A stretch of DNA of 64,000 nt from Lepisosteus oculatus. Lineage: Eukaryota > Chordata > Actinopteri > Semionotiformes > Lepisosteidae. The stretch is taken from positions 14,782,001 through 14,846,000 of the forward strand of contig NC_090704.1 of NCBI RefSeq assembly GCF_040954835.1. Reading direction: 5' to 3'. Position 1 is the first letter of the stretch, and each line of letters opens with the position of its first letter. A program made the translations under genes and the position numbers. This document shows, piece by piece, positions 1-64,000 of this stretch. Under the pieces are notes generated by a model, which was given only the letters and a program-made list of their open reading frames with translations, had not been told where the DNA came from and did not search any database.

Positions 1-3000
1 GCTGGAGTATGAAAAGTACCAAGAGCTGCAGGTGAAGTCCCAGAGAATGCAGGAGGAGTATGAGAAGCAGCTGCATGAGATGGAGGAGAGCAAGACCCAG
101 GCACTGGAGGAGCTCACAGAGTACTATGAGTCCAAGCTTCAGGAGAAACTGCTAATGCTGGAGCAGGTAACAGTGTTAACACTAGACTTCTATAGAAATA
201 TTTGTAATGGCATTTGATTAAAGCATTTCATAAGGACACTTTAAAAGTTGTACTGGAACAGGTTTTGAAATGTTTAAAAAAATCAAAGTCTGCATTTTCT
301 CTCGATGACCAAAAATATTTAAGCAGATCTTAAAGATAACAAGTAACAAGTGATATTTGTACAGGGAGAATTAAATTGAAGGAGTGCCAACAGCACAGAC
401 CCAAATAATCCTTTTAAAATCAGTAGAAGGTTTCTAAAGCAACAGTTACATAATGCTGCAAAAAAAACATTGAAATAAAAAAATCAGGAAAATGGAACTA
501 ATGTTCTCATATTTTAATTTAATGAACAACTGAAGATCTATTAATTTTTTTTTTCAATTTGATTCAGTGTTGCACCTTACCTGGCCTTCTGTGTCTCAGT
601 CTTGTGATCTCTCTGACAGTGTCAGGATGAGTCACGGCAGCAGGTGCGAGAGTTCGAGGAGTCCAAGAAGCAGATGGAGGAAGATGGGGATCGGGAGATC
701 CAGGACATCCGCATCAAGTACGAGAGACGACTGAGAGACGAGAAGGAGACCAACATGCGACTGAAGGGTGAGACCGGAATCATGAGGAAAAAGGTGGGAA
801 CAAATTTAGAGAGAGGAAAGCTTCCAGTCCACTGAATCACTTTTTTTCCCATTCTAACTCAAGCCATGTCCTCATAGCAAAGTACTATATAAACCATTGC
901 TGTAAACAGAAAAACCCAAATGAGAGATACCATCATGTATGATGTGATTATGAAGATGTGTGATAAAGTATGGAAGAAGGACTTTGGTGTTAGGATTTAT
1001 AGCAATGCTGGGAAAAATAATATTTGCAGTGACTCTTACATGGATTGTATGTGAAAAATTCAAAACTCATTTTAAGTTACGTTTTTACAGTAGATGTCAA
1101 GAATCTTAATGTCAAAAATGTTGTCAAGGATGTCAAAATGTTTATTATTTTTATTGTATTAATTTTAATTTAAGAAACAGAATATTTCAATTTGACCCTA
1201 TGACAAAATAGGGTGTCCCAAAGGCCAGAGAGTTAGACTGTTGCCTCGTAGCTCTTGAGTCCTGGCTTTGACTCCGGACTGTGGGACCTTCTGTGTTGAG
1301 TTGCATATTGCATATTTTCGTTGTGTTCTCCTGGGGTTGTGCCAAGTGCTCCAGTTTCCTGCTTCTCTCCAAAGTCATGGTGGCTAGATTATTTGGTGTC
1401 TATAAGGAGTTCCTATTTGCAATGGACTGGAGACTGGACTTCAGTTCAGAGTGTTTTCCTGCCTTGTGCTTCCATGACAGGGGACTCTTACCAGGAATAA
1501 AAGACGCTCCAATAGTGGCTGAATAAATTGAATACATCAAATGTATTTTATAGTGACATTTTCTTCAATGTGATTTTCTAAGACCCTTCTGTCTTTCCTT
1601 TGTCAAATCAGTTCAGCAGTCTGCAGAAAGAGATTGATGACAGGAATCTGGAGATTGAAAAACTGAAGTCAGAGCAACAGAAATTGCAAGGAGTCATCAG
1701 ATCCCTAGAAAAGGATATCCTTGGACTAAAGAAGGAGATCCAAGAGAGAGATGAAACTATCCAGGACAAGGTGTGTGATGCCTGAGTTATCTTACAAATA
1801 CAAACGTAAATATCAACTCTCAAACTTAGCTTCTGAAAAAAAGGATTAAATGCAAAACACATACAGACAGCTGATTGCAACAATACCTGCCATACAAATA
1901 CCAAGTCAGCAACAGCTGGGAACAAGGGGGAAGTTTGAAAGCTGAAGATGAAAGATTACATTATGAGTGCTATTATAGTGAAGCTTGCGGAAGACTCCCA
2001 AACCAACAGTTCATTGCTTCTTTGTATGATGTCTGTTTTAATTGGTAATTTGCTTAATGTTTGAATGTCACAGCTGCTGGTTATGAAAAGATTAGCCCCA
2101 AGACACCTTTAGAAATAGTTTTCTGTATCCCAGCAGCTGTGAGCTAACAATTTCAAATAATTAATTGGACTGAGCAGAAATTGTACCAAATGTTTTTTTA
2201 ATAATTAAGGAATTCAATTCAAACAGTACCACACATTAAACATGAAATGTGTATTAATCAATGCAATTAATGCAAAAGATTGGTTTGTGCTTTAGGACTT
2301 GTTTTCCAATTCAGAGCGTATTTATTACTGAACTAAAACAAAATGTTTTGTTTGAATGGCTAAAATGAAGTTTAGCAATAGGGACTGAAAGTTGTTTCTC
2401 GTCTGTAGGAGAAGCGCATCTATGACCTGAAGAAGAAAAACCAGGAACTGGAGAAGTTTAAGTTTGTACTAGACTATAAAATCAAAGAACTGAAAAAACA
2501 GATTGAACCAAGAGAGAATGACATTAAAGAAATGAAGGAGCAGATTCAAGAGGTAAAATGGGTGTCATGTGCTGCAACGTACATGTTAAGTACTCTCTAC
2601 CACCACTGAATTCCACTAAATACACAACAGTTGTACTGTACTACAATTGTACTATAATATTTAAAGACTGTCTTATATAATTCTGTTTAAAGAGAAGTTT
2701 AGCAAGCACTTTTAAATCTACTGTGTTTAATATAAAAACTGTTTTAAAATACGAACTGGGTTTAAAATGAAAAAGACTCTACAATACATGCCCTTTGTCT
2801 TGTTAGATGGAGAGTGAATTAGAACGATTCCATAAACAGAATACACAGCTGGAGCTCAACATTACGGAGCTGAAGCAGAAACTGAAGGCCACTGACAAGG
2901 AGATGCACAAGGAAATGCAAAGGGTATGTCCTTCAATCCAGGACCACTTTTGAACCAAGTGCTTGTGAATAAGGCGTATACATTACGGAGAGTAATGAGC

Positions 3001-4658
3001 AAGATAGATGACATCATATTTTAGATGATGTAAGGGTAGAGGGTAAAGAACAAGGTATAATGTTTTCTCATGAGCTGCTTTTTCAATCCTTAATTTCTTT
3101 CTCTGTTTTTTCTCCCTATAGGTGCGAGATGTGGAGGCTTTAGTAAGGAGGTTTAAAACTGATCTGCACAACTGTGTTGGATTTATTCAGGAGCCAAAGA
3201 AACTGAAAGACAGCATTCGAGAACTTTATGACAGATACGTCCAGCAATCTGATGTGGTAAGAGGCTCCTGCTGTTTACTCTGAGCTTACAGAAACAGAGT
3301 TTAGAAATGTACTGAAGATATTACTTAAAAACTTTCTCTCGTTTTTATATGTACACATACGGCTGAATCTCTCACATTATTTTACTAAACAGTACAGGAA
3401 CAACCATAAAAAAACAAAAACTATTATTTTCACTCTTGAAGACACATTTCTTAAAGAGTTTTTTTTATACAGTACTGATCAGCAACTTTGTGAGAAATGG
3501 CTCCATTACCTTAGCATCTATTCTGTCAGTTTTAGGTTAGAACAATATTCATAAACAGATGCATTTAGGAATGTGTTTGGTGTTGTAATTTTACTTTCTT
3601 ATTGTCACTGCCTTATTGCTGAGTGTTGAGCCTAGTCCTGTGTGTGACTGCTCATGGTTTCATGGCAGGTAGACATTGTGGGAGTAGAAGCAGATATCCA
3701 GCGTGAGTACACACGCCAGAGGGAACACCTGGAGAGGAATGTGGCCTCCCTAAAGAAGAAGATGCTCAAGGATGCAGAAATCCATAGAGCCGACAATGTC
3801 AAAATCATGCAGGTTAGATATAATGCATTATTAATACAGCATATACAGCTCAATAAACACATTGAGAATAAATTAATGTGTATAACTGTTTGAAATAATG
3901 GGCCACCAAGTCTTTGTGATTCTAACTGCATCAATTCTATAATACGCTGTGATATATGTTATGTATACTGTATATGTGTGTCCAAGCAGGAAAACGTCTG
4001 CTTAATCAAGGAGATAAATGATTTAAGAAGAGAGCTGAAGCTGGTGCGAACTCAGGTCCATGATTATGAAGCAACAATGGGGCTCAACAAAAAGAACAAG
4101 AAGCAGAATCCAATTGAAATAAGAGGTAATCTTTATCTCTTGAACTCTATTTATTATTTATTGATAGGCTTGCATGTCTGTTCCATTCTATTCCATATTC
4201 ATAGAAGCCATTGGTGAGAGCAGTGACTTTTCTTACCACTAGATGTCACCTTAATGCCAGTCATATGGAATTACAAGAGGTTATAAGAGGCACAGGTTAA
4301 ACTTAAAAAACATATTTGTAAATACTGTATATAATTATGTTTCACATATTTTAAGGTATTTATTTGCCTAACTGAAATACGATTGTATGGAGTAAATGTG
4401 ATCTATACAAGCTTTTTAAATAAGGAAAGATTATTGAAGTCTGAAAAATACGTTTTTGTCCACTTGTTTCAAGCTCATTCTGCAGATGGCCATGGAAGCA
4501 AAGCGGTGGCCCGGTTGGACTTCGAGCAGGAAGCAGAGAGAATTATCGAACTCCAGCGCTTGGAAATCCAGCGACTCCGGGACCAAATTCAGACCCAAGG
4601 GCAGGGCCACATACTGCGGCCCCCATCTGGAGCTAGACTGCCTGCATTGACTGCCTGA
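1..4658 (+). CDS. cfap57: Cilia- and flagella-associated protein 57 (WDR65), C-terminal half, nine exons
   Basis: Coding exons (all with GT/AG borders): 2-166 (partial at the window edge), 626-793, 1612-1770, 2409-2552, 2807-2923, 3122-3256, 3669-3812, 3990-4125 and 4486-4658 with stop TGA. All junctions are phase 0 except the last (phase 1). They encode about 446 aa of almost continuous coiled coil, rich in E, K, Q and R. Recognisable CFAP57 blocks are GETGIMRKK followed by [51 protein letters not shown] and the C-terminal [14 protein letters not shown]. Known role: an axonemal protein with N-terminal WD40 repeats and a C-terminal coiled coil, linked to inner dynein arms and ciliary beat. 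The WD40 half lies upstream of the window. The gene ends with an AATAAA 80 bp after the stop. Identification is secure; the final acceptor was chosen because it restores the conserved frame. Confidence 0.95.
1215..1500 (+). repeat. Old Mermaid-like tRNA-SINE copy in a cfap57 intron
   Basis: Reads in the same order as better copies elsewhere in the window: a tRNA-like head (gttagactgttgcctcgtag), the body block with ctccagtttcctgcttctc, then the aatggactgg block and the aggaataaa tail region. Strongly diverged, so an old insertion. Confidence 0.55.
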
Positions 4659-4738
4659 GATATGACAGTCCCCCAGCCTTGTTCACCCTCTCTCTGTTTC
4701 GATGTGTCAACATAATAGAGCTCTATAACTTTTTTGTT

Positions 4739-4744
4739 AATAAA
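4739..4744 (+). other. Poly(A) signal of cfap57
   Basis: A canonical AATAAA lies about 80 bp past the cfap57 stop codon and is followed by a T/G-rich stretch. Confidence 0.8.
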
Positions 4745-5437
4745 GCAGATTGCGTACCTGTGCTTTGTTTTATTTCACTTATTCTTAGCACTTAAATAAT
4801 TTTAAATTCACACATTTTACTATTTGCTGCTCAAGATACGTGTATCAAGATACTGAGATATATTAATAAAATCTGAAACAACTGTTCAAGCCTCGTAATG
4901 TGTTACCACAAAAATGTTTGTGGGGATGCGTTTCGCTTCTAATTATCCCAGTGTCAAATACAGTATATTAATGGATATATTAGGGTTAATACACACAAGT
5001 ACTGTATGAACCTATGAATTCATGTGGCAGCAGTGTGTTTAAAGACTTATTCCTTTAACTAAAACAATGAGTTATACAGGGACATGATAGTAAATGTAAA
5101 AGATGCTACCCATTACTATCAATCAATATTTTGTTATCTACGTAAGGTATTCATTTCTTTGCAATGCACAGCAACAAGTATCAGTGAAAATTATCCACCG
5201 GCAGAAGGCAAGGTTTAGACGTAAATAAAATAATTGCTGGAGTGCTGCATTATTACTGACACAGAAAGAGTTAATTAATCTGAGTTTGCTGTTTGGAGGG
5301 GTGTAAAAGAACAGATAAGAGTAGCAGAATTGTTGTGACTGTTTTAATGACAGGCGGCTACTGCTTCTCGATTCTTATGCCATTAATAACGAACTGAAGA
5401 AAACCTCTGACGTTCATGAATCACAACCTTTGGAAAC
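4745..5437. other. Intergenic spacer between cfap57 and the candidate 124-aa gene
   Basis: AT-rich sequence without recognisable repeats or conserved ORFs. The right third should contain the promoter of the candidate gene that begins at 5438; I see no clear TATA box. Confidence 0.5.
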
Positions 5438-8388
5438 ATGAAACTCAGGCTCTATGGGACAAGCTGGGGAAACGGGATAAGAAGGCAACATATCTACAGT
5501 AGATATCCTCCTGCTGAGATGAAAAAAATATTTTTTTATAACAGAACAAACCTTCCCTACGGGACGCTGGTGAAAGGTCAGCTTGAACGAGATCCATTCT
5601 ATCCCATCGTCCAAGCCACACCTGATACAGGAAAAGTCTGTTTGCAGTCTCCGTACACCTGCAATACAATTCCGGTGAGCGCTGTCATTTGCGTTAGCAA
5701 GCTTTATGAATGAGTGGTAAATACGGAGAGTCTTAGCCAGGAAGATGATCCATCTATCATACAGCATACTGTAGTGTAAAACGTCAGGCAGTAGGATCAG
5801 GCAGTAGTAAGAAGTGTCACGATCGACGCGAAATTGATACGAGGAAGAGGCTGTTAGGATTACACCTGCCTGCGTCGTAACAAAATAGGTAAGAACCTTC
5901 TTAAGCTACCACATCTTACATGTTACTTCATGTACCTGTATCCGTGTAGATATTTGATCATACCAGAGATCACTTTCCCAAAATGACTTTGGTGTTGCAT
6001 GTGAAGTGCAGGCGTCTATACTGTAGCTCCACTGTTCTGAGACAGTTCTGAGAGTTGTGGAGATGTTCAGTGTTACGCTGTAACTTTTCCTCCATCTTTC
6101 AACTTCAGGTTTCTTATAACACAGCTCTCCCATTTGCAGAAGAAAAAAAACATGCGTGGGACTATGTATGTTGCATTTCGTTCAAAAACACAAAATAATT
6201 TACACAATTATTATTGTGTAAAAAAACACAAAATAATTGTCTGTATAACAGCATTTAACAGTATATGGGCATATTGCTGTAATTGTTAGGCAACGACAAT
6301 CGACTGAGAGCCCTGTGTTAAAATAACTATTCCTCGTTTTGTCAAAGTATGGTAAACCGGTAGTATAATTGAAATATGCAGATGTATTTATTATTGGTAA
6401 ATGCTTGTCGCGTGACACTGGAACATTCCTTATTCCGCTGTGCTTGTATTGTTCAGCGCTTCCTCAAAAGGTGAGGAAAAGATACGCATTCCCAAACTGA
6501 TTGTAAACCTATGGCTAAATATGGGGTTACCACGTGTTGAGAACATGGAATAGAATTAAAATTTGTTTTCTGATTTTGAAAACTTTTGTTCTCCAAAGAG
6601 GTGGTCAGTGTTTAAAATCAGTGAACTGTCTGGGATGTGTGACTGAAGTAACAACTACGTGATCATTACCTGTACGTGAAACTTGAAAAAAACTGGCATA
6701 CTAAGTGAAACCACAGAATATGATTTTAATTAACTGTTGCGTTGTTTTGATGTATTAGCTAATTAGATGTGTTAAAATAAATTAGTTTTCGTTGTGTTTT
6801 TGATGTTTAACTGAAGTATTTGCATTGTCCTGATCTTGCCTTTTGCAAAGGTCTTTGATTAATGTTATTACGGTTTACATAGAGGAAACCTGTTCTTAAG
6901 CAAACTAAATAATAAAATGATGTAATGCCATATATTATACATCATATTTGTAAATTTGATAGCAGCAGTAGAATTCTTCGACAGCTGCGATTTGTGAAGA
7001 ACTCAGTGTCTTGTTTCTCTTACAAATCTTATCATGACCATAAGATTTTCACTTAACATATTTTAAGAATACTATACGTTATCCCGTTCAATTTACTGTA
7101 GCTTAATTTGTACATTCAATGAGGTTTTGGTTAAACGATCACAATTTGTTTTATTAATTTCCACAGTTTCTGTGATTTAAAATAACGTAAGCGAGGCATG
7201 AAGCGAGTTTTGCATTGAGTTGTTTAGGAGTTTTTAGAACTAATCATATTGTTTCAACGTATTTATAACGAAATGTATTTGCTTAAGGATTTGTGTTTTT
7301 GCCATTAGCTGTACGCACAGTATGTACTGTAATAATACAGGGCTGGAGTCACAGTGCAGCAGCTCTACTGATTATCCTTAAAAACTCAATTATAGCAAGA
7401 AGCTATAACAAGTATCATATTTTGTTCAAATAATTTAAATTAAATATAAAACGTTGCAAAACTTAACTAAATGGATGCTGTTAACTCTGAAAGACTTTTC
7501 TGGAAGGTTTAATTTTGGGACGGAAAAATTATGAGCACTGTACAATTAACCTGCATGCAGTAAAAGGACTCTGCTCCTAACAACCATTAACACTTGTAGG
7601 CACATGTCTGGGTATTATTGAGGCTGTGGAGTTTTCTTCCTAAAGAAATAATCGCATTGGCATAGAACAATTAGTTATAAACAAGACTGCACCTTTTTAT
7701 TCAATGGTATAATACACTTCATTTCAGATCTTTTCAGTCAGTAAATCTTTACACCTGTAGTCACTTAGCTTTTGAGAAGTAATTATAATTAATTGTATAG
7801 CCTCTTACTAAAATACAGTACTGTTGTGACACAACCACAGCAACATATACAACCTTAATAAACACACAACTAGTTTAATTTGACGCAAAAGTGAATTATA
7901 GTCTGAATTTAAATCCATCACACCCTTCACAGCTTTCTTCATAACCAGCAAGAATTAAACTATTGAGATTAGCTGTCATGTTCACATATGACAAAGCTAC
8001 ATCTTTACATTAAAGAATAATACAAATCCCATTAATAAAACCCAAACCAATTAAAATAGTTTATCCAATAAGCAACAAAACGTAGTGTTAGATAACAATT
8101 AAAAATAATTTTCCCAGTTTGTGTTGTGTATTGCTTGCATTTTTGATAGGAAGTGACAACTTCTGATATGGTGTAATTATGAGTCTTAAAAGTTATATAA
8201 GACTTCCCTAAGGGATAGTGTCCCTCCCAGTTTTGATTTCTGTGTTCCAGAGGGAGCCTGTGCCAAATTTGGGATCCTTTGTCAGCAGCATTACACTTTG
8301 GATAAGAAATGGACTAGCTCAGCTTTGTGATGTCTGGCATCGGCCCAAGTTGTATCCAGGCCATCTGGTTGTTGGTGGAAGCCGTTAA
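5438..8388 (+). CDS. Candidate two-exon gene, uncharacterised 124-aa protein
   Basis: Exon 1 is 5438-5674 (79 codons). Its ATG is the first Met after an in-frame stop at 5417, has A at -3, and the exon ends at a good donor (CCG|GTGAGC, phase 0). A matching phase-0 acceptor (TGTGTTCCAG) opens exon 2 at 8251-8388, which runs 45 codons to TAA. The joined product is basic and rich in Y, P and G: RYPPAEMKKIFFYNRTNLP and GQLERDPFYPIV in exon 1, GSFVSSITLWIRNGLAQL and KLYPGHLVVGG in exon 2. I recognise no family, signal peptide or clear membrane helix. The aromatic/proline style recalls small microtubule inner proteins of cilia, and the ciliary gene cfap57 is next door, but that is only a hint. An AATAAA follows at 9007. 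An unseen middle exon or a chance match of splice sites remains possible. Confidence 0.42.
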
Positions 8389-9006
8389 CAAGCTCTAATT
8401 GTCCTTTTGATACCAGAAATATCAACCTGTGATTGCCAATTTATATGGAGATCTGATGGCATTGTATTTGTTCTTGATTAATTTTATTATTATGGGCTTA
8501 GTAAACAACCATTACCGAGGTAACTTACAATATGAAACATTTCATTTAAGTGTAGGAAGGAACAATTGTGCAGGTGCAGTAATGTCAGAAAGTGGCACAC
8601 AAATGACATAGTAAAAACTGAACCAGCATAAAGAGCACTTACATAAACACCCTGTCAGTTTGTATTCCATCTTTCGGTAGGTACTGTAAGTAGGAAGTTA
8701 CATTACACGTCTGAGAGAAAGCATTATTCCTATAAAGTGTTTGGAAAGAAGTGATGTGAATGTAAAAAATTCTAACTTATGTGTATATGATTACATGCAT
8801 ACATAGCTACATTGTATAGAGCTCTGCCCCTCTAGAGTTTTGTGTGCTTAATGGAGCTACCACATTATGGTTCGCCACTGTCCCTTTCATTTTCAATTAC
8901 TTGTATTCATTCACCAGACACGTTTGTCCAAAGTGTCTTATAGTCGCATCCAGTCAAGGTGCAAATGGAAGAATCTTACAAATGGCGCATAGCAGTCGCA
9001 TAAAAC

Positions 9007-9012
9007 AATAAA
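9007..9012 (+). other. Candidate poly(A) signal for the 124-aa gene
   Basis: AATAAA about 620 bp after the candidate stop at 8388; another copy lies at 9206. Assignment is inference only. Confidence 0.3.
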
Positions 9013-9493
9013 GCAGTAAGTGCTTCGCCAGAAGTGATCAGTGAGCAAAGCTCAGGCAATGACACAAATATATTACGCAGCATAAAGGGCCTCTGTTCTG
9101 AGGAACTTGGACCAATGCCATTTCAGTATCAGGTAGTAAGGAACTCCCATTTCTGTCAAAAAAGATTTGAATATGCTGTGTGCTTTAGATTAGTGTGTAT
9201 GGAGGAATAAACAAGCAGGCTTCACCGAGTTAGAAAGTGCTGACGTGCTGGGGGATGAGCATTTTAATTGGTGAACTAATTAGTGTTGTAGTACAGCAGC
9301 TGTGCTCTTGGAGCTCTAGACTTGGACTTTGGGTCCTGCTGAAAATTCAAACACTGTTAGAGAATCAATGTAGAAAATTACATATGTAAAAGATCTATCG
9401 TAGAAATATTGTAACGCATACAGCCGACATTACAAGTTGCGTTGACGTCACCGCACTTCCCTGTGAATAGAAGGCACCTCAGTGGCTGGGCTG

Positions 9494-9565
9494 AGGGGAG
9501 ATTTCCCTTTAGCTCAACTGGCATGGTCCCTGTAGAGCGACGCCGGAGGCCCGGGTTCAAATCCC
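9494..9565 (+). repeat. tRNA-like SINE head
   Basis: Contains an A-box-like segment (TAGCTCAACTGG) and a good B box (GGGTTCAAATCCCC) about 45 bp later, the spacing of an internal Pol III promoter. The fold is not that of an intact tRNA, as extra bases lie in the anticodon region, so a tRNA-derived SINE head or tRNA pseudogene is most likely. Confidence 0.55.
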
Positions 9566-10619
9566 CAGCAGTGGGGGGCCAACTGGAGGCGGCAGTGGCG
9601 AGGGTGCATACCCACGTGAACTGAGAGCACTACAGTATATTAAGTATGAAAACATTTCTATGTATAATTATCTGTCATAGAAATGTACACAAGAAAGTGA
9701 ACACTGATGCATTTACTGTATCTCTTGCATAGGATCAAATTTACTTGACAAATCCCATGATTCTGTAAGCATGTTTGTAACTGAAGGCAGTGTTTTCTTT
9801 CAAAAAGCATATAAATACAATTTCTAGAAAGCCCTACGCCTGTCTTACTCTTACAAAAACGTTTGGGATATTATTGATCTATCAATAACAGACAGGAAAA
9901 TCACACCAGGCTCACGTACAGTATGTGTGCCTCATTCACCATTTGTAAACCTTTTGTGACCTATTTTTGGCTGAGAAAAATCCCAAGAGGGAGGAGAGAA
10001 TAGTGTCGTGCATTGCTCAAATCTCCTTTGCTCTATTGATGAGATCGAATTCCTTAAAAATAGCAGAAGCAGTGAGGAAAGAGCAGAGAGTGAGAAGCAT
10101 TTCTTTTTTGGTTCTGTGATTCTTAGCTGATTTCCCTTATTTCAGAAAGAATACTGTATACAGGTACACGAGGCCAGTATCTTCAGACATGGTAGTTCAT
10201 ATTTATAACTTGTCTACTCATCTATACTGTAGCTGATCAAGCCTTTCGAGGTTGCTTGTTCTTTCTCCTAAGTAGGTTTTAGATTTAAAAGAAACAACTG
10301 GACCCAGGATAATGCAGTTCTGTTACCATGACGTAAGTTTGGGCATGTCTTATGACATAAGATAGACACTGCCATTCTGTTTCAATTCTGCCATTCTGTT
10401 TCTGTTTCATTGCACCCTGTGTGAGATCACTTACCCATATGCAAAACACAGCACTCCTGTACCAGCCGATATTCTCTGAACGCTGTTTTTTGAGTTTTGC
10501 AGAGTTTGCTGTTCCAGTGCTGGCTAGTCATGTTTTCCCACCCTAATGAGATCTCTTGTACAATCGAGAACCTCTGTCCCTTTTAAATAAAAGTTATTTT
10601 TGCGGATCTGATTCTGTCA

Positions 10620-11130
10620 TTTTCCTTGGCTGCGCAGGGGACACGAGAGGATCTGTGACGGCGGCAAGGCTGCGATTTCTCTCATTGTTCTCCACAAGTG
10701 GGCACGGAGTGGCAGAGAGCATGGGCAAGCTGTGACAGGACCGGGCCATGTCTGGGCAGAGCAGCTGCTAAATAAAGCCATTGAAGTTCAGACAGCGCTG
10801 CCTCTCTGTCCCACCCCAGCACACACAAACACACGGCCATCAGCCGGGTCTGTCATACAGACACCGTCCCCAGATCCCTGTTTCATCTTCAATGGCAGCG
10901 CAGACACTTGGCACAGACACCTCCAGCAAGGATGCCAGCCTGGAGAGCTCCTCTGCTCCCATGGTGTGAAGACAACAGCATGAAGAGGGACAAACCAGAA
11001 AAGGAAAAAAAGAACAAGTACTTTCTGCAAAGGGAGATCATTGCGGACCCAAGTCCTGCATCTTGCTTTCAAAGCCTGTTTTAGTGAAGCACGAGAAACT
11101 GATGGATGTGTCACTGTCACAGAAGCCATT
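10620..11130 (+). promoter_or_regulatory. GC-richer block, possible tmem125 promoter or 5' exon
   Basis: This block stands out from AT-rich flanks by higher GC and several CpGs. It lies 2 to 2.5 kb upstream of the single coding exon of tmem125, whose 5' untranslated exons must lie somewhere upstream. No TATA box or splice structure could be proved. Short ORFs in several frames look like by-products of composition. Confidence 0.25.
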
Positions 11131-13140
11131 CCGATCTTTTTTTTAAAGCGATATAAATACGCTTACGGATTGCACGAAGTGAGGAAAAAAAAGAGAACTT
11201 GCTTGGCTGAAATATACACCAGATTCATGATACTCTTTGGTCTATTTTTGTGTTCTAGCACAGCCTTCATGAATTATTTAAATAACAGCCTTTATCCGAT
11301 TGTGTGAAGCCAATCTTAACGATGGTGGTAATCCTACAGATTGGAGTGCACAGTGTGAGGCTTAAATTAAAACAAGACTTGAGTGAGAAGAGAACCACAT
11401 CGAATATAAAATCTAAAGGCAGAGGCCTTCCTTTAACTACCCATAGGTTTAATGCTCACATTATTCTGGCAGAGTGTTAATAAGATATAAAGGTTTATTT
11501 CACCTACCAATACACAGTCTGTGTTTCGGTTTGCTGGCTTCCTAGTTGTGAGAATTATCCTTTAATTGATGGGACTTTAAAAAAAAACAACTGATACAAT
11601 GGAAATCTACTCTGCAGAAAAGAAGGACTTTCTGTTAGAAAGATGATTCTTGACATGTCCAAGGTGTGCAGTCAACACTAAAGAAGAAGGCTTTCCACTG
11701 AGGAACCAGTGAGATAGGAGGGTCCATTTTCTATTTTGTATCGCAGGGAACGTAATGACACATTTGGTGATGTTGCACATTGTTATCATTTATGTTTGAA
11801 AAAATAAAAATTGGATGCTGACTTCCAGGAGACAATACTCAGTGGAGTGAGGCACAGTTGCTCACACTTCTTTTCCAGGGTCGAGGAGCAACTCGCAAAG
11901 AAAGCCTACAAGGGAGTTTCCAGGTATTTAAATCTGCTTTCCTTACGGACACTAATCCTGCCCTCCTCTCTCTGTCTGCAGTACTCTACAGTAACCTGGC
12001 TGCCCCTCACAGCTTGATGGTCAGGATGAAATCAAGCAAAGCTCAGCAGAGACACACATTTGAAGCTGAAGAGCAATGCTTTATAGTAGTACTGTACTGG
12101 ATTCTAGCTTCACTGAATTAGGGGGTGTATTGCAGACTGCACATTTCACTGAACTTTTAACATTATAAAAACCCTATTAATATTTGCAATAACTGCTAAT
12201 TATCGTGCACAATGTACAGTACGTGCAATGACACATTTGAATTCAGTGCACTGTAGGTCAATGATAAGTAGCTGCTTAGTCTAATTGAAAAGAAAAATCA
12301 ACAACAAACCCTAGCAAAATTTTGCACCTCAAACAAAATGAAAATTATATCAAGGACATACTGTATGTGAATATATAAGACCTTGAATATTTCTTCTTGC
12401 ATGGGCTTTCATTTATAAGTAATTCAACACTAAAAATTCAAAAAAAGAATACATTTGGCTGAAATAGGTTGCAATATACAATAGGCTTAGATATTCTTTT
12501 GATGTCATGTACAATTACTGTTTTATTTTTCAATTCAGAAATGCATTTCTCATCTTTGTGCTTGAATGATAAAGTGTTTTTGCAAATCACAGCAGGGAGT
12601 TATTTTTATAACTTTGTTAGTGAACACACTGACGGAAATGTCTGTAAAATTACGCTAAAGGTAATTAAGGTAAAAGCATTAAAACCTGCAATTGTGGCAG
12701 AGATGTTTAATAATTTTTAAGACCAGATTTCTTTAAACTTCATAAAGAAGTACAACAGTGCAAGTTTTGAGCATTATTGGGTTTTAAACCATTTCAATTT
12801 TTACTGTTTTATTGAGAGAATTGTTTGTATTAATATGTTTTTTTATGCTTTAATAATTCAAAAATAATTTGACTATATTGGCAGTATTGGAAGCTTTTAC
12901 AAATTTAACACGTCCGATAATTCAAAACAGAATATTGCCAGTTCAGGGTTTAATTATAGATATTTCTTGGTGAATAAGACCCAGATTGTTTTACCCTGAG
13001 GTACAGAATGTGATAAGACGTGTTAAATACAGAACAGGAGTGGGACTGTAGAGAATCCAATTACAGGGACTCACCAGGCTGTGTGTCTGGCTCTTTGGAA
13101 GGGGCTGTGGCGTGGCAGTGCGGACAGCAGGCAGGGCAAA

Positions 13141-13794
13141 ATGCCTGAGATGGATGACCTCTCTCCTCCACGGAGCCAGGTGGACCCAGCCCAGATCCAG
13201 AGGAACGTCCTGGAGGAGCAGGTGGAGCTGTGGTGGTTCCGGGAGCCCCGCAAGTCCATCCTGTGCTACTGCACATCTCTGGTGCTGATCCTGGGCTGTG
13301 GCATAGGGGGCGTGGCGCTTTTGTCCACCACCACCAGCTTGTCCAGCGAGTGGAGACTGGGTGTCGGCATGGCCCTCTGCTTGCTTGCCCTGGCCGTGCT
13401 CCTCAAGCAGTTGCTGAGCTCCGCCATCCAGGACATGAACTGCGTGCGCAGCCGCCAGCGCATCGAGATGCTGAAGAGTGGGGGTTTCTCTGACCTGCTG
13501 GTCATCCTGCTCACTGGACTGGCGCTGGTGATCTGTGGGATTGTCCTGCTCAACCTTGCCCTTGCCAGTGGGATGCCCAGGCCTGGGCTCACCCTGAATG
13601 ACATGTTCATCTCAGGGGTTGTCCTCGCTGCTGCAGGGTGCGTGACTGTCTTGTCCTTGGCAGGGTACTGCATTGTGGTCTTTATCCTCAACAGGACAGA
13701 TGCTGGCCAGAGGCTGCGGGACAGGGGTGTCAGGATCTTTACCATTTCTGGACAGATGAGAGAAACCACTTCCAGCATGGCCAACCTAATCTAG
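13141..13794 (+). CDS. tmem125: Transmembrane protein 125, complete single coding exon
   Basis: A 217-aa protein, close to human TMEM125 (219 aa). Diagnostic stretches are LEEQVELWW near residue 30, GCGIGGVALLSTT (52-64), SSEWRLGVGMALCLLALAVL (68-87), LLSSAIQDMNC (91-101), and the tail FTISGQMRETTSSMANLI, which mirrors the human FSISGQL...ETTSSIASLI. Four membrane segments lie at about 40-61, 74-94, 118-141 and 155-183, with both ends predicted cytosolic. The frame is open further upstream, but the first conserved Met is ATG 13141; an AG acceptor-like sequence just before it fits human genes in which the coding region starts shortly after a splice site. Molecular function is not established in the literature known to me. 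Position between cfap57 and the TEMP gene agrees with human 1p34. Confidence 0.95.
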   Translation: MPEMDDLSPPRSQVDPAQIQRNVLEEQVELWWFREPRKSILCYCTSLVLILGCGIGGVALLSTTTSLSSEWRLGVGMALCLLALAVLLKQLLSSAIQDMNCVRSRQRIEMLKSGGFSDLLVILLTGLALVICGIVLLNLALASGMPRPGLTLNDMFISGVVLAAAGCVTVLSLAGYCIVVFILNRTDAGQRLRDRGVRIFTISGQMRETTSSMANLI

Positions 13795-14289
13795 TATGAT
13801 CCCAGCAAAAGGGCAATACTGTGGGCTGAAGGGGGAAGCTGAAAGGTTTAGTATGTGTCATAGTTTTCTAAAATGTCCTATAACTGTGGTTGAAAAGGGA
13901 AGATGTTCTGTGCTCAGGTAAGTCATGACAGGAGGACTGTGAATAGGTGATCTGTGAGACTCAAGGAACTGTAAGAAGAAACACCAGCATGAAGGAATTA
14001 TACTGAAAACAGTTGGTGTTTTTACAATAGCAGATAGCACATTACAAAACATGCTTTTAAAAACATAAATTCATACTGATCTCACCAAATGAAAGCAGAT
14101 TTTCACACCCAGAACAGGTTTGAAGAAAGCTGCAAAGCTACAAAAAATTCCACTAAAAAATTACTTGAATGAGAAAAAAAGTCTGGCTATCTGTCTCTTT
14201 GATTATCTTAACCTGTCTAGTTATTTGTCTGCTGTTGTACACATCTCTTTCTACCTATCAGTCTTCTACCTATCAGCCTTCTTTCTGAA

Positions 14290-15650
14290 GCTAATTGATC
14301 ATCCATCCATTTCTTGAAGAAGCCAGGGTATCTGCCATCAACATGGTTGAACACCTTCAGAGCACTGCAACCCTTTGGGTTAAGACATGCATTCTGTTTT
14401 AAGTTTTAAATGCACCTCTGTGTCCTCTGGTTTGTGTTTTACTATTGATTCTGAGGAAGTCCATAGGATTGGCTTCATCAGTGCCTTTGAGGACATGTGT
14501 AGTACTGTATAAGTATATGTAATACAATAATACTTGAATGCGATCTACTCAGTCCTGCCTGTTCAGTTCTTTCAGTCTGTCATGGTAAGACATTCCTTTG
14601 ATCCTTGCTGCAGTATTGTAAATGTGATCTTACTTTTATGTTGTACAGTTTTAACATAACATCCCTGTGGTTGTATTCTGTGGTTATCTTATTGCTATAG
14701 TGATGATCCTCTAGTTTAGTTATAATTATTTTTTCTATAATCTTGCAATGTAATAGAGACTTATTGGTCTATAAGAGTTTTGTCCCCTTGTCTCTAGTCA
14801 GTAGATATTACTCCATCTTAAGTGACTGTTGGAGCTCTGTTAATGGTCTATTAATAACATTTCGTGTATCATTATAATTAAGAGAATACAATCAGGACCC
14901 AGAGTGCATCTTAGGTACTTCTAAAGCTTGTAACACATCTATGTCTTCTATGCTGATATTATTTAATATACAGTTTAACTGTGTCTTTCTTGAGGCATGT
15001 AGTCTGTTCCTTTCTTTTTAAACATCTAAATGAAATATTTAATATGTTAGCTATCATCTAAAATATTACATCTTTTTCTCTGAGAAGCTTACTTAATCTT
15101 TTGTTGTTCTCTTGCTGTTGTAATATTTATTTGTATTTTCTTTCATTTAATTCAGTCTTTTAGCCCTTTTATAAATTATATTAATTTTACATAACTAGGG
15201 CAAGTTATTTTTAAATGCTTTATATAGTGCTTTCTTTCTCCTTATATACTTGTTGATTGATATATTGAACCAACTTTGGCTACTGCTTGTCTGATTTTGA
15301 TTTGCTTACTCAAATAATAAAGTTTCCATGGTTAAGGCAGCATATCTTTAAGCTGTTGCCAAACATTTTCTACTGATTCTAGTCTATCCTCTTCGTATCC
15401 CATTCTACTTCTGTTAAGCTCTGTTTCATTCTTTGAGTCCTGCTTTCCTGCTTTTGGACTCCTGTACTCTCTCAAAGTATACTTCAAAGGACACCATATT
15501 ATAATCATAGATCTCCAGTGGACCTCTGTGATCTCTATTCTCCAACCTGTCTTGATTGTTTGAAAAGGCTAAATCAATAAAAGCATTCCACGTAGTAGGT
15601 GTTCTGAGAAAGTGATTAAGAAAGCAGTCATTGGCCCATGGGAAGGGCTT
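14290..15650 (-). mobile_element. Decayed CR1/L2-type LINE fragment
   Basis: On the minus strand the right end gives DYNMVSFEVYFERVQESKS, matching the region between the endonuclease and reverse transcriptase of CR1/L2-like ORF2 proteins (usually SDHxxVxF...). Further along, CKIIEKIIITKLED fits the RT motif around xxKIxEKIIxxxL, and the left end encodes a segment with the usual C-terminal layout of these ORF2 proteins (KTTNQRTQRCI, then a Cys-poor tail). Many stops and frameshifts interrupt it; it is a dead, old copy. Family assignment beyond CR1/L2-like is uncertain. Confidence 0.6.
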
Positions 15651-17304
15651 CAGTTTGGTTCATATTCATGAGCTAATCACACAAGCCATTTTTAATGACA
15701 TTTTAAAGGATGTTCATATAACATTACATTTATATAATATCAAATGTTTTAACTTGTCAGGATTTCAGAATGATTTAATCTGATTTAATCCGATTCCTTC
15801 CTTTCTGAAATGTTTGCATTCTTGAGAGAAATTTCCTGAGGTACACGTTAAGAATTTTAAAAATCTTAACATGTACCTGCCATTACAAAGGTGAAACTTG
15901 TTCTTCCTAAAAAAACCTCAAGTAACGATACATCCAATCTAATTATACAGTGGTTTGGAAAAGATATGCAGTACATGCTCAATAAAGTAAACAACTAGCA
16001 AAAATCGGGGACCAATTTGTACATATAACCAGTGTTTTTTTACAGTCACATCAGTTACTTTCTGTGACATAATTTGCCCTTCATGAGCAGCCAATCTATT
16101 TTGCCTCCCAAAAAATGTATCTTTTACATTTACAATATACAGTCCTTCAGAGTGCATATTTTTGGAAAATGTCCCAATTAAGATTAAATCTTATAGAAAT
16201 CCTGACAGACCATTGAGTATTATATTTACAGCCCAAGTCATTTAAGCCATTCAACATCATGAGAGGAACTTTGTCACTGAAAACATATCATAACTCCAAC
16301 CAAATCTAAGGTATGTGATTTATACATATAAAATCTTAACACATAGTCTCTTGTGATGTTTTACAGAACTTTTTTTTTCTGAAGAAATGCTTGTACTGTT
16401 TGTTTTATTTCTGAAATTGTGTCATAAATCATTATTAATTACAAATAAATAATAGGAAATTGCTTCACCGGAGACTATTGATCATGCCACAGAGTGTCAA
16501 TTTAAAATTCTGAAAAAAAAATAGAACATAGTAAATGCTTCCTTCTCCAGTTGAAGAACAATATTCCCAAAAAATTTTTTTTATCCCTGAACAACTTTTA
16601 TTCCTTACCTGTCTCAGCAATTTCTTACTGTACTTGAACTTGATTTGTACTTACGCATGAGGAATGTCACTGGACTTTGCTGTTTACAGACTGATTTTTT
16701 ACTTCAATTGTGTCTGATGTTGTGTAATACAACTTATTATAAAATTAAAACTTTAATCTGTAACAAAGACAAAATATCACTTATTTTAATGCTGGAAACC
16801 AAACTCCAAATTAAAGCATCCTTTGTGTGGTAAAAATATAAAGAAGTTATTTGCAAGCTCTAATATAGTATTTCTAATGATGAAAGATGCCCCTGTATAT
16901 TAGTTTTAATTACAGTATTTGTATCTTGTCAATTTTTGTACTGATGTTTGTATAAAGCACATGAAAAAAAAGTCATTCAGCTTTTTGCTTTGAGATGGTA
17001 ATATTCTATAAAAAAAGGAAAATGAAACTGAAGGGTTTTATATTTAATGTTGAAATCAAATCCTTTCCCTCCTTTCACTTTTTTGCCCGGCTAGTTTGGA
17101 AATTAAATGTCAAAACTGCTGACCAGGTTATTCACAAACATGTCTTTTTTTTAAATGTCTCTTAACATAAAGACTTGACTATCCTCTGGTGTTGCTCTCA
17201 GATCGTTAGACCTGCTGTTGTAGTTTACTGCCCAACAAACTCCTAAATAGGATCCTGCCAGATGCTGTTTGCAGACAAAAAACACCTATTTGGATATAAT
17301 AATA

Positions 17305-17585
17305 ATAATTATAATAATTGCTTACACTTATATAGCGCTTTTCTGGACACTCCACTCAAAGCGCTTTACAGGTAATGGGGATCCCCTCCACCACCACCAA
17401 TGTGCAGCATCCACCTGGATGATGCGACGGCAGCCATAGTGCGCCAGAACGCTCACCACACATCAGCTATCAGTGGGGAGGAGAGCAGAGTAATGTAGCC
17501 AATTCATAGAGGGGGATTATTAGGAGGCCATGATTAGTAAGGGCCAATTGGAAATTTGGCCAGGACACCGGGGTCATTAAATGCT
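17305..17585 (-). repeat. 5S-SINE family, 3' part, minus orientation
   Basis: Reverse complement of the body and tail of the element at 38862-39328. Shared blocks include the gcgctttacaggtaatgggg tail, the gatgatgcgacggcagccat block and a flanking ATT-type simple repeat. The 5S-like head is missing. Confidence 0.75.
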
Positions 17586-18305
17586 GCCTGGATATGATAT
17601 TACTTTTCTGTGACTTATAGCAGACAGCTTGAAACCCCAATAAAACAAAAGGGATTGTGCCCAAGGGCTACGTAATCCTGCCATTTGACACAGCCAGTAC
17701 TGTTCCAGCACACTGTAAAGTGATCTAGGAGCAGGGGCAGGACGTCTGTACTGGGTGACACCAGCTCTCCACAGTCACAGCTCTCCCTTTGTTTGTGCCT
17801 TGCGCTGTCTATTGTCACCAAGAGACAGATGACTCACATGTCGAGGCAGATAAACACAGACCTAGGGACAAGTGTGTACACACAAACACAATTGAGATTT
17901 TCACTTGTGTTGTAAAAGCCCCCTTACAGGCAGCTGGCTCCTCAAGGTAAAAAGGCTGAAAGACCAGGAGCGGTGCCTCAGAAGAACAAACCAGAAAATC
18001 AATCCAACACGTTCCCCTTCTTGTTATTTTTACCCTATTGTTCCCCCCCCTCCTCTTAAAAATAAATTAAGGAATTAAAAAAAAATGATGTTCTTTGAAA
18101 TACAGCATTTCCAATTCAACTACATTTTTGAAGCTGGTATACTGTAGCTCTGTGTATTCAGCTATGCCACCACATTTTTTTGATTGATTGTATTTCCTTC
18201 TGTTTCTCAAGTTCTGTTTGCCAAACACACAGGGAACATCCTTTGATTTGCTGCAGTCACACTCCATTCTGCTTTTTCAGATACTGCTCTATGGGCATGA
18301 ATGAG

Positions 18306-18440
18306 ATCTTTCTCTTGGGTAGCAGTGTGGATTTGCCTTTTGGACTCGTGGGCTCAAATCCCAGGTGGGACACAGGTGTTACAGCTTCGAGTCAGATACC
18401 TCACTTTAATTGCTCCAGTATATGCCCTGCTATATGTATG
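18306..18440 (+). repeat. tRNA-derived SINE, diverged copy
   Basis: Tracks the element at 34794: a tRNA-like head with GTGGGCTCAAATCCC as B box, followed by the block cctcactttaattgctcca, corresponding to cctcaattgctcca there. Confidence 0.5.
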
Positions 18441-18856
18441 GATACTGTGCATGTCATCACTGGAAATGAGAATTTGTTCTTAACTGACCTGTGTGGTAAA
18501 ATAAAAAAAATATCAGAAGTAATATTTGGCACAGTGCTCTGGCACACTCTGTTGTTTTTAATATGGTTCACTTTTCTATTATGATCAAAATCTTTATTTC
18601 CAGAATTCTGATGTTTTTTTATCATTTTTCAAATATATACAGGAATCGGGTAGTATTTAAATGAACTATGGAAATTGTCTGCAATTCTATTTTGAGGAAT
18701 CATGCGCTTTCTTTTGTGTAATGATATAAAAATATTAATTTATTGAGATGCTTGATTGTCAATGACAGACACGTCCTCAGATTTACTGAGCTGTACAGTA
18801 TAAAATTAGTGGAGCAGAAATTGCCAAGTCTGAGCATTATAAAAAATACATTGAAC

Positions 18857-18873
18857 ACACACACACACACACA
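18857..18873 (+). repeat. (CA)n microsatellite
   Basis: About eight uninterrupted CA units. Confidence 0.9.
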
Positions 18874-20325
18874 AAAGCAGTTATCCTGTGTTTTACCATA
18901 AAGTTCTGACTCAATATTTAATACTAAGTAGACTTCAAAATGGTAGAACTGTACAGGTTTGGACCAGAAATTAGTTTATTTTAATAGAAAAGTCTCCATT
19001 GCAAACATTTTAAATAAAATAATAAACATGCAAAATAACAATAAAGCAATGCATTCACAGCTAGGAATTAATCTGGGCTTTACTGTTGTTATTTTATAAA
19101 TAACTGACTCACCACCAGAAATATTTAAAGTAAAAAATCCTTTCGACAACCAATAATGGTTTCCCATCACCTCCTAAGAAGACATTTCCAAGTATGTGTC
19201 ATTGACAAAGTGGCACATACTATAGTCATTGCATACACATACTGTGACATCGCCACAGACAGGATAGTTCACAGCAGCTTTAACAGATGAGAGATTTAGG
19301 ACAGAAACAAACAGGGAAGCTTGAAAAAACAACTCGCATCAACCAAAAGCAAAAGAAAATGACAAACGCCAGGATGAGAAAACCCCAAAACATGAAGCCT
19401 TTATTTGGCTAAGGATCCCAGTGCATAAGGAAATCTTGTGTCTCATATTCACAGTGAAATATTTCTGAACATTCTCCTGGTCCTGAGCAGCTTTAAGTGC
19501 TGACAGGCATCATTCATCATTGTCACCTCATTACGAACTCTGTGTCTAAAAAAGTTGCAGAACTCCTGAACTAACCATGAGTTCCACACATGTCTAAAGC
19601 AGGTCTAGTTACTCTTTGCTATAGTGTGTTGGTTGTTGGTTTTGTGTCAGCAAAAAAAAAAAGTGCACAGAATCAAGGTCAGAATACACAAAAAAGAATT
19701 GGGTTCTTATTAGTATGGAAACCAAGAAAGGAAAAATCAATAAAAACATTGTGTCTGTTTACATTGTAAGAAAATAATTTGTAATTCTGATGTTTGTTAT
19801 AAGCTTCAAGACAATTATTACTCAGAATATTGTCTGGTGTAATGAAAGTAAGAAAATCTTTTGATTTCCATTCCAAATGCACATTCTCTGCTGTATCAAG
19901 AGACTTATAAATGAAACCCTCAAATGTCAGAAAACAAAGACCTACAGAACAAAGTCTAAGTTAATCATTTGCTTGGTTTCTAAGGTGTGTACATTATTGG
20001 TAATGAGACTGCAATTCCTTTTTATAAATGCCAAAGGCCAGGATAACATCAGGTGATATTACATTGTGAAAATACCTCCAACTGCTCTTTTTTTAGAGAT
20101 TGTGAAACATTTTAAAGGTAAGATTTTTTAAAGATGTTTCATGTAACACTCTGAAATGCAACTATGCTCCTTTGAGAGAAAATCACCAAAACAGCAGAAA
20201 AATGTTCTGCCCTCAATACCAACTAATACAGTATAAACATAATAGGACAGCTACCCTCATTTTGGTTTCTTTCCAGACTAATAGTAATAATGTAAATCTG
20301 AAAGTTTTCAGAGAATCAAAACATA

Positions 20326-20331
20326 TTTATT
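20326..20331 (-). other. Candidate poly(A) signal of ap1m3
   Basis: AATAAA on the minus strand (TTTATT on plus), about 250 bp beyond the ap1m3 stop; the first canonical hexamer found downstream. Confidence 0.5.
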
Positions 20332-20579
20332 GACAACTTATCACATTATTCCTAGTCTTTTTAAAATGTGGTGACAATCTTTTTAAAAAATATTGTTTCA
20401 ACAAAAATACAGTGTCACCGTGGTCCCATGGCTGAGGCCTTCACTTTGAACACTGTAGCTGCCAGGCTGTAATCAGGGATCGGCTGATCTATTCTCTCCT
20501 CTGTTTTGTCTTCATTTGTGGGCTACAAAAAGTGTGCTAGTGCATTATATTTCTTCATTTGTCTCACAAGATTTTCCCC

Positions 20580-23500
20580 TTAGTTTGTCCGTAGCTGATA
20601 ATCTGCCAAAAAATGATAATGCAAGAAAAAAATTAAAGGATCTATATTATTAACCTTAATGTTGTACCCCTTCAAAAAGTATATTCATTAATATATAGCA
20701 CTTTTCATTTAATGGTCTTCCAACATTACAAATGGATTTTTATCCATCATTAAACTCACGTTTAGTTCCACAGTCTTTATTTGGTGTTGAAAACAGTTTT
20801 ACTCTAGTTTTGGGAGAGTTGGCTAAGACGCCATGATCAATGTTTTCTAATGGGTGCATACCATCCTTTTCAAATTTTTAAATACCACAGAATTAATACA
20901 TAGGGAAAGTGTGGACCTTGTCCTGCAGATAGCAAAGGGAAGGAACACTTCATAAAAAACTGCAGAGGCAAATTTCCATGGGTGACGCGGAGACTCACTG
21001 TTAAGGGCCATCCCCATGGTGTGAATAAAAAGACAAAGTTCTATGTATTACACAGAAAGTGGCTAAATCTCTGAACCTGGTTTTCCCATGAGGACCAGAG
21101 AAGCTCAAGTCTTACCTCCGCTCTGTGTGATGTAGCGTACCCAGGGCAGGGCCTGATAGCCACTCTTCTCAATTATCTTCAAGTAGCGGACCTGCAGAGA
21201 AGCACAGACATAGGTAAGGGATGGTAGGACTCACAATACTGCAGCTATACTGTTCTGACATGGGGCCAGGGTAGCTCAATGGGCTTGAGCAAGACAAAGA
21301 TAATGCCAGAACATAGGTTGTGATCCCTGTCTACTCACAAAGTAATAAACAGCCCATGTGGTTCGTCAGCCATTGAAAGTGTGGCTTTGAGACTGCTGGA
21401 GCCTGAGCTGTATGATCAGTCTCTTTCAATCATCACTACTGAAGCAAAGAATGCTTCCACCAGAAAAGTGATCATATTTATCCTGCCTCAGAGAAAAAAA
21501 AAACCTGTATGGTGGCAAATATGGCAAACGCACACAGATGTTCATTTGTAATTCAATATTTTTCACATAAAAACTGGTGAGAAAGCAAAGCATTGGAGTA
21601 TGGCATATCACAAAGTCCTTGGGCCGAACAAGTGTGGAACTAATAGATAACCGAGAAATGTTCAAGGAGGTAATTCTAGCAAAACTATAAATTCATTATA
21701 CGTCTATGTGCTTTTGTGGTACCATAATTAATCACTAGTTCAAGTACGTAGCTGTGTCAGCATGCGAAGGCTGCAAAGGAACAAGTAAAGGTTTATTCCA
21801 CGCTGAAAAGAGAAGAAAAGAAACAGAACGTTTCGGCTGTGGAGCCTCCAGAGCCGAAACGTTAGGTTTTTTTTCCTACCTTTACAGCATGGAATAAATA
21901 ATGAATCACTGATGAGCGTGATCATGTGCTGTATGTGCTTCAAGCTGAAACATCTGAACAAGTCACTGCAAACATGTTTAGATATCTCAGACATCCCAAT
22001 AGTCCCCTTCTGAGACATTCCAATGGGAATCAGAATGTCAGACATAAAGTAGGGCACATTCCCATCTACATGTAACTACATTCAGACTTGCTGTACAGTA
22101 CTGGCAGATGAGCTGTTACGTCCAGGATTGTGTGCCTCTGTGAGTTTTTGACCCTGAGATTTGCATTCCCATCTCTCATATGTCTTTATGGAGACCGAAA
22201 GAGAACTTGGAAGACTTGAAGACACATCAACAATTTACTGTACCATTTTACCATTGGAAGTCAGTTTCATTTTGAGCAACAGCATAGTTAACAATCCTGT
22301 AGGCTCCCTCTTAGCTTAGCTTTTAGGGAAACTGTCTGAATTCAGTCTCAACAAGCCAACAATCCTGAGCTCAGCGTCTCACCTGGATCCCGGACACAGT
22401 GAAGTAAGGGATCTCGAAGGTGACAGTAATGGGTGGTTTTCCCTCCAGTTCTTCACTTTCCACACTGGGCAAACCGAAATGAGCTCGCATTAGGTACTCC
22501 TTCCCACCCTGCCAGCCAGGGGAACAGAATTAGTACCCATGTCAGACTGCCTGACTGCTGATCAGATCAGGGCTAGAGGTTTTTTGAAGGGAGGGAGTTA
22601 TTGCTTACAATAAAGAATCTCAAAAAGTTTCTATGAGCATTTGAAAACAAGTATAAACTTAAATTCTTCAATAATATACATATATGGGGCTACATCATAT
22701 GCCACTTGACCTCAAATGCACTCAGTGATGCTGTTTTGATAAATAAGCTGATGATATTAATGAAATAATCAGGACATTTATAATACTGTATGTACTCCAA
22801 AAATTCTGATTGAGATGTTCAAAAAGTGAATTTCCTGCATTGGCAATTGGTATAGACAACAATGTGCGGGTTCAGAATACAGGAACCTTTTCTCACAGGT
22901 CTTCAACAGGTTTCTCTTGTGTTACGTAATACCTGTTTTTTTAAAACACCTGAGAGTATTTCAAAGGTGGAATATTTTAAAGGAGGAATATGTCCCACTC
23001 CACCGAAACCAAATCAAGAAAAACTAAGGTATTTTAGAGCACAAAACATCTGTTTTTAATACCAGTCCAATCAGAAGAGGTTGTACTAAAAGAAGAACTA
23101 ACATAATTTGTGGAGTTACTGTCTAAACTGTGCTCCTAAATAGGATGTTAGTATGTAGAAAATGAGTTCCTGAAATCAGAAAGAATATGGTTCAAGATGA
23201 AAATGTAAAAACTTTTCGCAAGAGCAATGCATGAGTAAGTTACATAGGGGCTGTAAGAGGAATGGAATTCACAACAGTTATCAAAGATGGGCAATTCTTT
23301 ATAGATTCAGATTTTAGTGGACTTATTTTTCTTCTGAGAAGATTGGAATACGGTAAAAAAATGTTTCAGTGAGTAGCCTCCTCAATGCGAGAGTGAAAGG
23401 TGTGAAAGTGAGGACGTGTTAGAGGTTTTCTACTTACAGGGAAGGATTTGATTGTCCAAACCACCATATTTTTCTCTGGGACCCACTTGGCACTGCCTGT

Positions 23501-26500
23501 GCTGGTCTTGAACTTTGGGGAGTCTGCATCGCTGGGCACTGGTACCATGATAGCCACATTATTAGCTGTGGATCGTTGCTTGAACTGACTCCGGGCCTGG
23601 GGTACACAAAGACACAAGGCACACAGCAGGACACGTGACATAGGTAATTAAGAAAAACAAAGCTATTCAGAGCAAAAGTTGGTTGGATAACACCTTAATT
23701 AGTGAGAGGAACACTTGATGGAAAGCTTGCCTTGATTTCTTTTGGAGGTCAGATTACTGATTCAAAATGGAAAGTAAGCATTTGTCCCGAGAGACCTGTG
23801 CATCTACTTTTTGTGTTTCATTTAAGATAACTCCATTCTACATTATCCCACACAGGAAAAAAGAAATAATGACAATATTTTAGACCAGTAGGTTAGAAAT
23901 CGTAAACCAAGGAGATATACAACAAATATGAATTAACTCATATAATTAGGAACCCTTGAGAATACTGTCCTAGAATGTGTTCAGTAGCAGAGTGATAATT
24001 ATTCTGAAGTCAGGCGAGATATAGGTATTTATATCAACTAATATATATATAATATAATATATAAGCAGGCACCTGAGACAGAAAACTCACTATGGACACA
24101 CTTAGCCAGAGAGCTGCACAGAAAAGACCATACCTTGACCATGATCTCCACCCGGCTGTGGGAGTACTTTTCTATCACAGATTCAATCCAAATGAGGGGC
24201 TTAACCTGGGACAGAGAGGCCAAGAACATGGGACATTTTCAGTGGATCAGTGAGACAACATGCATTAGGCTCCAGGATGAAGCCAGACACAGACATAAAT
24301 GGCTGAGCCCCCACCTTTCTGGGATTATTATCTTGACAGGGTCCGGGATTCATGTTTATTCCTTATTTTCATGGAATGTCAGGCTACAGGGTTGAACAGG
24401 CAGCAAATTCATCAGACACTCTTGCACCATACTTACATGGAACTGCTAAGCATACAAAAGCAAGCATTCTAAAGGGAAAAAGAATATTTAAATGTCACAA
24501 AGGCTAAATACCGACTGAGTCAATCCGGTTTAACGTGTCAGATTTTTCTTCCATATGATAACAAACAGAGCATATTGAAATGGTCAATCTTGACACAAGT
24601 TATAAAACTGTGTAGCAAACCGCCAAACACAAAAACAACTGTGTAGTAGCTTGGCCTCATACAGATGGTCATTTACAAGGCTTATACTGTATCTTTATAG
24701 TGCCATGGGTGCTGAATTTCTGCTGAAAACTAACTGCACCACTAGAACTGCTAACTCTAAGGGCAGGGAATGCTCTCAGGATTTGTCACCCTAGTGCCCC
24801 AAAAGTACATATCAGTTGTAGGAAATGTCTTGCATTTCCAGTGTCAGTGAGCTGTTGTGATACTAACAGGGGTATGAAGGCGGTAAGCCATCAGTTCACA
24901 CTCCCCATCTGGTGGGATGAAGGAGATGGTGCGGTCATTTTCAAAGCGAGAAAGTCGCACACACTGATGGAACTTCACATCCTCCAGCTCCACTGTCTTG
25001 CTCTTATCCCCTGGGAAAAACACAAACAGGAAAACAGTTCTTGCAGCCTTGTTTGAAAACACAAGCTCTCCTGTACAATGTCAGAGAGACATCTGAGACA
25101 ATAAAAAAGTATTGATTGTATATAGGCTACAGGCAATGTATGACATACAATAAATCAATAAACCAAGTGCTGGAAAACATGTATTCTTTTACTGCTGTGT
25201 TTTACTTAAATTTAAACAAACATTCTTATGTTTCTGAAAGTCGAAGAGATTATTTAAATAAATCGTCCTTACTGCTAAAGTATATTGGACAAATAAATAT
25301 GCCAGTTTAAACAACTTTCATTTAGACAGGCAAAACCTAGTACTACTGTATATGATGTGAAGATAATACTTGAGTTAATATTGACATGTTTAACTTCATT
25401 ACGGTACCTTAAGAAATCAAATCCTCCTTTAAAGAGACAATTATATATAGAAAGAGAGTTCAATTCACTCTTAATCTATTTTATGCACAGGGAATACTGC
25501 CAGGTCTGAATGTAAAAACGCATCCATTTAAAGTTGTGCTCTGAAGCATGACTTGGTATCGGTGACATTTTAATGAAGATTAAAAGGAGGTCTAGGTTCT
25601 TGATGTCTGCTGCTGACGGCTCCGACTCAGTGCTGAGTCTGTGGAGATCAGAGGCCTACCATGCAGCCATAATCCCAGCAGGAACACCTGAGGACCCTAC
25701 TTTTATACTCAGAATACAAAGAGAAGCAATAACATATATGTACAGAAAGGTTGGACAAGTGCCTGGCTCACCAGAGAAGGAAGAAGCCCTTTTAATTTGT
25801 AAGTCTTTGTTCAATATTGAGATCCCCAGGGTCCCCTGAATGATCTGTTCCTACATGTTTGGACCTGTGGCCAGCAGGCACATGCAACCTCTAAAAGAAC
25901 TCCTTTCTCCAGTCTTCTGAGACTTACCTCCTCTTCTGTACCACAGAACTTACGTAACTAGGCTGTTTATTAAGCTCATGCTAGAGTTCCTTTGAACAAA
26001 CTCCTACCTTTCTTTATTATACCTTTATTCAATAAAATCCCTTCTAAAGTTTACCTTAGGCAAAATCACTGCTGCAGCATTTTAAACCTTATGTTTCTTC
26101 ACGTATTTTGTAACAGGTCACTGCAGACCTGGTTCTCATTAGTGTTTTTGTTTGGTTTGCTTGATTAGTGTACTAAAGAAGAATTGTGTCCATCAAGTAC
26201 AAGGATGAAAGCACAACATATGATTGTACTCTTGGGTGTATTTCATTTTTCACAACCAAACTAAAACGAATGTGTCGTGCCCTAGGCTGTGGTTTTTAGA
26301 TGTATCCTGCCCCCTTGGGGACAGGCTTGGATACAGCAACTGGAATCGCACATGGCTGCTGACCTGTGACCCTGCCCAGTTTATTCCTGGATTCCAAATG
26401 TCAACTGGAGAAAAGAAAAGCAGTATGATGGGTTACAACTGAATCAATTGGAGCTATGTGAATAAATGCTACTGTTATCAGCAGATTACTTTCTTGATTT

Positions 26501-29500
26501 ATTTCATTTTTTAATTAAGCGTTGGTCTTCCCATTTTCTAGTGGGCAGGACAGGGAAGGTTCAGTTCACAAAGCCTAGGCTACAGAGAGAGGGGCAGGAT
26601 GTGTGGTGATGTGCATCTGATTTGTTTTTGCAATTTTTCTTGGTTTAGCCTCTTTATACAGTAATTCTCTCATTTGTCCCTCCTCTTGTCTTTTGACTTT
26701 CAGGGGACTCTGTGGAAGTGGAGTGGATTTTCCTTACGCCCTTTCATCTTTTTCCCCTCACTTCTTTCTCGAGTCCCGGCCCAGATGGGCACTACCCCTC
26801 TCTTCCTCTTCAGTGTTCTCATTGTAAACACATCATCTCCAACTCATGGCCATCAGCATACTGAAGACACAGCTACTCCAGCACTGTCTTCAAAGTATCT
26901 GGGCTGTCTTTAGATCTAGCCAGGAAAAACTTTCTTGTAAGCACCATAATAAAAATACGATACAATCTCTCAAATCATTACTGATTATGACACAGGAAAT
27001 CCTAGTAAGATAGCGTGTGCCTTGCTTTTTAGTTGTGCCTTGCTAATTAGTTACTTATTCCAAAACAGGGATAGCTCAGTAATAAAGGTTATGTGTTCTG
27101 TCTTCATCACTCTTACAATGATTTTACTTTGCTAATGTCTGTCAAAATACTTTTGTTTTGAAAGGAAAAATTGCAAAGCCTGCAATGGTTCTGAAAAAAG
27201 AAGGTGTTTTTTTATATTATCCATTTCTTTTCCTTTCACGTAGGTCAACATTAGACGCTGGCTAATCAGCCTGGCTGGCTAACTGCTTCTCTAGCATAAG
27301 TCAAATTCTTGCATCTGCAAGGTCACTTCTAGCCACCTCATCTGAGCAAAATTCAGTGCGGAGAGTGAGATTTAGGATGAAGGTTTGACACCTACAAACA
27401 TTCTAAAAAAAAAAATTGGATTATGTGGACAAAACAAAAAAAAATATTATAGAATTAGGAAAGTAAGGTGTGTTTTAGGCAACTTTGCTTCTTCGGATTC
27501 TAACTTACTTCCCGTGATTTCGAAGAGCACTTTGTCATTGAGGCCAAGACGCAGTTCTGGCATTCCAGATAAAACCACCTTCAGCTTGACGCTGCCGACG
27601 ATCTCACTGCGCAGCACACTACCATTTGCACTCACCTGCCAGAGACATACAGACATACAAAAGGGGAAGTGAGTTTCAGGGGGAGACAGGTCAAAGTATG
27701 GAGAGAAGAAGATCGAGAGGACAAGCACAGGAGGGTATGAGAGAGCTGGACAACAAAGAGCACATTAACAATGACAGAAAAAGAAGACAAGAAAGAAGAG
27801 TTGTAAGGATAGAAAGAGAGGAACGGAGAAACAGAAGAAAATGAGAGTGCAGAAAGCTGTGAAATAAAAACAAGAGTGGAAATGTAGGTTAAGTAATGGT
27901 TTCCTGTTAGGAGCTATCTCAGGAATGAGCTTTGTTGTGCTGAGTACCGGTGACCATGACTGAGCTCCACCCTGTGAAGTCCAACTTGTGCCCAGTGACC
28001 CACATTGGCGTGGGGGTGTGAGGCTGATTGAGGGCCTGTCTTAACTGCGGTACACAGGAAATTTGCAATCATTTCCTCAGCCAGTGAATTCAAGGAAGTG
28101 GGTAAATGAGCTCTGGATGTTTCTCAGTATAAAAATCAAAACAAAGTTCACATTACATTTATTCCTTCTCCATTTGTCATTCACTTTGTCTGACACCAAG
28201 TCATATTTGTGTACACAACAATTATATAAAGTATATTTGGGAATTCTCAATTAGAAAGCCTCAAACTTACAACAGAAAACTTCGGCCCAGTGGTACTGAA
28301 TTTCTCTTACCAGCAAATTGACAGACTCGATAACATCAATGAAAACTTCATTCTTCCTATATTTAATCCCCTCTGACCTCCAAGAGACAGCGTTGGTTAC
28401 TGTTGCCGGGGGCCTCGGTGCACCCACCTCCAGCTTGTGGCCCTGCTGTGTAATGTACCTGCAGAGAAAAGACAGGTCACATAGGAGACTAAAAAACAAT
28501 AGCCATCTCCAAGAAACAGCACCAAATTTATAATATGATTCTTCACGTTTATAGCATAACATAGTATGTTATGCAGCTCTACAGCGAAATACACTTCTTA
28601 TTTCCTGTTAAGTGTAAGCGTTTAATGGGTGCAATCTATCAAAATACAGCAATAAACAGGTAAACAAAACTAACTTTTTCACAGACATCCATCCATTTTC
28701 TAACGGCTTTCTCCAATTCAGGGTTGCTGGGAAGCCGGAGCCTATTCTGGCAAGCATCAGGCGCAAGGTGGGATACACTCTGGACGGGATGCCAGTCAGT
28801 ACAGACTTATTTAATACAGTATTATTTAATAAAAACAGTAGGAATCATTCTTTTTAAAAGCTCAGTAATGCAGAGGGTCTAAAACCAAACTGGTTAAATG
28901 TCTTCAGTTTAAGATTGCAGATACCTATCTATATTATAATCCACTAGAGACAGCTTGACAACACCATAGCAGAGTATGTACAGAGAAGAACCGTCCTGCA
29001 GAGGAAACCCTATTTAGACTGCATCATGTAAGGGTAGTGCTCATGACTAACTACATTCCAAGGCAGTAACGGTAAAGACTAACATCTCTTAACAGTTACT
29101 GTACATGAACAAGCTGTCACCTTGGGGCTGCTCTAGGTCTTATTCAAGTATACTGGCTAATGCCATGCTTAGAACTGCATTGAAAATGGATGTAAATGAC
29201 TGCCAAAGAGTTGAACAACACCCCGACCCCCATTACCTGTTTAGCAAATTTCTGAATTGATCACCTCCATGCCCTGCTTAATCGCAAATCGTTCAGAGTC
29301 TCCTTCCACTCTAAGTTAATGTTGTCACTGTTATTATTTTAAAGGGAAATAATAAGACTTTCATTCCAAGCCTTGCTATCATTTCTTCTCTTTATACCCA
29401 TTTAACCTTTTCCCTCTCAGATTTAGGAACAATGCCTGCTGAATTCCATTTTTTGGCTTTCTTTACGGAGTGTCTCCCCTAGTGAGTAGACCAGATGTTT

Positions 29501-32500
29501 CAGAATGTCTAAAGACCATGCCTCACGAGTAGAACTGTCGTAAAAAAGTAGCCAAAAAGAGTTCAACAACAGCCTGCTGATTTCAGTGTTCTCTTCACAA
29601 TTGCTAATATCACCTTGCTTGAATGAGGATGAGTGAGACATAGAAAATTGAAGTGCCTTGGCACTGTTTGCACCTGACAGTTGCTGGGATATGCATTTGT
29701 TGTATTGTACACTGTAAAGCACAACACAAATGAATATTCCAGTGCATGTATCACCTGACCGTGTTTAGCACGTTTGTTCTCTTGGGTTAAACAAAAAAGA
29801 AGAAAGGAAATACAAAACGGGAACAAACGTTCGTATTTCCATGCCTTTAATAAATGCTAATGAATGCCTTAATGTGAACAGCGGGGCTAGGAGCATCAGA
29901 CACAAACAGTCGTATTAGCATCAGAATAACTATCAGCTCTTTCAAAGAGCCATCTGCAAGCCTGGCTTGGGCAGTGATGATAGAAATAGCTCATAAGAGC
30001 CAGTTCATTCCCTTGTTGAATGGTGGCCGAAGGGGAGACCGCCAATAGCATAGATTTTGTACCCCTCTTTAGAAAAAAGATGGGGTGAAGATGAGTGAGG
30101 AGACTCTCTTGAGAGGCCGTGTCTGGTTCTTCCATGTGGACAGCTGACAGAGGCTTTGTCTCACTCGCACAGGGACTTCCACTAATCATCTACTGAAGGC
30201 AGACTGAGCCAGAGAGCCGTCCCTCTTTATTAACACACGAGAATCTTCTATTCGCTGACAAACGCCCACAAAATCTTAGCTTTAATTCTTCCAATTATTA
30301 CTATCGATCAATGCTACCCTCAGATTTCCAGAAAGGAAATGCCTCTAAAACTTAAGATATTAAAAAAAGATTTGTAGACTCACTCAGCCTTTTGAATAAC
30401 ATTAAAAATTCTGTGATGCAGATTTTTATATGGTTAAAAAAAGGAAAAGGGCTAAGTATGGTAACTGGAAACTAATCGATTTAGTTTTTTTATTTTCCTT
30501 TCCATCAGTCCTATGTGCAAATCTCCTTGCTGTGAATGGATCTACAATGACATAGATTTTTGCTAGAAGTGATATTGATCTAGCTTGACTGTGCTACAGA
30601 CGATTCTATTGACCAATTACTTGATAAAGTCAGGTCGACAAACCAGAAGCGATACCAGTTCTGCTGGGTTTACAATTAAAATAATTGTAGAAGTAAAATG
30701 GAGAATGCACTTGAAACATTAGGTCTCTACTCTCTTCTTTGTTGTCAGTTTTAGTATGACAGACAGAAACTCGCTCACAGTTTAATGACTTACTTTTATC
30801 TCCTACTGGTAGCTAGAAGTTTAAATGTATAATACCAATACCATTTCCACAAATGAATTTTTCAATCAGTGCATCCATCGATCTTGATTTGATAAAACTC
30901 CTTCACTGAAAAAATTCTCCAACATCTTTACAAAATAATGTTATTGTATGAGAACGTAAAAATATCACAGCAAAAAGAAAAAACAACAACCAAGTATTAA
31001 AGTCTCCAAAAAGGAGACCACAACTGAAGATACTTGAAATCTTTGCTGAAACCTTCAAATCAATGGCACAGTCAAATAAGAATCCTGTGCATGATACTAC
31101 GACATACTGTTCATATCCATGAATGATTGTGAATAATTATATAGAAAATGTATACATACTGTACTTGTACAGTACATACACAGTGTCTGATGAATGCTAA
31201 AGAAATGAGTTGACAGAACCTAAAGACATAAATGCCAATTAAAAAAGAAAATCCTGCAGTCTATTAAGCAGAAACACCTTGGTATTACAGTTCCTCTCCC
31301 ACCTGATTTGTTCTGAGTCAAAAGTTAATATCACAGAGAATATGTCAACTGGAGTATCATTAATGGCAGCTATCAATTCTTTTCAATGCCACTTAATAAA
31401 GGGATCAGCACTTACTCCTGAAGGATCTTGCTGTCTGTCGTTTGAGGGAATCCAAAATCCATCACCTCGTCCATTAGCTCGTACACAGTGACAAAATTAT
31501 CACGGATACTCTCCTCTTCAAGCTCCTTAAAATACTCCTTGAACACCTACACAAGAACCCAAAACAGACCAAGAGAGTAATGATAAACATACCACAAGCA
31601 GCCCCTAAAGGGGTCTTTTAGTTACGGTAGAAAACAAAATACAGCAGTCAGGGTATAAAAGATGCTGGTCAAGAAAGAGGAATTGAAGGCAGTTTTGATG
31701 GAACAGCATAATGCGAAGTGAAGGATAATTTTAGGTCTTACAAGATGTCAAATTTGCAATGTCACCTGCAGAGGTCAGTACAGCTCACAAATTCAGTATC
31801 GTACTCACCTCAACTATTTTATACAGGAAGGCAAACACCAAGGCTGCATTCGCATTTTTCTTGGTTATGGCCACCACTTTAGTTTACCAGTTAAGAAAGA
31901 GCACAAAAGAAGAGATTTGAAATCAGTAATAATCAGAGTTAAACTAATACTTTATAGGCTATGCAATTAATAGAAATATTGTATGCCTGACATTACACTC
32001 AGGGCACAATCTGCTGAGTGCTTCATGACCATACTCCTAAATTTCTTCAAGGTCATTCCTACGTTACACAGTTCAGTGTGGCAAAATAAAGTGATACTGA
32101 GCAGAGATGACAAAAACTGAGGCCTACGGCACCTTTGCAGTTTAGGTTCATTGCAGAAGAGGGCATGACCATGAGTCATGAGACAACTCCGGTCTGTCAA
32201 GCTGGTATAAAGCAAATTTAAAATGGCAATGAAGGATACAGTAGAGATTGCTGTGCTTGATCCACAAGAAGTGTGAGGCTCCGTGAGTCAGCAGTGGAGA
32301 AATGTCTGCATCTTCCTCTTTTTTCATCAGAATGGGCATGAAGTGATCAATTTCATTCATGTCCATGTCCCCCATGTAATTCCGACATATCAGCACCTAG
32401 GATAGAGATGAAAGCTCAGACACACCAAATCTAACAATTCCTTCAGCACGGTTTCTTCACATGTGACCCTACGAACATCCACATGAGACAATTTCAGTCT

Positions 32501-35500
32501 GTAAAGCAGGTATAAAGAGAATTTTTATTACAATTAATTTTGATTAAATAATTATAGACCAGTCAGGCGCAATACCCATCAGAACATCAGTCAATGTATT
32601 CACTCTTTGTGTGAAGCTCACAGAAATAGAAGAACGAAAAAAAAACAATGATGCAGCCGGCAACGTAAGTCACTCTACACCCCTGATTATTGATTATTAA
32701 TCACTGAAGCCTTATCATTTGCAAGAGAATCCACAATGTAGCTTCAAAATGTGCTGCACTGAAAACAGGGACTTTGTTTTCAACACAAACAGAGCCCACA
32801 GCAAAGGGATGGAGCAACTGTTAACAACAACAAGATGTGTAAGTGCCCTCACTAAGACAGTGGCACATAGATTTGAGTTCCCTTGAAACTCCCAAAAGGG
32901 CGATTTTATATTATATGACACATATTAAGTTAGTGTTTTCCAATAAATTAAACAAAATAAATCTGCCTGAAGGTCACCGGATTTCCATATTTCCATTTTG
33001 CTCACCTGAACAATAAAATCACTGGACTGACGTGACCTCCATTCATCATGCACAGCTCAGCACTGGTAACAGCAGATTCAAATGGAGGCCTGGGGGTTTC
33101 CATTGACTGGGCAATACCCTGGTCATGTCACTCACTGTGAAAGCTGGTATTACCATGGATTAGAAAAAATGGGGAACTTGGGATATATCCGTTTTTCATG
33201 TATTTGGAACAAAAACAAAAGGGGTCTGAGAAAAGCTTCATTTTCCTTTCACACAGCCAAAAGAAAAAAAAACACTTCTGTGATTTGCACAGCAGTGAAA
33301 GAAGTATAAAACCTTTTTAGTACAATCACTCAGCATACATTGAGAACACAATTGGTCTTGAAGTATGCATGGATAACCTACTTATAACAGCATAAATTTC
33401 CAGCTGCCTTTTCCCCCTGCTTTCTTCCTGCTTGAGCAGAGGGCAGAGTGTGTGCTATCTATTCATAACTAGACAGGTATACAGCAAGATCCGGTGAGCA
33501 TACTGAGCTGTAGGGCAGCAAATATCTGTCAACCTTTAAAAAACAGGTTCTTGAAGGCTGAGCCTTTTTTTGTTACCTTCAAAGACTTCATCTGCAAGGT
33601 GAATGTGAAATTGGATTCATTTAAGGATCTCTTTTCAGTCTTTTAAGAAGTAATACCAATTTTTGTAGACTGCTTTCAAGTGCTTTGGCTGAAAATTATA
33701 CGTATTAAAATCCCAATTGTGCTGTTCACTGGCAAAACAAAACTTTTCTTTCAAGGCATGGTAGATTACAGGCTATGACAGTGCTTCATGGATAGCCCTG
33801 GGTTTAGAGTATTTGTGCTTTAGAAATCCTGTGAGGCAAAAATTTAAATGTAATTTAACTAAAAAGCTTGATAGACAATAGCTCAGGGTGCATTTGTCAG
33901 CTACCTTACAAAAGGGTAGCATAATTCCTTTCATAACAACTGTATTTGTTATGGAATAAAAATCACTGCCTCGTTCAGCTTTCTTTATTATTGGTCTTGT
34001 ACACACTTTCTATTATAAAGAGTCTTCCTTATAAATTACCCTGAGCCTATAAGTGGGTGATGGTGGTGCCTTTTGTAATAAGATACCTGATTAGCATTCA
34101 TGTTAGAATAGAAAACTTCCAATGGATCATTATTAATTTAGAGCAACAACTTTTTTTCACTCCGTATTCCAGAGTGGTTTGTATTTCTCACCGGCATTCT
34201 GGGGGGGGAATCCTCTAAACTGCTGTGCTAAGAGCACTTTCATTGCCTTTTTGCTATTTTCTATTGCTTTTTGTCACAGTTCTATCCCACAGAGATATTC
34301 TTTATTTGATAATTAAACACCCTTAACCGTGGTGAAATACAATCTGGTAAATTTCCATCATTACATTTGCATAATATGTTTTCAGTGAGTACTGGTCCTC
34401 TCTCGTTATTTTTCTATTCACATACTTCAATGTTTTAAAGGTTGTTTTTTAAAAAAAAAACACAAACCTGCAGTGGCCACTTCACAAGGTACTGCTAACT
34501 TACAACACCAGGACAGCTCAAAAACATTAGAATACAAAAAAAAATCCTTCAGCTGTTCATATACAGTAGATACCCCCATACACACCCTGCATACCACCAG
34601 ATGTAATTGCCTTAATATTGATGGAAAATTATATGAAAATGTCTACATATTCAAAAATGTGCTTTGCTGAACTGGACTGAATATTGCAAAATAGCTCAAA
34701 TTAGATTTTGAAGCACTTGCTGTGAAAAGATTAGGTTATTAAGAAGGTGAAGGAAGAGAGTCTCTCTTAGTATGTGGGACCCATATTTGAAGGGAGCAGT
34801 ATAGCATAGTGTGTATGTCTGTGGGCTCATAGCTTGTGGATTGTGGGTTCAAGTCCCTGCTGTAGGCACTGCTGTCATAACATGAGCTATGTACTTTACC
34901 TCAATTGCTCCACTCCACCAAGCTGTTTAAGGGAGGCCAGAATTCCCTGGGGTAAGCCCTGTGATGGACAGCAGATGGTTGAGTCCTACACATTTTGATT
35001 GCTTCATGCCTAGAATCCAGGCCACTTGAGCACCTGTATGTGGCTCAACAGTATTACCCACCTACTATTCATAACCATACTTCAACTGTCTTTCAACAGA
35101 CCATTCAGGTGCTGTCCAGAGTGAACAGGTTCATCTAAAGAAATACAAATCATATCATTATCTAAAACTCAATGAAAATAGAAAAAGGAAGGAATCAGAA
35201 TTAGCCAATGCAACCACAATGTGATTACTGGACAGTTACACAATGATACAATACTGCCCACACACCCTCACAGGTGTGACTCAGAGCTGCAAGGGAGACA
35301 GAGCCTACCTCAGCAAGCAACAGACTCAAGGTGGGGTACACCCTGGAATGGGACACCAGTCCATTGCAGGGCACACACACATCTAGGGCCAATTTTCCCA
35401 GAAGCCAATTAACATACCAGTATGTTTTTGAGCTGTGGGAGGAAACCAGAGCACCTAGAGGAAAACCACGGGAACATGCAAACTCCACACAGACAGCACC

Positions 35501-37420
35501 CCAGGTCCAGAATTAAACTCGGGGCTGAGGGCTAAGAGGCAGCAATGCTAACCACTGCTCCCCTGTGCCACTCAAAATTATTTTACAAGTATTTTTTAAA
35601 ATATAGCATAAACATCTTAATTTAAGAACAGGCATCCAAACACCAAGGTACTGTACCATTACCCCTGGCCTTTTTTCTGCTTGTCATTTCTGCTTCTGTT
35701 GTTCCTAATTCTTGAGTACTTCTACAATAAATTTACATTTTACTACTACAAACAAGAAGCGTCATTACAAATTAAAAAAAAACATAGATAATTGATAAGT
35801 AGATAATCAATAACTATTTGTAAAATAATAAATTGATTATTTCTAATTATTTTTTAAAGTAAAACTTTAGAAATGTGTTATCCTAAGTGGGATCTACAGT
35901 TTTTGATTACTTATTAAAATGTAATGCCGGTGTGAATTTATATTACTAACCTAACTATTCTAATCACGTCTGTAATTAAAACATATAATCTAAGTTTCAG
36001 ATAAATACAACTTCAGACAAATGCAACTAGACATATTTAGCTCTCAGAGAAGGAACAAAGCTTTGATCTTTGTAAATGAAAACATTAAAATTTTAATAGA
36101 ATTTTTACATCAAATTAGGAATAAGTGTTTATGTGTTGGCTTACAATAGACTCAAAGTCTTTAATCCACCTGTTCACCAACTGGTTAGGATGAAGAAAGC
36201 TATACAAAACAAAAAGGACAGGAACTGGTTCAGTGATTTCAATCATGATTTAACCTGAAGTCTACAGCAATGGGGAAGTAAGCATTTTACTGTACAGTAT
36301 AGTGGTCCTCGAGTTTATAGGTAGAACAATACAGAGCACACAACATAAAGATATAAGCAACAGGCATGCATTTTTCAAACTAATAAGGTAGACAGTAAAT
36401 CGTAACGTACTGTACCACTGCAGAGAGAACGTTATACATTCAAGCTCTGCAGATAACAGTTTGACATTGGACCAATATACAGTACTGTACCATCAAAGAA
36501 AAATACACACGTACATATTTACCAACGAGTCGCTTTCTAGATCTGACATTCCTTGCACTACAGTAAGCCTTAAGGTATATCATGCAGTTGGGAGAGTGAC
36601 TGATAGCGTTGGTTCTGTTTATCGGTTCTTCATATGCTGATAAAAGAAAGGTACGAAGAGATAGGAGATGGCGGAAGATAATAATTTATGATTTCAAGAC
36701 TAGGGAATTCCCTATTGTTTGAAACAATTTCAGTAAACACACAGCACACAGTATAGCGGTTGGTGCAGCATTTCAGAGTGTTTATGACTGTATAGCGTTA
36801 CACGGCCAACAGGTGAGTTCCTGTTTTTTTGCGTGTTATTTTCCCTCGGGCTGGAACAGAAAAACACCCTCTCTCCTGCGCTCGACTTCGTTATTAAACC
36901 CCTACTTCAGCAATCAGAGTTTACGGATCGCGATACTTCCCTTTACAAAGAAGATACATATTGTCTATTCAATTTCTAAAACAAAAAAGCCTTTCTCTTA
37001 CCAACATATCCAATCTTAGAAATGCGCCCAAGTGAAAACAGATATATCTGTGGTTCCTAAATTTAAATATAATAATTTGAGCTTTCAGAACGACAAGTAT
37101 GCAATCTCTTTAAATTATAACACTTTGACGTAAAATTAAATTGTCTTCATTTCTAACAGAAACGCACACTTTGACACGTTTTTTTTAGGTAAGGGGACTT
37201 GACCTCTGAAGTTACGAACATGAACCTGATATTTATCAAATATGCATGATGTCTTTTTCAAGGAAACTGTTCTTCTTCAATTTCCATTGACGCTTCCCCA
37301 AAAGTCACCTGTTGATGCAAGCCCTTATCGGCTCATACAGGTAGTAAAGTCAATACTCTGACCAGCCATACAACTCACCTTTCCTTTCAAGTCCAGGATG
37401 AAAACCGCTGACGCAGACAT
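20580..37420 (-). CDS. ap1m3: AP-1 clathrin adaptor complex mu subunit (mu1), complete, 12 coding exons
   Basis: Exons in coding order: 37379-37420, 32240-32396, 31809-31876, 31416-31546, 28311-28458, 27509-27635, 24868-25010, 24134-24205, 23438-23596, 22383-22508, 21116-21191 and 20580-20602 with stop. They sum to exactly 423 codons plus stop, the usual mu1 length, and every junction keeps frame. The N-terminal longin-like domain starts [14 protein letters not shown]; the mu homology domain covers about 168-421. The residues that line the YxxPhi cargo pocket are present: D174 in [11 protein letters not shown] and W408 in [15 protein letters not shown]. Role: the medium chain of AP-1, selecting tyrosine-motif cargo at the trans-Golgi network and endosomes. 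The sequence mixes AP1M1-like ([18 protein letters not shown]) and AP1M2-like ([27 protein letters not shown]) features, so I call it the fish-type third paralogue ap1m3. The family is certain; the paralogue number is inference. Confidence 0.93.
21262..21340 (+). repeat. tRNA-like SINE head in the last ap1m3 intron
   Basis: A-box-like GGGTAGCTCAATGGGC and B-box-like GGTTGTGATCCC at about 40 bp spacing; degenerate. Confidence 0.4.
21735..21900. mobile_element. Penelope-like element tail, two copies in inverted arrangement
   Basis: A solo tail in minus orientation (about 21735-21850) meets a second, partial tail in plus orientation (about 21840-21895). The join forms a near-perfect 37-bp palindrome around aacgtttcggct. 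Same family as the fragment at 54080-55055. It lies inside an ap1m3 intron. Confidence 0.65.
28686..28800 (-). repeat. Mermaid-like SINE, 3' fragment, minus orientation
   Basis: Starts with catccatccattttctaacg and continues through the caattcagggt, ggagcctattctgg and gacgggatgccagtcagt blocks that the copies at 35275, 45230 and 52000 share. Confidence 0.7.
34794..35060 (+). repeat. tRNA-derived SINE in ap1m3 intron 1
   Basis: tRNA-like head with B box GTGGGTTCAAGTCCC near 34850, followed by the block tactttacctcaattgctcc, common to several fish SINEs, and a body with no obvious tail. Sits in the 5-kb first coding intron of ap1m3. Confidence 0.6.
35275..35580 (-). repeat. Mermaid-like SINE, long copy, minus orientation
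   Basis: Contains the full body: gacaccagtccattgcaggg, ccagaagccaattaacatac, gtgggaggaaaccagagcac, aacatgcaaactccacacag, and the tRNA-like head region (ggcagcaatgctaaccactg) at its right end, all in reverse complement. Among the best-preserved copies here. Confidence 0.8.
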
Positions 37421-37421
37421 C

Positions 37422-37760
37422 CTCCTGTACGAGGTCGGAAGAAGTCCCGACCGAGGGTAACTGTTATTTTCCGGGTGTGTGTCCTGTTTAAATGTGCAAA
37501 AGAAATCAGTCTGGATTTTATTAAACGGGAGTATTTTCTCCTTGCAACGCTCTTCCGGGTCTCCTAACGTCACAGACCTGTCAAACAGCTTTTCATTTGC
37601 ATATAAAAGGAAGTTGCTGTGGACACACAAGTCCACTCACCTTCACACGAACAGAAGGAAGACTGCGGTTTAGCGGGGGGCAGAGCTTAAATCGTGATGG
37701 ATAGAGTTTTTTCTCCGCTCTCCTTCGTGCGACGGAAAGTGCTTTAATGCCTGGAAGCAG
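37422..37760 (-). promoter_or_regulatory. ap1m3 5' leader and promoter region
   Basis: CpG-containing block just upstream of the ap1m3 start. On the minus strand a donor-like GAAG|GTGAGTGG at 37641 suggests a non-coding first exon beginning near 37750 and a short leader intron; its acceptor is unclear. On the plus strand the same block has an octamer ATTTGCAT (37595-37602) sharing one base with TATAAAAG (37602-37609), and a CRE-like TAACGTCA (37565-37572). Confidence 0.4.
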
Positions 37761-38861
37761 ATCTAGAATGATTTCGTCGAGTAAAGCACAGAGGAGACTA
37801 TTGCCTATTTTGCATGACTAATGTTTGTACACTGCTCTCATTGAACTTTATATATATTTTTTTATGCTAAATTCCACATACCTTATATTAGAATATGTAT
37901 GGAGAATTTACTACACTTTGAAACCCGTGTGCATATCGAGTATCACTATAAAATTATTTGATATCAGCAACAGTATTGTATCTATAGGACTTTGGGTAAT
38001 CCGAAAAAACATCACAATTTTAAAAGAATTAAAGTATTGAACAGACTTCATGCATAAGGACAAAATACGCAGAAAACACACATTTTCGTTTTTTTTTAAA
38101 AAAGGAAGCAAAAATAGGTATGCTACATAAAAGGACGGTATTAATAAGCTATATCCTACTCTCTTTATATCTTATTTGGATTTAATAATTACAATTTAAT
38201 AATTTAAAAGGCAGAAGCCAAGTCAGATCCAGGAATTTAGTCAAATGTCATGTGAAGGACAGTACAAACACGTTGTGGCAGAATTCGTCCAGCTGGTACT
38301 TGAACTGTGATCGAATTGTTAAAAATGAACATTGGAGACTCCTGGCGGTGTTAATAATTATTAGCGTTTAAAATGGATAAAACTAATATTGCATTATTAA
38401 ACATAAAAATTGATTTTTTATTATTTGGAAAACATAAAATGTAACATACCGAAATGTGTACCAGATTCCAATTAACATTAATATCCATCAAATTCAAACT
38501 TTTAAAAACTTTATGTACTGAAAAACAAAAGAGAATTTTTTTAATGCAATATATTTAATGAATAACCAGATTAAAGGGAATGATTACAAGCATACAGTGT
38601 AACAATTTACCATTTTTAATGTGAACTTCATACCCTTAATGAGACTACATTAGTTTGGTATGAATTGTAATTACAGTGACAAAGATAGAAAATCAGGCTA
38701 AATTGTGTAAAAGTCAGGGTAGATTTGTAATATGTTTTTTTTAACAGACTCACAATATCACAGTATGTATTCTAAGCAACAAAATTGACAGCATATGGTA
38801 GAAACAAAGTAAAAACCATTTGAAACTCCTTTTAATATGGAATATAAATTACATATTACTC

Positions 38862-39328
38862 TGCAACTCACAACTGGCAACCCACTGAAGCTAAGCAGGT
38901 GTGAGCCTGGTCAGTACCTGGATGAGAGACCTCCTGGGAAAAACTAAGGTTACTGCTGGAAGAGGTGTTAGTAGGGCCAGCAGGGGACGCTCACCCTGCT
39001 GTCCATGTGGGTCCTAATGCCCCAGTATAGTGATGGGGACACTATACCGTAAACAGGTGCCATCCTTCAGATGAGATTGGCTCTTACCAATCATGGCCTC
39101 CTAATAATCCCAATCTATGAATTGGCTTCATTACTCTGCTGTCCTCCCTACTGATGGCTGATGTGTGGTGAGCGTTCTGGCGCACTATGGCTGCCATCGC
39201 ATCATCCAGATGGATGCTGCAAATTGGTGGTGGTGGAGGAGAGAACCCAATACCTGTAAAGCACTTTGAGTGGAGTGTCCAAAAAAACGCTATATAAGTA
39301 CAAGCAATTATTATTATTATTATTATAT
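38862..39328 (+). repeat. 5S rRNA-derived SINE, nearly full length
   Basis: The head matches 5S rRNA from about its middle onward: ctgaagctaagcaggtgtg, cctggtcagtacctggatg, agagacctcctgggaaaaac. This is the part that carries the 5S internal control region. The body follows (ccagcaggggacgctcaccc; cagatgagattggctctta) and a tail aaagcactttgagtggagtg leading into a TTA/ATT run (39309-39326). This is the layout of fish SINE3-type elements. The extreme 5' end of the 5S unit looks lost. Confidence 0.85.
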
Positions 39329-39485
39329 AGATACAGAATGGGTAAAACATTTTGATACATTGATCACACAATAATCTTTTTTTCCGATATGTAAATATAT
39401 TAAATAAAGGTACAGTATATTGTATTGTATAGACATGCTGCCCCTTGAACACAATTCAGCATATTATAAAGAGGATTGTGCGGGG

Positions 39486-39596
39486 AGCTGTAAAGTAACA
39501 AGCAGAGGTTAAATCCATGCTGAAAAGTAGAAAGAATAATACAAATATATTTTTCTCTACTTTTCTGCATGGACTTAACCTCTGCTACTTAGTACT
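39486..39596. mobile_element. Penelope-like tail remnant, inverted pair
   Basis: The left arm (39496-39530, agcagaggttaaatccatgc) is the inverted copy of the right arm (39555-39591, gcatggacttaacctctgct) with about 25 bp between. Both resemble the ggtttattccatgctgaaa part of the Penelope-like tails elsewhere. A strongly decayed foldback. Confidence 0.5.
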
Positions 39597-40218
39597 GTAT
39601 ACTGTGCTCTGTGTTTGTTTTTAATACCAGGAGTGTTAAAACTGTAGAATAATCATATACTGTATAAATATAACTTTTATATAAGTCTTTAACTTAAAAT
39701 ATACACATCTGCAAAATGTTAAATTAAAAACTGTTAATTTGTGACTTTTTTGTATTCACAGTGCTTGCTCCACATGTTTACAAAGCTTCAACACAGGAGT
39801 CATTCAAATAATCTTTTTCTTCACTGTCAGTGTAATCGGTCAAATGAAAGGCGATCATCAATGAGATAGCCTTCGGGTTTCCTTAAGAATTTTCTTAAAG
39901 GAGCCAATTTTTGTTTTTTACAGGGTTGGCCAGTCCTGATCCTGGAGGTTTGGTGTGTCTACATGTTTGTATTCCAGTTCAGCTCATCACAAGCGAAACC
40001 ACATGGTTACTGGTCTAACTGGGTGAGTGGGACAGCTCCCCAGGTGCTGCTGTTTTAACTGGACCCCTAAAAGAGGTGTCCATAAAACTGCTTAAAATAA
40101 ATAAATCCATAAAGCTGATTAAAATAACTACAGTAAATCAAGAAAACCCTACAACATCAATTCTGAATTTACACTCTGCCACTGCCCACAATCTTAATTA
40201 TTATATTGTTATTATAGA

Positions 40219-40255
40219 TTTATTGAATCAGCTAATTATTAATGTTCAATTTATT
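40219..40255 (-). other. Candidate poly(A) signals of the TEMP gene
   Basis: Two minus-strand AATAAA hexamers (40219-40224 and 40250-40255), about 300 bp beyond the stop at 40551. Confidence 0.4.
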
Positions 40256-40550
40256 ACAGATTGTAAAACTTTAATCTGTCATAGCTAAACATGTAGGAAA
40301 CTTCTGCCCATCATCTGGTACAGAAGCATTCAAAATTGATCCGCACAGACAGGACAAATGATCAAGTTGCCCCATCGATCAGTGCCTGTGGAAAATGATT
40401 TTAAAGATGGATTTATACCGGTGCTGTAAAAAAACCCAAACATTACTTTGGTGTTTTGTTTTTGTACTCCATGAAAGAAAGGAGTTTTCACTTTGACCCG
40501 GTAATCTGGATCAGACTAGCAACCCTCCCCATAATTCCTCTGTCTTCTCT

Positions 40551-43500
40551 TTAAGTGATTGAAAACTGAATTTCATCGTCTCTGTTCTCCTCCTCCTCCT
40601 CCTCTCCTTGTCTCTCGGCCCTCTCCCTCTCGCTGGCCTGGATGTAGTTGTCCTCAATGAAGCCATCGTCATCCTCCAGCTCACACGAGGCGGAGCTCTG
40701 AGGCCCTCGGCCTGCCAGGCCCGCCTCCAGACTCTCGGTGTCGCAACGGCTGGCCGTGTCCGTCTCAGACAGCAGGGTGTGCCGATAGCTGGCCAGGTAG
40801 TCGTGGCAAAGTTTGCACTTGACCACCAGTGCAATGAACACAGAGAGGGAGATTGCTGTCACCAGCACCGCTATCAGGTACTGCCAGGAATTCCCACTTT
40901 TCCCATCATCCTTTGATGCTGCAGGGATAAAAAGTGCATTCAGGGTTTCAGCACCTGTATGACACATTTCTATTTTCTCTGTCTCACTTCACATACCCTC
41001 AATAACTGAAACACTGAAGCACACACATCCTGTTCTGTCCGGCATTAATGTATGATGGCAGTGGACATAACATGCTGTAAATCTAGTTTGCTCTTCATTG
41101 CAACAGAGGTTCCAAGGGATATGTGGAGACTAATTGTTTTCATTATTACAATAGTTGTTCTTAATGATTTACTTAGATGGCTCCTTTATCTAAAATACAG
41201 TAATCAAACACTTTATAGAATGAGGTAACGTAATTTTGAGACACAGACTAGAGGGTACAAGCGGAAATTATGTGGAAATGCATTTAAAACCAGTAATAGG
41301 AGGCAAAGGGTTGTGGGAGTGTAGACCAAGCTACCCAGCCATGTTGTTGAAGCTCATACCCAGGTTTCCTTCAAGAAAGAGCTGGATGATATCCCTGGAT
41401 CAATTGGCAACTGATGAACAAACAGATTAGATGGGCCAAATGGTTGCTTGTGACCATTCGTAACTTCTTATAATTTCCCAGAAAACTGGAACTAAGTTAA
41501 AAAACATAAATGTAATGGAGATCTGGATGCATTATACTGTAAGTTGGTTGTGGAATACCACAATACCTCTCAAAGTTTGGAATGGGCAGCACAGAAGAAG
41601 ATCACCATTATAACAGGATTCAGCAAAAATATATTATTTGTGCAGTGCAGTGAGGAAAATTGTAGGATTCAAGTCAGGCTGGTCTTATTATTTGCACATT
41701 AGTAAATCATTGATAGCAGAAAGTGTGGAGAAAGCACACAAGTATAATGGAATGTGGCTGAGAAAGTCCTCTGTCTTTATCTATTAAAATCATGGTTGTG
41801 AAGGAAACAGAGCTATGCTACTGAATTGTGAAACAGATGTCTTACTGTTATTAAAGTTAGCTGTTGTGTTATATTTATCCACGGTTGCCTCCAATAGTTT
41901 TCTCTGGCCACTTCTCCAGGTGGTGTGGTGTATTTCATTCTCTGAAAAGTAACAAGGTAAAGTCAAAAAAGTCTATTCCATGCTTGTCTGTTTTTCTTTT
42001 CACAAGCAACCAGAATGCAGAAGTGTTCTATTTCTCTCTTCACCAATAGAAGCCCCTTTTAGGCCCCAAACTAAACCCATTTAGTTTGATAAAAACTAAT
42101 AATAAAATTACCCACCTTCTGAATTATTTTCTGGTTTGAGAATCATGTCATCTGAACCACTTGGCCAAATCACATTTCCTACTCCCTTCAGCCACTCTAA
42201 AGATGAAGGCTGTGGTTTGTCAAGCCTGTTGCCATGGAGATCCAAAAAGGACAAAACTGTCAGATCTTGGATGGCAGTAGTTAAAGAGCCCCACAGTTTG
42301 TTGTTCCTCAGCAGAAGGCTCTTCAGTTTCGGGAAGCCTTGAAAAGCCCCAGCCTTTATTTGCTTGATGTGGCAACTGCTAAGATCAAGGACTTGCAGGT
42401 TTTGTAGACTGTTGAAGGTCTTTCTCTCCAGCAGGGGGAGGTAGTTGCCCGTGAGGTTGAGGAATACCAAGGACTGAAACCTCTCCAGCTGCTTTTGGTT
42501 TCTGGTTTCAGTTAGGTCCAAGAAATTCCCTGATAAGTCCAGAACAGTCACATTGTCCCAGATCTCTGGAGGTATTTGTGTTAGCCTCTTCTGGCTGCAG
42601 TTCAATATCTGTTTTTAAGAAGATGAGTAAATTGATGTCTTGTTTTTTTATTTCAAATGAGAACTCTGCTAATATGAACAGTCATGCAAAGCTAAAGATT
42701 ATTTTGAACAGCGTACAGACTATTGTGTGTTCTGTTTTTCCCATGAACAAGCTAAGAACCAAGAGGACTCTTAACATACAAAATCACAAACTGACTGGAA
42801 AACATACGCATACTCAAAATTCAGCAGATCTATTTAGATCAGTTTTGTTAGTGAAACTATTTAGCTTTAAAACAACAAAACCCAGATAATTATTAGAGGG
42901 CTAATGGAGCTAATGTATAAGGTAATACCTGGAAAAGAAATGGCATTCATCCAATATCAGGAAACATATAAAAGCAGTACAAAACATCCAACAGATTGCA
43001 GACGTATGCATGCTGACCGAACCTGAATTTGTTTAATATTCTGAGATTCATAAATTTATGTTAATTTATATGCATTCTAAGTTCTTAACAGCTTACCATG
43101 TTTTACCAAATTAAATGCTTACATTATTATTATTGTTAATAATAATATTGAACACATAAAGAGAGACAAGACCACTGTCAATATATTCACACTAAAAGTA
43201 TGTCAGCAGAAACAGGAAACAACTAAAGCACCATGAGTTTTGCATTATCAAAACAACAGCACTCAGAAAAAACAAACTGGAGAAAAAAAATCTCAGCACC
43301 AACTAAAGAATATATTTCACCTCACAGAGCTGATAAGATACACACACAGTTACTAATGACTAAACCTTGATCCATTAATATCAGTTTAAATAGCATTATT
43401 ATTTCATTTTCTTTCAGATAGAATAGCTACCTCACGGGATACTGTAGCTCCCCAGAATGGCACGTGTTACATTAGCAGTCCAGAAAGGTGAAGGAGACGG

Positions 43501-43750
43501 AGCTCAGTGAGGCCTCATGGTCATTACAAGGGTTATGGATATATTTTTTGCATGTTCAGTTTTTACAGGTCACTAATAATACTAAAGTAGTTTTAGCCAA
43601 GTCAAATACAGTGATTGTTTTATTCGAGTTACTCTTTGCAATTCCACCTACCTCACCAATACCAACACACAAGCTGACAGCCTGTGTTACAGCAATAACA
43701 GTCCCCCAGAGACACACAACAACACCAAGTGTACAGTTTAAGGTCCCCAT
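40551..43750 (-). CDS. C1orf210/TEMP homologue with a leucine-rich-repeat ectodomain, complete
   Basis: Exons 43652-43750, 42116-42608 and 40551-40918 join in frame to 319 aa. Start: ATG 43750 opens a signal peptide ([20 protein letters not shown]). Then comes a short LRR-NT-like segment with one Cys ([11 protein letters not shown]) and about five LRRs over residues 50-180 ([59 protein letters not shown]), a single membrane helix at about 211-231, and a cytosolic tail. The join and tail are diagnostic: [15 protein letters not shown] against AKCHLCRRYHASYRH of human TEMP, and [13 protein letters not shown], identical in human. Human TEMP (113 aa) is a type III endosomal membrane protein with no LRRs; LRRC19 shares the same transmembrane/tail family. 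Here the N-terminal signal makes it type I. An upstream in-frame Met (43804) is less likely. The tail ends in a Glu run. Confidence 0.88.
41228..41470 (+). mobile_element. CR1-like LINE 3' end fragment in a TEMP intron
   Basis: Encodes the decayed C-terminus of ORF2: the segment around caagaaagagctggatgata matches the FKxxLDD stretch near the end of many fish LINE ORF2 proteins, followed by the typical gatgggccaaatggttgctt tail. 5'-truncated by more than 90 percent. Confidence 0.65.
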
Positions 43751-45229
43751 GCTTCTCTGAGCCCTGCTGAAAGAAAGACAGTTTAATTCTTCCGTCCATC
43801 CCATACCAACTGGAACACAGTAAATCTAGGGCAGAGATATGGAATTATCACTGCAGGCTTAACAAGTTTCTAAACAGCACAGCTGTTTGCACAACTACAA
43901 TTAAATTGCTTTTTTTTTTCTTTCGCACAACCATGCTGCTTAAAAAACATACCTGGCGGAATTATAAAAATGCAGATGAAAATATATACCAAAGTATTAT
44001 ATTACAGTAAAGTATTTTGTGGGTAAGGTCATATTGAACACATTTAATGTACATTAATCGGGATTAGAGAATATTGTACCTGAAGTTATAGTCTCTCCCT
44101 CTTACTGTACATCCATTGGGTTTAAGTAACAACATAAATAAACAAACTAAATAAATATACTTTATAAGGGCCACTTGTATCCTACTTTTAAGACAACGAT
44201 TTCAAGGGACTGACTGGAGAACAGTTGAGACTTGTTCATTTCTGATTTGTTCTGTACAGTGAAGTGCTGGCTAACTCTTTTTTCTGTGTTCATTTTTAAA
44301 AGTAATTCTATTCATTTTTAGGGTCTATGAATTGCAAACAAACCTCAAGGATGAAAGGTGGTGAAAACATCAGATTCACCGCCTGTACTGCTCAGGAAGC
44401 ATTATCTTTTAGGCAATGTACTGTATATCAGCTGCCATCATACTACAGGACCCTGAATGTATACAGTACATCTGCACTTGATAAATGGCTATTGTGCTTG
44501 ACCTTACTGTGGCTCTATCAACAATTTACAGACATTCTAAGCCTGTATATACATTTTGATTACTTTTATTATTTCTATTATATATGTGTTATTATACATT
44601 ATACATATGTTATTTATAAACACATGTGCATATTCCTCATAGAAAGATGTAAATATTCAATGTAAGTTGTTTTCAATCTTTTCATTAAAGGAAATCTTGC
44701 TTACAGCCCCTTTTGGCACTGAGGCCATTTTTCTCAGTGGGCAAGCCTGTTATTAGACCTCTTCCCCTAGCCTTGCCCTGCTATTGAATTCTGTATTGTT
44801 GGCTGTAAACATACTCCAGGGGCTGTCTTTATCTCTTCCTGTCTGAACACACAAAAACACCACAACAACAGGGCCTGTGAGCAGTAGTGGGAGACAAGGG
44901 GTCTTTTGTTGAAAGGTGCTGAGTTTCTCTTTCTTTCTGCTGCTTTTCATTTTAATTCAGTGGTGACTTCAGAAAAGGTTTAACGGCAAATGGCCATGGT
45001 TATGTTTGCAACACGGCCTTAAAATGACCTCTTAGAAAGTGTCCTTTATGAGGCCCGTTCTTGGGCTCTATTGAAGGTCACAATACAAAGTATTTCACAG
45101 AGCAACACCAGTGGGTGGTAGACTATAGAGTATTAACTATTAACACTATTAACTGCTCAGCTGTACCTTCACATGGGTATATGTAACCCATGAACTCCTA
45201 AAGTACTGATCTGCCACCTTTTAAGAAAA
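43751..45229. other. Upstream region of the TEMP gene
   Basis: Short 5' leader and promoter presumed close to 43751-43850. The rest is AT-rich with runs of TAT/TTA. A 112-codon ORF at 44327-44665 is rich in Y, I and F, as expected from TAT repeats, and is not supported as a gene. Confidence 0.4.
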
Positions 45230-45545
45230 CTTCCATCCATTTTCTAACCACTTTATCCAATTCAGGGTCACAAGGGAGCTGGAGCCTGTCTCTGCCAGCA
45301 AGGGGCACAAGGCAGGGTACACTCTTAATGGGATATCAGTCCATCGCAAAGGAACATACAGACACTCACACCAGGGACTGTTTTCCCAGAAACACTAACT
45401 GTAACACTTTGTTGTTGGACAGTGGGAGAAAGCTACAGCACCTGGAGGAAACCCACACAAACACAGTGAGAACATGCAAACTCCACACGTATAGCACCCC
45501 AGGTCTGGACTGAACCCAGGGCTTTAAAGGTGTGCCTCTGTACTG
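45230..45545 (-). repeat. Mermaid-like SINE, minus orientation
   Basis: Begins with ccatccattttctaaccact and runs through gatatcagtccatcgcaaag, gcacctggaggaaacccaca and gagaacatgcaaactccaca to the region of the tRNA-like head. Confidence 0.8.
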
Positions 45546-45740
45546 CCCTTTTTTAAAAAAAAAAAATTAATTAAATGAAAGTTCTGCAAATAGCTACAAA
45601 AACATTATTTAATATCTGATTCCTTCACCAGAAGCACAGCATAGGAGAACAAAACATGTCACTGAGATTTGTAATGATACTTATACTTTTTCGATAAGGT
45701 GGCTGTACAATGTTTTAAATTCCTTACTAATTGGTGTGTT

Positions 45741-45999
45741 AGACCACTGTAAATAGCCGGCAAAACCCTATTATCACCTCCTCGCTGTGCCAGCTGGATA
45801 CAAGGATTCGTTGGAACTAACGGTGAAGGGTCTGATGGCAGGCGGAGCGATGCGCGGGTTGGAGTATTCTCGGTCGCATTTAATGGCAATGTCAGCTCAA
45901 AAATTTGGTTCAAACCACCAAATGGAGACAGGCGTGCCGACAAGCGGACCCTGCTGATGTGGGATTAATGCTAGGATGAAGAAGAAGACCACTGTAAAT
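45741..45999 (-). repeat. Unidentified 231-bp insertion with perfect 14-bp target-site duplication
   Basis: The 14-mer agaccactgtaaat occurs at 45741-45754 and again at 45986-45999. Between them is a 231-bp segment, clearly richer in GC and CpG than its flanks. On the minus strand it starts cttcttcttcatcctagcat and ends ggttttgccggct; on the plus strand it has a B-box-like GGTTCAAACC near 45908. There is no poly(A) tail. The duplication length fits LINE-driven integration, so a SINE or a short retrocopy is likely. I do not recognise the family; strand is arbitrary. Confidence 0.6.
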
Positions 46000-47639
46000 C
46001 TTGTTTTTTGTGTAGATTTGATTGATATGAAATCAATTGTAAAGTGCTTCATATTTACATGTCAAAAGAAATCTGGCTAAATGGCAATATTCAAATATAA
46101 GTCTTTTATATTGTCATCATATCACAGTTCTCGCCATGTGAAGTTAACTGAGATGGATGGGATTGTGTTATTGCTAGACCTTCAACAGCGAATGAGTAAG
46201 GAATAAGATATGTACTGTATTTCATTTCTTAGCACTCTTACAACTCATGCAAAATTCTCACTTAAGTTTTTTCCTCCCAAATTTATTTTTTCATGCTTTT
46301 ATTTTGTGACCTAGCTGAAGTAGTTTTCTGTTAGGACACTTGATTCTTACGACCACCACCACACTTCATCACCTCATTTTCAAATCATGTCCCGATCCTC
46401 CACTAATTAAACCCCCACGTTCCACATTCCCATGCTCGGTATTGGGGGTCCCTTGCTTGTCAGCTTGCTGCTAGCTAAGATTTCTCTCACTGTGTGCTTC
46501 TTTTTCCCTTGACTCTCTGGATTCTTTACCCATTGCCTAGTATTTTGGATTTCACCTTTTTGGATCGTGTTTATCGGATTAGTTCTCATTTTGAAGGATC
46601 TTAGAAGCACTGCATAGGGTCTAATTTGCTTTTCAGCTTAACGCTGCCTTACATTGATATTCCTGATTCACAAGATTATTCACCCATTCACCTAGTTTTG
46701 ACCCATTATTATTTTGCCCTAGGTGTAAATGGGGGGGGGAACAAGTAAGTTGCCTTATTTTAACTCCACTACTTGATATTTCAGTTAGTCTAGGCTTGAA
46801 AAGGAGCGGAACTGCAGTTCAACACATGGAAGCAACAAGAATTTTCAGTAAGTTTACCCCTGCAACTCGCACGTCCCAGTTTCATTGCTCTGGGATCTGG
46901 TTACTGTGTTTCTAGACATTCAATTAGTATGCAAAATGAAACCAGAATCTCATTAAACAAAACAGCCAGCAATTTTACAGACATAATATCTGACAAAGAG
47001 AAAATACAAATGCAGAACTGTTTCGTTTAATCTACATAAAAGCACGAGTCATTACTGAATTGCTTCAACTGTCAAATATACTTCTTTATTGTTCCACTGT
47101 AGACTTGGTTTTAGCATATTGTTTTGCAACTGTGGTAGGGAACAAGTTTTGGGAGACTTCTTAAAATGCCAAATTTACAAGGTCGTGCCCTAGTTTGGAA
47201 TGACTCCCACAGCAAATTAAACTGTTGAAAAATATCCTTTCAGGGCTTTTAACAAATACTAAAAACTGACTGCAACACCCACTCTAGTCAAACTATTGTC
47301 TCTTCACAATAGGGTAATTGCACAAAATAACAAAAGTAAATCTATTAAAAGAGCACAAACCAGGATGATTAACCTTTCCTTTCTATCATTTATGGTGACA
47401 ACAGGCAAAAGGGGGGAAAGGCAGAGTGGGTCACTGACCTTACCAGAAATGAGAATTTAGGTTACAGCCCGCCAGTCAGCCACAGGGCTGTGCAATTCCT
47501 TGAGCTAACAGTGAATAACAGCATTGCAATGTGATACATAGACAAGAAGAAGCCTCTGCAGAAATAGGACACAAGTTAGATTTTCATTCCCTAAAGGCAT
47601 AATCTGTGCCTTCCTTTATGGGATGTAATTGTATAATTT

Positions 47640-47950
47640 ATCCTTCCATTTTCTAACCACTTTACCCAATACAGGATTCAAGGTGGGATATACCCAGGGG
47701 GATACACCAGTCCACTGCAGGGCTCACACACATGGACATGCACACAGTAAAACCGAGGGAAATTCTCCCAGAAGCCAATTAACATACCAGTATGTCTTTA
47801 GACCTTGGGGGGAAACTGGAGCACCCAGGAGAAAACAGGGAGCACTTTGTAAACACGGGGACAACAAACTCCATGCAGATGGCACCCCAGCTCCAGAATT
47901 GAACTCGGGGCTCCAGCACTGCGCGGCAGCAATTCTAGCCACTACGGCAC
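47640..47950 (-). repeat. Mermaid-like SINE, minus orientation
   Basis: Contains ccttccattttctaaccact, gatacaccagtccactgcag, cagaagccaattaacatacc, gtatgtctttagacc and the gcggcagcaattctagccac head region. Close to the copy at 35275. Confidence 0.8.
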
Positions 47951-48404
47951 TTTGCTGTCTGTAACTGTATAATGTACAGTACTAATCTTTCTGCTAATCT
48001 TGTTTTAAGTAACAGCGATCAGTCCCATTAATCTCTAGAGACAGACAAGAATTATTCCTCAGGCGATACCAGTTTGCACCCACCCCTCAGTTATAAATTG
48101 AATTCATTATGAAAGACGAGTATTGAAGAGCAGGGTTGCCAGACTGCGTAGTAAAGTATAGTATTAGGGGGCTGACTCATAAATTACAGTATATTGTCAG
48201 AGTGTCCTAGACGCTGGAGGGGTCAGGGAAAACATTGTTAAAGGAAAGAGGTCCATGGCAAAACATTAGAAACTGTGAGATAGTAACCTACAGACCTTGC
48301 CACTGGAGTGGACAGCTGAGCACCTTTCTTTCCATTATTTTCCAATTTGCATCCATATTCTATGTCAGATCTAACATACAGTGTACATCCATTATCAGAA
48401 GACC

Positions 48405-48660
48405 ATCTCTTCTTAGTATGAGTCATGACAACACAGACAGCAGGTCACCAGTCAATCGAAGAGTGTGCGTGCACACAGGGACAATCTAGAGACAATCTAA
48501 TGACTGTAACCTACAGTACCTTGCATGCCTTTGGAAAGCGGGAGGAGACCAGGGCACTCAGCACAAACCTGTGCAAACTTGGAGAGAACATGCAAATTTC
48601 AAATAAAAGAATGGACCTCTGTCTCAAAGATCTAGGAGGTAACAGTGCTAACTGCTACGC
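48405..48660 (-). repeat. Mermaid-like SINE, older minus-orientation copy
   Basis: Blocks gcaggtcaccagtcaatcga, gagaacatgcaaatttcaaa and gtaacagtgctaactgctac line up with the other copies, but the divergence is higher. Confidence 0.6.
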
Positions 48661-49954
48661 CAATGTACTAATATTCAGATATCCAGTTTTTTAAAAACCA
48701 TCTCACACAGAATCTTTTAAAATATGTCCTCTGGTTCATGATGGTTTAGCTGACAGGACAACAGTGCCAAAGTATTCAAGAAATTGTATATAAACAGCTG
48801 TACATTATTTACATTGGAATAAAAGAGAGCAAAAACAGGCAACTTCCTTATTTCCCTCAGGTCAGTACTATGGACATTTCACTGCGTAAACACACAACAA
48901 AGAAAATGGCTAAATCAGCAGCTCCTAAATATCCTGAATATTATGATAACAAACATAAAGAGATTTATAGATTAATATTTGGAAACATAAAATTACATAT
49001 GGAAACTTGATATTTGTTACATACAGGAAGAAAATCAACTGTATGTAAGCACAAATGTAATGCACGTGCACACTATAATCTATAATTTAGATTTTTAAAT
49101 GTATTCATTTTAAAATACAGCTGTTACTACATCTTGTGGTAACAAAAAAAGTAGAAACACTGCAGGTCTGAACTATGGATCTCCATAAGTTCTTCCTGTG
49201 CTATTTATTTTTAAGCATTTTGTTAATATATACATTAAATATCCTATATAATTCCTTAATATTTAAATTAAAACTATTTCACGTTAGAGAACACAGTTTA
49301 TAAATAAAAGAACAAACATCGGCTGGATATGATAGGAATGAACTTCAAAATGTTCAACATTTGAGAGATTCAAGGTGTCAAGGTGTCTCATACTAAGTCG
49401 ATATAAAAATGACCACAGTTACAGCAAGTGCTGCTTTTAGTATTTTAAAGAACCATCAGCAGTAACTCACAAATCTTTATCCTGGGCCTCTGGTCACTTC
49501 TGTCCAGTAAAATAGTGTTTCTCTCCCTATTCTCACTTTGTAGTGGTGTGGGTTTTTTTTTCAGAGAAAATGGAGTCTTCCTGTGCAAAGGTTAAGAGCA
49601 GTGTAATTCTAAACGCTCTCACAAGAGTCTGGTTAATGAATAACTATGCTGGTAACCAAATTAGCTCTTCAGACCTCTGCCTCCTTATAGAAGTCCAATC
49701 ACAGGTTGTTTGAAGCAGAAAGTCTTTGTTAAATGAAATGTCATCTGGTAAAGAAAGTTTGTAGCTGAGAGATTTGTGTTGCATTAAGAGATTAATTAAA
49801 AAAACATGATGATTCCTGTCTCCATTGCTTCATTAGCCATTATTTATAATTTTCCTTTTGCTGATTAGATCTGTGTTTCAGACTTCCAAGAAAAATTGGT
49901 TTCCAAAACAGTTCCTGAGTATCACAAGGCTAATTAACTCTACCATCTCAGCAT

Positions 49955-50075
49955 GCTCTGTCACACCTGAAGAATACTCCACAGCTGAAACGTTGTGTTT
50001 CCTTTCTTCTTTTTTTCATAAACTTATTACTTGTTCCTTTGCAGCCTACACATGCCGACGCAGCTATCCACCTGA
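49955..50075 (+). mobile_element. Penelope-like element solo tail
   Basis: Matches the tail of the fragment ending at 55055 over its whole length: cacacctgaagaa, gctgaaacg, cttattacttgttcctttgcag, catgc.gacgcagct. Holds the hammerhead-like pair CTGAAGA (49967-49973) and GAAAC (49987-49991). Confidence 0.75.
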
Positions 50076-50241
50076 TGCTCTGTCATAGTCACATCCAAAG
50101 CATTTCAAGCATTTCTTAAACTGATATAGTCATTTGAACTGATATATTCCTAAGTCAACATGGAAATATATGAAAAGACTTTGAAAATGAAATAAGAAAT
50201 ATGCACCAGGCTGTGCCTCTTAATTCAATCTGGCAAATACC

Positions 50242-50335
50242 TATAACCCTGAAAAAGGAACACGGTAAGTATTCATTACAGTAAACTTTGTGAAATTCAA
50301 GTGTATCAATGCTATTCTTCTTTTTCAGGGTTATA
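50242..50335. repeat. 94-bp hairpin with perfect 16-bp inverted ends
   Basis: TATAACCCTGAAAAAG at 50242-50257 is the exact reverse complement of 50320-50335; 62 bp of AT-rich DNA lies between. No convincing target duplication outside. A tiny MITE-like element or an RNA hairpin. Confidence 0.5.
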
Positions 50336-51990
50336 AGACAATCAGAAATAGTGAGTGTATATCAAAGCACAAAATAAATGTACGGTAATAGTTGAAATTT
50401 CCAGATATGCGCAGCGCCATATTCTGTGATGCGGAAAGAGGCAAATTCCGGTGAGGGACAGCAGCCCTATTACATTGTAAACAAGCCAGCTTGTGAATAC
50501 ATCTCTTTTAGTCCAATAGAAATGATGCTCTCTACAGATCACGCGGGAACATTTCTGCAGTGTTTGCTGCACAACCTGTACTTACTTACTCGTACATCGC
50601 AGTACATTAGTCGTTACAGTGACTAGTGAGCAGGAAGGGCCGCACCATGTCGCAATTCGCATGAACTCTCACACTCGCTTTTGACGATACCCACGGTTGC
50701 AATAACACGGCGACTTAAAGTACTTTCACAAAGTTCACAATTTTCTGCTTAATTCAAAAGTTGTAAAATTGTCCTATGCCTCCAATTAATTTATTTTTAT
50801 ACCAAGATTTTATAACAGGTTTGAGAAATTGGGACTGCAGTGTCCCTCTAAGTGATATGCACTTTTGATGCTTGCAGTTTACTTAGCCGCAAAATGACTA
50901 CGGCCGTTTCTTACAGGGTCGAAAATAATTCAGTAGATGTAATATTACACCATTTTAATATCTCCCCTCCATTAGAGACCAGGATGAGAAATTAGCTTTG
51001 TTTTGGAAATAAGTGACCTTAAGTGAGTAAACAGGCCTTCCCTCGTCTTGCAGGAAAGGAGATATGACCCTGAAAACAATAGGGTCACTTCCTCACCATC
51101 TCATCAAGTGCTCTGGCTGTGGTGTGAACTCCTCGCTGCAGTGCAGTCTGCACATTTGGATTAAGGAGGCATTCTTGAAGGGGTGGAGAAGGACAGCCGG
51201 GCAGAAAGTGGCCAGTCAGCAAAGCCAATTACAAGGGTCTCCCCACCCATGGACGCAGGGGCATCTCTTTGTTACAGCTGCGCAGAGAGGTCAAGGGTGC
51301 CAGGCATACAGCTGGTGCAGCTTCATTCTGTATGAGAAAAACAAAACAGCAAAACAGGGTCATAATCATAGTGGATTACAGATTTGGAAGAAGAAAATTC
51401 TCAATCCTGTACTTATACATACAGTTCGAAAGTCCTATTACATTAAAATAAACACCATCCCCCCAAAAAATTGACTTGTCATTTTCCCCCTTGCTGTACT
51501 TCTTTAAATTACTAGCAATGATAGATTTCTGTATGAGCGTCAGTTCCTGGCCCTGCACAATATACAATTTTGCATAGCTGAGTAATATCTATGACAGATG
51601 ATCTAAAGAAGGGAGTAAACTAACTGCAACTAATCGTGAAAACACATGACCGTGAAAACTACCAAAAGCTCATTTAAACAACATCACACAGACAATGCAG
51701 AGGACGTTTCTTGACCAGTGCTTCATAATGAGTGCTTTTCTTGGAGGAAATATCTAGGAGTCTTCAGCTGGTGAAAGACACTAAGCTGCTGCTCTGGTAA
51801 ATCATCCAGGGGCATTAATATCAATAGTCCTGAACCAGTACTGTAGTGAACTAGTGGTTATAAAACCTTGAAGAACACTTTCAAGAAGTTAGCGTTAAAG
51901 TGTCAACAGGCTGGATAAAATAAAATGATCTCAGGAGGGTACAAAGTCTTGTCGCATTTTCATTCAACAGGATAATTACTGTATTTATTT
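50336..51990. other. Intergenic DNA with a GC-richer block
   Basis: The block 51030-51330 is GC-richer than its surroundings and carries a 136-codon ORF (51064-51474) with no recognisable motif; its last third is AT-rich and low-complexity. It could be a regulatory element of the neighbouring tie1 or TEMP gene. I cannot support a gene. Confidence 0.3.
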
Positions 51991-51997
51991 CAAAAGG

Positions 51998-52350
51998 GGG
52001 GTATTGTGGCCCAGTGGTTATCTTTGTTGCCTCATAGCACTTGGGCCCTGGGTTCAGGTTCCTGGACATAGGATGCTATCTGTGTGGAGTTTGTATGTAC
52101 TGTCTCTATCCCTGGAGGTTTTCTCTGGGTACTCTGGTTTCCTCCCACAGTCCAAAAACATACTGGTAGGTTATTTGGCTTCTGGGAAAATTGATCCTGG
52201 TGTGAGTGTGTCTGTGTTTGTGTGACAGCCCTGTGATGGACTGGCATCCTGTCCAGGGTGTGCCCTGTCTTACTCCTGTTCCCTGCTAGAATAGGCTTCG
52301 GCTCCTCTGCGACTCTGAATTGGAAGAGGCAGTTAGAAAATGAAAGGATG
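51998..52350 (+). repeat. Mermaid-like SINE, nearly full length, plus orientation
   Basis: Complete order: tRNA-like head with A box region (gtggcccagtggttatcttt) and B box (ggttcaggttcc), then gtgtggagtttgtatgtact, ggtttcctcccacagtccaa, ccctgtgatggactggcatc, ctagaataggcttcggctcc, and the tail gttagaaaatgaaaggatgg. Confidence 0.85.
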
Positions 52351-52477
52351 GACTTTCATCAAAAAAGAATTATTTTCTCCCGTATGTGAAACACTTAAAA
52401 ATACATAAAATACTAATCTAAGAAACCCTGCAGGACAGTGGCTGTGATTTCATGGACTTGTGCGCCTTTGTACTGTA

Positions 52478-52607
52478 CTAGTTCAGGTGGGTAACTGCGT
52501 CAGCATGTGTAGACTGTAAAGGAACAAGTAATAGGTTTATTCCATGCTGAAAAAAAGAAGAGAGAAAAAACACAACGTTTCGGCCGTGGAGTCTTCTTCA
52601 GGTGTGA
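52478..52607 (-). mobile_element. Penelope-like element solo tail, minus orientation
   Basis: Full tail in reverse complement: tagttcaggtgggtaactgc, gaacaagtaataggtttatt, caacgtttcggccgtggagt, cttcttcaggtgtga. Little diverged from the tail at 54905-55055. Confidence 0.8.
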
Positions 52608-53664
52608 AGTACATGTACTGTACTTGTACTGTACTGTATGTTGGTAAATTTGACATTGTGGATCTTGAGCTGTCCAAGTCTTCCTTAGAGCTGAGAAGTA
52701 AATATTTTATTACCACACAAGCTTGCTTGTGAACTATAAGCCAGGGCTAAAACCTCAATCGGGGCCTGTGGGTGTCAGATTGAGGTATTCCTTTCCATGT
52801 CCAACTGTTTTCCACAGAGATCCATGGGAATCAGGTCCCCTGGCTGTCCAAACATACCACAGACAGGAGGCCACAAGCTTTCCTGTTTCTGCCTGCCATG
52901 TGTTTGATTCCAACTCAAGCCGTTTCCTGGTCAGATAGCAATCCTAGCAGCAGGAATTCCTGTCCAGGAGCCATTCTCCATAGACGGGCACACACACTGC
53001 GCTGAACAACAACAACCGCTGCAGTGGTAATAATGAAGAAAAAATCTGGCAAAGTTCCCCAGCCTCCTTGCTAATAATATTCTTATGGAGCGCTATGACT
53101 GTATTACACCTTTAATGATTATTTCAGCCCTGCGGCTATAATTAAAAAGACAAAGCGTACTCCATTAGGTCACCCTGACCTGGACGGAGAGGAAACATAG
53201 CCCCAGGGCACAGAGTGTGATCAACTAACAAAGTGGAAAACAAATAAAAGAAGAAGAAAGATAATGAAGAATCAACAGTGGAGTACAGAACTTGAAGAAG
53301 GAATATTAACAAAATCTTAAAATGTAGAGAATTAGCAGCAGTAATTACTGCTTCCATAATAACTTTATTTGAAATACTACATTTTTACTGATACAGCATA
53401 TTCAGTTTTTCTTTTAGGACCTGAAATAACTTTATTATTTAGCCAAATCATTGGCTCCAGGAATGGAGGAATAATAATTTGAAAATGGTAGTTACATCTC
53501 TGGGTGGGATAAATGCATGGAGATTAACTCAAAGTGGTTGCTTCCCTGATTTTTCTTTGTTATGGAGGTAGTGTTAATTTATGTGGCATTGTAGTTCAAA
53601 GAAACTGAAAAGTAGAAAAAAAAGCAGCAAACTGCCTACTGGAATGGTGCCCGTGTCCCATACA

Positions 53665-53720
53665 ATTCATCCATTTTCAGCCCATTCTTGCAGCTCAGGG
53701 TCATGGTATCTCCTGCTGTA
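53665..53720 (-). repeat. Short Mermaid-like fragment
   Basis: Only the end block is left: ttcatccattttcagcccat followed by gcagctcagggtcatgg. Confidence 0.45.
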
Positions 53721-54079
53721 GAACTAAACAATCTGTAGCATCGTGGAACAGTACAAACTGACAGGAAATCAAAAGGTGTGTAAGCTGTACCTGTCACGGG
53801 ACACATATGCAGCGATACGTGTGATAATTGGTGGTGTGACAGAGCACGTTGCTATGAAAAATTGCTTTTCCACTATTCAGGCAAGAAGGCAGCATCCATT
53901 TCCTGAAAGAGACACAGCATTTAAGCATTGGTGTTTTCTTTAAATGAAAAAGCATTGCACTAGATTTATTTATTATGCCTTGGTAGGCAATTAAACACAG
54001 TCCTTCTCTACAGAAATAAATTCATAAATTCATGCCCTCAAAATGTACTCCTTTTTCATCAACAGAGGATACCCCGGCA

Positions 54080-55055
54080 GTGTTATTGACAGGGCCCTTG
54101 CCTGAGCCAAAAACACCCCTCGGACCATCAACTCAATCACGAACTCCCGCCGTAACAACCGCATTCCTTTGGTGCTTCCCTACCACCCCAACACACTTCC
54201 TATCCCCAGGACTATTAACAACACCTTTTCAATCCTACAGGGTGATCCCTCCATTGGGGCCCTCTTTTCTGACCACCCCATCATCTCATATCGGCGACCA
54301 CCTAATCTGCGTAACCTTCTTGTTCACAGCTCCTTTGACCGCCCTCAGCAACCATCCACACCAGGCACTTTCCTTTGCAACTGAGCTCGCTGTATCACCT
54401 GCAAGTACACATCTAAAACCACACTCATTCAAGGCCCCTCAGGACAATTCCTGATCACCCAGATGGCATCTTGTACCTCCAGCAACCTTATTTACTATAT
54501 CTCTTGCAGTAAATGCCCAGCCATCTATATTGGAGAAACAGGAAGGAGACTCGGAGACTGCTTCAGAGAACATGTTAGGGCTGTGAAGATTAAAGATCTC
54601 TCCAAGCCCATTGTCTCTCATTTCACCTGTGATGGCCATGACCACTCTAATCTCTCCGTCTGTGTTCTCAAAGACGGTTTTCCGAACTCATACATCAGGA
54701 AGACTACTGAAACCAAAATTATCCTGCAGCTAGGATAACACCTTCCCCTTTCTCTTAACGACAGACTACTTTTCTTATAAATTCTCTCTATTAACCTATC
54801 CTGACTTCACACCTCTTGATTGGCCTCTCTTTCTGTCCCCTGCTCCCGCCCCTCGCTCCTCCTCTCTCCCAGCTTTTGTTCTCCCACTACATTACCTTTG
54901 CTCACTGCCCTGTCTTTCTCACACCTGAAGAAAGTTCCACGGCCAAAACGTCCTGTTTTCTTTCTTCTTTTTTTCAGCATGGAATAAACCTATTACTTGT
55001 TCCTTTGCAGCCTACGCATGCTGACGCAGCTACTCACCTGAACTACTAAATTCAT
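54080..55055 (+). mobile_element. Penelope-like retroelement, 3' fragment with GIY-YIG domain and tail
   Basis: The 5' part encodes RIPLVLPYHPNTLPIPRTIN, typical of the linker between reverse transcriptase and endonuclease in Penelope-like elements. Next is a GIY-YIG nuclease core, LIYYISCSKCPAIYIGETGR, with the expected R and H further on (GRRLGDCFREH). The 3' part (54905-55055) is the repeated tail that also occurs alone at 21735, 39486, 49955 and 52478. The reverse transcriptase body is missing; the copy is 5'-truncated, broken and not autonomous. Moderate divergence from the solo tails suggests an age similar to the older SINEs here. Confidence 0.85.
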
Positions 55056-55217
55056 GTAGGCTCTTTTAAATTCTCTTTTTCGTAGTTCGTACTCTGGTTT
55101 CTCTTCATCTCGTACAAATCTTTCGCCTTTTACTGAAGATTTCTGTGAAGACGAGCATGAATGAGTTCCGTGCAATTTTTGTGCCTCCCTGCCGTTGGGT
55201 GGGGTGCAGTTTTATTG

Positions 55218-55495
55218 GTGGTGCGGTGGCTCTGTGGCTAAGGATAAGCACCTGTGGCTGGAAGGTTGTACTGAAGGTTCGTATCTCGCGGCTGGCAGAG
55301 GAATCCTACTCTGTTGGGCCCCTGAGCAAGGACCTTAACCCTAACTGCTCCAGGGGCATAAATGGCTGACCCTGCACTCTGATCCCAAGCTTGTCTCCCT
55401 GACTGTGTGTCTCATGGATAGCAAGCTGGGGTATGCAAAAAGACAAATTCCTAATGCAAGAAATTGTATATGGCCAATAAAGTGATCTCATCTTA
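55218..55495 (+). repeat. tRNA-derived SINE with L2-like 3' tail
   Basis: tRNA-like head gcggtggctctgtggctaag with B box GGTTCGTATCTC, the block cctgagcaaggaccttaacc, and a 3' end ggccaataaagtgatctcat shared with fish L2-type LINEs, whose machinery presumably copied it. The best-preserved SINE in this half of the window. Confidence 0.8.
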
Positions 55496-55499
55496 TTTT

Positions 55500-58400
55500 G
55501 CTGTTTTTGTTTTGTAATGTAGATATCCCAGGTAAGTAAGCATTGCGTTTAGGAAGTGTGTTTCTCTCTTGCAGGCAGGAATACATTTTTGACTGAAAGA
55601 TAAACTGATTTAACATGCTTACCATCGGCTGGAGTTCTGATCTCTACTGAGACCTGCCTACCTCCTGAACTGTTTCACTGGTGTGAAGAGTGGGATGGCA
55701 TGAAAACATAACCAACACTAACTTTGTTTTTCTTTATTATGTGTGATTCCTAGACAATATGAAAAGCCACACAGTACTGATAAGAGACACGGTGTGACTG
55801 GGCCTATTGGAAGGCATGGCCACTGACAAGGCTGGTGCCTACATTGGACTCGGTGGATTGCTATGTTTTGCCACTCACAGTGGGGGTGATTGCTATCTCT
55901 CACCCCTGCCCCACCTCAAGGGGCCCAGCTGCACATTTTTTCCAGCCTGTTGGGATGTTTTGTTTCCAGTGGTGGGTTAAAAGTAGACCTTGGAAATATT
56001 ATATTTTCATCTATAAACTGCAGACAGCAGTGCGGATTTCCTCTTAGTCGTCACTTGTCTCTCAGCATGACAGGTAATTTGCATGGTTACTATCTCGCTG
56101 GGAATTATGTTAAAAGTACATTATTTACTCTACTGTTTTTTTTTCAGTTCCATTCATTTTTTAAACATTTGGATTAGTTCCAACCATTCAATTATTTCAG
56201 CTGTCACCCCAATGTTATTTGTTCTTTCTTGGGGATGAGGAAATAAATCAAATATTCAGTTTTGATCTAATGCTGTTATCTGGGTGCTGAATCAACAGTT
56301 AAAGCAGACAGTCCGAGAGCTTCTTTGTCTAATACTGAATACTGTATTTCTAACATCTTAAGTGAAGGTACACTTTGCTGTGTATTTTGTAAGCAAAAGA
56401 ACAGTTCTAGGGTGTCCTTGCTAAAGTTCAACAAGGGAAATACACCTTTCTCCCACTGAGATCTCTCTGCTGCCAGATTACAGAAGAGAAAATCATTCAT
56501 GCAGGATTTTGGTGTTTGTATCAGGCATTGCGGCATGACAGTGAGCAGAAAGGCAGAGAGGAAATCCTGTTTTGAGGAATCTCTCTGCACTGCCATGTCT
56601 CTCCGGCCCTCAATGCTCTAATCCTTTATCCTACTCGCTCTGACCAACGTGGACTCTAAAGATGAATATGAGTGAGCTGTTTATTCTAAGGGGCCTCTTG
56701 GTGTGAATCAAGTTGACAAAAGGAAGTCAGAAAGATGTCTTCATTGTGAAATAATGTTTATTATTTCACACAATAGGTGGATGACTCTTCCAGAGATACA
56801 GCTGGATAGTAGATAATTCCACCAGCATTGTGGAAAAAGATGAGGGGGAAAGAGTGCATTTTTTTCTTTTAAACAGAAGCAATAACACATGAGCCCAACC
56901 ATTCCCTATCCTTTTCACTCCCCCCTCAAAAATCACGTCAGTATATGAGAATTTGGAAAAGGTATTGAACAAGTCCTAAGTCGAAACAATTTTTTTCTTT
57001 GGAAAGCCCAAAGGATGTTTTTCAATGTACCATAAACTGCTATTGGACAAAAATGTTATTATAACTAAATGATTAAGTGGTTAAGAGAAAGGCCTGGGTA
57101 TGTTTCCTATGCAGACTGAGGGTCCATTAGTACAGCCACAGTTCCCATGGTGTTGGGTGAAAAAACATTCATGGGAGCAATAGCCAATCTGGGTTTAGTG
57201 CGTGTGGAAGACTGCCAGATCCTTTTACAATGGGTGGAAATGGGAACTCAATACAAACTTTCTCACAAATTCAGAGATTTTTTTCCCCCCGAATGATGTA
57301 AAATTCACAGTACAGCCCTCAAATGCTATACAAATTCTCGAAGTCATTTTTACGATCGTAATTTAATTATTTTGTATGATCAACATTTTTTGACCAGCAT
57401 CTTATTCATTTTCAATCTGCTCTGCGTGTTGTTATAATTTTATAATATAAAATTGAGTAGTATATGTTATTAGAAAAAATGTTGTAGTAAGTTAAGCAAT
57501 TTTTTAAAAGAAATGAAATTCGATGGCATAAGTTTGCAGGCTCACACACTTTTTCTGCACTTTCTTCGCTGTGAAATCTTCAGTGTTTATAAAAGATAGG
57601 TTTGGGGGTGTGTTCGCGTCTTAATATATTAAAGTCTGAGAGAAGATGATAAGATGGTGCCTTTTCTCTCACAACTTACCCCCCCAAATGCCACAACAAA
57701 TTATTAGCACTGAATAACAAAAGCCTTTAGGGACAATAGTCTCTGCTGGGGCAGCACAGTCTATCCACCACCCCAGAAACGCAGCCAGGTGTTGACACAG
57801 CATCCACACTTTCCCCATCAGCTTCCCAACTCTCCTCCCTTCTCACACTGGGCACTCCTGCCTGAGTACTGCCTGACCCCACAATGGCTTTTGACTCTGC
57901 AAAGAGATGCTGTTTGGTGTGGATGTCTATAAATTTCAGGATTAAAAAAAAAATCTTTTGATCAGGGATGCATCAAAGCAAAGGGTGGATCCTTTGGAGC
58001 AGGGAGGGCTCCTGGCCGACTACTAAGGAAACAGGAAGAGCTGTTTTAGGGGCTCTCCTATTTGCGGCTAAAAGATGAGGGAGTTGGAGGCAGAGAACAG
58101 GAGAACTGAGGCAAAGGGCACGTGTCATCAACACTCCATTGACTTTTAAAATGATACAAGAGTTCTCAGAAACTCTTTGACATAAGCATGTTGAAGAACG
58201 TGTAAACATTCAGCCACAGTCAAAAGGTCTAAAGTTCTTTTCAAAATACTCTAAATTGTACATTCCAATTTCTCACTACTTTTTATGTAATTCCAAAATC
58301 GGGACTGAGATAATGTGCAATATGGCATCATTACTGGTCGACCCTGTGCATTTTCTTATTCTTTTCAAGTGCTCAGCAAACTGAGTTAATTTCTTACTAA

Positions 58401-59300
58401 TCCCGTTTACAGAAAATAACAATGCAAAACTGGTTCCACGTTATTTAAAATAGTAGAGTATTTTAAAAATAGCTCCAGCCTTTTGTTTGAAAACAGGAAA
58501 GAAAGCTACAGAATGGTAAGGGGAATCTCCTTCAGCTGCTGGAAGATGCCAGGAACTGTAAAATTAAATCAAGCTGTGATGAGAAATCAAGAGCAAATGT
58601 AAATGAATATTACATCTTACTTTGAATTAAATTTGGTCGCCTTCCATGTAATTATGCAGGAAAAATGACCAGCCACCACTTCCTTAATCAGTAAATGACT
58701 ACAAACATGACCAAATCTCAACTTTTAAGTTCTTAAAAAAAGAACTTTTAAGTTCTTTTTTCTGACAGGGAAAGAGAGTTCTAGAAGGGGCTTACCTGTC
58801 TTTGGCAGTTCATTTCTGTCTAGATTTAGTTATTTCAGACTAAACATCACACGTAACTTCAAGACAAACTTTTAACTGAATACGCTTCTGAGGAAAATCG
58901 ATTTGCTTGTCTTAATTCAGTAAGAACTGCAATGTTATGGTACAGGTCCTTTCAGTTACCTTGCACTTGCGTTTGTGAAAATAAACATTAACAGTAATTT
59001 ATTTGTTTCAAATACTGTCCGGATTTGTGTAGAATATTTGGAAAATAAAACAGAATAGTTGCAGAATATTTGTTTTTACAGTGCAGCTTTTATATCCCAA
59101 CCCTTTTAGAGCCCAGGTAATATAAAAGCGGTACCAGTAGCCTCTTTTATATATATATATTTTTTGCAAGGTAATATCACCAATATTTACAGTATACCGC
59201 ACCTTTGTAGAATGCTTTCATGTTTTCATACTGTTTTAACTTGTCGGTACCAAGATTCAATTGTGCCTTAAAATAAAACGTAATTGTCCTGTTAAACTTA
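55500..59300. other. Upstream region of tie1
   Basis: AT-rich DNA with no recognisable gene or long repeat. A local direct repeat of acttttaagttctt lies at about 58720-58760, and a short TA run at about 59147-59160. Distal regulatory elements of tie1 could lie here but cannot be read from sequence alone. Confidence 0.4.
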
Positions 59301-59339
59301 AATAACGATAAGACACACATCAGTTTATTAATAACAGCA

Positions 59340-59753
59340 GATATTTTCCCCAAAGTGCGCTGGAGACAGTGAATTAAGGCTCCTTCTCGGACGACTGTCA
59401 GTCAGACTTTTTTTTTCTCCTCCGTGACGTTTTTTCCTTCCTCTTCCACCCCGAAGAATCTTCTCCGGGAATCATCAGAAAACAGAAAAGTCAAGCTGCT
59501 GCGGCGGCAACGGATTTTCCTCTCTTTTCTAACCTTAAACCACCGTTTCTACAATTGGAATGAACTTCAAAGGTCCGTGAAGGAGGCACAGGCGCTCCGA
59601 GAAACCGCAAAGCGAAGGAAAATGTACAATACACGCTTGGGATTGACAGACTCGATTCAGATCTCCCTATCTGGAAAACTCTGACAGGATCCCATGAAAG
59701 TACAAAACTCTTACCAATTGCAAAGGATTACAAGTTCTCTAGGATCTCCAACG
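59340..59753 (+). promoter_or_regulatory. tie1 promoter and 5' leader with upstream ORFs
   Basis: A CpG-containing block after AT-rich DNA. The stretch 59425-59446 contains a TGACGT half-CRE and TTCC repeats (ETS cores on the opposite strand); TIE1 promoters in mammals are known to be TATA-less and ETS-driven. The leader holds at least two upstream ORFs, one of 6 codons (MNFKGP, 59560-59580) and one of 20 codons (59622-59684), which may dampen translation. The transcription start is not determined. Confidence 0.45.
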
Positions 59754-59796
59754 ATGATACTCTACCTGTGCTTTTTATGTCTCATCTCAGTAACGG
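59754..59796 (+). CDS. tie1: Signal-peptide exon, probably exon 1 of tie1 (partial gene)
   Basis: ATG 59754 has A at -3 and opens MILYLCFLCLISVTG, a compact signal peptide, ending in a phase-1 donor (ACGG|GTAAGG). An in-frame ATG at 59694 would add 20 mostly polar residues ahead of the hydrophobic core and has C at -3, so I prefer the inner start. TIE1 is an endothelial receptor tyrosine kinase whose first coding exon likewise holds only the signal peptide before a long intron. The assignment rests mainly on synteny: in human 1p34 TIE1 lies next to C1orf210, head to head, as here. The receptor exons must lie past 64000; none is visible in the remaining 4.2 kb. Confidence 0.5.
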
Positions 59797-61499
59797 GTAA
59801 GGTGTTCATTATTATTGTTGTTGTTGTTCTTGTTCTTATTGTGGGGAACAACCACAACGATTTTAAAGAATTAAGTACTATCCCCTTTTCCTACCACACC
59901 ACCCGCTGCCCCCAATTTTTAATTCTGCGTTACGGAATGTGTGCAAGGTTGAGAAGTTTTACACATATACACAAATTCAGTCTCAGATTAAAATACATAG
60001 CCGAGTTTACGATGATTGGGGTTGTCACTTTTATTGGCCGGTAACCTCAGAGCAAAAATCATAATAATCTGCGATAGTTCTATTGCCTTGAATAAAGGCG
60101 CCCGCTAAGTAATTTTTTTCGATAGTATAAAATACGAAATAATGTACATTTATATATAAATATATTTTGCATTTGGAGTTTTTAACACTGTTCTGGATTC
60201 ATAGATCAATTGCACTGATTTTTTGTCTTACAGTATAGCTTTTTAGATTCCAAAACAGTTTAATTTGGGGGAAAATTTATCAGTGACCAAATACTAGATT
60301 TAGTCCATTTGGATCTCATTGTGAAAGCTCTCTGACTTTTTCTCTTCTCACTTCGCTAGTGTTTGACTTAAAACTTTAACCTGGTAGATGTACCTGGTAA
60401 TATCAATCTCCTTTTAATTTCAATTTCCTATATCTTTCTAACATCTTTTCATTTGAGAAATATTCCGTTTTATAAGCTGATTTTCTCTCTTTGTGTTTAC
60501 TGCGCGTTGCGTGGAGTTTGAAGTAATTCAATTCTTGTATTTTATTCTTTCCATAATAACTGCTTATCGGGGTATTATATGGCAGTTTAATTCAGAATTG
60601 AGGGGTGTCCTCGATACACTGGGAAACCTATCCTTACTTCCGGTGATTGTGACATGTGTTTTCCAGTTTACCATTTGCTGAGAGCTTCTGAATATTTGGG
60701 AAGAGTCTCACTGCATCACATTTCTTGAGTGTGCCTTAGACTTTCATTTAATTTAGGGTTATTTAAAGTGCAGGAGAAAGTGGAGTGTTAGAATAATATT
60801 TTCCAGACTCAAGGAGGTGGAAAAAGTGTTCTTGGGGAGTAAAAGAATAGGCATCATGCTTTACTCTCAACCCCCTTATCTCAGCAGGCTGGCAGCAGAA
60901 TGCAGGTGTGGGACAGTTAGCAATAATGGTCACTGAACACAGTTCAGTGGCAGATACTTGCATCTTAAATCATGGTTGTCTCAGCCTGATTCCTGACAGA
61001 CCTAGGCTACAGCTCTGCTGCTTCAAGTCTTTGAAATGACTTTCAGATGTCTCAGATGAGAGAAGCCAACGAACACTGACAGAGAGGTTAAATAAGAGAA
61101 TGCCCCTTTATCACAAAACCATGGGAAGCATCTGATGACTGTAGAAGAACGTGATTCTTTTTCATCACCTGATGGAAAAGAGTCACTTTCTTCATAGTAC
61201 TTCAATTCATTAGCCCATGAAAATTCCGTATGTAATACTTCGCTAGAACTGCTCTTTGTAAACTAAAAGGAAAAATAAAAATTAAAACTAAACTTCTATT
61301 TATTCCCACTGTCTTGCTCAGCGATACTTGCAGAAACACAAGGTTCTGCGTACAATGTTTCGTGCACTGTTTGGTTGTAAATGCCCTGCTCTCCATTCCC
61401 CCTGTCCAAAAACAATGGCTTGTAATATGGAATGGATTAATACTCTTGAAGGTCTAGCACAAAGGAGCCTCACTCTCTCTGCTAAGTCTGTGGTATTTT

Positions 61500-61660
61500 T
61501 CCTCCTTGCAAAGACATGCGAGCTTGGTGAAAGCTGTGTGTCTGAATTGTCTTTGTTTGTGTGTGTCCTGCAATCCACTGGCGTCCCATCCCGGATGTAG
61601 TCCTGCCTTGTGCTTGTGTTTCCAGAATAAGCTTAGATTGCTGTAACCTTACCAGCAGTA
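61500..61660 (+). repeat. Diverged Mermaid-like SINE fragment
   Basis: Retains cctgcaatccactggcgtcc, catcccggatgtagtcctgc and gtgtttccagaataagctta, matching the 3' half of the family. Confidence 0.6.
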
Positions 61661-61959
61661 AGCGTTGTTTGGGGAATAGGATGGTATTGCAGTGTCTCCT
61701 TCTTTCATACAGTGTTCTTCACACTGCTTTTGAAGAGATAACAAGAATGGTTTAATATAAACACCTTTTACAGTATATTAAACTATTAAAATAAAGCCAT
61801 TTAAACTTACTATAATGAAATTTGATATACTGATATACAGTTGCTCTGTATGGAGTGCTTCAAAATATTTTTTATAGGCCTACTGTTGAATGGTGAAATT
61901 AAAAAACATAATATTAAAATATTTATGCAGCCTTAAACCATCTTTGAATATTAAGACTT

Positions 61960-62150
61960 AGCGTGATGATGGGGTTCTTAGGACTGCTGTCTCATAATTG
62001 CAGGGTTTTGATTCTGGTTTGGATGTATGTGTAGTCAAGGTTATTCTCTCCACCCAAAGCCACACTGTTAGGTGGTAAATTGACTGTTCCAGAAGGAGCA
62101 GGACTGAGGCTTTTTCATTGTTAACCTGCCCTGTTTAGAGTAACTCTGCT
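61960..62150 (+). repeat. Diverged Mermaid-like SINE, 5' part
   Basis: Head-like gactgctgtctcataattgc with a B-box-like ggttttgattctgg, then ggtggtaaattgactg. Confidence 0.4.
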
Positions 62151-62499
62151 GCAATGCTGGCCTCAATTTACTGCAACTGGGGTAAGGCTCTGGGGTTGTA
62201 TTAATAACAGTAATTAAATGTCAGAATTTTAGGTATGATACTTATTTTGACCACTTAAGTGTGTGACTTCAATTTAGTTATTAAATTTCATCATGTGTGG
62301 CTTCTAAGGAGGTTTTATGTCTACTTGGTTTCCATAGAGCATCTTTAAAGGTTGGGGTTAAGCTTTGCCTTTACAGCTGCTTTTGTTTTTAGAACAGAGT
62401 TGGCTACTTTTTCTCCAGAAAATAATATGGATATATAAGTATTTAGATTGCTTCATTCCTTAACCTCTCTCAGCAGAGGTGGAAATATAGGTGGTGGTG

Positions 62500-62640
62500 T
62501 GAAGTGTGAAGTGTGCATGTAGCTTCTGTGGGTTCTTGCTGAAGCTTCCTGGTTTGTCCAACATTTGCTCTGTGCTTCCAAGATACAGCAGCTCCAGAGT
62601 TTCATGGCCCTAACCAGAATAATGGATGGATGAAATTGCT
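62500..62640 (+). repeat. Diverged Mermaid-like SINE piece
   Basis: Has gcttctgtgggttcttgctg in the body and the terminal cagaataatggatggatgaa. Confidence 0.4.
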
Positions 62641-63049
62641 GAATTTTGTTTTGCTTAATCTGATAAAAAATTAAAACAACAGCATTGCACTTCTAAATGA
62701 ATATGTGTTTACAATAAATTTGGCAACACATCTACAAGAGGGCTACAGATTTATACATTATTAAAACAACCAGTAATTTAATAGTTTATACCCTTACTAA
62801 TGATTAATTGCACAGTTACTAGAGTGCTGTCCGGATTTATTCACATCCCTGATTAAATAAGTACTAAAACCTCATCTAGCAGAATGAATTAAGGATTGTA
62901 TGGCTTGTCTCTCTTGTAATATTCCAATTATGTTATACTGTAATCAGAGTAGCACTGTGCAGTTACTGTATACAGTATTTGTCATTAATAATTAATTCCA
63001 TAAAACAAGAGGTCACAGTTATTTACACTTCTATGTATTTCTTTAAATA

Positions 63050-64000
63050 AAAATTGAACAAAAACAAATCTGGAATAACATTCTGCTCTATCTATAAAGG
63101 CCACCAAAGGTTTGTCTCCCTGGGGTATAAAAGGAGGTGGAAAACATTCAGTAGTAGCATAAAACATCATGGTCAGAGAACTCTTCAAAGAGTGTTGGCA
63201 AAATGGTCATTAACCTCCACCAGTTGGGGGGTGGCTATAAAAAAGTACCACTTTGCACTACAGGGTCCATTTTCAGGAATTTAAGGCTACTGGTAAGTAT
63301 CCACCCTGCGAGGAAGAGAATGCACATATATCTTGCTTCCACAGGATGTGAAACAAGCGGTTTAAGAGGCGGCTGGAAGAAGCCTGATTTTGAAGGGGGG
63401 TCAATAAAAAGACTCAAACTCATAAAACATCACTTGAATGACAATTGAAACAATATCATGAGATATGATGAAATGAAAAGTAAGCTTTGAGACAACACTC
63501 ATGCCCGCTGTGAAATATTGTGTATTTTGGGTGGGGAGTATTATGTTTTGGGGTTGTTTTGCATCTGTGGGTCCTTGAGCCCACAGATGTTAAGATGGGG
63601 GAAATCATAAACTCCAGCACGTAACAGGACATTTTGGCCAGACACTTGTTTTTTCTGTCAAGTGCTCAAGCTTGGCTGAAAATGAACATTCCAGCAAGAC
63701 AATGATCCAAAGCACACATACAGATTGACACAAAAATGATTAACTACACACAAAATAAATGTGCTTCACTGTCCATCTCAATCACTAGACCTCTACTTAA
63801 TTGAACTTTTGTGATCGTAACTCAAAACAGCAGTTCACTAACGGAAACCAACCAGTCTGAAGGACTTCTGCGTTCTGATTCTGAGTGGAGGAATGTTCAT
63901 AAATTTCCCCTGTGAGGTTCCAGAACCTCATAGCACACTACACGAGGCATCCAGTCAGTGTAATCCCTTCCAGAGGAGGATGTATGGAATACTGCCTGCA
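63050..64000 (+). mobile_element. Tc1/mariner DNA transposon fossil, runs off the window
   Basis: Transposase remnants: FQQDNDPKHT near 63690 and a decayed PSQSLDLYLIELL near 63770, which corresponds to the PSQSPDLNPIExLW block holding the second catalytic Asp. Upstream, gttttggggttgttttgcat encodes the VWGCF-like region. Stops and small indels interrupt the frame, so it is inactive. The left end is unclear (62820-63050) and the right end lies outside the window. Confidence 0.8.

Follow-up and report, generated by a model that had tools for sequence, protein, structure and literature searches.

A gene on the minus strand of a 64,000-nucleotide stretch of the Lepisosteus oculatus genome (NC_090704.1, positions 14,782,001 to 14,846,000; the whole stretch is called the window here) is, with high probability, the orthologue of the mammalian type III endosome membrane protein TEMP (C1orf210; mouse 2610528J11Rik) in an ancestral receptor form, with TEMP and the epithelial receptor LRRC19 having arisen from one leucine-rich repeat (LRR) gene beside a TIE receptor gene and mammalian TEMP having lost the first two exons. 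Our confidence is high for the ancestry and low for the function. Mouse TEMP is described as a protein of 111 residues with a membrane helix at residues 30-50 and neither signal peptide nor LRRs (PMC3901140), whereas the protein predicted from the window has 351 residues and carries both; what they share is a place between TMEM125 and TIE1, a membrane segment and a tail motif.

The gene comprises four exons on the minus strand, defined by open reading and splice sites, that join in frame with introns in phases 0, 1 and 1:

43652..43750, minus strand: exon 1, with an ATG at 43750, 33 codons and donor GAG/GTAGGT at 43652, ending in phase 0
42116..42608, minus strand: exon 2, with its acceptor at 42608 and donor AAG/GTGGGT at 42116, ending in phase 1
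41846..41941, minus strand: exon 3, 96 bases, phase 1-1, from splice sites and an open frame, a putative stalk with N-glycosylation sequons
40551..40918, minus strand: exon 4, with its acceptor at 40918 and stop at 40551, encoding the membrane helix and tail
40250..40255, minus strand: candidate polyadenylation signal AATAAA from a motif scan, which also matched ATTAAA at 40275 and AATAAA at 40224

The preliminary description of this locus had joined 43652 to 42608 and 42116 to 40918. The first junction is borne out by the donor of exon 1 and the acceptor at 42608, which join in frame. The second also reads in frame, to give 319 residues, but the third coding exon (41941-41846), missing from that incomplete exon set, probably intervenes to yield the full 351; because its 96 bases begin and end in phase 1, skipping it would preserve the frame. 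Exon 3 ranks top of 18 open, phase-compatible candidates within the intron, and better chance exons turned up in two of 52 control stretches of equal size taken from other parts of the window's minus strand, as judged by a crude splice-site matrix. This score by itself gives modest support, and with two controls beating exon 3 we place more weight on the exon at the equivalent place in the sister gene described below. On the same crude matrix the donor of exon 2 has a good score of 5.81, and the exon 2 acceptor (0.17) and exon 3 donor (1.3) score low. The gene is confirmed, from the sequence, as an open and splice-compatible model that would be spliced in vivo as listed.

The product is predicted to be a type I, single-pass membrane protein, in which a signal peptide is followed by five LRRs outside the cell, a short stalk that is glycosylated and, beyond the helix, a tail bearing the TEMP motif. 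By hydropathy its N-terminus is hydrophobic and signal-like (19-residue hydropathy of 2.05 at residues 10-29), and a membrane helix in exon 4 reaches 2.93 at residues 244-262. The product of exon 2 matches the Pfam profile LRR_8 above its cut-off (E = 5.3e-22); five repeats can be counted by eye, preceded by the remnant of a cysteine N-cap, with two cysteines around the cap at residues 28 and 37, and the LRRCT cysteines are absent. Exon 4 encodes, in order, the helix, a juxtamembrane stretch of 15 residues, an acidic motif of 13 residues and the stop codon, and the protein matches the Pfam family LRR19-TM (E = 7.9e-12; 45.7 bits against a cut-off of 27), to which mammalian TEMP also belongs. 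Compared by eye with the printed 15-residue motif of mammalian TEMP, within which identity among mammals is complete, the corresponding 15 residues of the window tail agree at 13 positions. The two profile matches and this tail uphold the earlier proposal, made from the letters of the window, that the gene combines the membrane segment and tail of TEMP with a signal peptide and about five LRRs.

Searches with the parts of the protein returned little that was specific. Exon 2 matched 292 distinct PDB sequences at 0.001, the best being the acid labile subunit of the IGF-binding complex (3.3e-27), with Toll-like receptor chains present among the best 60 of the 292; this breadth marks exon 2, at the sequence level, only as a good LRR. 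An NCBIfam scan gave weak LRR matches alone, far under cut-off, and relatives sought in prokaryote genomes and viral contigs were, as expected, not found. An AlphaFold2 model of the LRR exon alone had a mean pLDDT of 34.7 and was set aside, and a plant cysteine-rich domain that matched the helix exon at 23 bits, below the cut-off of 34.1, was dismissed as helix resemblance.

Orthology to TEMP is supported by gene order as well as by motifs. To the left of the gene the window holds:

13129..13791, plus strand: TMEM125, the left neighbour (PF15109, 2.3e-55)
2..2567, plus strand: coiled-coil exons of CFAP57, of which two were tested (2-166 and 2409-2567)

One of the CFAP57 exon queries finds CFAP57 as its best PDB match (3.7e-20); for the other, CFAP57 entries (2.1e-16 and 2.9e-16) stand behind a chain of 1266 residues labelled dynein axonemal intermediate chain 3 (1.9e-16), which also ranks second for the first query. 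Just past the right end of the window the plus strand carries a TIE-family receptor (L009 contains its EGF exons, L010 and L011 those of the kinase). Its kinase reads NVLVGENL, GEEVYVKK and TTKSDV where solved TEK has NILVGENY, GQEVYVKK and TTNSDV. A second TIE receptor, on contig C3, is nearer TEK where the receptor beside the window differs (NILVGENF, GQEVYVKK and TSNSDV), and its EGF exon matches TEK more strongly (5.9e-18, against 4.3e-13). Because both kinase and EGF exon of the C3 receptor are closer to TEK, we assign that receptor as TEK and the one beside the window as TIE1, in keeping also with the letters of human TIE1. The order at the window is therefore CFAP57, TMEM125, the present gene and TIE1. 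It equals the order around C1orf210 in a pig gene list that runs MPL, TIE1, C1orf210, TMEM125, CFAP57, EBNA1BP2 (PMC12189728), and on this basis the gene is identified as the probable TEMP orthologue. The short, ectodomain-free form of TEMP is read here as a derived mammalian state and not as a criterion of orthology. The authors who described mouse TEMP reported orthologues in mammals only and no homologue with a known function (PMC3901140).

When the whole 1.2-Gb genome was scanned with the LRR19-TM profile and all seven candidates were scored, two loci matched, each above the cut-off: that of the window gene, at 39.0 bits (E = 7.7e-7), and one at C3:64161840-64162142, also on the minus strand, at 72.1 bits (E = 3.9e-17). 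Around the second locus a gene of 371 residues can be assembled, with intron phases 0, 1 and 1:

C3:64166331-64166260, minus strand: exon 1
C3:64165661-64165148, minus strand: exon 2
C3:64163097-64162882, minus strand: exon 3
C3:64162138-64161825, minus strand: exon 4

Plus-strand coiled-coil exons flank this gene on either side, and TEK follows, also on the plus strand. Joined from both sides (207 residues), the coiled-coil exons find IFT74 as their best PDB match (0.00035), and a query of the right-side exons alone (107 residues) has no PDB match at 0.001; their translation also resembles human IFT74. In sheep, LRRC19 (94,629,884-94,643,326) lies within the bounds of IFT74 (94,607,523-94,708,596), with TEK at 94,739,266-94,838,005 (PMC9448734), and TEK and LRRC19 have elsewhere been described as nearby genes (PMC6511098). 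Because its nest in IFT74 and its TEK neighbor equal the sheep arrangement, we identify the C3 gene as LRRC19. An origin of the window gene by duplication of LRRC19, with the genuine TEMP elsewhere, would explain the LRR19-TM domain that the two have in common, but this is hardly credible against the TEMP gene order, the TEMP-type tail and the absence of a third LRR19-TM locus among the seven candidates of the genome search.

The window gene and LRRC19, a gut and kidney epithelial LRR receptor that acts on NF-kB via TRAF2 and TRAF6, are alike in having a signal, LRRs, stalk, helix, acidic tail and LRR19-TM domain, and in the same genome both consist of four coding exons with phases 0, 1 and 1 on the minus strand, ahead of a plus-strand TIE receptor. 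They differ in that the window gene is neither nested in IFT74 nor beside TEK, in that LRRC19 keeps its LRRCT cysteines in a C-terminal cap (NPWNCTC) with no counterpart in the window gene, in the length of the stalk exon (216 bases in LRRC19 against 96), and in the tail, where LRRC19 has a variant of the motif that agrees with the printed TEMP motif at nine of 15 positions, counted by eye.

Aligned exon by exon, the helix and tail of exon 4 score 135 (best of 1000 residue shuffles, 56) and exon 2, across all five repeats, scores 155 (best shuffle 61), such that none of the 1000 shuffles reached either score, though for repeats such as those of exon 2 residue shuffles are a weak control. The exon 3 sequences do not align (score 18, reached by 675 of 1000 shuffles), and the counterpart in LRRC19 is recognized by position and phase (1-1). 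Searched against the genome, the LRR exon finds LRRC19 first, at 31% identity and 50.7 bits, with the runner-up at 48.1 bits and at least 15 non-self places at E ≤ 1e-6 among the 150 of 243 candidates scored; in our own alignments LRRC19 scores 155 and other LRR genes 153 and 151, so that the LRR sequence alone hardly favors LRRC19 over other LRR genes. The near parity of these genes, together with the unalignable third exons, is what might be expected if a short TEMP-like ancestor had gained its LRR exons in the present lineage, by exon shuffling or as copies of those in LRRC19 or a different LRR gene. Such a gain is improbable, however, as it requires signal, LRR and stalk exons to have arrived with the three intron phases of LRRC19 at just the locus that pairs with it in the TIE1/TEK duplication, and a recent copy of LRRC19 is unlikely at the identity observed.

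Loss in mammals is favored over gain by the equal four-exon layout of LRRC19, which in the same genome stands beside TEK, the sister receptor of TIE1; a single loss suffices for the shared phases, strands and TIE neighbors, while a gain would need three exons with matching phases. The preliminary description had leaned the same way, and the layout of LRRC19 now argues for its preference for mammalian loss over fish gain.

A further alternative divides the window locus itself: exons 1 and 2 would make up an LRR transcript or gene of their own, and exon 4, perhaps begun at an ATG within intron 3, would encode a short TEMP of the mammalian kind. An in-frame ATG is present there (40965-40967, minus strand), 16 codons ahead of exon 4, and a protein begun at 40967 would have 138 residues, 30 of them preceding the helix, a layout like that of mammalian TEMP; moreover, read-through past the exon 2 donor adds two glycines and then a stop, which makes a secreted form with LRRs alone conceivable. 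Against this, all four exons are in frame with phases equal to those of LRRC19, the donor of exon 2 has a good score, and an ATG at 40967 is not unlikely by chance. We consider two separate transcripts or genes about as doubtful as a gain of LRR exons, if anything slightly more so, and proceed with a single receptor gene that was shortened in mammals.

Under this single-gene reading, the ancestor would have been an LRR receptor gene on the opposite strand to, and just ahead of, the ancestral TIE receptor gene, and a block duplication would have produced the TEMP-TIE1 and LRRC19-TEK pairs. The duplication most likely belongs to the early vertebrate genome duplications, judging from one gene pair, TIE1 and TEK. 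In the line to mammals TEMP would then have dropped exons 1 and 2, that is, its signal peptide and LRRs, a loss that we infer from the mouse protein, printed with 111 residues. Constraint on the ectodomain may already have weakened in the window gene.

Mouse TEMP is described as having its N-terminus outside the cell and as residing in the plasma membrane and in early and recycling endosomes (PMC3901140). Because its N-terminus is outside and its tail inside, as in a type I receptor, no flip in the membrane is called for. Of the switch from type I to type III topology suggested earlier, what holds is the change of targeting signal, from a cleaved signal peptide to a self-inserting helix; the orientation in the membrane is unchanged. 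The mammalian remnant helix, which is positively charged at its cytoplasmic end, would insert itself N-out and leave N-terminus and tail on their original sides. The luminal part of mammalian TEMP has a conserved N-glycosylation site (PMC3901140), and we predict that this short segment may be what remains of the stalk.

LRRC19 is the member of the pair with a described pathway. It is reported as a gut epithelial receptor that lacks a TIR domain and works through a TRAF2 and TRAF6 route, and cells with a form of it that lacks the extracellular region were unresponsive to lactobacilli (PMC4742566); its reported binding of Desulfovibrio flagellin, with a KD of 35 uM (PMC10763354), we regard as weak. 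Toll-like receptors resemble the window protein in their extracellular LRRs and single-pass helix, but no TIR domain is detected by Pfam in the window protein. In the window protein the LRRs would probably recognize an extracellular ligand on epithelia, and the tail would keep the receptor circulating by way of early and recycling endosomes. In a scan of the tails for short motifs, TRAF2, TRAF6 and [DE]xxxL[LI] motifs have no match in the window protein or LRRC19, YxxPhi occurs twice in the LRRC19 tail and not in that of the window protein, and [DE]xxx[LI], which occurs three times in the window protein's tail and four times in that of LRRC19, is uninformative. In mouse TEMP, deletion of the C-terminal [DE]xxx[LI] left its location unchanged, and overexpression of the protein clustered early and recycling endosomes at the cell edge (PMC3901140).

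The window locus supplies TEMP with an ancestry and with a sister receptor of known pathway, and offers a case in which a receptor would have shed its entire ectodomain with the tail motif nearly unaltered, which suggests that the tail rather than ligand binding bears the conserved function. A motif common to TEMP and LRRC19 was already noted by the TEMP authors (PMC3901140). Because this motif is common to both proteins, and gut and kidney are reported sites of each, we propose, as a speculation with the odds well against it, that mammalian TEMP, as a decapitated LRR receptor and sister of the microbe-sensing LRRC19, may steer how LRRC19 moves through endosomes, as a competitor for the same tail partner, and that the lineage of the window may make both the long and the short form from a single gene. 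Among titles and the opening parts of abstracts we found no published work on the evolution of TEMP or LRRC19, and databases of the Ensembl type may well hold LRR-bearing orthologues.

Other elements occur near the two loci. On C3, between the presumed IFT74 exons, an open frame of 350 residues (64183141-64184190, minus strand) is transposase-like and of the Tc1/Sleeping Beauty kind (HTH_Tnp_Tc3_2, DDE_3, HTH_SB). In the window, the plus-strand open frame at 54385-54735, which has no Pfam match at 0.001, resembles the GIY-YIG end of a Penelope-like element. Exons on the minus strand at C3:64131702-64139474, left of IFT74, we take to resemble FSD1/FSD1L; in sheep the corresponding spot is occupied by PLAA (PMC9448734). 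Finally, a dispersed repeat is present in the window at about 28611-28854, 35228-35513, 45202-45510, 47629-47981 and 52035-52355 and on C3 from 64133472, 64148675, 64168023 and 64180411; its translations, on either strand, share by eye pieces such as a string of 17 or of 12 residues, and it looks like a SINE-type element.
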